A stretch of 64,000 bases of DNA, from assembly GCF_021401085.1 (NCBI RefSeq), contig NZ_JACBFP010000005.1, forward strand, positions 62,001-126,000. Reading direction: 5' to 3'. Below, piece by piece: positions 1 to 64,000 of this stretch. How positions within the stretch are numbered: the first letter of the stretch is position 1; each line of letters opens with the position of its first letter. Both the position numbers and the translations under genes were made by a program. The notes under the pieces were generated by a model. The model was given only the letters and a program-made list of their open reading frames with translations, did not search any database and was not told where the DNA came from. The stretch comes from Chryseobacterium sp. R2A-55. GTDB taxonomy: Bacteria > Bacteroidota > Bacteroidia > Flavobacteriales > Weeksellaceae.

Positions 1-656
1 AAGGAAGTTTCAAGAAAGCGAACAGAAGCCGGGTGGATTCCTTCACCACGATTGGCGAGGAAAAATCATTGGAGATCCTGAAAAAAGTTGGAGAAACCTT
101 TAATATTCCAACCACCACAGATATCCACGAAAACGAACATGCCGCACTCGCCGCACAATATGTGGATGTGTTGCAGATTCCGGCATTTCTGGTAAGACAA
201 ACCGATTTGTTGGTTGCCGCTGCCAAAACCGGAAAATGCGTTACCTTGAAAAAAGGTCAGTTTCTGTCACCTGAATCCATGAAGTTCGCCGTAGAAAAGG
301 TGAAAGATTCGGGGAATGAAAAGACCGCCATCATCGAGAGGGGGAACTCTTTCGGTTACACGGATTTGGTGGTGGATTTCCGTGGGATTCCCACCATGCA
401 GCAGTTTGCGCCCGTTATTTTGGATGTGACGCACTCTTTGCAGCAGCCGAACCAAAATTCGGGAGTTACAGGAGGAAGACCGGAACTCATTGAAACCATT
501 GCCAAAGCAGGAATCGCAGTGGGTGCAGACGGACTTTTCATCGAGACGCATCCCGATCCAAGTGTGGCTTTATCTGATGGTGCGAACATGCTGAAGCTGG
601 ACAGACTGGAAGATTTGCTGCAAAAATTATGCAGGGTCAGAGAAGCGATTCTGTAA
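1..656 (+). CDS. kdsA: 2-dehydro-3-deoxyphosphooctonate aldolase (KDO-8-phosphate synthase), 5' end cut off by the window
   Basis: Condenses arabinose-5-phosphate with phosphoenolpyruvate to KDO-8-phosphate, the committed step to the inner-core sugar KDO of lipopolysaccharide; cytosolic. The frame is open from base 3, and reading from there gives SFKKANRSRVDSF, the family's KANRS substrate motif, so the gene began upstream and the first ATG-like codon inside the window is not the start. Further family marks are the HSLQQPN segment near 430-450 and FIETHPDPSVALSDGANML near the C terminus. About 218 of the usual 270 or so residues are present. The stop lies just ahead of the TonB receptor gene. 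Identification is secure; only the N terminus is missing. Confidence 0.96.
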   Translation, partial: GSFKKANRSRVDSFTTIGEEKSLEILKKVGETFNIPTTTDIHENEHAALAAQYVDVLQIPAFLVRQTDLLVAAAKTGKCVTLKKGQFLSPESMKFAVEKVKDSGNEKTAIIERGNSFGYTDLVVDFRGIPTMQQFAPVILDVTHSLQQPNQNSGVTGGRPELIETIAKAGIAVGADGLFIETHPDPSVALSDGANMLKLDRLEDLLQKLCRVREAIL

Positions 657-690
657 TTTTTTGTTATCTTTAAATCCTAAATTTTCCGCA

Positions 691-3120
691 TTGAAAAACT
701 ACGCTTTATTATTTGTGTTGCTTCCTTTTTTTGCCGTTGCGCAAATCAACCTGAAAGTTCTGGATGAAAACGGAGTTCCGGTATCCGAAGCACAGGTTTC
801 CTACAATAACCAAAATTTCACCACCGACAGCAATGGTTTTCTGAAAATACCAATTGCCGCTACTGAACAGCAGTTAACGGTAGAAAAAGAGTCTTTCAGG
901 GGGTTTTCCAAGACGATCAAACCCAACCCGAAATACCAAACCATCAATGTTTTGTTTGTGAAATCAGAAAGAGAATCTGTCATTGAAGAAGTGGTTTTTC
1001 AAAAGAAGGGAAAACCCAAAGTGACGGATTTGACCTCCATTGAGATTTCGACCAAAGAAGCGCAGCAGGTCGCATCGCTTTCCGGTGGTGTGGAAGGACT
1101 TTTGAAGACTTTGCCTTCGGTGAATTCCAATACGGAGCTTTCATCGCAATACATGGTAAGAGGCGGAAACTACGATGAAAACCTGATTTACATAAACGAC
1201 ATTGAAATTTATCGCCCGTTCCTGATTAGGAATTCTTTGCAGGAAGGAATGAGCATCATCAATCCGGATATGGTGCAAGCCATCAGTTTTTCTGCCGGAG
1301 GTTTTGAAGCGAAATATGGCGACAAAATGTCTTCGTCTTTAAATATTTATTACAGACAGCCCACCAAATTTGAATTGTCGGGTGAGGCGAGTTTGATCGG
1401 CGGAAGACTTTCCACTGGTTTTGCATCCAAAGACAAAAAACTTACTGCACTGTTTTCAGGGCGATACAGAAACACCAATCTTGTGCTAAAGACTCTGAAT
1501 GAAGATAGCGATTTTAATCCGCAATATGTTGATTTTCAGTCTTACCTGAATTATAAAATCAGTGAAAAATGGGATGTTTCTTTCATCGGATACTTTAGCA
1601 AAAACGACTACCAAATGGTCCCAAAAGTGAAGGAAGTGGAATTTGGGTCGATTTTAATGCCGATGAAACTGAACGTGTATTACAGCGGTCAAGAGGACGA
1701 TCAGTACAAAAACATGATGGGAACCGCTTCTGTGAATTTCAAGCCGAATAAAAAGTGGCATTTTACCCTTGATAATTTTGCCTACCAAAATCGCGAAAGA
1801 GAATATTACTCGGTCGCTTCCGGTTATATGTTGCAGTCTTTCGATCCGATTACCCAGGAACCGACGGTTTCCTATGATATTGGCGGACAAATTGACCATG
1901 CGCGAAACGATTTATTGGTGAAGACTTATGGAACCCAGTTCAAGACCCGTTTTTCACCAGACGTCAATACCAATTATGAGATCGGATTCAAATTCGAAAA
2001 AGAAAACCTGAAGGATTTCACCAATGAATGGCAATTGGTTGATTCCCTGGGTTACAGTACTCCGAGAGACTGGACCAATCCGGGAACGCTGGATCCGTCA
2101 CAATTGAAACTGCGCTTCCACATTGCGGGCACAAACCATATTCAACCGAGCAGAATGTCCGGTTACGCTCAATATTCGAAGAAATTTTTCTGGGGGGATA
2201 ACCGGGTTTTTGTCAATGCCGGTGTCCGTGCATCTCATTGGGAATTCAATAATGAAACGATTATTTCACCACGGGCACAGTTGGCCATCAAACCGAACTG
2301 GGATTTGGATATGCTTTTCAAACTTTCCGGTGGTATTTATTATCAATCACCGTTTTACAAGGAAATCAAGGATTTGGATGGAAACTTTAATCAGAACATA
2401 AAATCTCAGCGTTCCATCCAGGCAATACTGTCAAATGATTTTGAATTTAAAATGGTGGATCGGCCTTTTAAACTTACTTCTGAAATCTATTATAAGAAAC
2501 TGGATCACCTGATTCCTTATTATATGGACAATGTGAGAATCCGGTATTCCGGGCAAAATAATGCCGATGGATATGCTTACGGAATCGATACCAGATTATT
2601 TGGCGAGTTCGTTCCGGGAGTGGATTCCTGGATTTCTGCAAGTTACGCCAGAGTTTATGAAAACATCGAAGGACGGGGTTATATACCGAGACCTACTGAT
2701 CCGCGTTTCAGATTTTCAATGTTTTACCAGGATTATATGCCGAAATTCCCATCAATGCGGGTAAATCTGACTTTAGTTTATGCAAGCGGACTTCCCACAG
2801 GAACACCGATTGCCGTAGATGCCGAAGGAAAGCCTGATTTCGCCGCGCCTTATCAATTCCAAAGCACTTTGCCCTCTTACAAAAGAGTTGATATTGGTTT
2901 GTCTAAAGTCTTCATAGACCAAAAGGACAACAAGGTGGCGAGTGGTTTCTGGAGTAATTTCAAAGAGCTGACTTTGGGTGTGCAGATTTTCAATGCCTTC
3001 AACATCCTAAACACGGTGGCAAATCAATGGGTTACCGATGTTCAGAGCGGATACAGCTATCCGGTTCCCGTTCGTCTGACCGGAAGATTCTTCAATGTGA
3101 AACTTGATTTTAAACTTTAA
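691..3120 (+). CDS. TonB-dependent outer-membrane receptor with carboxypeptidase-like regulatory domain
   Basis: An outer-membrane gated channel that imports a ligand using TonB/ExbBD energy; the ligand cannot be told from sequence. The frame is open from a TTG at 661, but the codon at 691 (also TTG) directly begins a clean signal peptide (MKNYALLFVLLPFFAVAQ), so I choose 691. After the signal comes a CarboxypepD_reg-like domain (about residues 20-100), then a plug domain with MVRGGNYDENLIYINDIEI, then a long beta-barrel ending in FNVKLDFKL, the aromatic/hydrophobic C-terminal strand expected of barrel proteins. About 809 residues, normal for the family. No SusD-like partner lies next to it, so it is not an obvious polysaccharide utilisation pair. 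Both candidate starts are TTG, hence some start uncertainty. Confidence 0.88.
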   Translation: MKNYALLFVLLPFFAVAQINLKVLDENGVPVSEAQVSYNNQNFTTDSNGFLKIPIAATEQQLTVEKESFRGFSKTIKPNPKYQTINVLFVKSERESVIEEVVFQKKGKPKVTDLTSIEISTKEAQQVASLSGGVEGLLKTLPSVNSNTELSSQYMVRGGNYDENLIYINDIEIYRPFLIRNSLQEGMSIINPDMVQAISFSAGGFEAKYGDKMSSSLNIYYRQPTKFELSGEASLIGGRLSTGFASKDKKLTALFSGRYRNTNLVLKTLNEDSDFNPQYVDFQSYLNYKISEKWDVSFIGYFSKNDYQMVPKVKEVEFGSILMPMKLNVYYSGQEDDQYKNMMGTASVNFKPNKKWHFTLDNFAYQNREREYYSVASGYMLQSFDPITQEPTVSYDIGGQIDHARNDLLVKTYGTQFKTRFSPDVNTNYEIGFKFEKENLKDFTNEWQLVDSLGYSTPRDWTNPGTLDPSQLKLRFHIAGTNHIQPSRMSGYAQYSKKFFWGDNRVFVNAGVRASHWEFNNETIISPRAQLAIKPNWDLDMLFKLSGGIYYQSPFYKEIKDLDGNFNQNIKSQRSIQAILSNDFEFKMVDRPFKLTSEIYYKKLDHLIPYYMDNVRIRYSGQNNADGYAYGIDTRLFGEFVPGVDSWISASYARVYENIEGRGYIPRPTDPRFRFSMFYQDYMPKFPSMRVNLTLVYASGLPTGTPIAVDAEGKPDFAAPYQFQSTLPSYKRVDIGLSKVFIDQKDNKVASGFWSNFKELTLGVQIFNAFNILNTVANQWVTDVQSGYSYPVPVRLTGRFFNVKLDFKL

Positions 3121-3126
3121 AAGGAA

Positions 3127-3162
3127 AAAATCCCGAAATTATTGGTTTCGGGATTTTTTTTG
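3127..3162 (+). terminator. Rho-independent terminator after the TonB receptor gene
   Basis: AATCCCGAAA at 3129-3138 pairs with TTTCGGGATT at 3146-3155, extended by flanking A and T runs, with T8 after the stem. The A run on the other side means it can also work for the convergent gene ending at 3212. A second weaker hairpin (AACACG/CGTGTT followed by T7) lies at 3165-3198. Confidence 0.85.
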
Positions 3163-3211
3163 GAAACACGGCTTCGCTAAAGACACGCGTGTTTTTTTGA
3201 TTCTTGAGTTT

Positions 3212-4726
3212 TTATTCTATATCCCTAAACGAAACCACGTCATAAAGGTCTGTTCTCCGGTCACTTAAAGTCCGCACTGCACCAAAATGATGTATCTCTT
3301 TCAATAAATTCAGATCCACATCCACAATCAGCGTGGTTTCAGTATTTGGTGTTGCTTCGCCCTTGATCGCATTGGAAGGGAAAGAAAAATCTGAAGGCGT
3401 GAAAACTGCAGCTTGTCCGTACTGGATGTCCATATTGTTTACTCCCGGCAAATTTCCTACACACCCTGCAATGGCTACATAACATTCATTTTCAATTGCT
3501 CTCGCTGCTGCACAGTGGCGGACTCTGGTGTAGGCGTTTTGGGTATCTGTAAGGAATGGGACGAAAAGGATTTTCATTCCCTGTTCCGCCAAAATCCTCG
3601 GTAATTCTGGAAATTCCACATCGTAGCATATTACCAAACCCACCTTACCGCAATCAGTGTTAATCACTTTTATCTCATTTCCCCCTTTCATTCCGTAAAG
3701 TTTTTTTTCATTCGGGGTGATGTGGACTTTCCGGTATTCATCCATTTTTCCGTTTCTGTGGAGCAGGTAACTTGCATTATAGAGTTCGCCGTTTTCTTCA
3801 ATGGGCATACTTCCGGCGATGATGTTGATGTTGTAACCAATCGCAAATTCCGAAAGTTTCTTTCGGATCTGCTCAGTCAATTCCGCTAACTTCAACATGG
3901 ATTCGCGCTCTGTCAAATGGTTGAAGGGAGCAAGAAGCGGGGTGTTGAAAAATTCGGGGAACATGATGAAGTCTGATTTGTAATCCGCCATTGCATTCAC
4001 AAAAAATTCCACTTGCTCATAAAACGCATCAATATCCTTGAAATGCCGCATCTGCCACTGAACCAAGCCCAACCGGATTACCGAAACCTGCATCGTATTT
4101 GGTTTTTTACTGTAATAAATGTTGTTCCATTGAAGTAAAACGGCATTTTCCTCGGAGTGGGAGTCTTCAGGAAGGTAATGTTTAAGTATTTTCAGGGGAA
4201 GGAAATTATTCGCCAGCTGGAAACTCAGCACCGGGTCATAAATTTCCTTTTTCCGAACCTGACTGATGTATTGTCTTGGCGAAAGCTCATGACTGTGCAA
4301 GTGGTAATTGGGAATCCTTCCACCAACGATGATGGACTTTAGGTTAAGTTTCTCGCAAAGATCTTTTCTCGCATCATAAAGCCTTCTCGCCAGACGGAGC
4401 TCCCGATATTTGGGATCCACGAAAATCTCGATTCCATAAAGCACGTTTCCGGTTTCAGAATGGGTGTCGAAGGTGTAATTACCAGTGATTTCCCGGTAAG
4501 TATGGTCGTCTCCAAACAGTTCATACTGTACGATTAATGAAAGACAGACCGCTGCGATTTTTTCGTCCACGGTGATGCAGATTTGTCCCTCCGGAAAAAT
4601 CTTGATGAGCTTTTGAATGCTTTTTTTCGACCATATACTTTCCGACATTGCAGGATACGCTTTCTGCATTGTTTCTTTTAAACCATCGTAATCTTCGATT
4701 TTCAATGCTCTTATTTCTATTTCCAT
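3212..4726 (-). CDS. Fused GNAT acetyltransferase and carbon-nitrogen hydrolase
   Basis: Two enzymes in one chain of about 504 residues. Residues 1-210 are a GNAT-type N-acyltransferase (IRALKIEDYDGL start, acetyl-CoA loop region around FVDPKYRELRLARRLYD). Residues 220-500 are a nitrilase-superfamily amidohydrolase with its Glu-Lys-Cys triad visible: Glu in IMFPEFFN, Lys in EYRKVHITPNEK and Cys in LVICYDVEFPELPR. The frame extends to 4777, overlapping anmK by 4 bp, but ATG at 4726 starts exactly at the GNAT fold (MEIEIRALK), so I use it. Substrate unknown; the family occurs across Bacteroidota as the same fusion, implying acylation and amide hydrolysis on one pathway. It follows anmK on the same strand and may be cotranscribed. 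Confidence 0.9.
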   Translation of the reverse strand: MEIEIRALKIEDYDGLKETMQKAYPAMSESIWSKKSIQKLIKIFPEGQICITVDEKIAAVCLSLIVQYELFGDDHTYREITGNYTFDTHSETGNVLYGIEIFVDPKYRELRLARRLYDARKDLCEKLNLKSIIVGGRIPNYHLHSHELSPRQYISQVRKKEIYDPVLSFQLANNFLPLKILKHYLPEDSHSEENAVLLQWNNIYYSKKPNTMQVSVIRLGLVQWQMRHFKDIDAFYEQVEFFVNAMADYKSDFIMFPEFFNTPLLAPFNHLTERESMLKLAELTEQIRKKLSEFAIGYNINIIAGSMPIEENGELYNASYLLHRNGKMDEYRKVHITPNEKKLYGMKGGNEIKVINTDCGKVGLVICYDVEFPELPRILAEQGMKILFVPFLTDTQNAYTRVRHCAAARAIENECYVAIAGCVGNLPGVNNMDIQYGQAAVFTPSDFSFPSNAIKGEATPNTETTLIVDVDLNLLKEIHHFGAVRTLSDRRTDLYDVVSFRDIE

Positions 4727-4773
4727 AATTTTAATTTTTAACAATTTGGGGAATGACTGCAATCCGGCAAAAC

Positions 4774-5823
4774 TCAAACCACAATTCCTGCTGAATGATT
4801 TTCTGGGCTTCCTGTGGCAGAAGAAAGCACGTTGATTTCGTGATTGAACTTTAACACTCCCATCAATGCAAAAATCAGTGCTTCTTTGTAATTGATCAGT
4901 TTTTGATCTGGGATGATGATTTCTGCTGTGGTTCTGGATTTTATTTTTTCCATTAAGAGCGAATTGTAAGTTCCACCACCGGTAAATAAAATCCTTTTGA
5001 TATGATTTTTATTAAAGGTTTCCGCAATTTGAAACGCAGCATGTTCGGTGAATGTCGCCAAAATGTTTTCTGGTTTTTCAGCGATTAACAGGGGCAAGAC
5101 ATTTTGATTGACCCATTCAATTCCTAAGGATTTCGGCGGATTCTCTGCATAGAATTTCAGTGAATTTAAGGAAGACCATATTTTTGAATTCACTTTTCCA
5201 TTCCTAGCAAAATCTCCGTTTCGATCGAAATTTTCTCCCAATTCCCGGGCGAATTTATTCAAGACGATATTCACCGGACAAATATCGAATGCGATTCTCT
5301 TTCCATCTTTTTTAAAGGAAATATTAGAAAAACCGCCGAGATTCAAACACGCGTCGAATTCCGGGAATAGCAGTTCGTCCCCGATTGGAACTAAGGGCGC
5401 TCCGTTTCCGCCCATCAATACGTCCTGGCTCCGAAAATCATACACCACCGGAATTTGATTGGGAATCCTGATTGCTCTTCCGTCGCCAATCTGCAAAGTG
5501 AACTTTCTTTGCGGCTGATGAAACACCGTATGACCATGAGAAGCGATTAAATCTACTTTTTCTAAGGAATGTTTTTCGATGAAGCGCTTCACTTTTTCTC
5601 CCAAATAAAATCCATATTCTGAATGGAGTGCCAAAAGATCTTCAGGACTTAGCAGAATCGAATTCCTGAGTTTATCTTCCCAGAGTTCTGAGTAGGGAAG
5701 TGTTTCCGCATTTAAAATCTGGTAATTCCAGCTTCCATTGGCGTTTTTTTCCAGGGAAGCGTATGCGATGTCCAGTCCGTCAACACTCGTTCCAGACATC
5801 AAACCTATTGCGTGAAAAATCAT
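4774..5823 (-). CDS. anmK: Anhydro-N-acetylmuramic acid kinase
   Basis: Phosphorylates and opens 1,6-anhydro-MurNAc to MurNAc-6-phosphate, a cytosolic step in recycling cell-wall peptidoglycan. The N terminus carries the signature GLMSGTSVDGLDIAY (residues 7-21), the phosphate-binding loop of this ASKHA-fold kinase, followed by ASHGHTVFHQP, GGNGAPLVPIGD and LNLGGFSNIS. A C-terminal ATP-site glycine motif (ILFTGGGTYNSLL) is present. At 349 residues it is full length. No other recycling gene sits beside it; the downstream gene on the same strand is the GNAT-nitrilase fusion. Identification is firm. Confidence 0.96.
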   Translation of the reverse strand: MIFHAIGLMSGTSVDGLDIAYASLEKNANGSWNYQILNAETLPYSELWEDKLRNSILLSPEDLLALHSEYGFYLGEKVKRFIEKHSLEKVDLIASHGHTVFHQPQRKFTLQIGDGRAIRIPNQIPVVYDFRSQDVLMGGNGAPLVPIGDELLFPEFDACLNLGGFSNISFKKDGKRIAFDICPVNIVLNKFARELGENFDRNGDFARNGKVNSKIWSSLNSLKFYAENPPKSLGIEWVNQNVLPLLIAEKPENILATFTEHAAFQIAETFNKNHIKRILFTGGGTYNSLLMEKIKSRTTAEIIIPDQKLINYKEALIFALMGVLKFNHEINVLSSATGSPENHSAGIVV

Positions 5824-5956
5824 TCGGATAAAATTTACCCTAAATTTAAGGAAAAGAATTCGGAAATACGAATTGCGAAATACGGATTACAAACCATGAA
5901 TAAACGACCGTTCCAATACCAATCCCATAAACCACCCAATTACCAAACTCCTGCAA

Positions 5957-6547
5957 TCACCGTCCTTTTTCCGGAATTTTCTTGGCATTGATATTCCCGG
6001 AATTGTTGTAGAAAGTATATTCAGAAAAATCGTCTTTTGCCCGCATTCCATTTGCACCCACTAAGGTGGAACCATCTTTATCCGTCACATAAACGGTGTC
6101 TGTAGTGTAGATGATTTTCTTTACCTGATCCCAGTAAACGGACTGCATAGCGAACATCTGGTTTTCACTGGTGATGATTTTAACGTTTCCTTTTGCCTCG
6201 TAAAATCTTTTCTTCTCGTTGAATTTCGCATATTTTGCGTTGATTTTCCCGGGGACACCAGGTTTCTTTTTGTCGTAAAAAAGAATGTTGATTCCTTTTC
6301 TGGCTACAATATAAGGGGAGTCAATGAACTCGAATTTTTCAATCAAAGGCGCGGTAGCACGCAGTTTCACCATTCCGGAATCCCGCTGCACGATATTCGC
6401 GTTGTTGATAATCTGCGACGCGAAATTGGTGTTCTTGTTCTTATTGATCTGGGTGAGATCTTCCTCACAGGAATTCAGCACAAAAAATATAGCACAACCG
6501 AAAACGGCGGCTATATTGATTTTTAATATTTTTTGGATGAATTTCAT
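5957..6547 (-). CDS. lptC: LptC-like lipopolysaccharide export lipoprotein
   Basis: LptC bridges the inner-membrane LptBFG transporter to periplasmic LptA in lipopolysaccharide export. The first 27 residues form a lipoprotein signal with lipobox LNSC (MKFIQKILKINIAAVFGCAI then FFVLNSC); the E. coli protein is instead membrane-anchored, and lipidation is common in Bacteroidota. The rest (196 residues) has the beta-jellyroll pattern typical of LptA/LptC: VKLRATAPLIEKFEF, YDKKKPGVPGKINAKYAKF, AKGNVKIITSENQMFA and VYWDQVKKIIYTTD. It lies 61 bp after the outer-membrane protein gene on the same strand, the usual Flavobacteriia pairing. Role assigned by family resemblance. Confidence 0.85.
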   Translation of the reverse strand: MKFIQKILKINIAAVFGCAIFFVLNSCEEDLTQINKNKNTNFASQIINNANIVQRDSGMVKLRATAPLIEKFEFIDSPYIVARKGINILFYDKKKPGVPGKINAKYAKFNEKKRFYEAKGNVKIITSENQMFAMQSVYWDQVKKIIYTTDTVYVTDKDGSTLVGANGMRAKDDFSEYTFYNNSGNINAKKIPEKGR

Positions 6548-6608
6548 TGCTCCGGTAAGTCTTTTGAGAGAGGATTTTTTCTTTTTCCGATGCTCTCACC
6601 GCTGCATC

Positions 6609-7880
6609 TTAATCGTAAAGACGTTTTTGGAACCACTTATCGGCAAAATTAATACCGATTCTCAGGTTGATGAAATTCTGACGGATCATGTTGTTGTCCA
6701 AAGTCCCTCTTTGTCCAAGCTCAATGCCTAGATCTATTCCACTCATTCGGTTCGCACTTCGGTTTTCAAATGGCAAACTCATTCCACCCGTAATGGCAAA
6801 CTGATTGATGTTGGTTCCCCCAAATTGAAGGTTTCCTTTTTCATAATATGCGCCATAACGGTATGTTACGCGGGAAAAATAATTTCTAAAGTTGTTGTAG
6901 TTGGGCAAATACCAACCTCCAACTGCAACTCTGTATGAATTTTGATATTCGAAAGGCTGTCCCAAGAACTGGATCGTTTCTCCTTTTTTGAAGTTCAGCT
7001 GGGATCCCACAAACCATTTTGCGTCTTTGCCTAAACCAGCTCCCAGAGAGAATTCCATAGGAATGAGCTGCTTGTCTTTGCTCCATTTTTCCTCTATGAT
7101 AGACTCATTCACTTTTTCGTCGCCGATATAATAGTAAGTGCTGTTTTTGTAGTAGGTTTCCATCTGTCCGGTGTTTCCGAACGTGTAAGTGGCACCCAAG
7201 GTAAGTTTGCGGTCTTTTTCAAGTTTCTTCTGGTAAGCTCCGCCCAAGGTGAAGTTGAACGACTTCACTTTATTTTTAGTGGAATATCCGTTGATGAGTG
7301 GTGCATCGGAGAAAGTGAGTTCGTCGATGTCATAAAGGTTACCAAAATAGAAATTGGTTCTTAAACCCAATCCAAGTTCAGGTAAAACCTGATAGGAAAG
7401 TGCCGCCTGAACAGTGCTCAAAGTTCCTTCGCCATGGAAACTCTTTGCTTCCACACTACCATTTTCAAGCGTAGTATTGGTCAAGATATTGTATCTCTTA
7501 GAGCTAAACGGCTGATAACCCATTCCAAATTTTACTTTGCTGGAAATGGGAAATGCAATCGTAATGTTGGAAAGATAAGTCGAATGTTTGGTCACACTGG
7601 AATTGTCAAAATTCGATTTAAAGAAATTATTCTCGTTTGATACCTCGAATTTCAGCGTGGAAAGTTCCATATTTTTATTCGCGGCGGGATTGCCGAAATT
7701 GAAATTATTGTTGAAATCCCAAATATACGCTGTGGAAATACCGCCCATCGCATTCACATCCACGGTGTTATCGAATTTTACATCACCGATTCCAAAAGCG
7801 GCATATGGCGAATTACCAATCGATTGAGCCTGTGCAAAAAAACCAACAGCGACAATTGGTAAGACAAGAAATTTTTTCAT
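6609..7880 (-). CDS. Outer-membrane beta-barrel protein of unknown function, upstream of lptC
   Basis: A 423-residue exported protein: signal peptide MKKFLVLPIVAVGFFAQAQ, then repeated amphipathic beta strands (for example FNFTLGGAYQKKLEKDRKL, KLTLGATYTFGNTG) and a C-terminal strand NLRIGINFADKWF, all typical of a FadL/OmpP1-type barrel. The N-terminal segment SIGNSPYAAFGIGDV with MGGISTAY is shared by a conserved Bacteroidota family coded next to lptC. I infer a role at the outer membrane, possibly linked to envelope assembly because of the lptC neighbour, but no activity is known. Downstream lptC follows after 61 bp, so they probably form an operon. Confidence 0.78.
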   Translation of the reverse strand: MKKFLVLPIVAVGFFAQAQSIGNSPYAAFGIGDVKFDNTVDVNAMGGISTAYIWDFNNNFNFGNPAANKNMELSTLKFEVSNENNFFKSNFDNSSVTKHSTYLSNITIAFPISSKVKFGMGYQPFSSKRYNILTNTTLENGSVEAKSFHGEGTLSTVQAALSYQVLPELGLGLRTNFYFGNLYDIDELTFSDAPLINGYSTKNKVKSFNFTLGGAYQKKLEKDRKLTLGATYTFGNTGQMETYYKNSTYYYIGDEKVNESIIEEKWSKDKQLIPMEFSLGAGLGKDAKWFVGSQLNFKKGETIQFLGQPFEYQNSYRVAVGGWYLPNYNNFRNYFSRVTYRYGAYYEKGNLQFGGTNINQFAITGGMSLPFENRSANRMSGIDLGIELGQRGTLDNNMIRQNFINLRIGINFADKWFQKRLYD

Positions 7881-8072
7881 TCTTTATTTTTAAAAATAAT
7901 GCGCAAATATCTTAAATATTACTGAATTGAGAAAATTTCAGCGGGTTAAAATTTGTTAAGTGGGTTGTAAGAATGAACTAAAAGATTAGACTTTGGTCTC
8001 AACAGACTTTTCTGCCCCTAAAAATTGCAGTCATTCTATTTTTCATCATCAGTCTCAACCATATTTTTTCAC

Positions 8073-8080
8073 TATTTTTA
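8073..8080 (+). promoter_or_regulatory. -7 promoter box of holB
   Basis: TATTTTTA, one base from the Bacteroidota TAnnTTTG box, ends only 4 bp before the holB ATG. If used, the message would have almost no 5' leader. Confidence 0.45.
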
Positions 8081-8084
8081 CCGC

Positions 8085-9224
8085 ATGAATTGGGAACATA
8101 TCGCTGGTCAGGAAAAACTCAAAAACCTTTTAAAAGAAAGTATTCGGGATAAGCGCGTGAGTCACGCCCAGCTTTTCGTGGGCAAAAGTGGTTATGGAAC
8201 CTTACCGCTTGCGCTGGCTTTCGCCAAAGAAGTTTTCCAGAAAGAAAATCCACATTCGGCATCTAAGATTGAGACCTTAAACCATCTCGATCTACATTTC
8301 AGTTTTCCCGTTTACAAGAATAAGTCCGAAAAAATTGAGGGCAAATCGTCAGAGTTTTATGAGCAGTTCCGGGAAATGATTCTTGAAAATCCTTATGCCA
8401 ATAATGAAGACTGGAGTGGAATTCTGGAATCCGAGAATAAGCAGCTGACTATTTATGCAGACGAGGTGGATGACCTGAACCGGAAATTCGCATTAAAAAG
8501 TTTTGAGGGCGGTAGCAAAATCCTTATCGTTTGGCAGGCGGACAAAATGAATATTTCTGCAGCGAACAAGTTTTTGAAATTCCTGGAGGAACCACCGGAA
8601 GGAACATTAATCATCTTGACTGCTGAAAACGCAGATCATATCCTTCCGACGATATTATCCAGGACCCAACTCGTGGAAATTCCCAGGGTTGCCGACGAAG
8701 ACGTGAAATCCTATTTGACGGAAAATTTCCGTTGGTCTGAAGAAAAACTCCATGAAATCGTTTTCCAGTCGCAGGGAAATCTAAATGTTGCCCAAAAACT
8801 TATGCAGATCGATGAATCCGGTTCAGAATTTGAAGAGCTTTTCATTACCTGGGTCCGCGAAGCTTTTCAGGTGAAAAAGAAGCCGGAATTTTTGAAAAAT
8901 ATCGTTTTTTGGGGAAGGAATATCGCCGGTTGGAATCGGGAAAAACAAAAGAATTTCCTGAATTATTGTGGTGAGATGTTCCGGCTTGCTCTACTTCAGA
9001 ATTATGGCAGCGAAAATTTAGTCTATAAAAAGATCGATTCTGGCGGATTCAAGTGGGAGAGTTTCTCCAAATTTATCCACGGCGCCAATATCGAAGCTAT
9101 TTTAGTGGAGATTTCAGATGCGGATTATCATCTGGAAAGAAACGCAAACGCCAAAATAGTGTGGACGGATTTGGGGATCAAACTTTCCAGGTATATTCAT
9201 AAATCGGCGGAATACACCAATTGA
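8085..9224 (+). CDS. holB: DNA polymerase III clamp loader, delta' subunit
   Basis: Part of the clamp loader that places the sliding clamp on primed DNA. The AAA+ core starts MNWEHIAGQEKLKNLLKESI, with HAQLFVGKSGYGTLPLALAF where the Walker A lysine-threonine pair would be: this loop lacks GKT/GKS, as expected of delta', which does not hydrolyse ATP. The Walker B region reads KILIVWQADKMN, then AANKFLKFLEEPPEGTLIIL and the sensor segment TILSRTQLVEIP. About 379 residues. The frame reaches back to 8025, but ATG at 8085 begins the conserved fold. No zinc-finger cysteines are visible. Unlike in many genomes it is not beside dnaX, which is at 29447. Confidence 0.93.
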   Translation: MNWEHIAGQEKLKNLLKESIRDKRVSHAQLFVGKSGYGTLPLALAFAKEVFQKENPHSASKIETLNHLDLHFSFPVYKNKSEKIEGKSSEFYEQFREMILENPYANNEDWSGILESENKQLTIYADEVDDLNRKFALKSFEGGSKILIVWQADKMNISAANKFLKFLEEPPEGTLIILTAENADHILPTILSRTQLVEIPRVADEDVKSYLTENFRWSEEKLHEIVFQSQGNLNVAQKLMQIDESGSEFEELFITWVREAFQVKKKPEFLKNIVFWGRNIAGWNREKQKNFLNYCGEMFRLALLQNYGSENLVYKKIDSGGFKWESFSKFIHGANIEAILVEISDADYHLERNANAKIVWTDLGIKLSRYIHKSAEYTN

Positions 9225-9398
9225 GTTGATGCGAAATTCTTATCGGGGCTTTCCATTTTGATGAATTTCTATCAAATCTCTGCAGGGATCCACAACGTTC
9301 CCTTTATGCTTTTTGTTTTTCTCTAAACTCCAAAATAAACTTTGCACTGCCAGTCTACAGAGAATGTGTTTCTATGCATGTTGTGGTAATTGACCATG

Positions 9399-10103
9399 TC
9401 ATGAACCGCAAGCTGGAAATTTGCAACCTGCATCATTATCCGACTGCTTCATCGAATAAATTCGATATTCACCGGTTGCGCTGCAAGACCAATAGGTCAT
9501 TGTTGAGTTTGGACCAACGCCGTATTTTAAGCCGCAATCCCAAGTCCCGTTCTTTTTCTTTATTGCAATCCGAATTACCAAAGTTTCGCCCGAATTATTC
9601 TTGGCAGTAACCGAAAGATCGTCTGGGTTTCCACAATTTTTTGGCCAGGAATAGGTTGTTGAAATGCTCGCATTCATGGAATTGCAGCTTCCGCCTCCAT
9701 TTCCACCTCCGTTTCCACCTCCATTTCCGCCTCCTCCGTTATTAGTTAGCTCCATTTTGGAACACCCTCCATTATTGATTTTGATGCTTCCACTCCAATT
9801 ACAACCTCCGGTGCTATTAGCGGTAAAATTATAGGTTCCTCCTGGGAGCGTGAAATTTGCATTGCCGATTGTGCCACAATCTGGTGAGCCAGAGCTGAAA
9901 AATTTTGTAATGTTACCACTTTCTCCATTCAAGGAAACATTGATCGTACCACATCCTAAATCAGAGGCTACCCAAAATAGGGCATTGCCTGTGGTAGGTG
10001 ATTCCTTGGTTTCTGTTTCATCTCTTTCACAACTTGTGAAAAATACAAGGACCAATAATAATACAAACGGCATGGTCTTCAAAAAAATGTTCTTTGTTTT
10101 CAT
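9399..10103 (-). CDS. Cys-rich lipoprotein with a poly-Gly-Asn linker
   Basis: I do not recognise this 234-residue protein. It has a lipoprotein signal with lipobox FTSC (residues 1-25), an N-terminal domain (about 45-125) with spaced Cys (DLGCGTINV, SPDCGTIGNA, GGCNWSG, NNGGCSK), a linker of GGGN repeats (about 126-138), and a C-terminal domain (140-234) with five Cys and strands such as TLVIRIAIKKKNGTWDCG and EYRIYSMKQ. Even spacing of Cys suggests disulphide-bonded, cell-surface or periplasmic modules. Two similar-sized beta domains joined by a flexible linker look like a binding protein, but no ligand is known. It is monocistronic; nothing on the same strand is close. Confidence 0.75.
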   Translation of the reverse strand: MKTKNIFLKTMPFVLLLVLVFFTSCERDETETKESPTTGNALFWVASDLGCGTINVSLNGESGNITKFFSSGSPDCGTIGNANFTLPGGTYNFTANSTGGCNWSGSIKINNGGCSKMELTNNGGGGNGGGNGGGNGGGSCNSMNASISTTYSWPKNCGNPDDLSVTAKNNSGETLVIRIAIKKKNGTWDCGLKYGVGPNSTMTYWSCSATGEYRIYSMKQSDNDAGCKFPACGS

Positions 10104-10310
10104 CTTATTTATTTTTTCTATTTATACACTGCGTATTTGCTGGATTGACCATCAAAAATCAATAAAATTTCCTGCCGGACGAATTGTTTTTAAAGAATCC
10201 AAAGATTTGGGTGGCGTAAATGATCAATAGGGTTTCTTATTATCAACATTGTAGTTTTATGGGTCAGGATTTTATGTTGCGAAAATGCAAAATAAAAATC
10301 AATCGTGGAA
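10104..10310. other. Intergenic stretch upstream of the Gly-rich lipoprotein gene
   Basis: AT-rich DNA that should hold the minus-strand promoter of the lipoprotein gene. I saw no clear TAnnTTTG box on that strand and no supported reading frame. Confidence 0.4.
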
Positions 10311-10334
10311 TCACCCAAAAGGGTGATTTTTTGC
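10307..10334 (+). terminator. Terminator-like hairpin without an obvious upstream gene
   Basis: TCACCC (10311-10316), loop AAAA, GGGTGA (10321-10326), then T6. The T run lies on the plus-strand side, yet no plus-strand gene ends nearby; the flanking genes are both on the minus strand. It may end a short plus-strand RNA or be a regulatory palindrome. Confidence 0.5.
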
Positions 10335-10492
10335 AGTAAAAAACAATAATTCTTCCCAAAATCTGAAGAATAGAATTAATAAAATGAAATCATTTATTAA
10401 AGGCCAGCTTAAAAGTCGCAGGAATCAATCGTCTTTTTTAAGCGATGAACCGTCATCGAGGAGAGTGTGCAAGAGATCATCTGCGGAAGATC

Positions 10493-10517
10493 AAAAAAAC
10501 CACTTGTTCAGTGGTTT
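10493..10517 (-). terminator. Terminator of the Cys/Met/His-rich peptide gene
   Basis: AAACCACT (10497-10504) pairs with AGTGGTTT (10510-10517) around a 5-base loop; read on the minus strand the stem is followed by T7, directly after the stop codon at 10524. Confidence 0.85.
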
Positions 10518-10523
10518 CGTTTT

Positions 10524-10760
10524 TTAGGCTGCTTTCTTGGCATCTTCTTTTTTCTCTTTGGCTGCATTCATTTTGCAATCCTTGTGATCTTTCATGTCAC
10601 AGTTTTTATGGTCCTTCATGTCGCAGGCTTTTGCATTTTTTTTGGAATCCATTTTACATTCTTTTTTGTCTTTTCCTGCGCAGCAGTCTTTTTTTGGACC
10701 TTCTTGAGCGGAAGCAACGGTAAACGCCACGATCGCTAAAACTGAAAAGATATTTTTCAT
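10524..10760 (-). CDS. Small secreted Lys-rich, Cys/Met/His-rich protein, possible metal binder
   Basis: A 78-residue protein with signal peptide MKNIFSVLAIVAFTVASAQ. The mature part is mostly Lys, Asp, Glu with Cys, Met and His in short repeats: KDCCAGKDKKECKMD, then ACDMKDHKNCDMKDHKDCKM, where CDMKDHK is repeated. Clusters of Cys/His/Met in an exported peptide suggest binding of a soft metal such as copper or of a divalent cation in the periplasm; this is inference only. The frame is open further with TTG at 10766, but ATG at 10760 starts the signal peptide. A TATCTTCG box at 10791-10798 (minus strand) is a plausible promoter and a clean terminator follows, so this is a one-gene transcript. 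Confidence 0.8.
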   Translation of the reverse strand: MKNIFSVLAIVAFTVASAQEGPKKDCCAGKDKKECKMDSKKNAKACDMKDHKNCDMKDHKDCKMNAAKEKKEDAKKAA

Positions 10761-10861
10761 ATTCAATTGATAATTATTGGGTTGATTACTGCGAAGATAA
10801 TATTATTTTTGAAATGAACTCGCCGTTTTTTACTTTAATTTTTTTTTAATAAAAAAATATC

Positions 10862-10877
10862 AATCAATCGTTTGATT
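10862..10877. promoter_or_regulatory. Candidate TetR operator overlapping its promoter
   Basis: AATCAA-TCGT-TTGATT is a perfect 6-bp inverted repeat overlapping the TTTG -33 box of the regulator gene. Position and symmetry suit autorepression by the TetR-type product. Confidence 0.5.
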
Positions 10878-10901
10878 ATTTCAAATACATGTTTAAATTT
10901 G
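10871..10901 (+). promoter_or_regulatory. Promoter of the TetR-TolC-HlyD-EmrB operon
   Basis: TTTG (10871-10874), 19 bp, then TAAATTTG (10894-10901): an exact match to the Bacteroidota sigma-A consensus, 23 bp before the start codon. Confidence 0.8.
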
Positions 10902-10923
10902 CACCCGGAAAAATCAGGAAATC

Positions 10924-11547
10924 ATGATCTCAAAAGAAGAAAATATTTTAATGGCAGCTGAGAAACTCTTTGGAGAAAAGGGTTTTGATGCTACTTCAAC
11001 CCGTGAAATCTCTGCTGCAGCCCAAGTCAATGTCTCCATGATTTCCTATTATTTTGGTTCGAAAGAACAGATGCTCGAGAAGCTTTTCGAGTACAGAATG
11101 AAGGAAAGTACTGATTTTACCACCGTCATTATGAGCCGCCAAGACCTCAATGAATGGGAGAAACTTATGATGGTGGTGAATTCCTACATCGGAAGAGTTG
11201 AGCGGTTGAAAGATTTCTATAGGGTGATGCAAACCGAGCAGATCACCAACAAGAATCCTCAAATCAACGATTTTATGAGGGTTTCAAAGCTTGGATTTCT
11301 AAAGGTTTACGAGGAACTCTTGCAGAGCGGGATTTCCAACGGGATTTTTGGTAAGAAACCGGAAGTCGAATTTCTGCACGCAACCCTTATCGGAACGGTT
11401 TTTTATGCTTTCAATGGAATGGATCTTTACCGAGAATTCAATGGAAAGGATGTACAGCCAGAAGTATACAAGAAAACCTATTACGAAAATTTAAGAAAAC
11501 ACATTAAACAATTATTAAAAGACCTTTTAGGTTATGACGAAAAGTAA
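10924..11547 (+). CDS. TetR/AcrR-family repressor of the adjacent efflux operon
   Basis: A 207-residue regulator. The N-terminal helix-turn-helix (residues 1-55) reads ILMAAEKLFGEKGFDATST, REISAAAQVNVSMISYYFG, SKEQMLEKLFEY, the standard TetR pattern; the rest is the helical ligand-binding and dimer domain. The 3' end overlaps the TolC gene by 14 bp, so the two are translationally linked and the regulator probably controls the pump operon and itself through the palindrome at 10862-10877. The inducer is unknown. This TetR-TolC-HlyD-MFS order is common in Flavobacteriia. Confidence 0.92.
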   Translation: MISKEENILMAAEKLFGEKGFDATSTREISAAAQVNVSMISYYFGSKEQMLEKLFEYRMKESTDFTTVIMSRQDLNEWEKLMMVVNSYIGRVERLKDFYRVMQTEQITNKNPQINDFMRVSKLGFLKVYEELLQSGISNGIFGKKPEVEFLHATLIGTVFYAFNGMDLYREFNGKDVQPEVYKKTYYENLRKHIKQLLKDLLGYDEK

Positions 11548-12829
11548 AATCACAGCTATGTTTCTGGGGGCAGCTGCATTGTTTCATGCGCAGGAAAAAA
11601 GACTGCTTACTTTGGAAGAAGCGGTTTCCCTGGGAATCCAGAACTCCAAAAACCTGAAAATCGACCAGGCTAAAATCCAGGAAGCCACCGCCAATTATCT
11701 GGAAGCAAAGAATAACAGACTTCCTTCGTTAAAAGCATCGGCAAGTGCTTTGGCATTGGCCAATGCCAATGTTGATTTGAAGATTTTGCCTCCATCGCAA
11801 AACGGTGGAAACGGACCAAAAGCGAACTCGGCCTTTCTGGGTCAGATTTCTGCTTCTCTGCCTCTTTATGCTGGCGGAAGGATTAAATATGGAATCCAGT
11901 CTGCCGAATATTTGGTGGAAGCATCAAAACTTAGCACTGAAAATGATAAAGTCGCGATTGCATATAATGTTGCACAGGCTTACAACAACCTGTTCAAAGC
12001 GGACCAGGCGATTAAAGTTTTGGAAGAAAATCTAACTGCCTCCCAAAAACGGGACGAATCTTTCCAGAAACTGGAAAACAACGGGATTATTGCAAGAAAC
12101 GACAGGTTGAAAGCCAATCTTCAAACCTCCAATATCGAATTGCAATTGCTTGAGGCGCATAATAATTACAACATTGCGAACATTAACATGGATTTGCTTT
12201 TGGGACTTCCCGAAACCACTGAAATTGAAATCGACTCCAATTACATTTCGGAACTCACAGAAAATCAGTCCGTTTCCTATTACATGAATCAGGCGATTTC
12301 CAACAGAAAAGATTTGCAGGCTTTGGTTTACCAAAGAAAAGCTGCAGCATTGGGAACGAAGGCGGCGAAGGCAGAAAGTTTGCCTACGATCGCTCTAACT
12401 GGAGGCTATATCGCGGCTGAAGTTCCTAAAATTTTGACAATAACCAATGCGGCAAATATCGGTTTGGGAGTTCAATACAACATCGACAATCTTTGGAAAA
12501 AAAATTCTGCTTTGATGCAGGCTCAATCCAGGGAAAAACAATTGGAAGCAATGAACGATTTGTTGAACGACCAGATTAAGCTCGACATCAACCGCGATTA
12601 CCAAAATTCGGATTTTGCAAAAAAGAAAATTGCAGTATATGAAAAAGCTGCGGCTCAAGCCAACGAAAATTACAGGGTAACCAAAAATAAATTTGAGAAC
12701 GGTTTGGCGACCATCACCGAACTTTTGGATGCAGATACCGCACAGATTTCGGCCAACGTGAATGTGATCAATGCAAAAGCTGATGCTGCGTTAGCTTATA
12801 GAAAATTATTGCAAACGGCGGGAATTTAG
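11534..12829 (+). CDS. TolC-family outer-membrane efflux channel
   Basis: Trimeric outer-membrane exit duct for the HlyD/EmrB-type pump coded next to it. It has a short signal sequence (to LFHAQ, about residue 20), then two repeated OEP domains: ends of helices such as LTLEEAVSLGIQNSKNLKID, VAIAYNVAQAYNNLFKADQA in the first half and KLDINRDYQNSDFAKKKIAV, KNKFENGLATITELLDADT in the second, the usual TolC barrel-tunnel pattern. 431 residues, normal length. The start overlaps the end of the TetR gene. Confidence 0.92.
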   Translation: MTKSKITAMFLGAAALFHAQEKRLLTLEEAVSLGIQNSKNLKIDQAKIQEATANYLEAKNNRLPSLKASASALALANANVDLKILPPSQNGGNGPKANSAFLGQISASLPLYAGGRIKYGIQSAEYLVEASKLSTENDKVAIAYNVAQAYNNLFKADQAIKVLEENLTASQKRDESFQKLENNGIIARNDRLKANLQTSNIELQLLEAHNNYNIANINMDLLLGLPETTEIEIDSNYISELTENQSVSYYMNQAISNRKDLQALVYQRKAAALGTKAAKAESLPTIALTGGYIAAEVPKILTITNAANIGLGVQYNIDNLWKKNSALMQAQSREKQLEAMNDLLNDQIKLDINRDYQNSDFAKKKIAVYEKAAAQANENYRVTKNKFENGLATITELLDADTAQISANVNVINAKADAALAYRKLLQTAGI

Positions 12830-12911
12830 GAGATGGAGCGAGGGAGCGCTTTTGAAACCTGTCTTCCGAAAGCCTGTCCTGAAACAGAATTAATATATAA
12901 ACAAACAGAAA

Positions 12912-14015
12912 ATGAATACTGAACCAGAACTTTTTCCAGAAATTAAAAAGAAAAAATCACCGGTTTTTCCCATTGTGCTTGCAGCAGTTTTGCTGATTGG
13001 TGGATTTTTTGGGTACCGAACTTATTCCTACGGGTTAACTCATGAGGAAACCGATGATGCGCAAATTGCGTCCAACATGTCTCCCGTAATTTCCAAGATT
13101 TCAGGGTATGTGAGTGAAGTGAAAGTGAAAGACAACCAATTCGTGAAGAAAGGCGACACCTTAATCGTACTGGACAATCGCGACCAGAAAATGTCTTTGG
13201 AATCCGCAATTGCCGCCTTAGGAACCGCAAGAAGCAACGTGAGAACTGCAACTGCATCAACAAATGCGGCCGCGCAAAATATCAACACCACCAATGCGGC
13301 GATTGCGACAGCCAACGCACAAATTGAAGCCGCAAAAGTAAACGTTTGGAGAACGACCCAGGATTTGAACAGGTATGCCAACTTGGTGAAAGACCACACG
13401 ATTACCCAACAGCAATACGAAACGGCTTTGGCTGCGAAACAATCTGCAGACCGACAATTGCAGGTTTTGATTGACCAAAGAAATCAAGTTTCCCAGCAAA
13501 CGGGTATCGTGCAGTCTCAAACCGCGGCAAGTTCCGAACAAATCGGCGTGGCAAATTCTGTGGTGAAACAAAGAGAAGTGGATGTGGAAAACGCAAAACT
13601 GAACTTATCTTATACGGTGATTCTCGCTCCGCAAGATGGTTTTGTTTCAAAAGTTCCGATCCAGAAAGGACAGTTTTTGCAGGCCGGTTCACAATTGTTC
13701 AGCCTGGTTCGCGATAACGACAAATGGATCATCGCCAATTTCAAGGAAACCCAACTTTCAAAAATGGTGGAAGGACAAAAAGTAGAAATCAAAATTGACG
13801 CTTTTCCAGATCAGACTTTCGAAGGCGTGGTGACTTCCTTTTCACCGGCTACAGGTTCTACCTTTTCCATTTTGCCGCCAGACAATGCAAGTGGAAACTT
13901 TGTGAAAGTAGTTCAAAGACTTCCGGTAAGAATTGACTTCGTGAAGCTGAATCCGGAAATTTCAAAAAGACTCCGGGCGGGAATGAATGTGCAGACTACA
14001 GTGGATTTGAAGTAG
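12912..14015 (+). CDS. HlyD/EmrA-family periplasmic adaptor
   Basis: Membrane-fusion protein that joins an MFS exporter to the TolC duct. Residues 17-37 are a single N-terminal membrane segment (FPIVLAAVLLIGGFFGY). Next come the biotinyl-lipoyl half-motif (YVSEVKVKDNQFVKKGDTL), a long Ala/Gln-rich coiled-coil hairpin (about residues 85-215), the second lipoyl half (ILAPQDGFVSKVPIQKGQFL) and a beta-barrel domain. 367 residues, the EmrA type. It lies 82 bp after the TolC gene and before the EmrB-like gene. Confidence 0.92.
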   Translation: MNTEPELFPEIKKKKSPVFPIVLAAVLLIGGFFGYRTYSYGLTHEETDDAQIASNMSPVISKISGYVSEVKVKDNQFVKKGDTLIVLDNRDQKMSLESAIAALGTARSNVRTATASTNAAAQNINTTNAAIATANAQIEAAKVNVWRTTQDLNRYANLVKDHTITQQQYETALAAKQSADRQLQVLIDQRNQVSQQTGIVQSQTAASSEQIGVANSVVKQREVDVENAKLNLSYTVILAPQDGFVSKVPIQKGQFLQAGSQLFSLVRDNDKWIIANFKETQLSKMVEGQKVEIKIDAFPDQTFEGVVTSFSPATGSTFSILPPDNASGNFVKVVQRLPVRIDFVKLNPEISKRLRAGMNVQTTVDLK

Positions 14016-14209
14016 AGGGAAGTTGAAAGAAGAGCGATGAAAGATTTCGGGAGACAGCCGGGATCAGCTCGAACAACTTTCAGTTTTTGGTTTTCTTTCG
14101 AAAATTCAGTAGGAGGAATTCACTTTAAGAAATGGACTTGACAGCAATTTGACAAGGTAGAATCTGCAATTTCACAAGGAAGCAATTCACCTTTATTTAT
14201 TCATTATTA

Positions 14210-15802
14210 ATGCTCAAACAATTCATGCAGGATTCTTTAGTTGAATACGGCGCAAGGCGCGTCATCATCACCATTACCGCTATTCTTTGCGCGTTGTTGG
14301 AAATTGTGGATTCCACGATTGTCAATGTGGCGCTCAATGAAATGAAGGGTAATCTAGGTGCCACCCTTTCAGAAGTGGGTTGGGTAATCACCGCTTATGC
14401 CATTGGAAACGTGATCATCGTTCCGATGACGAGCTGGCTTTCCCAGCAGTTTGGAAGAAGGAATTATTTCGCCGCGTCGATTATTATTTTTACGATTTTC
14501 TCTTTTCTCTGCGGGAACGCGACCAATATCTGGGAGCTGGTTTTCTTCAGACTGATGCAGGGAATTGGCGGTGGAGCACTTTTGGTGACTTCGCAAACCA
14601 TTATCACCGAATCTTATCCCATTGAGAAGCGAAGTATGGCGCAAGCGATTTACGGACTCGGCGTGATCATTGGTCCCACTTTAGGTCCGCCTTTAGGAGG
14701 TTATATTGTGGATAATTATTCCTGGCCTTATATTTTCTACATCAATATTCCGATCGGAATTGCGGCGACTTTGATGACACTGCAATTTGTAAGAAGTCCA
14801 AAATTTTCCGAAAAACGGAAAGTGAAAGACGTGGATTGGCTCGGAATCGGTTTACTGGCGATTTTTGTGGGCTCATTGCAATATATCCTTGAAAAAGGCC
14901 ATGAAGAAGACTGGTTTGACAGCAAGGTGATTATTTTCCTTACCGCCACTGCAGTCATCGGATTCATTCTTTTCCTTTGGCGAGAGCTCACGTTCAGGTA
15001 TCCGATAGTGGAATTAAGGGTTTTAAAAAACGGAAACCTCCGAATCGGAACGGTGATGTCCTTCATTCTTGGATTCGGACTGTATGGTTCCACTTTCATC
15101 ATCCCGCTTTATACGCAAAGTATCATGGGTTGGACCGCCTTGCAATCAGGTGCATTGATGATTCCGGCGGCTTTAACCACTGCATTTATGATGCCTATTA
15201 TCGGAAGATTACTCACGCGCGGGGCAAAACAGCAGATTCTGGTTTCGCTCGGACTTTTGATTTTCTTTATCTACAGTTTTTGGGGATACAAAATTCTCAC
15301 GCCTGATACCGGGAAATCTGATTTCTTTTGGATGCTGATCGTTCGTGGAGCCGGATTGGGACTGCTTTTTATCCCCATTACCTCATTGGCATTATCAACA
15401 TTGAAAGGTCAAGAAATCGGACAAGGTGCTGCGTTTACCGGAATGATGAGACAATTGGGAGGTTCGTTCGGAATTGCGGCAATCACCACTTTCATTGCGA
15501 ATCAAACGGTGCTGCATCGTGCGAATTTGGACGCTCACCTCGATATGAACGATTTTAATGTTCAGCAAAGAATTGCAGGGTTGAAAGCAAGTTTCCAGGC
15601 CAAAGGACTGACTCCGGATGCCGCTTTGCAATCTGCCTACAAGATCATGGACTTGTCTGTACTCAAACAGGCCACTGTGCTTTCCTATATGGATGTTTTC
15701 CTTTATTTGGGGATATTGTTTCTCATCTGTATTCCTTTTGTTTTGTTCGTGAAGGAAAAAAAGGGACGAGAAGTCATCGACATAGGTGACGCAGTTCATT
15801 AA
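14210..15802 (+). CDS. DHA2-family (EmrB-like) multidrug efflux permease
   Basis: Proton-driven drug exporter of the major facilitator superfamily with 14 predicted membrane helices. Family marks are the D1 motif IVDSTIVNVALNEM near residue 30, motif A-like LSQQFGRRNYF, and motif C GVIIGPTLGPPLGGY near residue 155. 530 residues. It ends a TetR-TolC-HlyD-EmrB operon; the 194-bp gap before it is long for an operon but holds no terminator I could see. The drugs exported cannot be read from the sequence. Confidence 0.93.
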   Translation: MLKQFMQDSLVEYGARRVIITITAILCALLEIVDSTIVNVALNEMKGNLGATLSEVGWVITAYAIGNVIIVPMTSWLSQQFGRRNYFAASIIIFTIFSFLCGNATNIWELVFFRLMQGIGGGALLVTSQTIITESYPIEKRSMAQAIYGLGVIIGPTLGPPLGGYIVDNYSWPYIFYINIPIGIAATLMTLQFVRSPKFSEKRKVKDVDWLGIGLLAIFVGSLQYILEKGHEEDWFDSKVIIFLTATAVIGFILFLWRELTFRYPIVELRVLKNGNLRIGTVMSFILGFGLYGSTFIIPLYTQSIMGWTALQSGALMIPAALTTAFMMPIIGRLLTRGAKQQILVSLGLLIFFIYSFWGYKILTPDTGKSDFFWMLIVRGAGLGLLFIPITSLALSTLKGQEIGQGAAFTGMMRQLGGSFGIAAITTFIANQTVLHRANLDAHLDMNDFNVQQRIAGLKASFQAKGLTPDAALQSAYKIMDLSVLKQATVLSYMDVFLYLGILFLICIPFVLFVKEKKGREVIDIGDAVH

Positions 15803-15824
15803 CGAAATTTTAAGGTTAGTTTTA

Positions 15825-15865
15825 AAAAGCGGTTTCAGGAAAATTCTTGAAGCCGCTTTTATTTT
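15825..15865. terminator. Bidirectional terminator between the emrB-like gene and corA
   Basis: AAAAGCGGTTTCA (15825-15837) pairs with TGAAGCCGCTTTT (15848-15860) with one G-T pair; A and T runs on either side serve both convergent genes. Confidence 0.85.
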
Positions 15866-15869
15866 AAGA

Positions 15870-16772
15870 TCACCATTTTTTCCGCCTTACATAAAAGAAA
15901 GTCAGAATGGCGATCAGCGCCATGACTCCCAGAATCATGAAATAGGCGAGTGGATGATGGAGTTCGGGCATATTGTCAAAATTCATCCCATAGATTCCCG
16001 CAATGAAAGTTAATGGGAAAAAATACATTGCATAAATGGAAAGTACCTTCATCACTTGGTTTGCACGTTGGTCACTCATGGCGAGAAACATGGAAATCAA
16101 GTTGGTAATCTGTGCATTGAGGTGTTCGAAATCGGCGATCACGTCTTTGTGCTTGTCGATCAGGTCCGTTATTTCAGCTTCCTTCAGATTAAGGACCCGG
16201 AATTTATCCACCCAAACTGAAGAAATATTCAGAATTCGGGTATTGAGTCCGGATTTTCGTTTTAATTTGTAAAGTCTGCGGATCTGCACGGAATCGTTGG
16301 TGTTTTTCAGGAAGATTTCATTTTCCATATGATCCATGGTTTCCAGAAGATTTTGGGACTCGTCGTCAAAAGATTTCATCACCTTTAATGCCAATTTCAG
16401 GGCGATTTGATGCGGAGTGGAATCCTTGTTTTCGGGAAGAAGAATTTCCTTTTTCATTTCATAAATACTGCGGTTCTTCATCCGGTGCGTGGTGATGATC
16501 AGTCCGTTGACCAGGAAAATGCCCAGTTTCGTACTGATATCGCTGATCGTATTCAGATTTTGCCTTTCCAGCTCAGTGTTTTCGCGCATCAGGAAAAACT
16601 TCACGTTTCCGTCTTCTTCAAATTTCGGGAGGTGGTTTGGATCGATGGTGTCTTCCAAAATCAATTGGTTGATTTCATATCTTTCATGGAGGAAATTCAG
16701 ATCCTCTTCAGTTGGAGCTTCCACGTCTATCCATTCGCAGTGTGAATTCCGGAAAATAATTTCTATCGCCAT
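15870..16772 (-). CDS. corA: CorA-family divalent metal ion transporter
   Basis: Pentameric channel for Mg2+, possibly Co2+ or Ni2+. The large N-terminal cytosolic domain (residues 1-235) ends in a long helix (AEITDLIDKHKDVIADFEHL and onward), followed by two membrane segments. The family selectivity motif GMN is present in IYGMNFDNMPELHHP between the helices, and the positively charged tail RRKKW ends the protein. 300 residues, normal for the family. It is convergent with the emrB-like gene and divergent from fabH. Confidence 0.93.
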   Translation of the reverse strand: MAIEIIFRNSHCEWIDVEAPTEEDLNFLHERYEINQLILEDTIDPNHLPKFEEDGNVKFFLMRENTELERQNLNTISDISTKLGIFLVNGLIITTHRMKNRSIYEMKKEILLPENKDSTPHQIALKLALKVMKSFDDESQNLLETMDHMENEIFLKNTNDSVQIRRLYKLKRKSGLNTRILNISSVWVDKFRVLNLKEAEITDLIDKHKDVIADFEHLNAQITNLISMFLAMSDQRANQVMKVLSIYAMYFFPLTFIAGIYGMNFDNMPELHHPLAYFMILGVMALIAILTFFYVRRKKW

Positions 16773-16836
16773 ACAGCAAATTTAAATAATATTTTCCTCC
16801 GAAATCCGCTATTTTTTCCATGTTTCAAATATGAAG

Positions 16837-16844
16837 TATCTTTG
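16837..16844 (+). promoter_or_regulatory. -7 promoter box of fabH
   Basis: TATCTTTG, exact consensus, 16 bp before the start codon. I found no clear -33 box. Confidence 0.65.
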
Positions 16845-16860
16845 CGTAAATTTTTAAAGC

Positions 16861-17886
16861 ATGATGACTAAAAGCATTATAAAGGGGATCGGACATTATG
16901 TGCCTGAAAACGTGGTGACTAATGACGATTTATCAAAGCTGATGACCACCAGTGACGAATGGATTACCGAACGGACAGGAATTAAGGAACGTCACCACCG
17001 GAAAAACAGAAACGATTCTGAGGAAACCACGGCTTACCTTGGCTTTAAGGCGGCAGAAATCGCCCTCAAAAATGCGGGAATGACTGCCAAAGATATTGAC
17101 TATATCGTATTTGCCACCCTTTCTCCGGATTATTTCTTTCCGGGATGCGGCGTATTGGTTCAGGAAATGCTCGGTTGTGACACGATCGGTGCACTGGATG
17201 TGAGAAACCAATGTTCGGGATTCGTTTATGCGATGAGTGTGGCAAATGCTTTCATTAAATCTAAAACGTACAAAAATATTCTGGTGATCGGTGCGGAAGT
17301 TCATTCTTTCGGTTTAGATTTTTCTGATGCTGGAAGAGGAGTTTCCGTCATTTTCGGTGATGGAGCTGGAGCGGTTGTTCTTTCTGCGACTGAAGATGAA
17401 AAAGCAGGTGATATCCTCGCTGTAAATATGCACTCGGAAGGCAAGTATGCCGAGGAACTCTGCACGAAATTCCCGGGTTCTAAATTCGGATGGAGTGACA
17501 GAATGCGCCTGGAACCGGAAAACGTCACCGATGCTGAAGTGTACCCCATCATGAACGGAAATTTCGTTTTCAAACACGCAGTCACCAGATTCCCGGAAAC
17601 CATGATGGAAGCCTTAAAATCTGCCGGAAAAACCGCCGAAGATTTAGACCTCTTTATTCCGCATCAGGCGAATTTAAGGATTGCGCAATTCGTGCAGCAA
17701 CGTTTCGGACTTCCGGATGAGAAGGTGTTCAACAACATCCAAAAATACGGAAATACAACCGCTGCATCGATCCCAATTGCTTTGAGTGAGGCGATTCAGC
17801 AGAATAGAGTAAAACGCGGAGATTTGGTCTTGCTTTCTGCTTTTGGCAGTGGATTTACTTGGGGAAGTGTTTTGTTTGAATACTGA
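16861..17886 (+). CDS. fabH: 3-oxoacyl-ACP synthase III
   Basis: Starts fatty acid synthesis by condensing an acyl-CoA with malonyl-ACP. All three catalytic residues are visible: Cys118 in DVRNQCSGFVYAM, His in LFIPHQANLRI and Asn in IQKYGNTTAASIP. 341 residues. In Bacteroidota the enzyme often prefers branched starters. The start could be either of two adjacent ATG codons (16861 or 16864). No rpmF, plsX or other fab gene is adjacent, so this is a lone copy. Confidence 0.95.
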   Translation: MMTKSIIKGIGHYVPENVVTNDDLSKLMTTSDEWITERTGIKERHHRKNRNDSEETTAYLGFKAAEIALKNAGMTAKDIDYIVFATLSPDYFFPGCGVLVQEMLGCDTIGALDVRNQCSGFVYAMSVANAFIKSKTYKNILVIGAEVHSFGLDFSDAGRGVSVIFGDGAGAVVLSATEDEKAGDILAVNMHSEGKYAEELCTKFPGSKFGWSDRMRLEPENVTDAEVYPIMNGNFVFKHAVTRFPETMMEALKSAGKTAEDLDLFIPHQANLRIAQFVQQRFGLPDEKVFNNIQKYGNTTAASIPIALSEAIQQNRVKRGDLVLLSAFGSGFTWGSVLFEY

Positions 17887-17905
17887 TTCGGATTGACGGA
17901 TATTG

Positions 17906-17934
17906 AAAATGCACCTTTTGGGTGCATTTTTCAG
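17906..17934 (+). terminator. fabH terminator
   Basis: AAAATGCACC (17906-17915) pairs with GGTGCATTTT (17921-17930) around a 5-base loop, 20 bp past the stop codon. Confidence 0.88.
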
Positions 17935-18051
17935 TTAAGAATGTTTTTTAAACCCACATTAAAGATTCATGTGACAGCGGGGATTTGAAAACATATTCAA
18001 TAATTGATTATGCCTGAAGTTACTGCATATTTGTCTTATCCTGAATCATTT

Positions 18052-18282
18052 ATGTTTAAATCATCATTTTTTATACTTTAGCTATATGTTTTTATACTTT
18101 AACACTATTTTTTTATGCTTTAAACGTAATTTTTTATGGTTTAAATGTCATTTTTTATGGTTTAAACGTCATTTTTTGATGGTTTAAATGTCATTTTTTA
18201 TGCTTTAACTATATTTTTTTATACTTTAACTATATTTTTTTTTGCTTTAGCCATATAAATTACAGCTTTAAACATATAAAAT
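18052..18282. repeat. Tandem array of eleven 21-bp units with phased A/T tracts
   Basis: Eleven consecutive copies, each exactly 21 bp, with a single extra G between copies six and seven (position 18178). Core consensus: ATGGTTTAAAYGTCA followed by T6; outer copies drift to ATACTTTAACTATA plus T7, and the last two lose the T tract. The best copies lie at 18115-18199. Twenty-one bp is two helical turns, and each unit carries two A/T tracts about 10.5 bp apart (TTTAAA and T6), so the array should be intrinsically curved DNA. It sits in the gap between fabH and the convergent M20 gene. There are no unique spacers, so it is not a CRISPR array. Because 21 is divisible by 3, open frames through it mean nothing. 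Confidence 0.9.
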
Positions 18283-18546
18283 ATAGCCTAAGACTGAAAT
18301 CAATAGGTCCTGAACTGCTGTTCAGATCCGGGTCTGTGGATTCACAGGCTTTTATATCTTTTGTTACGGATAAATCATTGCCAGTATTCAGCTGAATGTC
18401 GGTCTGCCGAACTTTTAAGAAATAGTTTAACTGTTGTGCATTTAGAGAACATTCCTATCGCTTAAACTTATTAATCTCTGTATATCGGTGATTAGCGAAA
18501 GCGATTTGGTAGATCTTAAGAATTGGAAGGATGAGTTTAAGAAATG
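18283..18546. other. Gene-free stretch between the 21-bp array and the 14-bp hairpin
   Basis: No supported gene. Small inverted repeats occur (CTGAAC-TGCT-GTTCAG near 18310 and CTGTG-GATT-CACAG near 18335), which may be folded RNA or chance. Confidence 0.4.
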
Positions 18547-18597
18547 ACTTTGTCTGTCCCTGCGTGGAAAAAACTGCGGGGACAGACAAAGTTTTTA
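18547..18597 (+). terminator. Strong hairpin with 14-bp perfect stem and T run, no gene attached
   Basis: ACTTTGTCTGTCCC (18547-18560) pairs perfectly with GGGACAGACAAAGT (18579-18592); the 18-base loop is followed by T5 on the plus strand. No plus-strand gene ends here: fabH has its own terminator 630 bp earlier. It may end a non-coding RNA or be the remnant of a mobile element. Confidence 0.6.
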
Positions 18598-18710
18598 TAA
18601 ATTTTTTGCTGCTAAAAAGTTCGGGATACTCGATTCCGGCGTTCGGAAATTCCGGCATTTCACCGAAGATATCTGATTTACAGGAAGTTTTTCGATTTCT
18701 CGACATTCAT

Positions 18711-19976
18711 TCAGTCAAGCCATGCCAAAGCTGCCGTCGCCATTGCCTGTAATCCTGTTTTTAGCGTGGGATGAATACCAGGGGCAAATTTCGGGGAGTG
18801 ATTACTCGGAATGGAATTCAGCTGATTTTTTTCCACGGCAGCGCGGTAGGTTTCCGGATCGGTGCCGCCCACAAACCAGAATACATAGGGTACCTTCCAG
18901 TTTCTGCCAAATACGCTAAAATCCTCGCTTGCCGATGCCGGCATTGTTTCATAGGCATGATCTCCGAATTGCGCATGGAACGCTTCCGCAATTCTTTCCG
19001 TGGCGGCGGCATCATTTTCGGTTAAAGGATAGCTGTCCAGTTCAGTGAACTCCGGTTCTTGTGAAGCGTTTGAAGCGCTGCATTCTGCGCAGCAGATCCG
19101 TTTCACTGCAGAAAGAATATGGTCTTTTACGCCGTCATTGAATGTGCGGATGTTCAGTTTGAGGGTGGCATCATCCGGGATAATGTTTTCCTTTGTTCCG
19201 GCTTGCAATGCGCCTATCGTTAAAACCGCATTTTCGCTTGGCGCAATTTCCCTGGAAACAATAGTTTGAAGCCGAATCGCTGTTGAAGCGGCCATAATTA
19301 CCGGATCAATGGAGGTTTGCGGAGAAGATCCGTGAGCACCTTTGCCGAAGAGTTTTACCTTAATGCTGTTCCCCGCAGAAAGGATTGCGCCGCTTCTGTA
19401 GCCCACGGTACCTGCTTCACCCACCATCACATGTTGTCCAAGAATAATTTCGGGTTTCGGAAATTTCTCCATCATTCCACCATCAATCATGCTCTGCGCA
19501 CCTTTTCCGACTTCTTCTCCCGGCTGGAAAACCACCATCAAAGTTCCTTTCCATTGATCCCTGAATTCTGAAAACAGCCTGGAAAGACCCATGAGCCAGG
19601 TGACATGCATATCGTGTCCACAAACATGCGAGATGCCCACTTCCACACCGTCTTGGTCTCTTCCCACTTTGGTGCTTGCATAGGGCAGTCCCGTATTTTC
19701 GGTCACGGGAAGCGCATCCATATCAGCGCGACACATTACCACGGGACCCTCGCCATTTTTCATGAGACCAACCACACCGTGTGCTCCGACATTGGCGGTT
19801 ACTTCAAAGTGATATTTTTCCAGATAATCTGCGGCTATTTTGGCGGTGCGAACTTCCTGCATGGAGAGTTCGGGATTTTGATGGATGTCTTTGTAAATGG
19901 TCTCCAACTCGGGCAGCATGGCATCTATATAGGTTTCTGCGTTTCTGTTAAACGACTTGATTTGATTGGTATCCAT
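18711..19976 (-). CDS. M20-family amidohydrolase (N-acyl amino acid / hippurate hydrolase type)
   Basis: Zinc-dependent hydrolase that removes acyl groups from amino acids; exact substrate unknown. The metal and catalytic motifs of M20D are present: HVCGHDMHVTWLMG (His-x-Asp-x-His type, about residue 130), FQPGEEVGKG with the catalytic Glu pair (about 160), EIILGQHV (about 186), GAHGSSPQTSIDPV in the dimerisation domain, and MPASASEDFSVF plus NHSPKFA near the C terminus. No signal peptide, so cytosolic. 421 residues. Slightly extended N terminus compared with bacterial hippurate hydrolases. It stands alone. Confidence 0.9.
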   Translation of the reverse strand: MDTNQIKSFNRNAETYIDAMLPELETIYKDIHQNPELSMQEVRTAKIAADYLEKYHFEVTANVGAHGVVGLMKNGEGPVVMCRADMDALPVTENTGLPYASTKVGRDQDGVEVGISHVCGHDMHVTWLMGLSRLFSEFRDQWKGTLMVVFQPGEEVGKGAQSMIDGGMMEKFPKPEIILGQHVMVGEAGTVGYRSGAILSAGNSIKVKLFGKGAHGSSPQTSIDPVIMAASTAIRLQTIVSREIAPSENAVLTIGALQAGTKENIIPDDATLKLNIRTFNDGVKDHILSAVKRICCAECSASNASQEPEFTELDSYPLTENDAAATERIAEAFHAQFGDHAYETMPASASEDFSVFGRNWKVPYVFWFVGGTDPETYRAAVEKNQLNSIPSNHSPKFAPGIHPTLKTGLQAMATAALAWLD

Positions 19977-20164
19977 AATTTTTTAATTAATTGATTAACA
20001 TTCCTTAGGTCATTTTCACTAAACTAAGTTACGGCTTTTCTTGAAATAAGGTGAGTTAATTGACCCGGATTTTAAGGTCAATTGCAGAAAATAAAATCCT
20101 ATTTTACAACTGGTTTTCAAAGCCAAAACGAAAAATAAAGGAGGAAAAGTTATATCCAAGTCTC

Positions 20165-20211
20165 AGAACGATTACCGGGAAACCGGGTTTGTGCAGCAGT
20201 TGCCGATTTTT
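20165..20211. repeat. Left copy of a diverged 47-bp direct repeat flanking the reductase gene
   Basis: Starts AGAACGATTACCGG and ends with a TTGCCGATTTTT-like tail; 36 of 47 positions match the copy at 21194. It touches the stop codon of the RibD-C gene. Confidence 0.65.
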
Positions 20212-20779
20212 AGCGGTTTGCCAATTTCACTTTTGTCGGTTCGTAATATAATATAATCACCCCTGAATCAAAGGATTTTGTCCTGTTGAGTTTGAAGGAA
20301 ATTCTGTCTTTGATTTGGTCAAACAGTCGCAACCCTTTTCCTTCAACCATAGGATGAATACAAATTTGAAATTCGTCAATGAGGTTGCTGTTTAAAAGTT
20401 GAATAATCAAACTACGGCTGCCTATTAAAATATCCTGTCCTGATTGTTTTTTTAGGTCCAGGATAATGTTTTCAGGAGGTTTGTCTGCAATTTTTGCGGT
20501 GTCCCATCCCGTATTTTTTAACGTGTTTGAAAAAACAATCTTTTCAATTTTGTTTATTGAATTGGCAAAGTCATTCATGGTTTTTTCGTCTGAAGGATTT
20601 GTCAGTAATGTTTGCCAAAATTGCATGAGTTGGAAGGTTTTCCGACCATAGAGGATAAGTCCCGCATTGTTTAATAGTTCGGAATAATGTTGATGGAGTG
20701 CCTGATCAACAATTCCAACATGATGGTCGCAAATTCCGTCAAGCGTCATATTAATTGCTGCAATAGTTTTTCTCATCAT
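20210..20779 (-). CDS. RibD C-terminal / dihydrofolate reductase-like protein
   Basis: A 189-residue pteridine or flavin-precursor type reductase of the RibD_C superfamily; the substrate is not known and it should not be read as housekeeping DHFR. Family features: MTLDGICDHHVGIV at the N terminus, ILYGRKTFQLMQFW, SGQDILIGSRSLIIQLLNS (the NADPH-binding loop), IDEFQICIHPMVEGKGLRLF and a C-terminal VIILYYEP. The frame is open back to 20992, but the fold begins at the paired ATG codons 20779/20776 (MMRKTIAAINMTLDG). Diverged direct repeats on both sides suggest the gene came in as a small cassette. Such reductases are often carried by mobile cassettes in Flavobacteriia. Confidence 0.85.
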   Translation of the reverse strand: MMRKTIAAINMTLDGICDHHVGIVDQALHQHYSELLNNAGLILYGRKTFQLMQFWQTLLTNPSDEKTMNDFANSINKIEKIVFSNTLKNTGWDTAKIADKPPENIILDLKKQSGQDILIGSRSLIIQLLNSNLIDEFQICIHPMVEGKGLRLFDQIKDRISFKLNRTKSFDSGVIILYYEPTKVKLANR

Positions 20780-21193
20780 TTTAGTTCTGGATTTCTGGTG
20801 GTCAAAAGTCAGATTGGGTCTTCCGTTGCAATGACCACTAATAAAAGGTTTGGGATTACAATTGGCGGCAGCTTTTGAGAACAGATCATGGTCAATATGA
20901 CAAAAAGAACAATTGGAAAAAGTCTTGATGACATAAACTTGAACCCCCTGACAGAAATACAAAGTGTCTGTTGCACAACCAAATATAGGCAATTGTTTTC
21001 AATCTTGATAAAAGGCAAAATATTATTGAATCGATCCGGTGAATAAATTAGTTTTAATGGCTGCATTCACGCGCCGCCAACAGCTTCCATTCAGCCGTCC
21101 GAAAACCGGAGCAACTTTTACCTGTAAAATCAAAAACCTCTTTAAATCTACTTTCTAATCGAAACCGAAGAATTAAGGTTTTATAGACATTTA
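20780..21193. other. Leader side of the reductase cassette, no gene seen
   Basis: Minus-strand DNA upstream of the reductase. It includes CTGCCGCCAATTGTAATCCC (read on the minus strand), reminiscent of cassette-border DNA, but no supported gene. Confidence 0.35.
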
Positions 21194-21241
21194 AGAACGA
21201 TTACCGGACAACCAATATTTTGCAGCGATTACCCATTTTTT
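21194..21241. repeat. Right copy of the diverged 47-bp direct repeat
   Basis: AGAACGATTACCGG is identical to the left copy; later positions drift (TTTTGCAGCGATTACC versus TTGTGCAGCAGTTGCC), then both end in ATTTTT. The two copies are 1,029 bp apart. Confidence 0.65.
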
Positions 21242-21452
21242 GATGCAGCAATTACTTAAATTTCTTTTTTCGCCAGGGAAAAGACGTGGTGTGGATGAAT
21301 ATCCAAATCTGATTTTCCGAATCCAGCGTATCGATTCACAAAACTGACTTTTCTCAATATTGACAATTGTCATTTTCAAAGAAAGCGGTATTTCATTCAA
21401 ATCACCGTAATTTTACATGTGATTTGATACGAAATAATTAAAATTATCTATA

Positions 21453-24236
21453 ATGACTACCATGTTAAAAGCGAAACCTGCTGCAGCAAGAGCGGCGGCA
21501 AAAAAATCAGAAAAGTATGTCTATTCCTTCGGAGGAGGTAAAGCGGATGGTAATGAATCGATGAAGAACCTGCTCGGAGGAAAAGGAGCAAACCTAGCCG
21601 AAATGGCGGGACATAAAGACCTGAAACTTCCTGTTCCTCCGGGATTCACAGTAACCACAGAGGTCTGTACCTATTTCTACGGTCACCAGAAAACTTATCC
21701 GAAAGATTTAGAAAAACAAATAAAATCCGCTCTTGCCGAAGTGGAAAAACTGATGGGCAAGAAATTTGGCGATGTAAAAGATCCGCTGCTGATGTCTGTG
21801 CGTTCCGGCGCGAGAAGATCCATGCCGGGAATGATGGATACGGTTTTGAACATTGGACTGAACGATGAAACAGTGAAAGGGCTCATCGAAATCTCCGGAG
21901 ACGAAAGATTTGCTTACGATGCCTACCGAAGATTGGTGATGATGTATGCCGATGTGGTGATTGAAAAAGCAGGAGGTATGGAACCGGCAAAAGGAAAAGG
22001 AATCCGTAAAATTATGGATGAACGCCTAGAAGAAGTGAAAAAAGCGAAAGGAGTCCATCTGGATACCGAACTTTCTGCAGACGATCTGAAAAAATTGGTA
22101 AAAGAATTTAAGACTTTAACCAAAAAGCATTTGAAAGTTGAATTTCCTGAAAATCCTTGGGATCAGCTGATGGGCGGAATTGGTGCCGTGTTCGCTTCAT
22201 GGAACGGAAAACGCGCGATCGAATACCGAAGAATTGAAAGAATCCCAGACGAGTGGGGAACTGCAGTAAACGTTCAGGCAATGGTTTTTGGAAATATGGG
22301 TGAAGATTCCTGCACCGGAGTTGCTTTCACCAGAAACCCCGGAAACGGAGACCACCATTTCTATGGCGAGTATCTGATCAATGCACAGGGAGAAGACGTG
22401 GTAGCGGGGATCAGAACTCCGGCTCCAATTAACGAAACTTCCAAAAACGACCATTCAAAAGATTTGCTGACTCTGGAAAAATTCATGCCGAAACAATTCA
22501 AAGAATTGGATGAATACCAAAAACGCTTGGAAGCGCACTATAAAGATATGCAGGACATCGAGTTCACTATTGAGAAAGGAAAACTCTTTATGCTGCAATG
22601 CAGAGTAGGAAAACGAAATGGTGTTGCCGCTGTGAAAATGGCAACCGACATGTTCAGAGAAAAACTCATCGATGCCGATACTGCAGTGATGAGGGTTGCG
22701 CCCAACCAATTGGTGGAACTGCTATTGCCAATGATTGATCCTGAAGAAGAAAAGAAATACAAACCGGTTGCCAAAGGTCTTCCTGCTGGTCCCGGCGGAG
22801 CAGTTGGCAGAGTGGTTTTCACTTCTGAAGATGCCGTGGAATGGGGATTAAAAGGCGAAAAAGTGATTTTGGTGCGTGAAGAAACTTCGCCGGAAGATGT
22901 GGACGGAATGCATAAATCTCAGGCAATCCTCACCACGAAAGGCGGAATGACTTCTCACGCAGCGCTCGTAGCGAGAGGTTGGGGAAAATGCTGTATCGTA
23001 GGTTGCTCCGATATTGAAATCCACGAAAAAGAAAAATTTTTCGTGACCAATTCCGGCCAAAAAATCCATGAAGGAGAATGGCTGACCATGAACGGAACGA
23101 AGGGTGTGGTTTACGAAGGCGTTTTGCAACTCACCAATTCTGATTTGAATAAGAACGAGTCCTACAAGACTTTAATGAAACTCGTTGATAAAGCAAAAAA
23201 ATTAGGCGTAAGAACCAACGCTGACACTCCAAAAGATGCAAAACAGGCAACTTATTTCGGTGCAGAAGGAATAGGATTATTCAGAACGGAACACATGTTC
23301 TATGGTGAAGGAAGCGAAAAACCATTATTCCTGCTCAGAAAGATGATCATGAGTACCACGGTGAAGGAGAGAAAAGAAGCATTGAATGAGTTGTTCAAAT
23401 TTGTGAAAAAAGACATTAAAGCCACATTGGAAGTGATGGACGGAAATCCGGTCACTATCCGTTTGCTTGATCCGCCTTTACACGAATTTGTACCTCATGA
23501 CAAAGAAAAATTGCAGGAGTTGGCGAAAGAATTGGGTGTAAGAATGAGCGTCCTGAACCGAAGAATTCTTGCGCTGCACGAAAACAACCCAATGTTGGGA
23601 CACCGTGGTGTTCGTCTGGGAGTTTCCTATCCGGAGATTACCGAAATGCAGGTTCGGGCCATTCTGGAAGCGGCAGGTGAACTTCAAAAAGAAGGCAAAA
23701 AAGCCTATCCGGAAATCATGATTCCAGTGGTCATGGGACGCCACGAGTTGACTCACCAGAAAGATATCGTGGACCGAGTTTATGGCGAAGTCATTGAAAA
23801 ACTGGGTGTGAAAAATATTCCTTACCTCTATGGAACAATGATCGAAACTCCAAGAGCCGCGCTGAAAGGCGATTCCATGGCACAGGTTGCGGATTTCTTC
23901 AGCTTCGGAACCAATGACCTGACTCAGATGTCGTTTGGTTTCTCAAGAGACGATATCGGCGGTTTCCTTCCAAAATATTTGGATTTGAAACTGTTGCCTG
24001 AAGATCCATTCGTGTCCATCGACCAAACCGGAGTTGGAGAACTCGTGAGAATCGGCGTGGAAAAAGGACGTTCCGTAAAACCAAAACTGAAAGTGGGAAT
24101 CTGTGGTGAACACGGCGGCGACCCTGAATCCGTAAAATTCTGTCACAAACTCGGACTGAATTACGTGAGCTGCTCTCCATTCCGGGTTCCGATTGCCAGA
24201 TTAGCTGCAGCACAGGCCGCAATTGAAGAAAAATAA
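21453..24236 (+). CDS. ppdK: Pyruvate, phosphate dikinase
   Basis: Interconverts pyruvate, ATP and phosphate with phosphoenolpyruvate, AMP and pyrophosphate; used for gluconeogenesis or pyrophosphate-dependent glycolysis. Order of domains: nucleotide-binding (YVYSFGGGKADGNESMKNLL, GGKGANLAEMA), phospho-histidine swivel domain with the catalytic His in GGMTSHAALVARGWG (about residue 502), and the PEP/pyruvate TIM barrel ending with the catalytic Cys in VGICGEHGGDPES (about residue 883). 927 residues. The first 20 or so residues (Ala/Lys-rich, KAKPAAARAAAKKSEK) are outside the usual fold; no in-frame start nearer the fold is obvious. Single-gene transcript with its own terminator. Confidence 0.96.
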   Translation: MTTMLKAKPAAARAAAKKSEKYVYSFGGGKADGNESMKNLLGGKGANLAEMAGHKDLKLPVPPGFTVTTEVCTYFYGHQKTYPKDLEKQIKSALAEVEKLMGKKFGDVKDPLLMSVRSGARRSMPGMMDTVLNIGLNDETVKGLIEISGDERFAYDAYRRLVMMYADVVIEKAGGMEPAKGKGIRKIMDERLEEVKKAKGVHLDTELSADDLKKLVKEFKTLTKKHLKVEFPENPWDQLMGGIGAVFASWNGKRAIEYRRIERIPDEWGTAVNVQAMVFGNMGEDSCTGVAFTRNPGNGDHHFYGEYLINAQGEDVVAGIRTPAPINETSKNDHSKDLLTLEKFMPKQFKELDEYQKRLEAHYKDMQDIEFTIEKGKLFMLQCRVGKRNGVAAVKMATDMFREKLIDADTAVMRVAPNQLVELLLPMIDPEEEKKYKPVAKGLPAGPGGAVGRVVFTSEDAVEWGLKGEKVILVREETSPEDVDGMHKSQAILTTKGGMTSHAALVARGWGKCCIVGCSDIEIHEKEKFFVTNSGQKIHEGEWLTMNGTKGVVYEGVLQLTNSDLNKNESYKTLMKLVDKAKKLGVRTNADTPKDAKQATYFGAEGIGLFRTEHMFYGEGSEKPLFLLRKMIMSTTVKERKEALNELFKFVKKDIKATLEVMDGNPVTIRLLDPPLHEFVPHDKEKLQELAKELGVRMSVLNRRILALHENNPMLGHRGVRLGVSYPEITEMQVRAILEAAGELQKEGKKAYPEIMIPVVMGRHELTHQKDIVDRVYGEVIEKLGVKNIPYLYGTMIETPRAALKGDSMAQVADFFSFGTNDLTQMSFGFSRDDIGGFLPKYLDLKLLPEDPFVSIDQTGVGELVRIGVEKGRSVKPKLKVGICGEHGGDPESVKFCHKLGLNYVSCSPFRVPIARLAAAQAAIEEK

Positions 24237-24257
24237 GTTTTCGCAGTCATTATGAAA

Positions 24258-24290
24258 CGGCCGCTTCCTTTGGAGCGGCTGTTTTTTGGA
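24258..24290 (+). terminator. ppdK terminator
   Basis: GCCGCT (24260-24265) pairs with AGCGGC (24274-24279), followed by T6, 22 bp past the stop codon. Confidence 0.8.
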
Positions 24291-24563
24291 GTCGAAATCT
24301 GCAAAATCCTTCTAGACCACAAGAAATTTGGCTCGCTCCTTTTTGCCTAGAGGCAGGGTCGCCAATCACTTATTTCCTTTTTCTCCTTCATTATGAAAGG
24401 TTTTTAAAAGATCATGGAAAAATACCGCATCAAATTGAAATGATCAAGTCTTCAAGATCAAAATAGAAAAATTCCTTCCCAAGACAATTCAGTATAACGA
24501 TTCAACACGCCAAAATAGTTTCTGAACATATTGATGACCTCACTTTCAGAAGAATTGAAAATT
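24291..24563. other. Intergenic DNA between ppdK and the isoaspartyl peptidase gene
   Basis: 273 bp between convergent genes. No gene, repeat or further hairpin with a T run was seen. Confidence 0.5.
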
Positions 24564-25409
24564 TTAATCAAACACGGTCATCCTTTCCCCATCGAAACTC
24601 GCAAAAACCATTTTCGGGTAAGAATTCTGATGAAACATGTTTCCCTCTCTGTCAACTCCGATCGCTCCAGCAAATCCGTCGATTTCTTTTAGTTCAGAAA
24701 AAGTTTTTTCAAATGCATTTGCGATGCTCATTCCGTCCGTAACTCGCGTGACGATTTTTGCGGCAGTGGCGTTACTTACGATATCTTCGCCAACTCCGGT
24801 GCAACTTACCGCACAGAAAGAATTGGCATAGTTCCCGGCAACGGTTGCGGAATCCGAAATCCTTCCCACCAGTTCAAAACCTTTACCGCCGGTGGAAGTG
24901 GCTGCCGCCAATTTTCCTTCATGGTCCAACGCAACACAACCTACCGTTCCTTTTCCTCCATTTTTCAGTTTTTCTTCGTATTCCTTTCTTCGTTGTGGGA
25001 TTTCCGTGGAAAAATCCTCAACACCGTTTTCTGAGGCATATTTCTTGGCGCCGTTTCCGCCTAAAACCCGGTCATCTTCTTTCATTAAAATTTTTGCGAC
25101 TTCAATCGGGTGTTGCACATTTTCAATATTGATGACGCCCGAAAATTTCTGGGTTTCGCCATTCATCAAAGAGGCGCTCATCCTGATTTTTCCGTCGCTC
25201 TGGATTTGTGAACCGGTTCCTGCATTGAAAAGTTCGTCGTCTTCCAAAAGGGAAACGGCGAATACCACGGTTTCTTCGGCAGAATGGCTTTTCAAAAATT
25301 CAAAAGACTTTTTGGTGATTTCTTTCAGTGATTCTTGTTTGGCCATTTTCGTTTCGTGACTTTGGTCGCTTTCAGAGAAAAATCCGCCGTGGATGAGGAG
25401 ACAGCTCAT
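24564..25409 (-). CDS. Isoaspartyl peptidase / plant-type asparaginase
   Basis: Ntn-hydrolase that cleaves beta-aspartyl dipeptides. Autocleavage at the nucleophilic Thr155 is predicted from GGKGTVGCVALDHEGKLAAA; FNAGTGSQIQSDGKIRMSAS and ATSTGGKGFELVGRISDS are other family blocks. 281 residues, shorter than the 310 or so of E. coli IaaA. It lies after cyanophycinase on the same strand, 132 bp apart; that fits cleaving the beta-Asp-Arg dipeptides released from cyanophycin into aspartate and arginine. No signal peptide, so it acts in the cytosol. Confidence 0.9.
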   Translation of the reverse strand: MSCLLIHGGFFSESDQSHETKMAKQESLKEITKKSFEFLKSHSAEETVVFAVSLLEDDELFNAGTGSQIQSDGKIRMSASLMNGETQKFSGVINIENVQHPIEVAKILMKEDDRVLGGNGAKKYASENGVEDFSTEIPQRRKEYEEKLKNGGKGTVGCVALDHEGKLAAATSTGGKGFELVGRISDSATVAGNYANSFCAVSCTGVGEDIVSNATAAKIVTRVTDGMSIANAFEKTFSELKEIDGFAGAIGVDREGNMFHQNSYPKMVFASFDGERMTVFD

Positions 25410-25541
25410 TTTATTTTAAGGTTTGGTGTTATTTGAATTTGTTTGAGGCCTGTCTGCAGACAGGTTCGAGATTTTTGGATGTCAAGTCATTTTCTCATAA
25501 ATTGATTTGCGAATCGAATTCACCCTAAAAAATTGACTTCA

Positions 25542-26420
25542 TTAAGTCGTCGGTTGATACTGGGAATTCATGATTTTCAGTTCCTTAGTCCTAAGGTTAA
25601 ATTCATCATTTTGGGACATTACATGAACAATTAAATTATCGATTGAAATGGGTTGTCCTAATTCAATATTGGTGAGATTGGTGTCTTTAATAAATCTTCC
25701 GTCCACCAAAATGACCAATCCTGAACCAATTGCGGTCATGCTATGATCCTTAATGAAAAGTCCGGTGTCTTCTCCCAAACCGATTCCCAGAGTTCTGGGA
25801 TTATTGACCACTGCTTGAAACAACCTTCCAATTCTTCCTCGTTGAACGAAATGCGTATCCACAATCACGTTTTCAATGAAACCCAAACCTTGAGTGGTTT
25901 TGATTTCTCCCTTTAAAAGTGCTTCGCTGCTTGAACCTTGATAGATCATGTTTTCTGAAGCGGCTGCAGCTCCTGCTGAAGTTCCTGCATAGATAAAATC
26001 CTGCTCTTGATATTTCAGCAATATGGCGTCATGGAAACGGGTTCCGCCTAAAATGGAAGTGAGCCGAAGTTGGTCACCTCCCGTTAGAAGTACCACATCA
26101 GCAGCAATTGCTCTGGCCACGATGGGGTCGGAATTCGCCTGTTCACGGTTTTGAATATCTAGGATGTTCACATTTTTTGCCCCCAGAAACTCGAACGCCT
26201 TTTTGTATTCCGGACCTACGATTTGCGGAATCTGAGACGCTGTGGTGATAATTTCGAAAACGGAATCCTCTTGGTGCCTGGACTCGTTGATGATTTTTCT
26301 GAGGATTCCCTTCTCAAAAAAATTAAGGTTCTTTTCTACGTTTTTATCGTAATCAGTTTCCGTGAAGCTGCCTTTGTTCACGGCACCACCGATGATTACT
26401 AATTTTCCTGAAGGTGTCAT
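25542..26420 (-). CDS. cphB: Cyanophycinase
   Basis: Serine exopeptidase (S51 family) that releases beta-Asp-Arg dipeptides from cyanophycin, a nitrogen-storage polymer. The nucleophile Ser148 lies in YAGTSAGAAAASENM, preceded by VLLTGGDQLRLTSILGGT and followed by VIVDTHFVQRGRIGRLFQ and GLGEDTGLFI, all family blocks. 292 residues. Reading extends to a TTG at 26429, but this TTG is inside the TAAATTTG promoter box, so ATG at 26420 is the start. It is divergent from cphA and followed by the isoaspartyl peptidase, giving a complete make-and-break set. Confidence 0.95.
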   Translation of the reverse strand: MTPSGKLVIIGGAVNKGSFTETDYDKNVEKNLNFFEKGILRKIINESRHQEDSVFEIITTASQIPQIVGPEYKKAFEFLGAKNVNILDIQNREQANSDPIVARAIAADVVLLTGGDQLRLTSILGGTRFHDAILLKYQEQDFIYAGTSAGAAAASENMIYQGSSSEALLKGEIKTTQGLGFIENVIVDTHFVQRGRIGRLFQAVVNNPRTLGIGLGEDTGLFIKDHSMTAIGSGLVILVDGRFIKDTNLTNIELGQPISIDNLIVHVMSQNDEFNLRTKELKIMNSQYQPTT

Positions 26421-26426
26421 ATCTTG

Positions 26427-26434
26427 CAAATTTA
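26427..26434 (-). promoter_or_regulatory. -7 promoter box of cphB
   Basis: TAAATTTG on the minus strand, only 6 bp before the cphB ATG; the transcript would have little or no leader. Confidence 0.6.
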
Positions 26435-26567
26435 AAAAAATTATCCACTCAGCATCACCGGATTCATGAATATGTTGAGTTTAGTAAAAATTCATCTGAT
26501 TTTCTATTCGATTGCATTAATGATGATTTTTTTTGATTATTTATTTCTAATTTTTAAGCTTTTCCAT

Positions 26568-26575
26568 TATCTTTG
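26568..26575 (+). promoter_or_regulatory. -7 promoter box of cphA
   Basis: TATCTTTG, exact consensus, 46 bp before the cphA start; no clear -33 box. Confidence 0.6.
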
Positions 26576-26621
26576 AAATTATGTTTGAAAAATCAAACCC
26601 TTAAACAAAGACTTTTTCCCT

Positions 26622-29249
26622 ATGAAAATCGAAAAAATACAAGTGTTGAGAGGTCCAAATATCTGGAGCATCAGAAGAAAAAAATTAATCCAAATGCGTC
26701 TGGATTTAGAAGAACTGGAAGAATTACCAACCAATAAGATCCCGGGTTTTAGGGAAAGACTGGAAGCGTTGATTCCGTCTTTATACAGCCATCGTTGTTC
26801 GGAAGGAGTGGAGGGCGGCTTCTTTCACCGGGTGGAAATGGGGACCTGGATGGGACATGTGATCGAGCACATCGCGCTCGAAATTCAGACTTTGGCCGGA
26901 ATGGACACCGGTTTTGGAAGAACTCGTGAAACGAAATCACCTGGGATTTACAATGTTGTGTTTTCCTATATCGAAGAAAATTGCGGAATTTACACCGCAG
27001 AGCAATCGGTAGAAATAGCCCTTTGTCTGGTTGAAAATAAGAAATATGACCTGGAAAGCTGTATTCAGAAATTAAGGGAAATCAGAGAACAGGTCAGATT
27101 GGGTCCATCCACCGGAAGTATTGTGGAGGAAGCGGTGGCTAGAAATATTCCGTGGATTCGTTTGGGGAAAAACTCATTGGTTCAATTAGGTTATGGCAAG
27201 AATCAACAGCGATTTCAAGCTACTATTACCGGAAATACGAGTTCAATAGCAGTGGACATTGCCTGTAACAAAGAACTCACCAAAAAAATGCTGGACGATG
27301 CCGCAATTCCTGTCCCCATCGGAGACTTGGTGGTGGACGAGGAAGATTTGGAACGAGTGATCCGTAGAATAGGCTATCCAATTGTTCTGAAACCTTTGGA
27401 CGGAAATCACGGTCGTGGACAAACCATCAATGTGAATGATTGGGATACGGCAAGAATCGGTCTTCAACATGCGCAAACCGTTTCCAGGAAAGTGATTGTG
27501 GAAAGATATATCACCGGTTACGATTTCCGGGTTCTTGTCATTAACCACAAAATGGTAGCAGCAGCAAGGAGAGTTCCGGCCAACGTGGTGGGCGATGGCG
27601 AAAAAAACATCCGGCAACTCATTGACCAGGAAAATCTTGATCCGAGGAGGGGATATGGCCACGAAAATGTATTGACGGAAATCCTGGTCGATAAAGACAC
27701 GAACGAACTTTTAGAAAAATTAGGCTATTCGCTGGAAACCATTCCGCAAAAAGGAGAAATTATCTACCTAAAATCTACAGCAAACCTTTCTACAGGCGGA
27801 ACTTCAATTGATGTCACGGATATGGTTCACCCAGAAATAGTGACGATGTGTGAGAGGATTTCAAAAATTATCGGTTTGGATGTTTGCGGAGTCGATATCA
27901 TGGCAGAAAACCTCACCCAGCCATTAAAAGAAAGTGGAGGTGCTATTTTGGAAGTAAATGCCGCTCCGGGATTTCGGATGCATCTTGCCCCAAGTGAAGG
28001 ATTGCCGCGAAATGTTGCGGCTCCAGTTGTGGACATGCTTTATCCGCCGGGAAAACCGGTGAGAATTCCAATAATTGCAGTCACAGGAACAAATGGAAAG
28101 ACCACCACGACCAGATTGATCGCGCATATCGTGAAAAATAACGGTTATAGAGTTGGCTTCACGACTTCTGATGGGATCTATATCCAAAATACCATGTTGA
28201 CGAAAGGTGACACCACCGGACCCATTTCCGCGGAATTTATCCTAAAAGATCCTACAGTGGAATTTGCAGTTCTGGAAACGGCGCGGGGCGGAATACTCAG
28301 ATCAGGATTAGGTTTTTCCTATTGCGACATCGGTGTTTTGACCAATATTAAGGAAGATCATTTGGGATTGAGCGATATCCATAATCTGAAAGATTTGACC
28401 CGGGTAAAAAGGGTTGTGCTGGATTCGGTGAAAAAAGACGGGTGGAGCGTGATGAATGCAGATGATGAATATTCAATGCGGCTAATGCCGGATATCGATT
28501 CAAAAGTGGCTCTCTTTAGTTTAGACGAAAACAATCCGTACATCCGGAAATTTGCGAAGGAAGGAAAAATCTCCTGCGTTTACGAAGAAGGATTTATCAC
28601 CATCAAGAAAGGCGACTGGAAGATCCGAATCGCGAAAGCAACGAGTATTCCGATTACCATGGACGGAAAAGCAAAGTTTATGATTGCCAATGTTTTGGCG
28701 GCAAGCTTGGCGACTTATCTCCACGGTTTTGAAATTGAGGACATCGCAAACTCTCTTCGAACCTTCATTCCCAGTGCGCAGCTGACTCCGGGAAGGCTGA
28801 ATATATTTAAGTTTAAGAATTACAAGGTCCTGATTGATTTCGCGCACAATCCTGCAGGTTATGAGGCAATTGAAGATTTTCTGAAAAACGTGGATGCCAC
28901 CAAGAAAATCGGTATCATCGCAGGAGTTGGTGACCGACGCGACGAGGATATTTTCGAATGTGGAAAAATCGCCGGAAGAATGTTTGACCATATTATCATC
29001 AGAAACGAAAAACATCTTCGCGGCAGAACCGAAGAGGAGATCAACAGTCTCCTTATTTCAGGGCTTCAGGAATCGGGCAGTCCGGTGAATTACGAAATCA
29101 TACCTAAAGAAATTGAGGCGCTGAAACACGCCATCAGTATGGCGGAAGAAGGCACTTTTATCACCGCACTTTCAGACGTGGTTTCCAATGCAATTGATTT
29201 GGTGCAGGAATACCAGAATAAGGAGATTTTGGAGGAGGGGAAGTTTTGA
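26622..29249 (+). CDS. cphA: Cyanophycin synthetase
   Basis: Makes cyanophycin, a poly-aspartate chain with arginine on each side chain, by ATP-driven addition of Asp and Arg. Three modules of the 875-residue family are in order: N-terminal domain (1-160, with RGPNIWSIRRKKLIQMRL and HVIEHIALEIQTL), ATP-grasp domain (about 215-475, VLKPLDGNHGRGQTINV, GGAILEVNAAPGFRMHL), and Mur-ligase-like domain (about 480-875) with P-loop VTGTNGKTTTTRLIAHI near 487 and a later DFAHNPAGYEAI. Divergent from cphB with a 192-bp shared control region. Cyanophycin was first known from cyanobacteria; the full set here implies nitrogen or carbon storage in a flavobacterium. Confidence 0.96.
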   Translation: MKIEKIQVLRGPNIWSIRRKKLIQMRLDLEELEELPTNKIPGFRERLEALIPSLYSHRCSEGVEGGFFHRVEMGTWMGHVIEHIALEIQTLAGMDTGFGRTRETKSPGIYNVVFSYIEENCGIYTAEQSVEIALCLVENKKYDLESCIQKLREIREQVRLGPSTGSIVEEAVARNIPWIRLGKNSLVQLGYGKNQQRFQATITGNTSSIAVDIACNKELTKKMLDDAAIPVPIGDLVVDEEDLERVIRRIGYPIVLKPLDGNHGRGQTINVNDWDTARIGLQHAQTVSRKVIVERYITGYDFRVLVINHKMVAAARRVPANVVGDGEKNIRQLIDQENLDPRRGYGHENVLTEILVDKDTNELLEKLGYSLETIPQKGEIIYLKSTANLSTGGTSIDVTDMVHPEIVTMCERISKIIGLDVCGVDIMAENLTQPLKESGGAILEVNAAPGFRMHLAPSEGLPRNVAAPVVDMLYPPGKPVRIPIIAVTGTNGKTTTTRLIAHIVKNNGYRVGFTTSDGIYIQNTMLTKGDTTGPISAEFILKDPTVEFAVLETARGGILRSGLGFSYCDIGVLTNIKEDHLGLSDIHNLKDLTRVKRVVLDSVKKDGWSVMNADDEYSMRLMPDIDSKVALFSLDENNPYIRKFAKEGKISCVYEEGFITIKKGDWKIRIAKATSIPITMDGKAKFMIANVLAASLATYLHGFEIEDIANSLRTFIPSAQLTPGRLNIFKFKNYKVLIDFAHNPAGYEAIEDFLKNVDATKKIGIIAGVGDRRDEDIFECGKIAGRMFDHIIIRNEKHLRGRTEEEINSLLISGLQESGSPVNYEIIPKEIEALKHAISMAEEGTFITALSDVVSNAIDLVQEYQNKEILEEGKF

Positions 29250-29434
29250 TGTTGGAGTGCCCATCTGCCGAAAAATAGATTTCACCCCTGCCTCAAGTTT
29301 TTGAGGGTAGAAAATGGTTGTGATTTCTCAAAAAAATAATCTAAACAGAAATTGTAACGTACTGAAGGTGCAGCTTGTTGCAGAATAAACAAAAATCCAA
29401 TATACTGCCCCTTTCATTTTCCCAAATATTTCCC

Positions 29435-29442
29435 TATTTTTG
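29435..29442 (+). promoter_or_regulatory. -7 promoter box of dnaX
   Basis: TATTTTTG, 4 bp before the dnaX ATG, the same spacing as at holB; suggests a leaderless or nearly leaderless message. Confidence 0.6.
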
Positions 29443-29446
29443 ACCG

Positions 29447-30532
29447 ATGGAAAATTTTGTGGTTTCAGCAAGAAAATACCGCCCGCAAGAGTTTGAGACT
29501 GTTGTCGGTCAGTCGCACATTACAGACACGCTGGAACACGCCATTGAGGAAAACCAGCTCGCTCAGGCACTGCTTTTCTGCGGTCCGAGAGGAGTCGGGA
29601 AAACCACCTGTGCCAGAATTCTCGCCAGAAAAATCAATGAGAGAGACGGATCCACTTCCGAAGATGGGTTCGCCTATAATATTTTTGAACTCGATGCCGC
29701 TTCCAACAATTCGGTGGAAGACATCCGCGAACTGACCGACCAGGTTCGTTTCGCTCCACAAGTCGGAAAGTTCAAAATCTATATTATTGATGAGGTTCAC
29801 ATGCTCTCTTCAGCGGCGTTTAACGCGTTTTTGAAAACTTTGGAGGAGCCGCCTTCCCACGCCATTTTTATTTTGGCGACCACTGAAAAACACAAGATTA
29901 TCCCGACGATTTTGTCGCGTTGTCAGATTTATGATTTCAAAAGGATCACCATTGAAGACATTCAGGAGCATCTGAAAAAAATTGCCGAGAAAGAAGGCGT
30001 TAAATATGAAGACGACGCACTGTACCTGATCGCCCAAAAAGCTGATGGTGCGCTTCGTGATGCACTATCGATTTTTGACCGGCTTTCAACATTTACCCAG
30101 AAAAATATTACACTTGCAAAAGCTGCTGAAGTGCTGAATATTTTGGATTATGACCAATATCTGAATATCGTGGACTTGGCTCATGATAACAAAATTTCAG
30201 ACACACTTTTCGCTTTTAATGAAATCGTGAAAAAAGGTTTCGATCCGCACCAGTTTATCGCCGGTTTGGGAAGCCACTTCCGCGATTTGATGATGGCGCA
30301 AAATTCAAACACTTTGAGTTTAATAGAAGTAGGTGAAAAGACTAAGGCAAAATACGCAGAGCAAGCAAAGAAGTGGAATCCGCAGCAATTGATCGACGCA
30401 ATTGAGATTTGCAATCACGCAGACATTAACTATAAAAACTCCAAAAATCCTCGATTGACGGTGGAAATTGGATTGATGCAACTTTCTTCACTGAAGGCGA
30501 ATGGGGCAGATTCTAAAAAAAAAAATTCATGA
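29447..30532 (+). CDS. dnaX: DNA polymerase III gamma subunit (short product of dnaX)
   Basis: Clamp-loader ATPase. Walker A GPRGVGKT at residues 46-53, Walker B IYIIDEVHML, sensor 1 ILSRCQIYDFKR and the collar domain (residues 220-340) are all present. The four-Cys zinc module found after the first strand in most DnaX proteins is absent: the segment is KINERDGSTSEDGFAYNIF. The frame stops at 30530-30532, right after a run of 11 A (30515-30525) that codes KKK, giving 361 residues, gamma-like. The missing tau part continues in the -1 frame from the same A run. An extra A caused by slippage or a sequencing miscount would join both into one 560-residue protein. Confidence 0.95.
   Translation: MENFVVSARKYRPQEFETVVGQSHITDTLEHAIEENQLAQALLFCGPRGVGKTTCARILARKINERDGSTSEDGFAYNIFELDAASNNSVEDIRELTDQVRFAPQVGKFKIYIIDEVHMLSSAAFNAFLKTLEEPPSHAIFILATTEKHKIIPTILSRCQIYDFKRITIEDIQEHLKKIAEKEGVKYEDDALYLIAQKADGALRDALSIFDRLSTFTQKNITLAKAAEVLNILDYDQYLNIVDLAHDNKISDTLFAFNEIVKKGFDPHQFIAGLGSHFRDLMMAQNSNTLSLIEVGEKTKAKYAEQAKKWNPQQLIDAIEICNHADINYKNSKNPRLTVEIGLMQLSSLKANGADSKKKNS
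30515..30525 (+). promoter_or_regulatory. A11 slippery run at the gamma/tau junction of dnaX
   Basis: Eleven adenines. Frame 0 continues to a stop 5 bases later; the -1 frame is open from 30517 and reads through the whole tau segment. A hairpin CAACTGTT/AACAGTTG lies 38 bp downstream at 30563-30583. It could be a real frameshift or transcript-slippage site, as in E. coli and Thermus dnaX, or a homopolymer error. Confidence 0.6.
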
Positions 30533-31128
30533 TTATAGCACCGCTTCTTAGCACCGCTTCCGCAACTGTTCAAAAAACAGTTGTTTCAGAAGATGCCCGT
30601 CCGGAAATTGCTTCTGCAAAGCAGCCTGATCCAACCAAGCCGCAAACTGTTTCCCAACCTATCGCGAAAGAAAAATCTCGTTCAAGATTCAGCATTGAGG
30701 CTACTTTGCAGCGTTCAGATTCTAAAGACGAAAACGAAGAAACTACCGAAAAAGTGGAATTGCCAAGCAACCATTTTACGGAAACTGATTTGCATGATTC
30801 CTGGCAAAATTATCTGGAAGAACTGAAGGAAAAAGACGTGATTATCTACAATGCGATCCATTCTTTTCAATTGAAAAAACAGGATGAAAATACTGTGGAA
30901 ATCATTTATCCATCATCATCGGCAAAAAGTGAATTCGAAAAAATCAGAGAGGAGTTTTTTGGCAGATTTATGCGGAAGGTGAATCATTTCAATATTCAGC
31001 TGGAGTACAGAAAAGATGTTTCGATGAAAAGGGAAATTGTAACCAAGAGAATGATTTTTGATAAATTTGCTGCGATCAATCCCGTATTACGCGAGTTGGA
31101 TGACCTTTTAAAATTTGACCTTAATTAA
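30517..31128 (+). CDS. dnaX: Tau-specific C-terminal part of DnaX, in the -1 frame
   Basis: About 203 residues in the -1 frame relative to gamma. It could also start alone at ATG 30529, whose ATGA overlaps the gamma stop. First 90 residues are Pro/Ser/Glu-rich linker (VSEDARPEIASAKQPDPTK); the last 120 match the C-terminal polymerase/helicase-binding region of Bacteroidota DnaX: HDSWQNYLEELKEKDVI, VEIIYPSSSAKSEFEKIREE, INPVLRELDDLLKFDLN. It is not a plausible free-standing enzyme. I read it as the tau extension reached by -1 frameshifting at the A11 run. Confidence 0.8.
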   Translation, partial: KKKFMIIAPLLSTASATVQKTVVSEDARPEIASAKQPDPTKPQTVSQPIAKEKSRSRFSIEATLQRSDSKDENEETTEKVELPSNHFTETDLHDSWQNYLEELKEKDVIIYNAIHSFQLKKQDENTVEIIYPSSSAKSEFEKIREEFFGRFMRKVNHFNIQLEYRKDVSMKREIVTKRMIFDKFAAINPVLRELDDLLKFDLN

Positions 31129-31165
31129 AATGCAGTCAAAAGCGAATTTTTTGACTTGAAGATAA

Positions 31166-32233
31166 ATGACCTTACAAGAATTAGAAAATAACTGGATCAA
31201 AGAATTTCAGAAACCTCTGATCATAGCCGGACCATGCAGTGCAGAAAGTGAAATACAGATGTTGGAAACGGCTGAAAGAATAAAAAAAAGCGGAGCCGAT
31301 GTGCCGATTTTCCGTGCAGGAATCTGGAAGCCCAGAACCAAGCCCAACGGTTTTGAAGGTGTTGGAATCATTGGTTTGAACTGGCTGAAGAAGGTCAGAG
31401 AAGAATATGGGTTTAAAATTACTACCGAAATTGCGAATGCGCATCACGTGGAAGCCGCCTTGGAAGCCGATGTTGATATTTTGTGGATTGGTGCACGGTC
31501 GACCGTAAATCCATTTACCGTTCAGGAAATTGCCGAAGCGCTAAAAGGAACTGAGAAAACAGTCCTGGTGAAGAATCCGGTGAATCCCGATCTGGCTTTA
31601 TGGATCGGTGCTTTGGAAAGATTATTGGTACAAAATGTGAAGAATATCGGGGTAATTCACCGCGGTTTTTCGACGTATCAAAAAACAAAATACCGGAATG
31701 TTCCGAACTGGCAGATTGCGCTGGATTTTAGAAACCAATTTCCAAATATCCCGATGATTGTGGATCCATCTCATATTTGTGGAAACAGAACGGGATTAGC
31801 TGATATCGCTCAGGAAGCGCTGAATTTGGGATATGATGGCGCGATGATTGAAACCCACTGCAATCCGAATGAAGCTTGGAGTGACGCATCGCAACAAATC
31901 ACGCCAGAAGTTCTGGCAGAACTGATCAAAAATCTGAAGCTTAGAAACCTTGATATTTCCGGTTTTGATGAAGAAATGGGAAGACACCGAACCCTGATTT
32001 CGGAACTGGATTCGCAGCTGATTGAGATTTTGGCGCAACGAATGAAGATTTCCGAAAAGATTGGCACCTTGAAAAAAGCCAACAACATCGCGATTTTTCA
32101 ACCGGAAAGATGGAAAATCATCACGGAGTACGCGGTGCAGAAAGCCGGAGAGATCGGAATGTCGGCAGAATTTATCGAGAAAGTTTTCAAGGCGATTCAT
32201 GAAGAATCCGTCGAGATTCAGAACAAGGTTTAA
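31166..32233 (+). CDS. Fused 3-deoxy-7-phosphoheptulonate synthase and chorismate mutase (type II)
   Basis: First and branch-point enzymes of aromatic amino acid synthesis in one 355-residue chain. Residues 1-255 form the DAHP synthase barrel of the KDOPS-like subgroup: LIIAGPCSAESEIQ, FRAGIWKPRTKPNGFEG, LVKNPVNPDLALWIGA, MIVDPSHICGNRTG and AMIETHCNPNEAWSDA. Residues 265-355 are a helical chorismate mutase (HRTLISELDSQLIEILAQR, MKISEKIGTLKK). The order DAHPS-CM is standard in Bacteroidota and usually means feedback control by prephenate or aromatic amino acids. It starts 37 bp after the dnaX region and ends 49 bp before rsgA. Confidence 0.95.
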   Translation: MTLQELENNWIKEFQKPLIIAGPCSAESEIQMLETAERIKKSGADVPIFRAGIWKPRTKPNGFEGVGIIGLNWLKKVREEYGFKITTEIANAHHVEAALEADVDILWIGARSTVNPFTVQEIAEALKGTEKTVLVKNPVNPDLALWIGALERLLVQNVKNIGVIHRGFSTYQKTKYRNVPNWQIALDFRNQFPNIPMIVDPSHICGNRTGLADIAQEALNLGYDGAMIETHCNPNEAWSDASQQITPEVLAELIKNLKLRNLDISGFDEEMGRHRTLISELDSQLIEILAQRMKISEKIGTLKKANNIAIFQPERWKIITEYAVQKAGEIGMSAEFIEKVFKAIHEESVEIQNKV

Positions 32234-32282
32234 AACGTATTAGAAGTAATCCATTTTCATCATTAATTAATACCGGAAATAT

Positions 32283-33209
32283 TTGAAAGGTCTTATCACA
32301 AAATCCACCGGCAGTTGGTACCAGGTTTTGGAAACCGAAACAGGAAGGTTTTTCGAGGCCAGAATCCGCGGGAAATTCAAACTGATTAAAACCCGGCTCA
32401 CTAATCCGCTCGCGGTGGGCGATTGGGTGGAGTTTTCTTTAGAACAGGACGATGTGGCGTGGATTACCAAGATCGAACCCCGGAAAAATTACCTGATTCG
32501 CAAATCCGTGAATCTTTCCAAGGAATCGCACATCATTGCCTCCAATATTGATGTTGCCTGTTTTCTGTTCACCCTGAAACATCCGGAAACCTCGCTTGGG
32601 TTTTTGGACCGCTTTCTGGCTTGCTGCGAAGCTTACAGCATCAAACCTCTCATTTTGTTCAATAAGATGGATGTTCTCAATTCCGATGAAAACGAAAAAG
32701 TTGAAAATATAGAATCTCTTTACCGGGAAATTGGCTATGAAACTTTGGAGATTTCGTCTTATTCAAAGCTGAATCTGGATGTAGTGCAAAATACATTGAA
32801 AGACAAGGTGTCGGTATTTTTCGGACATTCCGGAAGTGGCAAATCTACTTTGGTCAATGCTTTAGAACCGGAACTGAATCTGAAGACTTCTGAAATTTCG
32901 GAAACCCACCTTAAAGGAAAACATACGACCACTTTTGCCCAGATGCATTTTTGGCATTTCGGGGGAAGTGTCATCGATACACCCGGTGTTCGTGAATTTG
33001 CAATGATTGATGTGGAAAAAGAGGAGATCCAACATTATTTTCCAGAAATTTTCGAGATCGGCAGAAACTGTAAATTCCATAATTGTCTGCACATCAACGA
33101 GCCGAAATGTGCGGTTTTGCAAAGCGTGGAATCCGGTGAAATAGAGGATTCGCGTTACTTTACCTATCTAAAGCTCATGGAAGAGGCGGAAGAAAATTCC
33201 GGCAAATAA
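32283..33209 (+). CDS. rsgA: Ribosome small-subunit-dependent GTPase A
   Basis: Circularly permuted GTPase that checks late 30S subunit maturation. OB-fold at residues 1-70; G4 NKMD (127-130) comes before G1 GHSGSGKST (181-189) and G3 DTPG, the permuted order. A C-terminal zinc knuckle is visible in CKFHNCLHINEPKCAV. 308 residues. The start is TTG at 32283: the conserved beginning MKGLITKSTGSWYQ directly follows and no ATG precedes it. Slightly overlaps the 3' end of the antisense RNA proposed at 33207-33328. Confidence 0.95.
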   Translation: MKGLITKSTGSWYQVLETETGRFFEARIRGKFKLIKTRLTNPLAVGDWVEFSLEQDDVAWITKIEPRKNYLIRKSVNLSKESHIIASNIDVACFLFTLKHPETSLGFLDRFLACCEAYSIKPLILFNKMDVLNSDENEKVENIESLYREIGYETLEISSYSKLNLDVVQNTLKDKVSVFFGHSGSGKSTLVNALEPELNLKTSEISETHLKGKHTTTFAQMHFWHFGGSVIDTPGVREFAMIDVEKEEIQHYFPEIFEIGRNCKFHNCLHINEPKCAVLQSVESGEIEDSRYFTYLKLMEEAEENSGK

Positions 33210-33328
33210 AAAACCCAGCCGAAGCTGGGTAAAAACTAATAACCATGAAAACTCAAATTAAACATGAGAATCGAAAATTAAATTACAATTTCCGTGCCAA
33301 AAAAAATGGCTCTCTTGAATAGAATTTC
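33207..33328 (-). ncRNA. Candidate minus-strand small RNA between rsgA and ndk
   Basis: On the minus strand a TATATTTG box (33334-33341) with TTG 21 bp upstream predicts a start near 33328. About 115 nt on, ACCCAGC-TTCG-GCTGGGT (33213-33230) forms a hairpin with a C(UUCG)G loop followed by T6, a textbook terminator only in this direction. Inside, GCCA and TGGC around a T8 run (near 33298-33311) give one more short stem. It holds no reading frame above nine codons with ATG. It does not overlap the ndk message. Function unknown. Confidence 0.5.
33213..33230 (-). terminator. UUCG-loop terminator read on the minus strand
   Basis: Seven-bp stem ACCCAGC/GCTGGGT, UUCG loop, T6 on the minus strand; on the plus strand the stem is followed by A5, so it cannot be an ordinary rsgA terminator. 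Confidence 0.7.
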
Positions 33329-33333
33329 CTCTG

Positions 33334-33341
33334 CAAATATA
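33334..33341 (-). promoter_or_regulatory. -7 promoter box of the candidate small RNA
   Basis: TATATTTG on the minus strand, with TTG at 33363-33365 as a -33 element. Confidence 0.5.
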
Positions 33342-33354
33342 GGAATCTTTTTCT

Positions 33355-33362
33355 TAATTTTG
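33355..33362 (+). promoter_or_regulatory. -7 promoter box of ndk
   Basis: TAATTTTG, 21 bp before the ndk ATG. It runs divergently to the small RNA promoter just upstream. Confidence 0.6.
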
Positions 33363-33383
33363 CAAGCAAATAAAACAAGATAT

Positions 33384-33803
33384 ATGTCAGGTAAAATTAC
33401 GTTCACCATGATCAAACCGGATGCGGTTGCAGATGGTCATATTGGTGCTATTTTGGGGAAAATTGCAGAGGCAGGTTTCAAATTCAAAGCATTAAAGCTT
33501 ACTCAACTTACTGAAGCGGATGCGAAAAAATTCTACAAAGTTCACGCAGCAAGACCTTTTTATGGGGAATTGGTGGAGTTCATGAGTTCAGGACCAATTG
33601 TTGCTGCGGTTCTTGAAAAAGATAATGCGGTGGAAGATTTCAGAACTTTGATCGGGGCTACCAATCCAGCTGATGCTGCGGAAGGAACCATCAGAAAGAT
33701 GTTTGCAAGAAGCGTAGGAGAAAATGCGGTTCACGGATCAGATTCTGATGAAAACGCGTTGATTGAAGCACAGTTTCATTTTTCGGGAAGAGAAATTTTC
33801 TAA
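33384..33803 (+). CDS. ndk: Nucleoside diphosphate kinase
   Basis: Transfers phosphate between nucleoside triphosphates and diphosphates through a phosphohistidine. Catalytic His117 lies in [24 protein letters not shown] at the N terminus and [15 protein letters not shown] are other family marks. 139 residues, exactly the family length when started at ATG 33384; an upstream in-frame extension to 33294 has no similarity and would precede the promoter. Own terminator follows. Confidence 0.97.
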
Positions 33804-33825
33804 GAAATTTTCTTTACAGTATTTG

Positions 33826-33853
33826 AAGTCTGGATTTTTTCCAGACTTTATTT
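33826..33853. terminator. Terminator between ndk and the convergent serine hydrolase gene
   Basis: AAGTCTGGA (33826-33834) pairs with TCCAGACTT (33840-33848), followed by T-rich DNA on the plus strand. Confidence 0.88.
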
Positions 33854-33856
33854 TTT

Positions 33857-35074
33857 TTAGTATCCCACTGATCTTCTTGCCTCCATAGCCGCCGTTTTCA
33901 TCATGTCGTGACTTTGAATCAAAATATCCATATTGCTGAAATCATAAAATGGGATTAAAATCACCACGGAAACACCGGTTTCTGGATCATACATCATTTC
34001 AGACATACAGCCGGCAAGTGTTCCATGATGACCATAACCGAGTCCGGGAAAAGTCACCGTCCCTAACGCGTATTTTTCTCTGTCCTGCTTCACGCCGTAA
34101 CTTTTGGTCATCAGTTCGATGGATTTTCGGTTCAGCACATTTTTTCCAGAAAATAGGGTGCTGATATATTTGGAAAGATCTTCCATGGTGCCAATTCCGT
34201 TTCCTCCCGCTACATTTCCTGCAATATTTTCTTTCTCTACCGCATATAATTCACCATCGAAATAGATGCTTCCGATGACGAGTGGACTGGGAAGTTCTTG
34301 GTCATATGGCGAATCCACGAATCTCACCTGCAATGGGACTTTCGCAGCAGGACCCGTCACATAATCATGAAGATAGTCTGCGTAGGATTTCTTGGCAGCG
34401 GACTTCGCGGAATAGACTTTTGAAATGATGTCTCCCAGAATATAGTAACCTACATTAGAATAATGGTAAACCGTGTTTGGAACACCATAAGTTAGATTTT
34501 TTTCCTTCAAAATTCTAAGACATTCCTCGGTAGTAATCTTGTGAAGCGGATCTTTTTCCAGAATAAAGTCGGTATAAGTTTTGCCGCCTATATTCAATTG
34601 CGAGGTGTCATTTGAAAGGTCATAAACACCCGCATTATGTTGCAGCAGCTCCTTGATGGTAATCAGATCACGGTGCGGGAACTGCAGTTCAGGTTCATCA
34701 GAAGTGTAAGAAATATTCGTTCCCGGTATATTCTGCGTAATTTTATCGTCGATGTTGAGCCAGCCATCCTGCATCATTTTTAGAATCGCGGTGGCGGTGA
34801 GGTTTTTGGTGTTACTCGCAATTCTGAACCAGTCATTTTTAGTGACGGGTTTCCCGTTTTTCCCTACTGCACTGTAGAAAAATTCTCCTTTTGGCGTTTT
34901 CATCAGCACATTAAAGGAAGGAACGTCTTTTTTTACCAAATCTTCCAACCTGGAGTGCATTTGGGTTACCGCATTCTCGAAATTTTTTTGGTCGGTCACG
35001 GATTTTTGGGTGGCACAGGAAGTTGCAGTACATGCGAAAATTACAGACAGGATTAACGGTTTTAACGATTTCAT
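33857..35074 (-). CDS. Class C beta-lactamase-like serine hydrolase, lipoprotein
   Basis: A 405-residue exported protein with lipobox TATSC (signal to residue 20) and the active-site set of class C beta-lactamases and D-alanyl-D-alanine peptidases: SNTK (Ser-x-x-Lys) in RIASNTKNLTATAIL, YSN in YHYSNVGYYIL and HHG in GYGHHGTLAGC in place of KTG. Such relatives often act on D-amino acid peptides or esters; beta-lactamase activity should not be assumed. The frame extends to 35122, but ATG 35074 starts the lipoprotein signal. Divergent from another member of the same family, which shares only low overall similarity. Confidence 0.88.
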   Translation of the reverse strand: MKSLKPLILSVIFACTATSCATQKSVTDQKNFENAVTQMHSRLEDLVKKDVPSFNVLMKTPKGEFFYSAVGKNGKPVTKNDWFRIASNTKNLTATAILKMMQDGWLNIDDKITQNIPGTNISYTSDEPELQFPHRDLITIKELLQHNAGVYDLSNDTSQLNIGGKTYTDFILEKDPLHKITTEECLRILKEKNLTYGVPNTVYHYSNVGYYILGDIISKVYSAKSAAKKSYADYLHDYVTGPAAKVPLQVRFVDSPYDQELPSPLVIGSIYFDGELYAVEKENIAGNVAGGNGIGTMEDLSKYISTLFSGKNVLNRKSIELMTKSYGVKQDREKYALGTVTFPGLGYGHHGTLAGCMSEMMYDPETGVSVVILIPFYDFSNMDILIQSHDMMKTAAMEARRSVGY

Positions 35075-35305
35075 GCGGGGGAAAATTGGTTTCGTCAAAG
35101 TTAATGTTTTTCGAGAAAACATATTTAATCTTTAATTTTTATTTTAAATTCTCATTTTTTGAATGGTCTTTTTGAATTTTATTTAAGAATAATGAGCGAT
35201 TCGGCTGAAAATCAATTTTAGTTAAAAAAAAATTCGCATCTTTAACGAGGAAAATTAAGTAGGAAGGACGATCAAATTGTTCATGATTAGAAAAATGACC
35301 AGTAT

Positions 35306-36412
35306 ATGAAAATGCTTTTTTGTGCAATGACTGCAGCGGCGGCATCCGTATTTTTTTTGTCTTGTTCAAGGACTGATTCTGTGGATGAGAATTCTCAAAT
35401 TCGTCAAAAACTTGATTTTATAGCGGATTCTATCCTGCAAAAAACCGGATTACCGGGAATGGTGATAGGAGTTTGGGCGCCTCAGAAAAAATTTGAATAT
35501 ATAGAAGGAAAAGGGGTTGCCGATATTATTGCCCAAAATCCTGTGCAATCAGATTTTAACTTTCGTGCCGGAAGTTTGACGAAAACTTTTACCGTTTCCC
35601 TTCTTTTACAGCTGGTTGATGAAAAAAAATTATTGCTGGAAGATAAAATTTCGAAATTTTTCCCGGATTTTCCTAATGGTGCAATGATATCGGTCAGAAA
35701 TCTCGCCAATATGACGAGTGGAATTCCCGAATATACCGCTACGCCGGAGTTTGGCAGTATTCTGACCAGCGATCCACTTCATCAGTGGCATCCGGAAGAA
35801 TTGATTGGTCTGGTGAAAGACAGGCCGTTGCTGTTTAACCCCGGAACAAAGGGAAATTACAGCAACAGCAACACGGTTTTGCTTGGAATGATCATCACCA
35901 AGATCACTGGAAAAACCTTGGCTGAAAATTACAATTCCCGAATTCTGAATCCCTTAAAACTGACCCGAACCGTCTTTCCAAATAATAATTTTATGCCTTT
36001 TAATTATATGAAAGGGTATGAAACAGATCTCACGCCGGGAGTTTATGATTTCGAGGTTTCGGAATATTTTGATCCGTCTTATGCGGGCGCAGCAGGCGCG
36101 ATGATTTCCAATGCAGGAAACTTAAAAACATGGGTTGAAAGTTTGGTGGAAGGCAAAATGATCAGCGCAGAATTGCACAGCCAGATATTCATGGGTTTGC
36201 CGATTCCGGACAAACATGCCGCCACTTATGGTTTAGGATTGTTGACATTCGGCGACGGTTATTGGGGACATACCGGGGAGCTCTTTGGTTACAGCACAAT
36301 AATGATGCACCATCGGGAAACGGGTGCAACCATCGTCATTGCTTACAACTATCAAAATCCGCAAAATCTTCCGGATGATTTTTACCGAAAAATTGTCAGG
36401 ATTTTGAAATAG
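35306..36412 (+). CDS. Class C beta-lactamase-like serine hydrolase, lipoprotein
   Basis: 368 residues with lipobox FLSC (Cys about residue 20). The catalytic motifs are SLTK in FRAGSLTKTFTVSL, YSN in KGNYSNSNTVLL, and HTG in YWGHTGELFGYS. It resembles the D-alanyl-D-alanine carboxypeptidase/esterase group more than true AmpC enzymes. Starts ATG AAA ATG, so the first or third codon may be used. It is transcribed away from the other serine hydrolase with a 183-bp shared gap in between; two paralogues of one fold head to head suggests ancient duplication or joint control. Confidence 0.86.
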   Translation: MKMLFCAMTAAAASVFFLSCSRTDSVDENSQIRQKLDFIADSILQKTGLPGMVIGVWAPQKKFEYIEGKGVADIIAQNPVQSDFNFRAGSLTKTFTVSLLLQLVDEKKLLLEDKISKFFPDFPNGAMISVRNLANMTSGIPEYTATPEFGSILTSDPLHQWHPEELIGLVKDRPLLFNPGTKGNYSNSNTVLLGMIITKITGKTLAENYNSRILNPLKLTRTVFPNNNFMPFNYMKGYETDLTPGVYDFEVSEYFDPSYAGAAGAMISNAGNLKTWVESLVEGKMISAELHSQIFMGLPIPDKHAATYGLGLLTFGDGYWGHTGELFGYSTIMMHHRETGATIVIAYNYQNPQNLPDDFYRKIVRILK

Positions 36413-36499
36413 AGCAATAGATTCAGCGATCATTTAAAGTATTTATTTAAAGTAAAAGCTGCATTTGCACGTTATTTAATTTTAAGTTGAACAAAACTT

Positions 36500-36536
36500 A
36501 ACTAAAAAACTTGGAAACTTTTTTGGTTTTTTAGTT
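36500..36536. promoter_or_regulatory. Candidate TetR operator: 11-bp perfect inverted repeat
   Basis: AACTAAAAAAC (36500-36510) and GTTTTTTAGTT (36526-36536), 15 bp apart, covering the TTTG -33 box. Likely site for the TetR-type product of 36570. Confidence 0.6.
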
Positions 36537-36552
36537 TCCCTTCGTATCTTTG
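36522..36552 (+). promoter_or_regulatory. Promoter of the TetR-TolC-RND operon
   Basis: TTTG (36522-36525), 19 bp, TATCTTTG (36545-36552); consensus in sequence and spacing, 17 bp before the start codon. Confidence 0.82.
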
Positions 36553-36569
36553 CAACCGAAATTTTTGTC

Positions 36570-37166
36570 ATGGCAGATCAAGTTTTTTTACAGAAGGCTA
36601 CCAAATTGTTTTTGAAAAATGGTGCGAAAACCCTTACCATGGATGATGTTGCGAAAGAATTCGGTATTTCCAAGAAGACTTTGTACCAAATGTACAGAAA
36701 TAAAGAGGAATTGATTGAAGATGTACTGGCTTATAAACTTCAGGATATTATCAAAAGAATGAAGGAGCTGGACCAGGAATTCGACAATGCGGTAGAGCGT
36801 ATGTTTTGCAAGGATACAGAGGTTGAAAGCGCAATCAATTCCAATAACTCAGTATTCATCAGGCAATTGCGTAAATATTATCCTGCGATTTTCAATAAAC
36901 ATATGGTGAATTTTTCATCCAAGTTTTCCGACGTTTTGATAGGAAACATCGAAAAAGGAAGAAAACAGGGATATTATCGAGATGGTTTCAATGCAGAACT
37001 CTATGCCAAATTTATTTTTCAAATCATGCTGTCCTATGACAGCACTCCTTTTTTTGCTGAAGAGGAGGTAGATTATGAAGAATTTCATGATGAAGCTTTG
37101 ATGATGTATATGCATGCCATCACCACCGAAAAAGGAAAAGAAATATTAAAAAAAATAAACAGTTAA
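36570..37166 (+). CDS. TetR/AcrR-family regulator of the RND efflux operon
   Basis: 198 residues. Helix-turn-helix at 5-55: ATKLFLKNGAKTLTMDDVAK, EFGISKKTLYQMYRNKEELI. The C-terminal helical domain is long and acidic, ending KGKEILKKINS. Its stop is 2 bp before the TolC start, so regulator and pump are one operon, and the inverted repeat at 36500-36536 is a natural autorepression site. The inducer is unknown. Not closely related to the TetR at 10924. Confidence 0.92.
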   Translation: MADQVFLQKATKLFLKNGAKTLTMDDVAKEFGISKKTLYQMYRNKEELIEDVLAYKLQDIIKRMKELDQEFDNAVERMFCKDTEVESAINSNNSVFIRQLRKYYPAIFNKHMVNFSSKFSDVLIGNIEKGRKQGYYRDGFNAELYAKFIFQIMLSYDSTPFFAEEEVDYEEFHDEALMMYMHAITTEKGKEILKKINS

Positions 37167-37168
37167 CA

Positions 37169-38506
37169 ATGAAGAAAGTTATTCAATTCTTCGCAGTCAC
37201 GGCAATTTCGTCGCTGGCTTTCGGGCAGCAGTCTTTTACCATCGACGAATCCTGGCAATATGCAATTGACCATAATGTAGCGGTGCAAAAGGCAAAAATT
37301 GACCGAACGATTGCGGACCAAAAGGTAAAGGAAACTATTGGAATTGGTTTGCCACAAATCAGCGGTCAGGCGAAATACAATTATTACCTCAAAATTCCGG
37401 TGACACTTATCGATGCGAGTCAGTTTCCGGGTAGTGACGCTCCTCCCGGAACGGTAACAGAGTTTCCCATGGGATTGAAACACAATGCCAATGCGGGTTT
37501 GACTTTGACACAATTGATTTTCAATGGTTCCTATTTGGTGGGATTGCAATCTTCAAAGGCTTTTAAAGAAACGATGGCTTTGGCGGAGGAAAAGACGCAG
37601 ATTTCAATAAAAGAAGGAATTTTGATGTCTTATACCGCTGTTTTGGTCGTGGATGAAAACATCAAGACACTTGAAGAAAACAGAAAAGTAGCGGAAAAAG
37701 CACTGAATGATACCCGGGAAACCTACCAATTAGGCCTTATCGAGTTTCAAAATGTGGAACAACAGGAGTATAGCTACAAAAGTCTTTTAGCCAATCAGCA
37801 AAATTTGACGAGAGACCGAAAGAAACTGATGATGACCCTGAAATATCTGATGGGATATCCGCTTGATCAGCCTATTTCGCTGAGCTCGTCCTTGGATGAA
37901 TTAATTCAGAAAAATGAAGGATTGGTTGATCTTGAAAATCAATTGGATTTGAATAATCATATTGACTATCGCTTAAAACAGAACCAGCTGAAGCTCAATG
38001 AACTGAAACTCAGATTACAGAAATCCTACGCTTTGCCTAGTCTTTCCGGTTTTGCGAATACTGCCTATAATACCGGGAATAACCAATTCAAGATTTTTGA
38101 CACCAACAACAGATGGTTCAATTCCACTATTTTGGGACTGCAGCTGGATGTCCCTATTTTTAGTGGATTTCAGCGCCATTGGCAAACTGAGCAAGCCAAA
38201 CTAGACTTGAAAAAATCACAACTTGATTTGCAAGATATGGAAAAGACTTTGAAAAACAATGCCTATTCTGCGTCGGTAGATTATGACAATGCTTATAATT
38301 CTTACAAAAATGCACTGGAGTTAATTAAGCTTTCTTCAAGTATCTACAATAAGCAGCAAATTAAATTCAAGGAAGGAATGGGTTCGAGTTTCGATCTGCA
38401 ACAGGCAGAAACGCAACTGTATAATTCGCAGGCACAATATTACCAATCTGCCTTAAATCTAATTCAGGCCAAAACAAAACTTGACGAAGCCCTCGGAAAA
38501 TTATAA
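37169..38506 (+). CDS. TolC-family outer-membrane efflux channel of the RND system
   Basis: 445 residues. Signal peptide MKKVIQFFAVTAISSLAFGQ, then paired OEP repeats with long helices, e.g. FTIDESWQYAIDHNVAVQKA, KEGILMSYTAVLVVDENIKT, and a C-terminal QIKFKEGMGSSFDLQQAETQ motif typical of TolC homologues. It acts as the outer-membrane duct for the adaptor and RND pump coded downstream. Confidence 0.92.
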   Translation: MKKVIQFFAVTAISSLAFGQQSFTIDESWQYAIDHNVAVQKAKIDRTIADQKVKETIGIGLPQISGQAKYNYYLKIPVTLIDASQFPGSDAPPGTVTEFPMGLKHNANAGLTLTQLIFNGSYLVGLQSSKAFKETMALAEEKTQISIKEGILMSYTAVLVVDENIKTLEENRKVAEKALNDTRETYQLGLIEFQNVEQQEYSYKSLLANQQNLTRDRKKLMMTLKYLMGYPLDQPISLSSSLDELIQKNEGLVDLENQLDLNNHIDYRLKQNQLKLNELKLRLQKSYALPSLSGFANTAYNTGNNQFKIFDTNNRWFNSTILGLQLDVPIFSGFQRHWQTEQAKLDLKKSQLDLQDMEKTLKNNAYSASVDYDNAYNSYKNALELIKLSSSIYNKQQIKFKEGMGSSFDLQQAETQLYNSQAQYYQSALNLIQAKTKLDEALGKL

Positions 38507-38535
38507 TCAAAAACTGATACGAAAAAATAAACATT

Positions 38536-39789
38536 ATGAAAAAATTCTTGATCCCTATCATAGTCCTTTCGGCTTCTACCGCCTGTAAAAAGGAAACCAT
38601 CACAAAAGACGCACAACTCGAAACTTTGATCAAAAACAAAGATGTGGCAGGACTTCAGAAATACAAGGAAAGACAAAAATTCAAGCTAGACAGCATCAAC
38701 CAGGTGATGACAAGCATAGACACCAAACTTACTTCTCTCGGTGCAACGCCAACCGCGAGCGGAGTGGTGTCCATTCAGAAATTGGAACTGACGAATTTCG
38801 TACAGCATTTCGATATCCAAGGAAATGTGACCACTGATCAGGATGTGATGGTGCAACCAAATTTTTCGGGATTGCTAAGTCTTTACGTAAAAAAAGGTCA
38901 AAATGTAAGTAAAGGTCAAGTGATTGGTAGAGTAGCAGACGGAGGTTTGAATGATCAGCACAAGCAGGCTTTAATCCAAGTTTCGGCTGCCAATGCACAG
39001 CTGCAACAAATCAAGGCCAATGCAAATTTGGCAAAAATTGCCTACGAAAAACAAGCTGCACTCTGGAAGCAGAAAATTGGTTCTGAGTTCCAGTATTTGC
39101 AGGCAAAGACCAATTATGAAGCTATTCAGAGCCAAATTACAGCCGCACAGAATCAGGTTTCTGCTACCCAAAAAGCAGCGGATGCTATTAAGGCAAATCT
39201 GGCAAAAACTGCCATTGTAGCACCTTTCAGCGGAGTGATTGACGAAGTGGTGACCCAAAACGGGCAGGTTGTTTCGCCGGGATCAAACATCGTGAAATTG
39301 ATTTCACTGGATCTGATGAGGATTCAGGCAAATGTTCCGGAAAATTATCTGGCAAAAATCAGAGTAGGAACTCCGGTGAAGGTCTTCCTGCCTGCCATTA
39401 ATCAAAATATCAGTTCCCGCATCAGATTGGTTGGAAACTATATCGATCCGGCAAACAGAACTTTTAAGATCGAGATTCCGGTTTCAAGTTATGGTGGAAT
39501 TGTGAAGCCAAATCTTTTGGCACAAGTAAGTATCGAATCTTATGTTAATCCCAGCGCGATTCAGATTCCTCAAAATTATGTTTATGATGATGCTGCCTAC
39601 AAAAGTTATGTTTTCGTGGCGACCAAGATGAACGGAAATGAGGCAGTGGCGAAAAAAGTCTATGTGAATTTGGGCGAAAAATCCTCAAACATGGTGGAAG
39701 TAACCAGCGGATTAAGTGTGGGAGACCAGCTCATCACAGACGGTTCCAAAAACCTGACTAACGGACAAAAAGTAAAACTTGCCCAATAA
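38536..39789 (+). CDS. RND-family periplasmic adaptor lipoprotein
   Basis: 417 residues with a lipoprotein signal ending in STAC. An N-terminal coiled coil (residues 20-60) precedes the lipoyl half NFSGLLSLYVKKGQNVSKGQ; a hairpin of about 70 residues, then the second half TAIVAPFSGVIDEVVTQNGQ, beta-barrel and membrane-proximal domains (ENYLAKIRVGTPVKVFLP). Joins the RND pump to TolC. The start lies 29 bp after the TolC stop. Confidence 0.92.
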   Translation: MKKFLIPIIVLSASTACKKETITKDAQLETLIKNKDVAGLQKYKERQKFKLDSINQVMTSIDTKLTSLGATPTASGVVSIQKLELTNFVQHFDIQGNVTTDQDVMVQPNFSGLLSLYVKKGQNVSKGQVIGRVADGGLNDQHKQALIQVSAANAQLQQIKANANLAKIAYEKQAALWKQKIGSEFQYLQAKTNYEAIQSQITAAQNQVSATQKAADAIKANLAKTAIVAPFSGVIDEVVTQNGQVVSPGSNIVKLISLDLMRIQANVPENYLAKIRVGTPVKVFLPAINQNISSRIRLVGNYIDPANRTFKIEIPVSSYGGIVKPNLLAQVSIESYVNPSAIQIPQNYVYDDAAYKSYVFVATKMNGNEAVAKKVYVNLGEKSSNMVEVTSGLSVGDQLITDGSKNLTNGQKVKLAQ

Positions 39790-39822
39790 TCATTGAACAT
39801 TAATTTGAATTAAAGCAAAATT

Positions 39823-42800
39823 ATGAGCGAAAATACACACCATCATAAGGAATCGTTTATTTCGAGTTGGGCGGTAGATAACAGAACCACGGTTTACGTG
39901 TTGACTTTTATCATCGTAATCCTTGGAATCTATTCATTTTTTTCCATGCCGCGTGAAAGTTTTCCGGAGGTGGTTCAGAATAATATCTATATTTCCTCCA
40001 TCTATCCAGGAAACTCGGCAGAAGATGTGGAGAAAATGATCACCAAGAAACTGGAAGACAAATACAAAAACGTTTCCGGGATTACGAAAGTGACTTCCAA
40101 CTCTTTTCAGGATTACAGTTTGATCACCGTGGAATTTGATCCAAAAGTAAAGATTGCAGAAGCTAAACAAAGAATCAAGGATAAGACCGACGAAGCGAAA
40201 GGCGATCAGGAATGGCCGAATCTGGATACCGGATCCAAAGTGGAACCCAACGTCTTCGACCTGAATATTTCCGAGGAGTTCCCGATTCTGAACATCAATG
40301 TGAAAGGTGATTACCCGAAATTCAATTTAAGGCAATACGCAAGATTGATTAAGGATGATCTGGAGAATATTCCCGAAGTGAAAGAAGCCACTATTTTGGG
40401 TGTTGATAATAACGAAGTGGAAGTGGCGATAGATATCTTCAAGATGAATGCAGCAGGAGTGAGTTTTGACCAGGTCATTAACGCCATCAAAAATGAAAAC
40501 ATCACCATTTCGGGAGGAAATCTGATTACCATTGGAAACCGGGAGAATGTCCGTATCAAAGGACAGATTTCAAAACCATCGGATATTGAGTCGTTTATGG
40601 TGAAACCTGGAGTGAGGATCCGGGATATTGCCAACGTAAGTTTCCAGGAAAAAGAAAAAACCACCTATGCACGGGAATCCGGAAAAGACGTGGTGATGAT
40701 CAACCTTAAAAAACGGGCAGGAACCAACATGATTTCTGCGATTGACCAGGCGAAAGAGAAAATTGAAAAAGCAAAAGAGACCTACATTCCAAAAGATGTA
40801 GAAATCTCGCTTACCTCCGATCAGTCTTCGGCCGTGGAACACCAGGTGAATGAACTGGCAAACCATATTTTGATCGGGATTCTTTTGGTAATGGGAGTTT
40901 TGAGCTTTTCAATGGGAATGAAAAATGCCCTTTTTGTAGGAACCGCAATTCCATTGTCGATGTTGATTGCGTTTGCCATTCTTCAAAATGCGGGAATTAC
41001 TTTAAATACCATGGTGCTTTTCGCAATGGTAATGGGACTCGGAATGTTGGTGGATGACGGAATCGTAGTGGTGGACAATGTTTACGCCAATATGGAGAAA
41101 GGACTTCCGAGGCGATTGGCTTCCAAATTCGGGATTGGCGAGATTGCTTTCCCGGTTATTACTTCCACTTTGACAACGGTTTTTGCATTCCTTCCAATGC
41201 TTTTATGGCCGGGAATTATGGGCCAGTTTATGAAATATTTCCCGATTACCATTTCAGTGACTTTGATGGCTTCACTTTTCGTGGCATTGGTCATCAACGC
41301 TTCCATGACGGCTGGATCCATGAGTTTGGAAAACAGGAATATTACCAGTAAACAAGCGAAAAAATATACGATGATCTTTGGAATTCTGATCGTTGTTTTT
41401 GGAATACTCAGAATTGTGACCGGCGTAAAATACTTCTTAGGAGTGGTGACTGTTTCGGTGTTGGGGATTCTCGCAATTTGGCTCTACAAAGGATTTTTCC
41501 ATGATAAAATCGAACACTTCCAGTTCACTTTTTTCCCAAGATTGGCAGAAAGATATCAGAAATTCATTGAGAAACTTTTGGTGGGCAAAAAACCCCGTAA
41601 TGCATTTTTCCTGGTTGTTGGGATTTTAGTATTTTCATTTATTTTGTATGGCGCAATGATGGGAATCGGACGGTCTAAAGTACTTTTCTTTCCGGAAAAT
41701 ATCCCCAGACAAACTATAGTGTATATGGAATATCCGCAGGGAACAGATATCGGGAAAACCAATCATGCGACCAAACAAGTGGAAGGAAAGATTCTGAATG
41801 TCTTAAATCAGTATAAAGACGAGAATACCGGCAAAAATTACCTGGTGGAATCTATGGTGACCACGGTGGGAAAAGGAGCGATCAATCCGCAAGTGGATGC
41901 CGGTTCCCAAGCAGACACGCCATTTAAATCTAAAATTGTGGTGACTTATGTAGAATTTGCAAAAAGAAGAGGAGTAAATACGGCAGAGGTCATGGAACAA
42001 ATTCGAAAAGCAATTCCAAATATTCCGGGATTTATCTACACGGTGGAAAAAGATGCGAACGGTCCACCTGTTGGATTTCCGATTTCTATTGAATTGAAAG
42101 GTGACGATTACGACCAGCTTCTCGGTGAATCCAAAAAAATGATCAAGTTCATCAATGAGCAGGGGATTTCCGGAATTGAAAAGCTGCAATCTGATATCAA
42201 TAAAGAAAGTCCTGAACTGATTATCGATATTGATCGGGAAACTGCTGGAAACCTCGGTATTTCCACTGCCTACACTGGAATTTCAATCAGGAGAGCCCTG
42301 TTCGGACAAAATATCTCCACCTTTAAAGACCTGAAGGAAGATTACGACATTGCAGTGAGGATGCAGCAGGACCAGAGAAGAAATCTCAATCTGCTGTTCA
42401 GTCAGCCGATCGTGTTGCAGGGTCCGCAAGGAGTGGTGCAGGTACCAATTTCTACTTTTGCAAAAACCAAAGAAGAAAGTACCTTTAATAAGATTAAAAG
42501 AAAAGACAACACCAGAACCATCATGATTTATTCCGGTGTTCTGAAAGGCTATAATGCTAATGAGATTGTACAGAAAATTCAGGCTGCGCTAAAGAATTAC
42601 CAGGCTCCAGAGGGAATTACCTACCGTTTTGGTGGGGAGCAGGAAGAGCAGGGAAAAAACATGAACTTCCTGTTGTTTGCCCTTTTCTTGGCAATGGCAA
42701 TGGTGACTTCAATTATCGTATTCCAGTTCAACTCACTTTCAAAAACGCTGATCATCATGACCACCATATTGCTGAGTTTTGCGGGAGTTTTCCTGGGATT

Positions 42801-43377
42801 GTCGATTTTCGGAATGGATTTCGTAATCTTGATGACCATGATGGGAATTATCTCGCTTGCGGGAGTTGTAGTAAAAAACGGTATAGTACTGATGGACTTT
42901 TTTGTCTTGAAACTCGATGAAAAGGTTCACGAAAAAGGGGTGGAAACCCATGATGACCTGGAACTTGAAGAAGTGAAGGCAATCATTGTACAATCCGGAA
43001 AAGAACGTTTGAGACCCGTTCTGCTCACTGCAACCACTGCGATCTTGGGGCTGATTCCACTGGCAATCGGACTGAATTTCGATGTGGCTTCGTTCTTGAC
43101 CGAGCTTAATCCGCATTTCTCGTTGGGTGGTGATAATGTTGCGTTTTGGGGACCATTGGCATGGACCATTATTTTCGGTCTTTCATTCGCTACTTTCCTC
43201 ACTTTGATTATCGTTCCGGTGATGTTCTACATTGTTTCGAAACGAAAAATCAACGCGAGAAGAAAATATATGAAACGACATGAGCATGATGCCGAAGATG
43301 AAGCAGCAGAGATTGAAAGATTGAAAACGCTATATCCAGAGCAGTTTCATTTGGATCATCCGACACCGGAAGCTTAA
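39823..43377 (+). CDS. RND-family efflux permease
   Basis: 1184 residues, proton-driven inner-membrane pump. Twelve predicted helices with two large periplasmic loops; typical blocks include FPEVVQNNIYISSIYPGNSA, the SSAVEHQVNELANHILIGIL helix and GMGLGMLVDDGIVVVDNVYAN, where the paired Asp residues of the proton relay sit. About 130 residues longer than AcrB, with an inserted hydrophobic stretch around 510-600 (YTMIFGILIVVFGILRIVTG and onward) and a charged tail RRKYMKRHEHDAEDE. Substrate unknown; it is of the multidrug (HAE1) rather than the metal type, but this is inference. Confidence 0.92.
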   Translation: MSENTHHHKESFISSWAVDNRTTVYVLTFIIVILGIYSFFSMPRESFPEVVQNNIYISSIYPGNSAEDVEKMITKKLEDKYKNVSGITKVTSNSFQDYSLITVEFDPKVKIAEAKQRIKDKTDEAKGDQEWPNLDTGSKVEPNVFDLNISEEFPILNINVKGDYPKFNLRQYARLIKDDLENIPEVKEATILGVDNNEVEVAIDIFKMNAAGVSFDQVINAIKNENITISGGNLITIGNRENVRIKGQISKPSDIESFMVKPGVRIRDIANVSFQEKEKTTYARESGKDVVMINLKKRAGTNMISAIDQAKEKIEKAKETYIPKDVEISLTSDQSSAVEHQVNELANHILIGILLVMGVLSFSMGMKNALFVGTAIPLSMLIAFAILQNAGITLNTMVLFAMVMGLGMLVDDGIVVVDNVYANMEKGLPRRLASKFGIGEIAFPVITSTLTTVFAFLPMLLWPGIMGQFMKYFPITISVTLMASLFVALVINASMTAGSMSLENRNITSKQAKKYTMIFGILIVVFGILRIVTGVKYFLGVVTVSVLGILAIWLYKGFFHDKIEHFQFTFFPRLAERYQKFIEKLLVGKKPRNAFFLVVGILVFSFILYGAMMGIGRSKVLFFPENIPRQTIVYMEYPQGTDIGKTNHATKQVEGKILNVLNQYKDENTGKNYLVESMVTTVGKGAINPQVDAGSQADTPFKSKIVVTYVEFAKRRGVNTAEVMEQIRKAIPNIPGFIYTVEKDANGPPVGFPISIELKGDDYDQLLGESKKMIKFINEQGISGIEKLQSDINKESPELIIDIDRETAGNLGISTAYTGISIRRALFGQNISTFKDLKEDYDIAVRMQQDQRRNLNLLFSQPIVLQGPQGVVQVPISTFAKTKEESTFNKIKRKDNTRTIMIYSGVLKGYNANEIVQKIQAALKNYQAPEGITYRFGGEQEEQGKNMNFLLFALFLAMAMVTSIIVFQFNSLSKTLIIMTTILLSFAGVFLGLSIFGMDFVILMTMMGIISLAGVVVKNGIVLMDFFVLKLDEKVHEKGVETHDDLELEEVKAIIVQSGKERLRPVLLTATTAILGLIPLAIGLNFDVASFLTELNPHFSLGGDNVAFWGPLAWTIIFGLSFATFLTLIIVPVMFYIVSKRKINARRKYMKRHEHDAEDEAAEIERLKTLYPEQFHLDHPTPEA

Positions 43378-43397
43378 ACCCGAAATATTTTATCTAA

Positions 43398-43433
43398 AAA
43401 ATCCCTGAAAGATTTCTTTCGGGGATTTTATTT
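43398..43433. terminator. Terminator of the RND operon
   Basis: AAAATCCCTGAAAG (43398-43411) pairs with CTTTCGGGGATTTT (43416-43429) with one wobble; T-rich on the plus strand, A-rich before, so it can serve the MATE gene too. Confidence 0.85.
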
Positions 43434-43606
43434 TGACTGGCAGCATGAGTCAAGTACTCATTTTCCTTTTAATTCAATCATTTTCAAGAACTGGATTTTT
43501 CAGGGGCTTTAGTCTAAACAGATTTCAGCAAAAAGAAAGAATTACGGCTTTTTTCTTTTAGCCAGGCTTAAATAATTTATTCAAAAAAAGATGCTCCGCG
43601 AAATTT

Positions 43607-44980
43607 TCAAAAATACAGCCGATTTGCTTGATCAATTTTCCTTTGAGAGAGCTTTAGGAAACGGTAAACGAGTAATACTGCAGAAATTGTCAATCCCAGT
43701 CCAAGCGCTATCCACATACCGAATGCCCCCATTTTTAAAGGCACAGTCAAGAAGTAACCTAAAGGGATAGATATCAACCAATATGCGACAAAGGTAATCA
43801 TCGACGGGATTTTCACGTCCTGGATTCCTCGTAGGCTCCCTAAAGCAACGACCTGGATTCCATCCGAAAGTTGAAAAAGCGCCGCGATAATCAGTAATTT
43901 CGATGCCAAGACAATCACATCTACATCTTCTTTTTTGGTGAAGAAAGTGGGTAAAATGTGTCGCCCGAAAATGAACAGAGCACCACATAACAACATGAAA
44001 ATCAGCACGATTTTTAGATTGTTGATTCCCACTTGCTTTAATTCTGTGTAGTTTTGCTCACCGAGTTTTCGGCCAATCATCACGGTGGATGCCACGCTGA
44101 AACCGATACAGAGGTTAAAAGTGAAAGACGCCATGGAAAGTGCAATCTGATGAGAGGCGATGTCTCTCGCTGAAACCAGTCCGCAAATAAATGCAGCTCC
44201 AGCAAAAGCAGTGACTTCAAAAAACATCTGCAGTGCCGTGGGAAAACCGATTTTTAACATTTTGTCAAACATTGATTTGGAGAATTCAGAAATTTTCAGC
44301 GAAAAATCTTTAATGTATCTCCTCGTCTTTTCCTCCTTCAGCAAGACGAAATACAGGAAAACGGCCATGAAAATTCTGGCGATTAAACTTGCCAAAGCGG
44401 AGCCGCGGACTCCCATGGGATCAAGGCCAAACATTCCTTTAATGAACACGTAATTTAAAGCAATATTGATTACATTAGCGATGATGGTGGCCTTTGTGAC
44501 ACCGATGGTATATGAAAGCCCTTCTGATACTTCACGAAAAGTCTGGAACACCATAAAAGGAAGCATACTCAAAGTCATGATTCCCAAAAAGCCAATCGTA
44601 TCGGGTATGATTTCTTTTGGCTGATCCATGTGATAAAGCAGGGGCAGAGCGAGATAAAGAATCACCATGAGCAAGAGCCCAATTCCAATATTGATGACAA
44701 AACCGTGGCGGAATACGGAATTGATGGTTTCATGTTTTTGCTGGGAATGTGCCTCCGAAACCAAAGGTGGAATGGCAAATGAAAAACCCAGTGCAAAAAC
44801 GAAAATCGAAAAAAAAACAGCGTTTCCCAATGAAACGGAAGCTAAAGCCTGCGCACCAAGCAATTTTCCCACGATGATGTTATCGAACAGATTCACGGAG
44901 ACTTGCCCGACCTGAGTCAGCATTACGGGAAGCGCTAATTTTAGACAGGATCTGGTGTATTGAGGATTGAGAAATGCCAT
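43607..44980 (-). CDS. MATE-family multidrug efflux transporter
   Basis: 457 residues with 12 predicted membrane helices in two halves. Typical of the DinF/NorM group: N-terminal LALPVMLTQVGQVSVNLFDN, IIVGKLLGAQALASVSLGNA, and SVASTVMIGRKLGEQNY in the second half. Expected to use a Na+ or H+ gradient to expel cationic drugs. A TATTTTTG box at 45004-45011 (minus strand) is a possible promoter. Lies next to, but convergent with, the RND operon. Confidence 0.93.
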   Translation of the reverse strand: MAFLNPQYTRSCLKLALPVMLTQVGQVSVNLFDNIIVGKLLGAQALASVSLGNAVFFSIFVFALGFSFAIPPLVSEAHSQQKHETINSVFRHGFVINIGIGLLLMVILYLALPLLYHMDQPKEIIPDTIGFLGIMTLSMLPFMVFQTFREVSEGLSYTIGVTKATIIANVINIALNYVFIKGMFGLDPMGVRGSALASLIARIFMAVFLYFVLLKEEKTRRYIKDFSLKISEFSKSMFDKMLKIGFPTALQMFFEVTAFAGAAFICGLVSARDIASHQIALSMASFTFNLCIGFSVASTVMIGRKLGEQNYTELKQVGINNLKIVLIFMLLCGALFIFGRHILPTFFTKKEDVDVIVLASKLLIIAALFQLSDGIQVVALGSLRGIQDVKIPSMITFVAYWLISIPLGYFLTVPLKMGAFGMWIALGLGLTISAVLLVYRFLKLSQRKIDQANRLYF

Positions 44981-45048
44981 GAATTCAGAAAAAAAATTTG
45001 CAGCAAAAATACTGCAAACTTTTCCTAGTTTATTGATTTTAATGTTAA

Positions 45049-46233
45049 TTATTTTCTCACGAAACTTGCAACATCTTCCGCGGTCACTGGATTTGCTCCT
45101 AAGATGATCAATCTTTCGACCACGTTTCTCAGTTCGCGGATATTTCCTGTCCAGGAAAAATCTTCAAGTGCCTTAACCGCTTTGTCATCAAACTGCTTTG
45201 GTGCCGTTCCATGTTCATCGGCAATGGTTTTCGCGAAATGTTCGATGAGCATTTTAATGTCTTCTTTTCGCTCATCCAATGGTGGAACGTAAATTTCAAT
45301 AACAGAAAGCCTGTGGTAAAGGTCTTCTCGGAATTTTCCTGCCTCGATTTCTTTCGCCATATTCTTATTTGTCGCGGCCAAAACCCTTACATCGACTTTG
45401 ATTTCCTTGTCGCTTCCAACAGGCGAAACCTTGTTTTCCTGAAGTGCGCGTAGAACTTTTGCTTGTGCAATGAGTGACATGTCTCCGATTTCATCCAGGA
45501 AAATGGTACCGTTATTGGCGAGCTCAAATTTTCCCTGTTTGTCTTTGATGGCACCGGTAAAACTTCCTTTTACGTGTCCAAATAATTCGGATTCAATGAG
45601 TTCCGATGGAATAGCGGCACAATTTACTTCAATCATAGGACCTTTGCTGCGGTCGCTTTGTGCGTGAATGGCGTGTGCCACCAATTCTTTCCCGGCGCCG
45701 TTTGGACCGGTAATCAAGACTCGGGCATCAGATGGCGCTACCTTTTCGATCATATTCTGAATTTTTTTCAAAGCTGCCGATGCGCCGATCATTTGGTATT
45801 TTTTGTTGACTTTCTTTTTTAAAGTCGTATTCTCGCTTTTCAGATTCTGATTGGTTTTCTGAAGATTTCCTTTGTCCAAAGCGTTTTTTACACTGGTAAT
45901 CAGCCGGTTGATGTCGATTGGTTTCGAGATAAAGTCGTAGGCACCATTCTTAAGGCAATCTACCGCAGTATCGATGTCTGCGTGTCCGGAAATCATGACG
46001 AAAGTGGTATCTGGTTTTAGCTGCAGTGCTTGTTTCAAGAGATCAGAACCAGAAAGTTTTGGCATTTTGATATCTGAAATGACCAATGCGAAATCTTCTT
46101 TTTCTAAGCGTTTGTATGCTTCCAAACCGTCTTCGGCGACAATGAATTCGTAGTCTGAAAGTTCGTCGGAAAGAATACTGACTAAAACACCTGAAATGGC
46201 TTTTTCGTCCTCGACAATCAAAATTTTTTGCAT
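45049..46233 (-). CDS. NtrC-type sigma-54 activator response regulator without a DNA-binding domain
   Basis: 394 residues. Receiver domain 1-120 with phospho-acceptor Asp54 (LVISDIKMPKLSG). AAA+ domain from about 148 to 380: Walker A GPNGAGKE at 176-183, GSFTGA at 223-228 (the sigma-54 contact loop, GAFTGA in most relatives) and Walker B IFLDEIGDM. It ends RLIILGANPVTAEDVASFVRK, right after the AAA+ lid, so the Fis-type helix-turn-helix of NtrC is missing. It may act from solution on Es54, or with another DNA-bound protein. No partner histidine kinase is adjacent. Confidence 0.92.
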   Translation of the reverse strand: MQKILIVEDEKAISGVLVSILSDELSDYEFIVAEDGLEAYKRLEKEDFALVISDIKMPKLSGSDLLKQALQLKPDTTFVMISGHADIDTAVDCLKNGAYDFISKPIDINRLITSVKNALDKGNLQKTNQNLKSENTTLKKKVNKKYQMIGASAALKKIQNMIEKVAPSDARVLITGPNGAGKELVAHAIHAQSDRSKGPMIEVNCAAIPSELIESELFGHVKGSFTGAIKDKQGKFELANNGTIFLDEIGDMSLIAQAKVLRALQENKVSPVGSDKEIKVDVRVLAATNKNMAKEIEAGKFREDLYHRLSVIEIYVPPLDERKEDIKMLIEHFAKTIADEHGTAPKQFDDKAVKALEDFSWTGNIRELRNVVERLIILGANPVTAEDVASFVRK

Positions 46234-46311
46234 TAAATCAAATTTAAAGAATTAGTAAATGGTTGCATCTAATATCGCAAAGCATGTAGCAATAATCATA
46301 CCTAAAGCCAA

Positions 46312-46983
46312 TTATAATATATAATCTCTGTTGCCAAAAATTGCCGACCCAATCCTTACGGAATTTGCGCCACATGCGATTGCCAGTTGATAATCGCCGC
46401 TCATTCCCATGGATAAAGTTTTGAGGTTTTTCTTTAGTGAAAGCTGGTCATAGAGCTGCTTGAGGAAGTTGAATTCTTTTTTAATCTGGTTTTCGTTTTC
46501 TGTAAATGTTGCCATTCCCATCAATCCGGTAATCTCTATATTTGGGTATTTTCCATTGAGCCAGTCTGTGAAAATTTCTTTTGCCTCATGAAGTTCGAGT
46601 CCGAATTTGGATTCTTCCTCCGCAATTTTAACCTGAAGCAGTACTTTCACCTGTCTGTTGCAATTTTTTGCCTGCCTGTCTATTTCCAGCAGAAGTTTTT
46701 CGGAATCCACACTTTGGATGGTGTCAATAAATTCAATGATGTATTTTACCTTGTTTCTTTGGAGGTGGCCGATGAGATGCCAGCTGATGTCCTTTGGAAG
46801 TAGCGGATATTTTTCGGCAAGTTCCTGCACCTTGTTTTCGCCAAAAACTTTTTGTCCCAAATCGTAAACCGTGCGGATGACTTCCACAGGATGTGTTTTG
46901 GAAACCGCCACCAGTTCTACATTTTCTGGTAATAATTCAATAATCTGACGATAATTTTGCTCTATTTTTTTCGGGTCTTCCAT
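46312..46983 (-). CDS. PLP-binding homeostasis protein (YggS family)
   Basis: Single-domain alanine-racemase-fold protein that binds pyridoxal phosphate through Lys29 (ELVAVSKTHPVEVIR). Affects vitamin B6 and amino acid homeostasis; not a racemase in tested relatives. Other blocks: FGENKVQELAEKYPLL, WHLIGHLQRNKVKYI and MGMSGDYQLAIACGANSVRI. 223 residues, normal. It is divergent from the two-component operon at 47166. Confidence 0.94.
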   Translation of the reverse strand: MEDPKKIEQNYRQIIELLPENVELVAVSKTHPVEVIRTVYDLGQKVFGENKVQELAEKYPLLPKDISWHLIGHLQRNKVKYIIEFIDTIQSVDSEKLLLEIDRQAKNCNRQVKVLLQVKIAEEESKFGLELHEAKEIFTDWLNGKYPNIEITGLMGMATFTENENQIKKEFNFLKQLYDQLSLKKNLKTLSMGMSGDYQLAIACGANSVRIGSAIFGNRDYIL

Positions 46984-47098
46984 CTTAAGGATTGATGTGG
47001 TTTTTTCTAAGGTCGAACGAAAACTTGATGTTCTTGCAGAAACAAAATTAAAAGAAATCGTTCAGCAAATTGCTTATTTCTGCAAAGATATCACTTTT

Positions 47099-47112
47099 GG
47101 GTGTTTTCACCC
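47099..47112. promoter_or_regulatory. Palindrome GGGTGTTTTCACCC upstream of the two-component operon
   Basis: Five-bp perfect arms (GGGTG/CACCC). It matches the element at 49700-49713 at 13 of 14 bases and stands 24 bp before a TATATTTG box, like the other copy (23 bp). Candidate binding site of the NarL-type regulator coded in this operon. Confidence 0.65.
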
Positions 47113-47136
47113 TGATGTTGGTATTATTATAAAAAT

Positions 47137-47144
47137 TATATTTG
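47137..47144 (+). promoter_or_regulatory. -7 promoter box of the two-component operon
   Basis: TATATTTG, 21 bp before the first gene's ATG. Confidence 0.7.
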
Positions 47145-47165
47145 TTTAAGAAAAAAAATCAAATT

Positions 47166-47597
47166 ATGGGCAATTTAGAAAAGCATCTGATCAGTGCCGA
47201 ATCATGCAAAGTTTTGGCGAAACAGTATGAAAATAGCAACTACGCTGAAATTAATGGCAGCCGACCTGCTGGAAAGCCAGACTCAAAGGAATATACTTAC
47301 CAATTAGAGGTCCTCAAGGAATACATCATGATGATCGAAGGGGAAATGGAAAAGCGGGGAGTGAAAAATAAGGGGATCAGAGTCTCCATGGGAAAATATC
47401 CGGATGATTATGCTTCGCCAAACTTTGACCCTAAATACCGTGGTTACCAAACGGTCTTTTTTTCGGCCGTAGATTTGGATAGCGTTTCTTCAGAGCGTGC
47501 GATTTCAGAGGAGAGTGGGGTGGATTCATCTGTTTCTGGCGTTCTCGGTGATATTCCCAATATGGACTATGGTCAGATTTGTCCGCCATTCTGTTAA
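47166..47597 (+). CDS. Conserved-looking protein of unknown function, first gene of the two-component operon
   Basis: 143 residues, soluble, no signal or membrane segment. I do not recognise a named family. Visible features: an N-terminal helix MGNLEKHLISAESCKVLAKQ, a middle block SRPAGKPDSKEYTYQLEVLK, then GIRVSMGKYPDDYASPN, FDPKYRGYQTVFFSAVDLD, and a short C-terminal tail NMDYGQICPPFC with two Cys and Pro-Pro. The frame is open back to a TTG at 47142, but that lies in the promoter box, so ATG at 47166 is used. Cotranscribed with a seven-helix membrane protein, a kinase and a regulator, so a role as signal, chaperone or target of that system is possible. Confidence 0.75.
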   Translation: MGNLEKHLISAESCKVLAKQYENSNYAEINGSRPAGKPDSKEYTYQLEVLKEYIMMIEGEMEKRGVKNKGIRVSMGKYPDDYASPNFDPKYRGYQTVFFSAVDLDSVSSERAISEESGVDSSVSGVLGDIPNMDYGQICPPFC

Positions 47598-47613
47598 TTT
47601 AAAGATATTTAGT

Positions 47614-48279
47614 ATGAGTTGGAATCGAGATATTACATCTTTAGTGATTACATCCTTAATGCTCTTGACATTCATTTTGTTAGTGATTTTCCGGAGGAAA
47701 TTAGGCAAAAAAATCATTTATTTCATAATGGCAATAGGGATCGGTACTTTTATCGAAATTTTCATCAGTATCTCAAGGTGGGTTTTTCATATTGAGAATT
47801 CGATTAAATTGTATGTAGTCGGAACCAATCTTTTCGTCTTCCTGTTGTTTTTTATATATTTCCACAATCTCCTGGAAGTGAGAACGCTCAAGGCCATAAG
47901 TTCGGTTATTATCGGGTTATTTCTTTTGGAATATGGTTTGTCTGCGATTTTTATAGAGAATTTTTTCACTCACTTTCCATTTTTTAGCTACTTCATACAA
48001 GTGGTCTTGCTCAGCGGAAGTATTTATCTGGTGATTTCACAGGCCTTTAACTCGGATATTATTCTGAATTTGCGTGGATATTATCCAATTTGGATTTGCT
48101 CGGGATTGATGGTGATTTATTTAGGAATCATGCCTTTACTGATCATGAGCAATACCTCACAAAAATTGTTTAATATGAATGTGTTTTTTGGCATCCTTTT
48201 TTTGGTGAATGTTATTGGCTATTCCATACTGATTACAGGAATCCTGTTCGCTGACGCTAAACTTGGGCATAAAAAATGA
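47614..48279 (+). CDS. Seven-helix membrane protein, likely sensor part of the two-component system
   Basis: 221 residues with seven clear hydrophobic stretches (about 9-27, 33-53, 64-82, 89-110, 117-137, 150-170 and 182-208) and short loops; no recognised domain. The ATG at 47614 is chosen over an open frame that runs back to 47497 inside the previous gene. The ATGA overlap (48276-48279) with the kinase gene means coupled translation. The kinase has only one helix and no sensing domain, so I infer that this protein senses the signal, possibly a lipophilic or membrane one, and passes it on to the kinase. Confidence 0.8.
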   Translation: MSWNRDITSLVITSLMLLTFILLVIFRRKLGKKIIYFIMAIGIGTFIEIFISISRWVFHIENSIKLYVVGTNLFVFLLFFIYFHNLLEVRTLKAISSVIIGLFLLEYGLSAIFIENFFTHFPFFSYFIQVVLLSGSIYLVISQAFNSDIILNLRGYYPIWICSGLMVIYLGIMPLLIMSNTSQKLFNMNVFFGILFLVNVIGYSILITGILFADAKLGHKK

Positions 48280-49046
48280 ATCTTTCTGCAAACGATTTTT
48301 TGATTGTTGCAACTACCTTTATTATTCTGGTTGTCGTTTTAATGATGGTGATGATTTATGGAATCTTTATCAAAAAGAAGTCCAAATTACTCATGGAACA
48401 TCAGAAAAAAGACGCACTGTTCGAACAGGAGCTGGCCATTTCTCAAATCGAAATTAAGGAACAAACTTTAAATTATATTGGGCAGGAGCTCCATGACGAT
48501 TTGGGCCAAAAATTATCCGTGGCAAGATTGATGACCAACAAGATCACTTTGACAGGTTGTGCAGAAAACGTGCAAATTGCCAAGGAACTCAATATGCTTG
48601 TTGGTGAATGTATACAGGATATCAGGAATCTTTCAAAGGTTTTTATTACCGGCCAGATTGAACAATTTGGCCTGGTTGATTCTATAGAAAGGGAAGTTCG
48701 ACGAATAAAAAGATTGGACCTCCTAGAAGTTGATTATCAAATAAATAATGGTAACTTTGAATTGGATTCTGATCATTCATTAATTCTGTTTAGGATTGTG
48801 CAGGAATGCATCACCAATGTAATCAAGCACTCGAAATCAAATGTGCTGAGAATCACCCTTGAAAATGAGCCTGATCTTATCAGGATTATTGTGGAGGATA
48901 AAGGCATAGGAATGATTATGAAGGAAATTAAGCGTGGAACAGGTTTAATTAATATGGAGAATCGAGCCAAATTAATTGGTGCAGGGTTGAAAATAAATTC
49001 TTTGGAAAATGTGGGGACAAAAGTGACCTTGGTCTATAATAAATAA
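48276..49046 (+). CDS. Sensor histidine kinase, HisKA_3 type
   Basis: 256 residues. One N-terminal membrane helix (8-31) followed by a coiled coil (33-65), the phospho-acceptor His73 in YIGQELHDDLGQKLSVA, and a GHKL ATPase domain: N box RIVQECITNVIKHS, G1 VEDKGIGM, G2 KRGTGLINMENRA. Belongs to the NarX/DesK group that pairs with NarL-type regulators, which is the next gene. It has no periplasmic or PAS sensor domain. Start overlaps the membrane protein stop. Confidence 0.93.
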   Translation: MNLSANDFLIVATTFIILVVVLMMVMIYGIFIKKKSKLLMEHQKKDALFEQELAISQIEIKEQTLNYIGQELHDDLGQKLSVARLMTNKITLTGCAENVQIAKELNMLVGECIQDIRNLSKVFITGQIEQFGLVDSIEREVRRIKRLDLLEVDYQINNGNFELDSDHSLILFRIVQECITNVIKHSKSNVLRITLENEPDLIRIIVEDKGIGMIMKEIKRGTGLINMENRAKLIGAGLKINSLENVGTKVTLVYNK

Positions 49047-49049
49047 TTG

Positions 49050-49694
49050 ATGAATATGATAAAACTCGCTATTGTAGATGATCATAAGTTGGTATCCAAA
49101 GCACTGGAAAACATGATTTCCTTTAATTCCAATTTTACAGTAATTAATACAAGTTTTAATGGCGAAGAGTTCCTACAGTATTTAAGGTCAAGTAATGATC
49201 TGCCTGATGTAGCATTGATGGACGTAAATATGCCGATTAAGAACGGTATTGAGACCACCGAAATTCTCTCGGAAGAATTCCCACACATCAAGGTCATCGC
49301 ACTTACCATGGAGGACAATGAAAGCACCATCATCAAAATGCTGAAGGCTGGAGCAAAAGGATATCTTCTAAAAGACATGTCACCGGAAATCCTGTTCAAT
49401 GCAATCGATATCGTGCACGAAAAAGGGGTGTTCTATACTGATATCATCTCAGAATCCTTACTGAAAATCAGAATTGAAGACCAAGAAATCACAGATCTTT
49501 TAAAAGAAGTAAGGGACAAGGAATTGGAATTTATTAAGCTCGCATGCTCAGAACTTACTTATAAAGAAATTGCGGATCAAATGTGTGTAAGTCCCAGAAC
49601 CATAGATGGATATCGCGATTCAGTGTTTGCGAAGTTACACGTCAAAAGTAGGGTGGGAATTGTGCTGTATGCCATCAAGCACAATTTGCTTTGA
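49050..49694 (+). CDS. NarL/LuxR-type response regulator
   Basis: 214 residues. Receiver with DDHK at 10-13 and phospho-acceptor Asp58 (ALMDVNMPIKNG), Lys in YLLKDMSPE; C-terminal LuxR helix-turn-helix: SELTYKEIADQMCVSPRTID, GYRDSVFAKLHVKSRVG. Start ATG at 49050 or 49056. Follows the kinase after 3 bp. The palindromes ahead of this operon and right after it are natural candidate targets. Confidence 0.94.
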   Translation: MNMIKLAIVDDHKLVSKALENMISFNSNFTVINTSFNGEEFLQYLRSSNDLPDVALMDVNMPIKNGIETTEILSEEFPHIKVIALTMEDNESTIIKMLKAGAKGYLLKDMSPEILFNAIDIVHEKGVFYTDIISESLLKIRIEDQEITDLLKEVRDKELEFIKLACSELTYKEIADQMCVSPRTIDGYRDSVFAKLHVKSRVGIVLYAIKHNLL

Positions 49695-49699
49695 AAAAT

Positions 49700-49713
49700 G
49701 GGTGATTTCACCC
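49700..49713. promoter_or_regulatory. Palindrome GGGTGATTTCACCC ahead of the short transcript
   Basis: Perfect six-bp arms GGGTGA/TCACCC with a TT centre. It begins 5 bp after the regulator gene and stands 23 bp before TACCTTTG, matching the site at 47099. Confidence 0.65.
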
Positions 49714-49736
49714 TTTTATTATGTTCTTATGTTTTC

Positions 49737-49744
49737 TACCTTTG
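49737..49744 (+). promoter_or_regulatory. -7 promoter box of the candidate small RNA
   Basis: TACCTTTG, exact consensus; predicted start near 49749-49751. Confidence 0.65.
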
Positions 49745-49748
49745 TAGC

Positions 49749-49912
49749 ATGAAAAAAGAAAAACACAAATGATGAAGATTTTAGGAAGAAGACTCAAAAC
49801 ATTATGATTTAGGTGGAGAGTCTTCTAAGCAAAACACTCACCCTAATTAGGGATCGAGGAACATCACAAAAAAGCCGTCTTTCACTATTGGAGAGACGGC
49901 TTCTTTTTTTAT
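49749..49912 (+). ncRNA. Candidate structured small RNA downstream of the two-component operon
   Basis: About 165 nt from its own promoter to a strong terminator. Stem 1: AGAAGACTC (49787-49795) pairs with GAGTCTTCT (49818-49826). Palindrome CCCTAATTAGGG at 49841-49852. Terminator AAGCCGTCT (49872-49880) / AGACGGCTT (49894-49902), then T7. The only frames are two overlapping tiny ones (49749-49772, MKKEKHK; 49772-49807, MKILGRRLKTL), which may be chance or leader peptides. It cannot be an attenuator, as the next gene, cobB, points the other way. Function unknown. Confidence 0.6.
49872..49910. terminator. Bidirectional terminator of the small RNA and of cobB
   Basis: Nine-bp perfect stem with T7 on the plus side and A6 before the stem, which gives T6 on the minus side after cobB. 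Confidence 0.88.
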
Positions 49913-49967
49913 TATTCGAAAACTGAATTTTTAAGTCCAAATTCTCGCTGTTCTTCGAAAAATTCAT

Positions 49968-50657
49968 TCAGCGGTATCTATCCATAAGAATTTCCTTTAA
50001 TCTAGTCATTCCTTGAGTGGCAGAAGTTTTGAGGAAGTTTTCGTTCTTCACGAAACTATTTTCCAGATGGGGATCAATCGCGAAAACTTCACAGCCATTT
50101 GGGATGTAATGAATCAAACTTGCCGCTGGATAAACCTGCAGCGAAGTACCTATTACCAAAAGAAGATCCGCCTTTTCAGCAATGGATGCGGCCTTATTCA
50201 TGTTCGGAACCATCTCGCCAAACCAAACAATATGAGGTCGAAGCTGGATCCCTTCATGATTCAGATCACCCAAATTCAAGTCCCCTTCCCAGGGAATTTC
50301 ATTTTTGCCTGAGTTAACGGGGCGAGCTTTTTTCAGTTCACCATGTAAATGCGTCACTTTTGTGGAGCCGGCTCTCTCATGCAGATCATCCACATTTTGG
50401 GTAATGATTTCCACATCAAAATACCGTTCCAATTCCGCCAAGATTTCATGTGCCTTGTTGGGGAAAACACTTTTGAGTTGTCTTCGTCTTTCATTATAAA
50501 AATCGAAAACCAATTGTGGATTGCGCTCAAAACCTTCCGGACTCGCTACATCTTCGATCCTGTGATTTTCCCATAGTCCATCGGCATCACGAAAAGTTTT
50601 TACACCGCTTTCCGCCGAAATTCCGGCTCCGGATAAAACCACCAGCTTTTTCTTCAT
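49968..50657 (-). CDS. cobB: Sirtuin deacylase, SIRT5-like group
   Basis: NAD-dependent removal of acyl groups from lysines. GAGISAESGVKTFRDADGLW (residues 10-29) binds NAD; TQNVDDLHERAG and the catalytic His105 of THLHGEL follow. The pair Tyr54 and Arg57 (FDFYNERRRQ) is the SIRT5-type signature for succinyl- and malonyl-lysine. The four zinc-binding Cys of most sirtuins are all absent: the segment KKARPVNSGKNEIPWEGDL has none. 229 residues. The 98-residue membrane protein gene lies 26 bp upstream on the same strand. Confidence 0.93.
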   Translation of the reverse strand: MKKKLVVLSGAGISAESGVKTFRDADGLWENHRIEDVASPEGFERNPQLVFDFYNERRRQLKSVFPNKAHEILAELERYFDVEIITQNVDDLHERAGSTKVTHLHGELKKARPVNSGKNEIPWEGDLNLGDLNHEGIQLRPHIVWFGEMVPNMNKAASIAEKADLLLVIGTSLQVYPAASLIHYIPNGCEVFAIDPHLENSFVKNENFLKTSATQGMTRLKEILMDRYR

Positions 50658-50683
50658 CTTAATTTTTTCCTAAAAATACGAAT

Positions 50684-50980
50684 CTATTTGATCATATTCA
50701 AACTTACGAAAATGACTGTACAAGAAATGCAGATTAGCGCAAACAAAAACAGGTAATCACCAAATTTTTCATACCTTTTTTCTAAAACGTCACTTTCTGT
50801 CCTGATGGCCAGGAAGGAGAGGATGCAACTTACAACTAGCGAGAGGCTCGCAATGGCCGCAATGTCATCCACATATGTGGCGCCACTGATTTTTGATATT
50901 TTCAAAGAGGTGATGATCAGTAAACAAAACCCCAGCAAATTAGAGGAAGCATTCAGCACATGTGGTGATTTCTTTTCCAT
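50684..50980 (-). CDS. Small membrane protein of unknown function
   Basis: 98 residues with three hydrophobic segments (about 14-28, 38-58 and 73-95) separated by a charged loop TESDVLEKRYEKFGD. Not recognised. It stands 26 bp before cobB on the same strand, so they may be cotranscribed, but no functional tie is known. Confidence 0.65.
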   Translation of the reverse strand: MEKKSPHVLNASSNLLGFCLLIITSLKISKISGATYVDDIAAIASLSLVVSCILSFLAIRTESDVLEKRYEKFGDYLFLFALICISCTVIFVSLNMIK

Positions 50981-51110
50981 TTTTCGGATATATTTTTTTT
51001 CGAGTCAAAAATAACGCTGAAATCATCTACTGGATAGAAATTTAAAAAACTTTAGCAGTCCTTAAAAAATCATTAACCCAAATTTAGCGTAGAAAATCAG
51101 CGTAAATCAC

Positions 51111-51118
51111 TAAATTTG
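51111..51118 (+). promoter_or_regulatory. -7 promoter box of gpmI
   Basis: TAAATTTG, 22 bp before the gpmI ATG. Confidence 0.6.
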
Positions 51119-51140
51119 TTGTTTACTAAAAAAATCAAAA

Positions 51141-52676
51141 ATGTCAAAAAAAGCCATTTTAGCCATACTCGACGGATGGGGATTGGGAAAAGACCCAAAA
51201 GTTTCAGCCATCGCACAAGCTAATACACCATTTATCGATTCGTGTTATCAGAAATTTCCACACACCACCCTCGAAGCGAGTGGAATTGCGGTTGGATTGC
51301 CGGCTGGACAAATGGGAAATTCCGAAGTGGGGCACATGAATTTGGGGGCTGGAAGAGTGGTTTACCAAAATTTGGTGAAACTCAACATGGCCGTTGAAAA
51401 CGCAACTTTAGGGAAGGAAAATGTCATCACGGAAGCATTCCAGTATGCCCAGGAAAACAAAAAGAAAGTTCACTTCATTGGTTTGGTTTCAGATGGTGGT
51501 GTTCATTCCCATATTAACCATTTGAAAGGACTTTTGACTGCAGCGCATGAATATGGTTTAAACAAAAACGTTTTTGTGCATGCATTTACAGATGGGCGCG
51601 ATTGTGATCCCCATTCGGGTAAAGGGTTTATAGAAGATATAATGCATCACATGAAATCCAGCACCGGAAAATTGGCCACTGTTGTCGGAAGATATTATGC
51701 GATGGATCGGGACAAAAGATGGGAAAGGGTGAAATTGGCTTATGATGCGATGGTGCACGGAATCGGCCAGGAAACGATGGAGCCTGTTCACGCCATCCAA
51801 AAATCTTATGATGAAGGAATTACCGATGAATTCTTAAAACCGATTGTCTGCACCGGCACCAACACCAACAAACTTCCTGTGGCCCAGATTGCAGAGGGCG
51901 ACGTTGTTTTTTGCTTTAATTTCAGGACAGACAGAGGCCGGGAAATCACGCAGGTTCTCTCTCAGCAGGATTTTCAGGATTATGGAATGAAACATTTAAA
52001 TCTTTATTATGTTACATTGACCAATTATGACAAGGATTTCAAAAATGTAAAAGTAGTTTTTGACGAGGAAGTTTTGCGGGAAACCATGGGCGAAATTTTA
52101 GAGAAAAACGGAAAAACCCAAATCCGTGTTGCCGAAACCGAAAAATATCCACACGTCACCTTTTTCTTTTCAGGTGGGAGAGAACAACCTTATCATGGCG
52201 AGAAAAGAATCCTTTGTCCAAGTCCGAAAGATGTTCCGACCTACGATTTTAAACCGGAAATGTCTGCTTACGACATCACTGAAAAAATTCTTCCCGAAAT
52301 CAAAAATGAAACCGCAGATTTTATTTGTTTAAACTTTGCAAACACCGACATGGTAGGTCATACCGGAGTTTTTTCCGCAGCGGTAAAAGCCGCTGAAACC
52401 GTTGATGAATGCATCCAAAAAGTCGCCACTGCTGCTTATGAACACGGATATGCCGTCTTCATACTTGCAGACCACGGAAACTCTGATGTAATGATCAATC
52501 CGGACGGAAGTCCAAACACGCAACACTCTACCAATCTTGTTCCACTGATTGTGATGGATAAAGACCGAACATGGAATCTGAAACCGGGAAAATTGGGAGA
52601 TGTCGCACCTTCTATTTTAAAAGTAATGGGTATTGATATTCCGGAATTAATGACTGGAGAGGTTTTGGTGAGTTAA
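51141..52676 (+). CDS. gpmI: 2,3-bisphosphoglycerate-independent phosphoglycerate mutase
   Basis: Manganese enzyme of glycolysis and gluconeogenesis, alkaline phosphatase fold. Metal ligand Asp11 in LAILDGWGLG, phospho-acceptor Ser61 in GQMGNSEVGHMNLGAGR, and later metal motifs FADHGNSD-like ILADHGNSDVMINPDG and NFANTDMVGHTG. 511 residues, full length. Confidence 0.97.
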   Translation: MSKKAILAILDGWGLGKDPKVSAIAQANTPFIDSCYQKFPHTTLEASGIAVGLPAGQMGNSEVGHMNLGAGRVVYQNLVKLNMAVENATLGKENVITEAFQYAQENKKKVHFIGLVSDGGVHSHINHLKGLLTAAHEYGLNKNVFVHAFTDGRDCDPHSGKGFIEDIMHHMKSSTGKLATVVGRYYAMDRDKRWERVKLAYDAMVHGIGQETMEPVHAIQKSYDEGITDEFLKPIVCTGTNTNKLPVAQIAEGDVVFCFNFRTDRGREITQVLSQQDFQDYGMKHLNLYYVTLTNYDKDFKNVKVVFDEEVLRETMGEILEKNGKTQIRVAETEKYPHVTFFFSGGREQPYHGEKRILCPSPKDVPTYDFKPEMSAYDITEKILPEIKNETADFICLNFANTDMVGHTGVFSAAVKAAETVDECIQKVATAAYEHGYAVFILADHGNSDVMINPDGSPNTQHSTNLVPLIVMDKDRTWNLKPGKLGDVAPSILKVMGIDIPELMTGEVLVS

Positions 52677-52680
52677 AAGA

Positions 52681-52848
52681 ATGGGAATAAATAAAATTGA
52701 AGGCAAAGAAATTCGCAGCACTACTAAACGGTCAAAAAAAACAGGCGAGTCTAAAACAGATCGGCGAATCGAAATCGAAAATGACCAAATTGTCCCCCAA
52801 AGATCGAAATCCAGCGGTAAGCATTGGTTATTTATTATTTTAATTTAA
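52681..52848 (+). CDS. Possible 55-residue protein after gpmI
   Basis: ATG 4 bp after the gpmI stop opens a frame of 55 codons: Lys/Arg/Ser-rich N-terminal part (MGINKIEGKEIRSTTKRSKK) and a hydrophobic end HWLFIILI. No family recognised. A basic leader with a short tail could be real or chance; the promoter of the next gene lies after its stop. Confidence 0.2.
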   Translation: MGINKIEGKEIRSTTKRSKKTGESKTDRRIEIENDQIVPQRSKSSGKHWLFIILI

Positions 52849-52875
52849 TTATGGTACAAATAATATTTTTTAAAT

Positions 52876-52883
52876 TATCTTTG
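52876..52883 (+). promoter_or_regulatory. -7 promoter box of the acyl-ACP desaturase gene
   Basis: TATCTTTG, 19 bp before the ATG. Confidence 0.6.
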
Positions 52884-52902
52884 CCGAAAACGTAAAAGCA
52901 GA

Positions 52903-53880
52903 ATGTACAACAAATTAGTGAGGACTGAGGTCATGCGGAATCTGGGTAAAGAAGTGGGCAAATTCATTTCCTCATACTTGACCCCAGTGGAAAAAATATG
53001 GCAACCTACAGATTTCCTGCCGGATCCATCTGGCGAAAATTTTAAATATGAAGTGGAGGAACTCCAAAGCTATGCTCAGGAAATGGGGTATGACTTATTT
53101 GTTACCTTAATTGGGGACTGTATCACTGAAGAGGCATTGCCAAGTTACGAATCCTGGATCATGGGAATCGACGGCATAGACCAGGAAAACAGAAGCGGTT
53201 GGTCACAATGGGTGAGAAGTTGGACCGCCGAAGAAAACAGACACGGAGATCTGCTTAACAAATACCTCTACCTTTGTGGAAGAGTGAATATGCGTGAAAT
53301 CGAGATTACCACTCAATATCTGATTCAAGATGGATTTGATTTGGGAACCTCCATGGATCCTTACCGAAACTTTGTCTATACCAGCTTTCAGGAAACTGCA
53401 ACCAACATTTCCCATAGGAGAGTGGGAACCTTAGCTAAACAAAGCGGCAATACCAAACTTGCAAAAATGTGTGCAGTAATTGCTGCAGATGAAGCAAGAC
53501 ACGCAAAAGCCTATAAGCATTTTGTGACTAGGATTTTCGAACTGGATCCTTCTGAAATGATGCTCGCTTTTGAAGATATGATGAAGAAAAAAATCGTGAT
53601 GCCTGCACATCTCATGAGGGAATCCGGACAGAAAGCGGGCGAGCTTTGGTCTCATTTTTCAGATGCGGCACAAAGGGCGATGGTTTATACCGGTCAGGAT
53701 TATATCAATATTCTCAGCGAATTATTGAATGACTGGAAAATTGAACACATCGACGGATTAACTGAGCAGGCGCAAAAAGCACAGGAATACCTGATGAAAC
53801 TTCCGACAAGATTGCAACGAATCACAGATCGGCTTGCCACGCCGGATCTGCAATACCAATTCAAGTGGGTGAAATCATAG
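52903..53880 (+). CDS. Acyl-ACP desaturase (ferritin-like di-iron type)
   Basis: Soluble enzyme that puts a double bond in acyl-ACP. Two di-iron motifs: EENRHG near residue 110 (WTAEENRHGDLL) and DEARHA near 196 (AADEARHAKAYKHF), matching the plant stearoyl-ACP desaturase fold. 325 residues. In Flavobacteriia it is the usual source of unsaturated fatty acids, acting with a ferredoxin. Terminator follows; single gene. Confidence 0.94.
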   Translation: MYNKLVRTEVMRNLGKEVGKFISSYLTPVEKIWQPTDFLPDPSGENFKYEVEELQSYAQEMGYDLFVTLIGDCITEEALPSYESWIMGIDGIDQENRSGWSQWVRSWTAEENRHGDLLNKYLYLCGRVNMREIEITTQYLIQDGFDLGTSMDPYRNFVYTSFQETATNISHRRVGTLAKQSGNTKLAKMCAVIAADEARHAKAYKHFVTRIFELDPSEMMLAFEDMMKKKIVMPAHLMRESGQKAGELWSHFSDAAQRAMVYTGQDYINILSELLNDWKIEHIDGLTEQAQKAQEYLMKLPTRLQRITDRLATPDLQYQFKWVKS

Positions 53881-53908
53881 AACCAAATCATATCAAACTA
53901 TATTTTCG

Positions 53909-53944
53909 AAGAGCGGCTGGATTTTTCACCCGCTCTTTAATTTT
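53909..53944 (+). terminator. Terminator of the desaturase gene
   Basis: AAGAGCGG (53909-53916) pairs with CCGCTCTT (53930-53937), followed by TAATTTT, overlapping the promoter of the next gene. Confidence 0.75.
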
Positions 53945-53946
53945 AT

Positions 53947-53954
53947 TATCTTTG
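53947..53954 (+). promoter_or_regulatory. -7 promoter box of the HAD-like gene
   Basis: TATCTTTG, 20 bp before the ATG. Confidence 0.55.
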
Positions 53955-53974
53955 CCTTGCCAAAATTTATTTTG

Positions 53975-54406
53975 ATGAAAAGCACAAAAAAACTAGCCAT
54001 TGATTTCGATGGAACAATTGTAGAGGATGCTTATCCAGGAATTGGAAAGCCAAAAACTTTCGCCTTTGAAACCCTGAAGAAACTGCAATCCGAAGGCTAT
54101 AGGTTAATTCTCTGGACTTATAGACATGGGAAAACTTTGGAAGAAGCAGTGGAATTCTGCCGAAAAAATGGGGTGGAATTCTATGCAGTGAACTCAAGTT
54201 TTGAGGGAGAGATTTTTGATGCTGCAGGGGCTTCCCGAAAAATCGATGCAGACCTTTTCATTGACGACCGAAATCTGGGCGGTTTCCCTGGATGGGGCGA
54301 AATCTACAACATCATCAACGAAAGAATTGAATTCCGTGTAGAAGGAAATGAGGTTTTGCCCTATTCAAAAATGAAAAAAGAAAGAAAAAAAGGATTGTTC
54401 TGGTAA
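53975..54406 (+). CDS. HAD-superfamily hydrolase of the BT0820-like group
   Basis: 143 residues with motif I IDFDGTIVED (Asp10 nucleophile, Asp12 acid), a Thr of motif II in LILWTYRHGK and motif III/IV acidic pair LFIDDRNLGGFP. Short cap-less HAD enzymes of this type are common in Bacteroidota; the substrate is unknown and a phosphatase activity is inferred. The frame extends upstream to a TTG at 53957, which is too near the promoter box, so ATG 53975 is chosen. Ends with a basic tail KMKKERKKGLFW. Confidence 0.87.
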   Translation: MKSTKKLAIDFDGTIVEDAYPGIGKPKTFAFETLKKLQSEGYRLILWTYRHGKTLEEAVEFCRKNGVEFYAVNSSFEGEIFDAAGASRKIDADLFIDDRNLGGFPGWGEIYNIINERIEFRVEGNEVLPYSKMKKERKKGLFW

Positions 54407-54436
54407 AAGAAAATTAACGAGACTAAAGGCGCTTAA

Positions 54437-54697
54437 GGAACAAGACTACTTGAGAATGAGTTGCTTGAAAGAACTTTTCGTTTTGGCGTCGATACCGCAC
54501 AGTTTTTGCGAAATTGGTCAAATTTCCTTACTAAAGAACTTTTCGATTTCAATGATGCAAAAACAGTATTTCTGTGGGAGCAAATGATGAGGAATCAGAA
54601 GCTGGTTTTTTTGCAAGAAAGTTTCAATTTTAGAGGAATTTTAGGAGCAATCCTTAGTAATTCCAAAGACAACAATAACGACAATAATGAAAATTAA
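54437..54697 (+). pseudogene. Decayed four-helix-bundle (23S rRNA intervening-sequence protein type) gene
   Basis: No start codon: the frame begins after a stop with GTRLLENELLERTFRFGVD, which matches the N terminus of four-helix-bundle proteins (LLERTFRFGVDTAQFLRN). The next part continues in another frame as SISVGAN...EESEAG, the middle SVGANYEEA motif, with stops on both sides, and the last bit FRGILGAILSNSK resembles the family's C-terminal end in the first frame. So 5' truncation plus at least two frameshifts have inactivated it. The complete forward frame of 78 codons from 54461 should not be annotated as a gene. Confidence 0.6.
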
Positions 54698-54751
54698 GAG
54701 GTACAAAATAAAATTTTATCTTTTGCCTTGTATCCTGTATCTGAATAAATA

Positions 54752-55561
54752 ATGATTATTTTAAAAACTCTGGACGAACTTCGTCTCATGCGCGAAAGCG
54801 CACAACTGGTGTCCAAAACACTTGGCGTCCTTGCCAAAGAAATAAAACCCGGCGCTACCACCAATCATCTGGACAAACTTGGTGGCGAATTTATCCGCGA
54901 CCACGGTGGTGAACCGGCATTTTTGGGAATGTACGGCTTTCCTAAAAATCTTTGCATATCTCCCAATGCAGAAGTTGTTCACGGTATTCCCAACGACAAA
55001 CCTCTGCTTGAAGGCGACATTCTTTCGGTTGACTGCGGAGTTTATATGAACGGTTTCTATGGTGACCACGCTTACTCATTCGAAGTTGGAGAAGTGGCAC
55101 CGGAAACGAAAAAACTCCTGAAAGTTACCAAAGAGTCTTTATACAAAGGAATCGAGCAATGCGTCCGTGGAAAAAGGGTGGGAGATATTTCCTATGCAAT
55201 CCAGTCTCATTGTGAAAGTCATGGTTATGGGGTGGTGCGAGAATTAGTCGGTCACGGTTTGGGAAGAAAAATGCATGAAGATCCACAAGTTCCGAATTAT
55301 GGAAGAAAAGGAAGCGGAAAAGTACTGAAAGACGGCATCGTACTCGCTATAGAACCTATGATTAATTTAGGAACCCATGAAGTTATTTTCCATAATGATG
55401 GTTGGACGGTCACATCAAGGGACAATTCGCCTTCTGCACATTTCGAACATGATGTTTGCATCATCAACGGAAAACCGGTTTTGCTTTCTACTTTTAAATA
55501 TATTTATGAAGCATTGGGCATTGTCAGTGACGAAGAGGATCCATTTACGATGGATTTCTAA
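54752..55561 (+). CDS. map: Methionine aminopeptidase, type I
   Basis: Removes the initiator Met from new proteins. Metal ligands are visible in order: SVDCGVYMNGFYGDHAYSF (two Asp), ELVGHGLGRKMHEDPQ (His), VLAIEPMINLG (Glu) and SAHFEHDV with the last Glu in the family position. 269 residues, slightly longer than E. coli because of loops in the C-terminal half. No signal peptide. It is transcribed alone here, not with rpsM or secY as in many genomes. Confidence 0.96.
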   Translation: MIILKTLDELRLMRESAQLVSKTLGVLAKEIKPGATTNHLDKLGGEFIRDHGGEPAFLGMYGFPKNLCISPNAEVVHGIPNDKPLLEGDILSVDCGVYMNGFYGDHAYSFEVGEVAPETKKLLKVTKESLYKGIEQCVRGKRVGDISYAIQSHCESHGYGVVRELVGHGLGRKMHEDPQVPNYGRKGSGKVLKDGIVLAIEPMINLGTHEVIFHNDGWTVTSRDNSPSAHFEHDVCIINGKPVLLSTFKYIYEALGIVSDEEDPFTMDF

Positions 55562-55727
55562 ATTTCGGCTCAAAATATTTGTAAATTCGGCTCAGAATCT
55601 TGCAGATTGAGTCGTTTTTCTTTCATAAATCAGATGAACCTATTTTTAGTGAATTTTGATAAAGAATCTTTCAAAGAAAAAATTATTCGAGAATTCGTGG
55701 TGAAAACACTATTTTCGCACTTTGAGA

Positions 55728-56495
55728 ATGAAAAGTTTAGCCAAATTCCTGCTCAATAAAATTCCGCGACCTATGCTCATCAATCTGAGCATTTTTCTTC
55801 GTCCGCTGATTTATCAATTTTTCAAAGGCAATCAATTTCTAGATCCCATCGACGGGAAATCTTACCGCACATTTCTGCCTTATGGATATGGAAAACAACG
55901 TGAGCATGCGCTTTCTCCCGGAACTTTAAGTTTGGAGAGACACCGGCAGATGTGGCTTTATCTTCAGAATGAAACCGATTTCTTTAGCAAAAAATATAAA
56001 GTCTTACACATCGCGCCGGAACAGGAATTTTTGCGAAAATTCAAGAAGATGGGTAATCTGGAGTACACTTCTGCAGATCTGTTCTCGCCGATTGTGGACG
56101 TGAAAGCGGATATTTTGGATCTGCCTTTTGAAAACGAATCTTTTGACGTGATTTTTTGCAACCATGTATTGGAACACATTGAAGATGACCGCAAAGCGAT
56201 GAGCGAACTGTTCCGGGTGATGAAAAAAGGAGGTTGGGGAATTTTTCAGGTTCCGATGAAAAACTCTTTGGAAAAATCCTATGAAGATTTCACCATCAAG
56301 GATCCCAAGGAAAGACAAAAACATTTCGGACAATACGACCACGTTCGCTGGTATGGAATGGATTATTTCGATCGATTGAAATCTGCTGGTTTTGAAGTGG
56401 ATATCAATTTCTATTCAAGGAAATTCTCACGTGAGGAAATTAAAAAATTTGGTTTGTTAGAGAATGAAATCTTACCGCTGGTTCGTAAGAAATAG
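55728..56495 (+). CDS. SAM-dependent methyltransferase
   Basis: Class I methyltransferase of about 255 residues. N-terminal helical part (1-85) then the Rossmann domain: motif I region YKVLHIAPEQEFLRKFKKM (glycine-poor variant), KADILDLPFENESFDVIFCN (motif post-I/II), VLEHIEDDRKAMSELFRVMK and KKGGWGIFQVP. The substrate is not clear; relatives are annotated as methyltransferases acting on small or lipid substrates. Upstream TTG at 55722 is possible, but ATG at 55728 is preferred. Confidence 0.88.
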   Translation: MKSLAKFLLNKIPRPMLINLSIFLRPLIYQFFKGNQFLDPIDGKSYRTFLPYGYGKQREHALSPGTLSLERHRQMWLYLQNETDFFSKKYKVLHIAPEQEFLRKFKKMGNLEYTSADLFSPIVDVKADILDLPFENESFDVIFCNHVLEHIEDDRKAMSELFRVMKKGGWGIFQVPMKNSLEKSYEDFTIKDPKERQKHFGQYDHVRWYGMDYFDRLKSAGFEVDINFYSRKFSREEIKKFGLLENEILPLVRKK

Positions 56496-56816
56496 CATCA
56501 CCTTTTCTCGGTAATTTCTGAAAATGAACCGTGTCTTATCAATTTCATTGATTCCATTTTATTTGATAAATTGGTTCAAAAAGGGAAATGTTTTAAATTA
56601 ACCAACCCAGTATTCCTGCTTCCTGTGAATCCTATTTGGGCATTTCGATGTCGTGATTTACTCTAAAGTATAATAAATATCCTGCATCAAATTGGATTAT
56701 GGATTCCAAAGCTTTCCGAACACATTCAAATATGTTAGGATTCAGGTGTGAACCGGACTTTCATTCCATAAAATGAAGAAAATATCAGACTTTGCCCGGT
56801 CTAAATCCAAAATTCC
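56496..56816. other. Intergenic DNA upstream of era
   Basis: AT-rich with no supported gene, repeat or terminator. It ends at the era promoter. Confidence 0.45.
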
Positions 56817-56824
56817 TACCTTTG
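56791..56824 (+). promoter_or_regulatory. Promoter of era
   Basis: TTTG (56791-56794), 22 bp, TACCTTTG (56817-56824); good spacing. Confidence 0.65.
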
Positions 56825-56852
56825 CAAAACTTTGAATTTTAAACTTTGAGTC

Positions 56853-57734
56853 TTGAACAATCATAAAGCAGGTTTTGTAAATATAGTAGGTAAACCGAAT
56901 GCGGGAAAATCTACATTGCTCAATCAGTTGATGGGCGAAAAATTAGCCATTGTCACCCAAAAGGCGCAAACCACGCGTCACCGGATATTTGGAATTTATA
57001 ATGAAGATGATCTGCAGATCGTTTTCAGCGACACACCGGGAGTTTTGGACCCGAAATATGGGTTGCAGGAAAAGATGATGGATTTTGTGAAGGATTCTTT
57101 GCAGGATGCCGATGTTTTCCTTTTTATAGTGGACATTTTAGACAAAACGGAACCATTTGAATTTCTGGTGGAAAAGTTGAATAAAATTCCGGTTCCGGTT
57201 TTGATTTTAGTCAATAAAATAGATGAGTCCAACCAGGAGGAATTGGAAAAAACCATGGAATTGTGGCATGAAAGAATCCCAAAAGCTGAAATTCTACCGA
57301 TTTCTGCATTGAAAGGCTTTAACACGGATGTGATTTTGCCAAAACTGAAATCGCTTCTTCCGGAAAATCCACCCTATTACGACAAAGACCAGTTTACCGA
57401 TAAATCCGAAAGGTTTTTTGTGAATGAGGCCATCCGCGAAAAAATTCTTTTGAACTATGAGAAGGAAATTCCCTATTCTGTGGAAGTGGTTACCGAACAG
57501 TTCAAAGAAAAAGAGGGAATTATCTTCATTGATTCCATTATTTATGTGGAAAGAGACACTCAGAAAGGAATCATCATCGGGCACAAAGGCGAGGCGCTCA
57601 AAAAAGTGGGAACTGAGGCCAGGATTGATTTGGAAAAGTTTTTCAATAAGAAAATTCACCTTAATATTTTTGTCAAAGTGAAAAGAGACTGGAGAAAAAA
57701 TGAAAGGGATCTAAAAAATTTCGGTTATCGATAA
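56853..57734 (+). CDS. era: GTPase Era
   Basis: Essential 30S ribosome-assembly GTPase. G1 GKPNAGKST near residue 13, G3 DTPG (FSDTPGVLDPKYG), G4 NKID (ILVNKIDESN); a C-terminal KH domain: IIIGHKGEALKKVGTEARID and LEKFFNKKIHLNIFVKV. 293 residues. The only sensible start is TTG at 56853: it gives MNNHKAGFVNIVGKPN, the family N terminus, and no ATG precedes it in frame. Confidence 0.96.
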   Translation: MNNHKAGFVNIVGKPNAGKSTLLNQLMGEKLAIVTQKAQTTRHRIFGIYNEDDLQIVFSDTPGVLDPKYGLQEKMMDFVKDSLQDADVFLFIVDILDKTEPFEFLVEKLNKIPVPVLILVNKIDESNQEELEKTMELWHERIPKAEILPISALKGFNTDVILPKLKSLLPENPPYYDKDQFTDKSERFFVNEAIREKILLNYEKEIPYSVEVVTEQFKEKEGIIFIDSIIYVERDTQKGIIIGHKGEALKKVGTEARIDLEKFFNKKIHLNIFVKVKRDWRKNERDLKNFGYR

Positions 57735-57799
57735 AAACTTTTGGTGTAAAACGGGATTAGTATTGGGATTTTTGTTATTTTTGGCTGAAAATTTTAAAA

Positions 57800-58231
57800 A
57801 TGAGCTATTTCACTTCTGTTAAAAGCAATGTTTACATCGTAGATCTTGTTTTGCTTTTGGTTAGGATTTTTGTGGGTTTCGCCATGCTTTCACATGGTTA
57901 CCCGAAACTCCAGCAATTACTTTCCGGGGAAGAAATTCAGTTTTACGATTTTATGGGAATCGGTGAGAAAGCGTCTTTATTTTGCGCGGTTTTTGCAGAA
58001 TTTGTATGCTCCATTTTCCTTATTCTGGGGCTTTTTTCCAGAATTGCACTCTTCTTTTTAGCCTTCACCATGGTGGTGGCTGGATTTATCATTCACTCGT
58101 CGGATCCTTTCAATAAAATGGAAATGAGTTTGCTCTACCTCTCTATTTTCCTGCTGCTGTTCGCTTTTGGTCCGGGCAAATATTCTGTGGATGCCATGAT
58201 CAGCCGGAAAAGGAATTCAGAAAACTGGTAG
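57800..58231 (+). CDS. DoxX-family membrane protein
   Basis: 143 residues with four hydrophobic helices (about 12-30, 55-75, 78-98, 108-124). RIFVGFAMLSHGYPKLQQLL at the N terminus is the DoxX start motif. DoxX-like proteins are linked to redox stress or act as subunits of terminal oxidases; the function here is unknown. TATTTTTG at 57774-57781 is a likely promoter box. Confidence 0.85.
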   Translation: MSYFTSVKSNVYIVDLVLLLVRIFVGFAMLSHGYPKLQQLLSGEEIQFYDFMGIGEKASLFCAVFAEFVCSIFLILGLFSRIALFFLAFTMVVAGFIIHSSDPFNKMEMSLLYLSIFLLLFAFGPGKYSVDAMISRKRNSENW

Positions 58232-58339
58232 AATTCGTCGGTTTTCTGTTCTCGTTTCATCTTTCTGATGTTTCCCGAAATCCACTAAAATATTTTTTTT
58301 GAATTCAATTGGCAAAGAAATTGAAGCGAAAATAGAGTA

Positions 58340-58804
58340 ATGAAAAAAAACTGGCTTTTCTTTTTATTTCTGTTCTCTATCGCTGTTTCTGCGCAATATT
58401 CTGAAAATGATGTACTTGGAAAATGGATCGCGGAAGATCACTCTGTGGCGGTTGAAGTTTATAAAGTCAATCAAAATTTTCATGCAAAAGTAGTGTGGTT
58501 CGATGACAGATTGGGCAGCGGAATTCCTATGCATGAAAGAAAAGATACAGATAATCCAAATCCTAAACTGAGGCACAGAAAAATCATTGGCATGGAAGTT
58601 CTAGAAGGATTAAGATACAAACCAAGCAGCCAAAGTTGGGAAAACGGTAAAATCTACGATGCAACCTCTGGAAGATATTGGGATTCGTCGGCAAGGATAA
58701 CTAAGACGGGATCGATGAAAGTGCGCGGATACTGGAAATTCAAATGGATTGGGAAAACCATGAATTTCATGAAAATCAATGAATCAGCTTTTACAAAAAA
58801 ATAA
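58340..58804 (+). CDS. Exported DUF2147 protein
   Basis: 154 residues; signal peptide MKKNWLFFLFLFSIAVSAQ. The DUF2147 signature is clear: VLGKWIAEDHSVAVEVYKV, NGKIYDATSGRYWDSSARI, MKVRGYWKFKWIGKT. Predicted periplasmic or surface beta-sandwich; no biochemical role is known. It begins 4 bp before the next gene's start, so both are likely in one transcript. Confidence 0.88.
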   Translation: MKKNWLFFLFLFSIAVSAQYSENDVLGKWIAEDHSVAVEVYKVNQNFHAKVVWFDDRLGSGIPMHERKDTDNPNPKLRHRKIIGMEVLEGLRYKPSSQSWENGKIYDATSGRYWDSSARITKTGSMKVRGYWKFKWIGKTMNFMKINESAFTKK

Positions 58805-58807
58805 ATT

Positions 58808-59152
58808 ATGAATTTGATTATTAGACTTCTGATCACAGCAGTGGTGGCTTATACAATTCCATATGTGCTACCTGGAATCCATTTTGACGGATTTTCCACG
58901 GCAGTGGTTTTTGCCATCGTTTTGGCGATTTTAAACTTGATTGTCAAACCGGTTCTTTCGATCCTCGGCTTACCTTTGACTATCATTACATTCGGTTTGT
59001 TTGCATTGGTCATCAATGCGGTGATTATTTTGCTCGCAGAGAAATTCGTTTCCGGGATGCATGTTGACGGATTTTGGTGGGCGTTTATTTTCAGCATTGC
59101 ACTTTCACTGAGTACCTCCCTACTCAACGGGATTTTCGCTTCGAAAGACTAA
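58808..59152 (+). CDS. Phage holin-family / four-helix membrane protein
   Basis: 114 residues with four hydrophobic segments. Residues 44-80 (ILNLIVKPVLSILGLPLTII) match the Mycobacterial 4-TMS/phage-holin-like group (PF04020). Not evidence for a phage: the family is common as plain membrane protein. It starts 4 bp after the DUF2147 stop; probable operon. Confidence 0.82.
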   Translation: MNLIIRLLITAVVAYTIPYVLPGIHFDGFSTAVVFAIVLAILNLIVKPVLSILGLPLTIITFGLFALVINAVIILLAEKFVSGMHVDGFWWAFIFSIALSLSTSLLNGIFASKD

Positions 59153-59228
59153 ATCAAAAATAGAAAACTGTTCATGATCAAACCGCTTTTCTTTATTTTT
59201 TAATGAATCTGATAAAGTGCTCATTTTT

Positions 59229-59501
59229 CTAATCATCAGAAAATAATTTCAAGAAATACACTCCGTTTGGAGGTTGGGTAACATTGACTCTTTTTTGGCT
59301 GATCATGTTCTGGGATAAGACTTTTCCCGAATCATCCAAAATTTCGTACGAATCAAATTTCAAGGCACTTTCAAAATTTAGGATTTCTGCCACCGGATTT
59401 GCCATCCAGCCTTCGTAAGGCGAGAAAAGGGTTCCCTGTGCAAAGAAAACGGTGGCGAATAAAATGAAATTAGGGATAAAGTTGATTTTATAGTTCTTCA
59501 T
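59229..59501 (-). CDS. Stand-alone type IX secretion sorting domain with signal peptide
   Basis: 90 residues. Signal peptide MKNYKINFIPNFILFATVFF, then a T9SS type A C-terminal domain: WMANPVAEILNFESALKFD, SYEILDDSGKVLSQNMI and the typical end NGVYFLKLF. Nothing else lies between the signal and the tail, so it has no cargo domain. The frame extends to 59519, but ATG 59501 starts the signal. May be a truncated remnant of a longer secreted protein or a tiny secreted protein that uses the sorting tail itself. Confidence 0.72.
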   Translation of the reverse strand: MKNYKINFIPNFILFATVFFAQGTLFSPYEGWMANPVAEILNFESALKFDSYEILDDSGKVLSQNMISQKRVNVTQPPNGVYFLKLFSDD

Positions 59502-59667
59502 AATGGCACATAAAGGCAAACAAATTATTTATGGAAGAAGCAAGCGAATGTGCATTTCCATCTGAACACCTGTACAATCCCGCAATTTTCTAAACCGGAA
59601 GTGAAACTGTTCATTCCGAAATGATTAATTTTGACTTCAGTATTCAATAACCATAACACTTTTTTTA

Positions 59668-60156
59668 ATGAAAGAATTCCCGACCGCAAAAATGGATAAG
59701 ATCATGTTAATGATGACATTTTTTTTTGGCGGAATTTGTATAGCGGTAATTTTCACCGCTGTTTATCAGATATGGATTGGCGAGTATTTTACGATTTTTC
59801 CGGGAATACTTGTCTTGGCGGCGCTCATCACCTCCTATTTGCTGATTCCGAAAATCAGCGTAAACCAAGGAGAAATCCGGGTGAAAAACAGTTTTGTGGA
59901 TTTCCCAATCCGGTTTTCCGAGGTGGCTGAAATCACGAGGATCGAAAAATTAAGATTCGTCATCCGAACTTTCGGTGTGGGTGGACTTTTTGGGAATTTC
60001 GGATATTTCAATGGAAACGATGTGTGGTACGTAACAAATCGAAGAAAAAAAGTACAGATTAAGATGAAATCAGGAAAAGTCTATATGCTTTCGCCGGAAA
60101 ATCCTGATGAATTTATCAACTATATCCAAACGCAAACTGATTTTCCCGGAAATTGA
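59668..60156 (+). CDS. Membrane protein with a bacterial PH-like domain
   Basis: 162 residues: two N-terminal helices (11-33 and 43-60), then a beta-rich cytosolic domain: IRVKNSFVDFPIRFSEVAEI, TRIEKLRFVIRTFGVGGLFG, VWYVTNRRKKVQIKMKSGKV, typical of bacterial PH domains (bPH). The role is unknown; such proteins are often thought to sense stress or organise membranes. Confidence 0.78.
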   Translation: MKEFPTAKMDKIMLMMTFFFGGICIAVIFTAVYQIWIGEYFTIFPGILVLAALITSYLLIPKISVNQGEIRVKNSFVDFPIRFSEVAEITRIEKLRFVIRTFGVGGLFGNFGYFNGNDVWYVTNRRKKVQIKMKSGKVYMLSPENPDEFINYIQTQTDFPGN

Positions 60157-60198
60157 GTATTTTCGTGAACTTTAATCTTAATTTTAACCTCAATCTAA

Positions 60199-62196
60199 AT
60201 GAACCTCAAACATACCTTAATTGCAGTTGCAGCCCCGTTTCTTATGAACGCACAAAACGTGATGACGCCTGAAATCCTTTGGACCCTAAATAAAATCAGT
60301 GTTACCGCAGTTTCGCCGGACCAGTCATCGTTGATTTATTCCGTTGGAAAAGTGGATTTAAAAACCGAGAAAACCAACAAGAAGAATTACTTTTTCAATG
60401 TTAAAGACGGTTCCTCCACGAACCTTGACTTAGGAAAGAAATCGCTTGTTCAGTGGGACAAAAATGGAATTTATGCAACCGAAGATGATAAAATCTACCT
60501 TTCGAAAGACGCGGGAAATACGTGGACAGAATTTTACACCATCGGTGAAGTTGACAACATCGTGATTTCTCCGGATGGAAAGAAAATCGCCTTTAGCAAA
60601 GAAGTGTCGGTGGAGAAAAATTTAGGAAAAGACAAATATTCAGATGTTCCCAAATCGACTGCACATATCTACACAGATTTGAACCACCGTCATTGGGATT
60701 ATTTCAATGAAGGAAAATACAACCATATTTTCGTGGTCAATGCTTCCGACTCTGTGGATAAAGCCAAAGATCTTTTAGATGGAAAAACCTGGGATTCGCC
60801 ACAAAGACCTTTTGGGGGAACTGAGGATTTTGTTTGGAGCCCGGATTCCTCGCAACTGCTTTATGTGATGAAACCATTGAGCGGTAAAGAATATGCACTT
60901 TCCACCAATACCGATATTTTTGCCTACGAATTGGCAACAGGAAATGTTCGAAACCTTACTGCATCGAACAAAGGTTATGATACCCATCCGAAATTCTCTC
61001 CCGACGGCAAAATACTGACCTGGATGTCCATGGAAAGAGACGGATATGAAGCCGATAAAAACGAGATCAAAGTGATGGACTGGAAAACCGGAATAACCAC
61101 GAATCTTACCAAAAACTGGGACGAAAGTGTTGTGGGCGATGTTTTCTTTTCCCACGATTCCAAAACGATGTATTTTACCACTGCACTTCGAGGGACGAAA
61201 CAGCTTTTCAGCCTCGATCCGAAAAACTCGAAAATCACCCAGATTACCAAAGGCGATTTCGATGTGAACGAGATTTATGCACAGGGAAAAAATACACTTC
61301 TGGTTTCCAGAAATGATATGAACCACAATCCGGACCTTTTTTCAGTGGATTTGAAAAGCGGAGCAATGAAGCAGTTGACAGATATCAACAAATCCACTTA
61401 TGCAAAACTTTCCCCCGCAAAAACCGAGCTTAAAATGGTGAAAACCACCGATGGGAAAGAGATGGGAGTTTGGTTTATTTATCCGCCGGATTTTGATCCC
61501 GCCAAAAAATATCCAACCCTTTTGTATTGTCAAGGAGGACCTCAATCCGCATTGACCCAATTCTTTTCCACCAGATGGAATTTAGGTTTGATGGCGGCAA
61601 ACGGGTACATTGTGGTAGCACCAAACCGGAGAGGAATGCCGGGATGGGGAACCAAATGGAATGAAGATATTTCCAAAGATTGGGGCGGACAAGTAATGAA
61701 GGATTATTTGGCTGCAACAGATTTCGCAAAAACTTTGCCTTATGTAGATGGCGACAGGTTCGGTGCAGTTGGCGCAAGTTACGGCGGATACAGCGTTTTC
61801 ATGTTGGCGGGAATCCACGAAAACCGTTTCAAAACCTTTATCGCACATGATGGACTTTTCGACATGAAATCTTGGTATTTGACGACCGAGGAACTTTGGT
61901 TCGCGAACTGGGATTTGGGCGGATCGCCTTATGATAACCCGGTTCCGAAATCTTACACCGAATTTAATCCTTCAAATTTTGTGAATAAGTGGAACAAACC
62001 GATTATGATCATCCAGGGCGGAATCGATTTCCGGGTTCCATATGAACAGGGACAGGAAGCTTTTCAGGCGGCAAGACTTCACGGTTTGAAATCCAAATTC
62101 CTTTATTTTCCCAATGAAAATCACTGGGTTCTTCACGCGCACAATGGTTTGGTTTGGCAAAGGGAATTTTTTGAGTGGTTGAAAGAAACGCTTTAG
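60199..62196 (+). CDS. S9-family peptidase (dipeptidyl aminopeptidase type)
   Basis: 665 residues. Signal peptide (to about residue 18, MNLKHTLIAVAAPFLMNAQ), a seven-blade propeller-like domain (20-420, repeated SPDG/SPDS motifs), and the alpha/beta hydrolase domain with catalytic Ser in FGAVGASYGGYSVFML (about 526), Asp in GGIDFRVPYEQG (about 610) and His in NENHWVLHAHNG (about 640). Periplasmic enzyme expected to trim N-terminal dipeptides from peptides taken up by asaccharolytic metabolism. Confidence 0.93.
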   Translation: MNLKHTLIAVAAPFLMNAQNVMTPEILWTLNKISVTAVSPDQSSLIYSVGKVDLKTEKTNKKNYFFNVKDGSSTNLDLGKKSLVQWDKNGIYATEDDKIYLSKDAGNTWTEFYTIGEVDNIVISPDGKKIAFSKEVSVEKNLGKDKYSDVPKSTAHIYTDLNHRHWDYFNEGKYNHIFVVNASDSVDKAKDLLDGKTWDSPQRPFGGTEDFVWSPDSSQLLYVMKPLSGKEYALSTNTDIFAYELATGNVRNLTASNKGYDTHPKFSPDGKILTWMSMERDGYEADKNEIKVMDWKTGITTNLTKNWDESVVGDVFFSHDSKTMYFTTALRGTKQLFSLDPKNSKITQITKGDFDVNEIYAQGKNTLLVSRNDMNHNPDLFSVDLKSGAMKQLTDINKSTYAKLSPAKTELKMVKTTDGKEMGVWFIYPPDFDPAKKYPTLLYCQGGPQSALTQFFSTRWNLGLMAANGYIVVAPNRRGMPGWGTKWNEDISKDWGGQVMKDYLAATDFAKTLPYVDGDRFGAVGASYGGYSVFMLAGIHENRFKTFIAHDGLFDMKSWYLTTEELWFANWDLGGSPYDNPVPKSYTEFNPSNFVNKWNKPIMIIQGGIDFRVPYEQGQEAFQAARLHGLKSKFLYFPNENHWVLHAHNGLVWQREFFEWLKETL

Positions 62197-62307
62197 AAAA
62201 CAATTTCCAATTGAATCGGACCACCATTCAGAATTTTTTGTGAAAAAAGATAACCTCTTTTGATGGAGGCCTGAAGAAGATGATTGGAACTCTCAAAAAA
62301 AAATATC

Positions 62308-62338
62308 AAAAACGGACGTTCAGCTGTCCGTTTTTTGT
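62308..62338 (+). terminator. Terminator after the S9 peptidase gene
   Basis: ACGGAC (62312-62317) pairs with GTCCGT (62326-62331) with A and T runs on either side and T6 after. Confidence 0.78.
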
Positions 62339-62392
62339 TTTCTCTAATCCTCGAAACCGCTAAAATCATTATATTTATCGCAAAAATAAATT

Positions 62393-63118
62393 ATGGCCGA
62401 ATTAGAAGTTGTAAAATCTACCAAAAAAATTTTCAGCACAGCAAAATCAAAGGACGAATCTTTCTGGAGCAAATTCAAGAAAATTTCCTCGGAAATCCTG
62501 ATCATCATGTTTGCGGTTTCTCTGTCGATTGGGCTTCACACATGGAGTGAGGAGAGACATCAGCAACACGAAGTAAAAATCTTTCTTACAGGTCTTAGAA
62601 ATGATTTGAAGAAAGACAGGGAGGAAATGAATCATGACATCAATAGTTATGAAAATCAAAGAAAAGCCTTCAGATACCTTGCGAACTTACAAAAGGGACA
62701 GTCTGCCAATTCCGACAGCATGAAGATATATGCTGATGACCTAAAAACTTTTACCGGATTTATGGGGAATACCGGTCGGTATGAAGGGTTTAAATCTTCG
62801 GGAAAGATTTTATTTATAGAAGATGATGAACTCCAGAACAATATTTTGGATTTCTATGAAGAAAGTATTCCCGTTCTTACTCAGGGAACCAATTTTTACA
62901 AGAATGAAAAATTGAAACTGAATGACTTTATCATTGAAAAAACCACTGATTTTCCCAAAGGAAACCTGCCTGTGGTTTTGGGTTCGGATCCGGTGAAAAA
63001 CCGAAGCAATATGTATCTGGCTTCAGTGGCTCATATCATTGTCTATTATAAAGATTGCCTCTCAAAAATAGATGCAATCATCACGGGAATAGACAAACAT
63101 TATCCCGAGCACAAGTAA
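62393..63118 (+). CDS. DUF6090-like membrane-anchored protein
   Basis: 241 residues. One membrane segment near residues 35-52 (EILIIMFAVSLSIGLHTWSE) after a short cytosolic start, then a long helical periplasmic part rich in charged residues (GLRNDLKKDREEMNHDINSY). The helix pair W-x-E-x-R followed by a coiled coil matches the Bacteroidota DUF6090 group. No function known. Confidence 0.68.
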   Translation: MAELEVVKSTKKIFSTAKSKDESFWSKFKKISSEILIIMFAVSLSIGLHTWSEERHQQHEVKIFLTGLRNDLKKDREEMNHDINSYENQRKAFRYLANLQKGQSANSDSMKIYADDLKTFTGFMGNTGRYEGFKSSGKILFIEDDELQNNILDFYEESIPVLTQGTNFYKNEKLKLNDFIIEKTTDFPKGNLPVVLGSDPVKNRSNMYLASVAHIIVYYKDCLSKIDAIITGIDKHYPEHK

Positions 63119-63125
63119 TAGCAAC

Positions 63126-63152
63126 AGCTGGAAATTTCTCCAGCTTTTTTTC
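63126..63152. terminator. Bidirectional terminator between the DUF6090-like and lipoprotein genes
   Basis: AGCTGGA (63126-63132) pairs with TCCAGCT (63139-63145), followed by T6; convergent genes end on both sides. Confidence 0.75.
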
Positions 63153-63699
63153 AGAGTTGCACTTTCACCTTAAATCCGGTATTCAGCTTCATCCGAATGA
63201 TATCGGTAGAGGGATAGCTCGCCATGATTTCCATGATGAGCGAGTTTTGATTGGTCCTGAAGTAATCCAGCAGTTCCGCATCGTTGGATGAGAATGTGAT
63301 GGAGTTTGGGTTGGTGTTATTTTGTACACTGGCAATCAATTTTTCCGGCAGATTGGGCGATTTGATGTAAAGATTTGCGTTTTTGATGACATCAAGTTTG
63401 TTGCCCAGCTGAGAACTCACATATTCCACCGTAATAGCATTAAGCTTAACTGATTTCAAATTATTGATTGAAAAATTTGAATTTTGAGCTTTAATCTGCG
63501 CATCAAGGTCAATGTTCATATTCATTTCCGGAGAACGCGTATAAGAAGTGGTGCTTACCGCAGCAAACGGAACCTCAATAGTGGTTGAAAAAGGTGCGTC
63601 AAATGGTGGCAGCACATCTAAAACAGCATTTACAATATCTCTGCAGCTACCCATTAACAATAGGAAAATTATTCCGGTGATGAGTGATAATTTTTTCAT
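63151..63699 (-). CDS. Lipoprotein of unknown function
   Basis: 182 residues with lipobox MGSC (signal to residue 18). Then a mixed alpha/beta body: strands ATIEVPFAAVSTTSYTRSP-like (reading TTIEVPFAAVSTTSYTRSP), NNLKSVKLNAITVEYVSSQL, LNTGFKVKVQL. No family recognised. Outer-membrane or periplasmic facing by signal type. Confidence 0.72.
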   Translation of the reverse strand: MKKLSLITGIIFLLLMGSCRDIVNAVLDVLPPFDAPFSTTIEVPFAAVSTTSYTRSPEMNMNIDLDAQIKAQNSNFSINNLKSVKLNAITVEYVSSQLGNKLDVIKNANLYIKSPNLPEKLIASVQNNTNPNSITFSSNDAELLDYFRTNQNSLIMEIMASYPSTDIIRMKLNTGFKVKVQL

Positions 63700-63754
63700 T
63701 TTTCAATATTTTACTTTTTTAGCATTGCATTAATTGTTCCAAATTAGAAAATCG

Positions 63755-63904
63755 ATGTATTTTATTTCAATCAATATTTCCGTTGATTCTAAGAAAAACC
63801 TTGCTATTTTAATTTGGTTTTTGGTCTTCTCTCTTCTGAATTTCCCACTTTATTCCTTCGGTTTTTTGACCAAATACGAATCAAAAAAAATCGGATCCGC
63901 ATAG
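63755..63904 (+). CDS. Possible 49-residue membrane peptide
   Basis: A short frame with one hydrophobic helix (NLAILIWFLVFSLLNFPLYS) flanked by charged ends. It may be real, but its position, overlap with AT-rich DNA and short length make it weak. Confidence 0.2.
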   Translation: MYFISINISVDSKKNLAILIWFLVFSLLNFPLYSFGFLTKYESKKIGSA

Positions 63905-63905
63905 G

Positions 63906-64000
63906 ATGACCTATTTCAATACAGACGATTTCAGTAATGATCACACGATTAGAAATACCCGAACTGCCTTCTTTAATGACAAGACAGCTCTTGACAAAGC
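63906..64000 (+). CDS. Possible start of a gene running off the window
   Basis: From ATG at 63906 the frame (MTYFNTDDFSNDHTIRNTRT) stays open to the window end, only 31 codons. It overlaps nothing and could be the beginning of a protein or chance. Confidence 0.25.
   Translation, partial: MTYFNTDDFSNDHTIRNTRTAFFNDKTALDK

Follow-up and report, generated by a model that had tools for sequence, protein, structure and literature searches.

The intergenic unit behind a NarL-type response regulator gene of Kaistella and its relatives has a conserved box, promoter spacing, motif and terminator; the box recurs at other promoters, and a module complementary to the motif stands before the terminators of further small RNAs. 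From this layout we infer that the unit is transcribed into a small RNA (sRNA-1), which protein binds the box, that a duplex forms in the cell and in which direction regulation runs. We propose on sequence grounds, with confidence that is about evenly balanced, that the NarL-type regulator would induce a short RNA imitating a translation start site, and that this RNA would sponge a multicopy family of antisense small RNAs. The window analysed, the whole stretch of 64,000 nt, is part of a 2.93-Mb genome, and it was compared chiefly with genomes of Kaistella (Weeksellaceae).

Layout of the locus

The features of the locus are given in Table 1. The palindrome, the TAnnTTTG box, the non-coding stretch, the 9-bp stem with its 22-nt loop, the 12-base palindrome and the terminator described in an earlier sequence-only reading were all present, and the next gene, of the Sir2 family, lay on the opposite strand as it had said. 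According to the sections of PMC9723704 used here, the −7 box occupies −12 to −5, which places +1 of sRNA-1 at about 49750, one base from the start at 49749 claimed before. The terminator headed a list of 12 terminator-like sites in 45000-54000. The only frames of at least 40 aa touching 49700-49912 were 49606-49752 (+), 49577-49711 (−) and 49809-49967 (−), and the frame opened by the ATG of the motif had 12 aa. Upstream, proteins similar to the product of operon gene 1 were found behind the box in relatives, the product of operon gene 2 reads as a membrane protein, and the response regulator may start at 49047 or 49050 instead of 49056. The box at 47099 predicts autoregulation of the two-component operon.

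Table 1. Features of the two-component operon and the adjoining sRNA-1 unit (positions in the window).
Feature	Position	Strand	Basis or remark
Operon-promoter copy of the regulator box, GGGTGTTTTCACCC	47099..47112	+	box-pattern match (G000:C31:109099)
−7 box of the operon promoter, TATATTTG	47137..47144	+	38 nt start-to-start from box
Operon gene 1, conserved protein without Pfam match	47167..47597	+	
Operon gene 2, hydrophobic protein without Pfam match	47614..48279	+	
Histidine kinase, HisKA_3 and HATPase_c	48276..49046	+	Pfam
NarL/LuxR-type response regulator, Response_reg and GerE	49056..49694	+	Pfam
Probable site of the regulator, palindromic GGGTGATTTCACCC, centred near −42.5	49700..49713	+	
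−7 promoter box of sRNA-1, TACCTTTG	49738..49745	+	
sRNA-1, predicted small RNA, 163 nt in the window's genome	49750..49912	+	+1 from −7 box, end from terminator
AAAACACAAATGATGAAG around the conserved core	49760..49777	+	complementary to anti-motif small RNAs
12-mer core ACACAAATGATG	49763-49774	+	inside AAAACACAAATGATGAAG
Dispersed repeat replacing the 3' end of relatives, supplies terminator	49785..49914 (limits approximate)	+	
9-bp stem, 22-nt loop	49787-49795/49818-49826		inside repeat
12-base palindrome CCCTAATTAGGG	49841-49852		inside repeat
Intrinsic terminator hairpin, then T-run	49872..49902	+	inside repeat
Sir2-family gene, convergent neighbour outside the unit	49968..50657	−	Pfam

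The regulator box and its predicted regulon

The regulator was detected at E<=1e-30 in 33 of the 36 Kaistella genomes of the set, the exceptions being G012, G026 and G028. In all 33, GGTGWTTT, nearly always in the form GGGTGWTTTMAC, stood 1-8 nt past the regulator stop codon; the site began with GGGTG in 32 and with AGGTG in G025. The distance from the start of the box to the start of the −7 box was 37 nt in 28 genomes and 36 nt in 5. The 14-nt site was thus centred at about −42.5, at activator distance for a regulator site, and this is a class II activator position. TTG was found within −37 to −26 in only 12 of the 33 genomes, the window's genome not among them, so that 21 have no obvious −33 element in that interval. 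The site ended in CACGC, CACGG, CACTC, AACGC or AACTC rather than CACCC in 20 of the 33; the palindrome is therefore broken there, yet the box sequence and the spacing of 36-37 nt were kept.

The strict pattern of box and promoter, GGGTGWTTTMAC-N23-26-TANNWTTG, had 97 sites in the 36 Kaistella genomes, compared with 1 for the reversed control. Outside Kaistella it was present in 3 of 260 family genomes, one site each; a regulator relative at E<=1e-60 was present in 81 of the 260 (114 of 296 overall). The strict box preceded sRNA-1 in 30 of the 33 regulator genomes (33 on a looser reading) and preceded the operon, or directly the regulator gene (G020, G033), in 21. Operon sites were counted by reading their places because the automatic site classes were rough: on inspection L086 and L120, two of the eight sites classed as 'operon', did not look like operon sites, and the 'other' class held at least three sRNA-2 sites and several operon sites. 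The box also stood before several genes reading as secreted proteins, including a prolyl-oligopeptidase-like one and 'MMKLNLVPGFL' (names by reading).

Such recurrence before the operon, the small RNAs and secreted-protein genes fits autoregulation and a regulon of the NarL-type regulator, and the box is probably the site of this regulator. The view that a small-RNA gene adjoins the two-component system and is probably controlled by it thus gained weight on two counts, the copy of the box at the operon's own promoter and the box at fixed spacing behind the regulator in every relative that keeps the regulator (33/33). Among the regulator-less genomes, G026 and G028 had no strict box, and the single one in G012 reads as standing before an operon remnant. 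The same layout with a diverged box was seen in genus g5 (G039, G086, G069). In g21 genomes with the regulator (L096, L099, L101, L103), a AAAGGTGTTTTTCCTTT-like sequence, possibly a diverged box, lay downstream of the regulator, and the motif was absent there.

Two further kinds of predicted RNA were found behind the box. A second small RNA (sRNA-2), with this box and promoter, was present in 13 genomes beside a convergent gene reading as an ion channel (by reading). It contained ACACAAATGATG exactly in 12 of the 13, and some genomes held a further copy with ATGATT or ATGATG at its end. A U-rich RNA (about UUCUUUAUAUUUAUUUUUUUUAAAGC) followed the same box in 6 Kaistella genomes (L070, L080, L083, L117, L147, L148), located right behind sRNA-1 in G009, G019 and G022 and elsewhere in G002, G018 and G031.

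The conserved RNA is predicted to be short, and a repeat takes its 3' end in the window's genome

A DNA search divided the region into a 5' part conserved in place and a 3' part (about 49785-49914) that is a dispersed repeat. Besides the copy at sRNA-1, the window's genome held two others and G023 one. The repeat carries a terminator of its own, and relatives lack it at the sRNA-1 position. In the window's genome the repeat has taken over the 3' end of sRNA-1. The 3' half as a piece of the conserved RNA was therefore rejected on the DNA search and the alignment. Folding of the 164 nt gave −47.6 kcal/mol against a shuffle mean of −25.9 (z −6.4, better than 200 of 200 shuffles), but this energy should not be read as a property of the conserved RNA, because both extra stems and the terminator belong to the repeat.

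Downstream of the −7 box, ACACAAATnATGAAAA was matched at 11 or more of 15 positions in 32 of the 33 genomes, G032 being without the motif, and its score was reached by at most 2 of 200 shuffles in 30 of the 33. The core reads ATAATG instead of ATGATG in 13 of the 33, which is a mismatch to the anti-motif module described below. A short terminator hairpin followed the motif in 27 aligned sequences (25 Kaistella, 2 genus g5). Motif and short terminator together indicate a usual RNA of about 60 nt in relatives; K. koreensis (G011), with a regulator 90% identical, has this form.

The earlier description of a 164-nt RNA with two functional stems was not upheld. Both extra stems belong to the repeat, which the genome holds at two other places, the RNA of relatives is about 60 nt long and ends at another terminator, and the conserved motif had been missed. 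Covariation, which that reading had proposed as a check on the stems, was found only in the terminator of relatives, with two-sided changes at 4 of 6 pairs among the 27 sequences.

The repeat copies in the window and at L002, L003 and L005 measured about 125 bp and ended in a AAGCCGTCT..AGACGGCTT terminator. This dispersed repeat may spread terminators.

Anti-motif RNAs

The 12-mer ACACAAATGATG had 239 exact sites in the 36 Kaistella genomes as against 3 for the reversed sequence. Its exact complement forms a module, UUUUCAUCAUUUGUGUUUU, just before a terminator, and the 3' layout of these anti-motif RNAs is a U-run, CAUCAUUUGUGUUUUU, a hairpin and a second U-run. Among 71 exact sites in 11 genomes, 34 were anti-motifs directly before a terminator, 2-5 per genome in all 11; 14 were RNAs with a downstream terminator and 4 were starts of longer frames. 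These classes were assigned roughly by script, with 19 sites unclassified and one of the 4 'starts' a copy of sRNA-2. The small number of clear mRNA starts (4 of 71, that copy included) was counted against a sponge. The window's genome contained three exact anti-motif RNAs (C4:28663, C11:506294, C35:85849).

Where a module stands immediately behind a gene's stop codon, as some do, the transcribed strand is fixed. The forward strand of the anti-motif sites as the RNA was accordingly rejected: the T-run is on the other strand and several copies come directly after a stop codon. We compiled 60 modules from 52 loci chosen for their antisense look, plus six loci of G213 and G039; L324, among the chosen loci, yielded no module. 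The hairpins varied in sequence across the 60 modules while their pairing was kept. At L183, L244, L160 and L257, in four genomes, the module lay right behind the stop of a frame ending in DGE..PPP.K/R and is a 3'UTR-borne copy. At L214-L218, anti-motif RNA units stood in tandem, two or three to an array and about 170 nt apart.

Outside Kaistella, 239 of 260 genomes had at least one 12-mer site. The 12-mer was frequent in g21, g9, g11 and g5, among others; its frequency in g10, g17, g19, g22 and g29 was close to that of the control. No g9, g11 or g24 genome was among the 114 with a regulator relative. In the regulator-less G026 and G028, no anti-motif was found within 2 mismatches; G012 keeps it. 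A widespread 12-mer, a rare box and genera lacking the regulator indicate that the anti-motif network is not tied to the NarL-type regulator, and the network is probably older.

Complementarity of sRNA-1 to the anti-motif RNAs

Against the three anti-motif modules of the window's genome, sRNA-1 formed uninterrupted Watson-Crick runs of 17, 18 and 18 nt. Shuffles (500 for each pair) gave mean runs of 7.8-8.0 and a maximum of 14. Over 31 pairs from 11 genomes (10 Kaistella, 1 g5), tested with only the first module of loci holding several, 25 were equalled by at most 2 of 200 shuffles. For the pairs of G007, 4, 10 and 11 of 200 shuffles were as good or better; this weakness follows from its sRNA-1, which reads ATAATG. 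The complementarity of sRNA-1 to the domain that these small RNAs share is thus conserved, as would be expected of a sponge, and it is weaker in the ATAATG variants. An unconstrained duplex test of the whole RNA gave a weak result, equalled by 26, 9 and 29 of 300 shuffles, and was counted against a sponge. The motif was predicted to be 65% unpaired in the window's sRNA-1, compared with 43% overall, and 46-75% unpaired in four relatives, with 0.46 in G011 compared with 0.51 for the rest of its RNA. In the three anti-motif RNAs the motif region was predicted to be 67-78% unpaired (50-60% overall).

Proposed mechanism and alternatives

In the proposed mechanism, the NarL-type regulator would bind the palindromic box at about −42.5 and, once bound, switch on both its own operon and the short RNA. 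The conserved core of sRNA-1, ACACAAAUGAUGAAAA, resembles an A-rich Bacteroidota translation start site. It would pair with multicopy RNAs whose 3' module is UUUUUUCAUCAUUUGUGUUUU followed by a terminator hairpin, and these would otherwise cover mRNA start sites of the kind ACACAAAUGAUGAAA, including those of some secreted-protein mRNAs. Induced sRNA-1 would serve as a decoy that titrates the anti-motif RNAs and frees ACACAAAUGAUG-type start sites. The lack of anti-motifs in the regulator-less G026 and G028 was counted in favour of this mechanism. Besides the weak whole-RNA test and the few clear mRNA starts, the ATAATG variants, the missing motif of G032, the motif of G011 that is no more open than its surroundings, and a network not bound to the regulator speak against it. 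That the anti-motif RNAs would repress is suggested by the precedent of FopS, as described in part of PMC11697453, and that a regulator-linked RNA could titrate a small-RNA family by QrrT/QrrX, as described in part of PMC9732341. We advance more tentatively, at somewhat less than even confidence, the wider claim that this Weeksellaceae two-component system controls secreted-protein genes twice, through GGGTGWTTTMAC-box promoters and through at least two start-mimic RNAs that titrate a partly 3'UTR-borne antisense family.

Four other explanations were weighed. In a Gac/Rsm-like system, ACAAAUGAUG of the induced RNAs would bind an RNA-binding protein other than CsrA and titrate that protein rather than RNAs. 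The likeness to Gac/Rsm of Pseudomonas, as set out in the parts of PMC2375449 used, lies in a two-component regulator of NarL type, a palindromic upstream activating sequence as in GacA/RsmXYZ, and several small RNAs with a common short motif, which at least two box-driven RNAs here contain once or twice each. The motif, however, is the complement of other RNAs and not GGA, and sRNA-1 holds one copy, whereas RsmA sequestration needed multiple GGA motifs (PMC2375449). CsrA (PF02599) was detected in none of the 36 genomes, as against 3 of 14 control genomes, so that the system is not a Gac/Rsm member in the strict sense. Protein titration also leaves unexplained why an exact complement stands before the terminators of 2-5 RNAs per genome, and we regard it as unlikely. 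We regard as quite unlikely a further explanation, in which box and RNA are real but the box is bound by some other regulator, or mRNAs rather than anti-motif RNAs are the direct targets of sRNA-1. We infer the binding of the box by the NarL-type regulator, and one of three regulator-less genomes keeps a box, which leaves room for this explanation; that box, however, precedes the apparent operon remnant of G012, and in 21 of the 33 genomes (by reading) the operon of the regulator has a box site at either end.

The core could alternatively start a tiny peptide overlapping the terminator, given that it resembles a start site and that ATG or GTG is kept in nearly all sequences, with none in G025 (by reading). 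The would-be peptides of relatives nevertheless differ from one another in frame and sequence and range in length from about 4 to 40 residues (by reading), and the same core recurs in the longer sRNA-2, where frames are unrelated or soon closed. A peptide was rejected on these two grounds, and a mini-gene is decidedly unlikely. Very improbable is a plain 3' region, with the palindrome as terminator of the regulator gene, TAnnTTTG there by chance and the hairpin serving the convergent gene. The locus does sit between convergent genes, and the palindrome with its T's is rated a weak terminator whichever way it is read. Such a region would not explain a box and spacing that outlast the palindrome in 20 of the 33 genomes, the recurrence of the box before operons and other genes, or a unit kept where a gene that looks unlike the sirtuin comes next (G017, G002). 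Antisense action into the sirtuin gene was rejected, since some genomes have another gene at that place.

If the sponge mechanism is true, a NarL-type regulator runs a target-mimic circuit, and two-component control and RNA sponging are joined in Kaistella and relatives. We know of no RNA sponge system in the phylum Bacteroidota, and to our knowledge few of its small RNAs have a known regulator, partner and target. From this one intergenic unit come a predicted site for the regulator, a regulon and a predicted network of pairing RNAs, all of them open to mutant tests.

Relation to known systems

At gathering scores, Rfam gave nothing in the window and a tRNA, but no small RNA, in 10 network loci; 28 sub-threshold matches around the finding had E of 0.24 or worse and were judged to be chance. 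In the open-licence literature, none of the titles and abstract beginnings among the matches listed describes sRNA-1, the box or the motif. The statements that follow draw on parts of the papers cited.

The closest known systems are QrrT/QrrX of Vibrio and FopS of Bacteroides. In Vibrio cholerae, the gene of the LysR-type regulator QrrT is linked to that of the small RNA QrrX, which QrrT activates; QrrX, found with Hfq, pairs with the conserved pairing domain of Qrr1-4 and neutralises them (PMC9732341). Common to both is a regulator-linked RNA, here predicted, that pairs with the shared domain of a small-RNA family. Unlike QrrT/QrrX, the Kaistella system has a two-component regulator of NarL type, two or more RNAs driven from the box and a core resembling a translation start, belongs to Bacteroidota and is known from sequence alone. 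The FopS RNAs of Bacteroides thetaiotaomicron are multicopy paralogous small RNAs that share a single-stranded seed before the terminator hairpin and bind near start codons, and the antagonist described is a protein, RbpB (PMC11697453). By description alone, the anti-motif RNAs resemble them in being multicopy with a module before the terminator hairpin. The word 'sponge' is absent from the main text of that paper. A small RNA from a related family (Flavobacteriaceae), again compared by description alone, is Rfp18 of Flavobacterium psychrophilum, which is widely conserved in its genus, required for precise protease expression and strongly structured, and which pairs through its third stem-loop; no two-component link is described for Rfp18 in the sections of PMC9723704 used.

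Other occurrences of the motif

The sense motif was also found in short RNAs with other promoters, for example at C11:32682 in the window's genome (L185), at gene starts (L220, L222, L223, L224) and in apparent 3'UTRs (by reading; L221, L167, L168). L185, L240, L250 and L271 are short RNAs with the motif and without the regulator box, and the last three have TTGAC upstream of TAnnTTTG. In G008, G017 and G030 (L025, L027, L029, L030), a hairpin of the form GGGGAAAG..CTTCCCC was present in multiple copies, its loop containing ACACAAATGATGAAGAAAAG.
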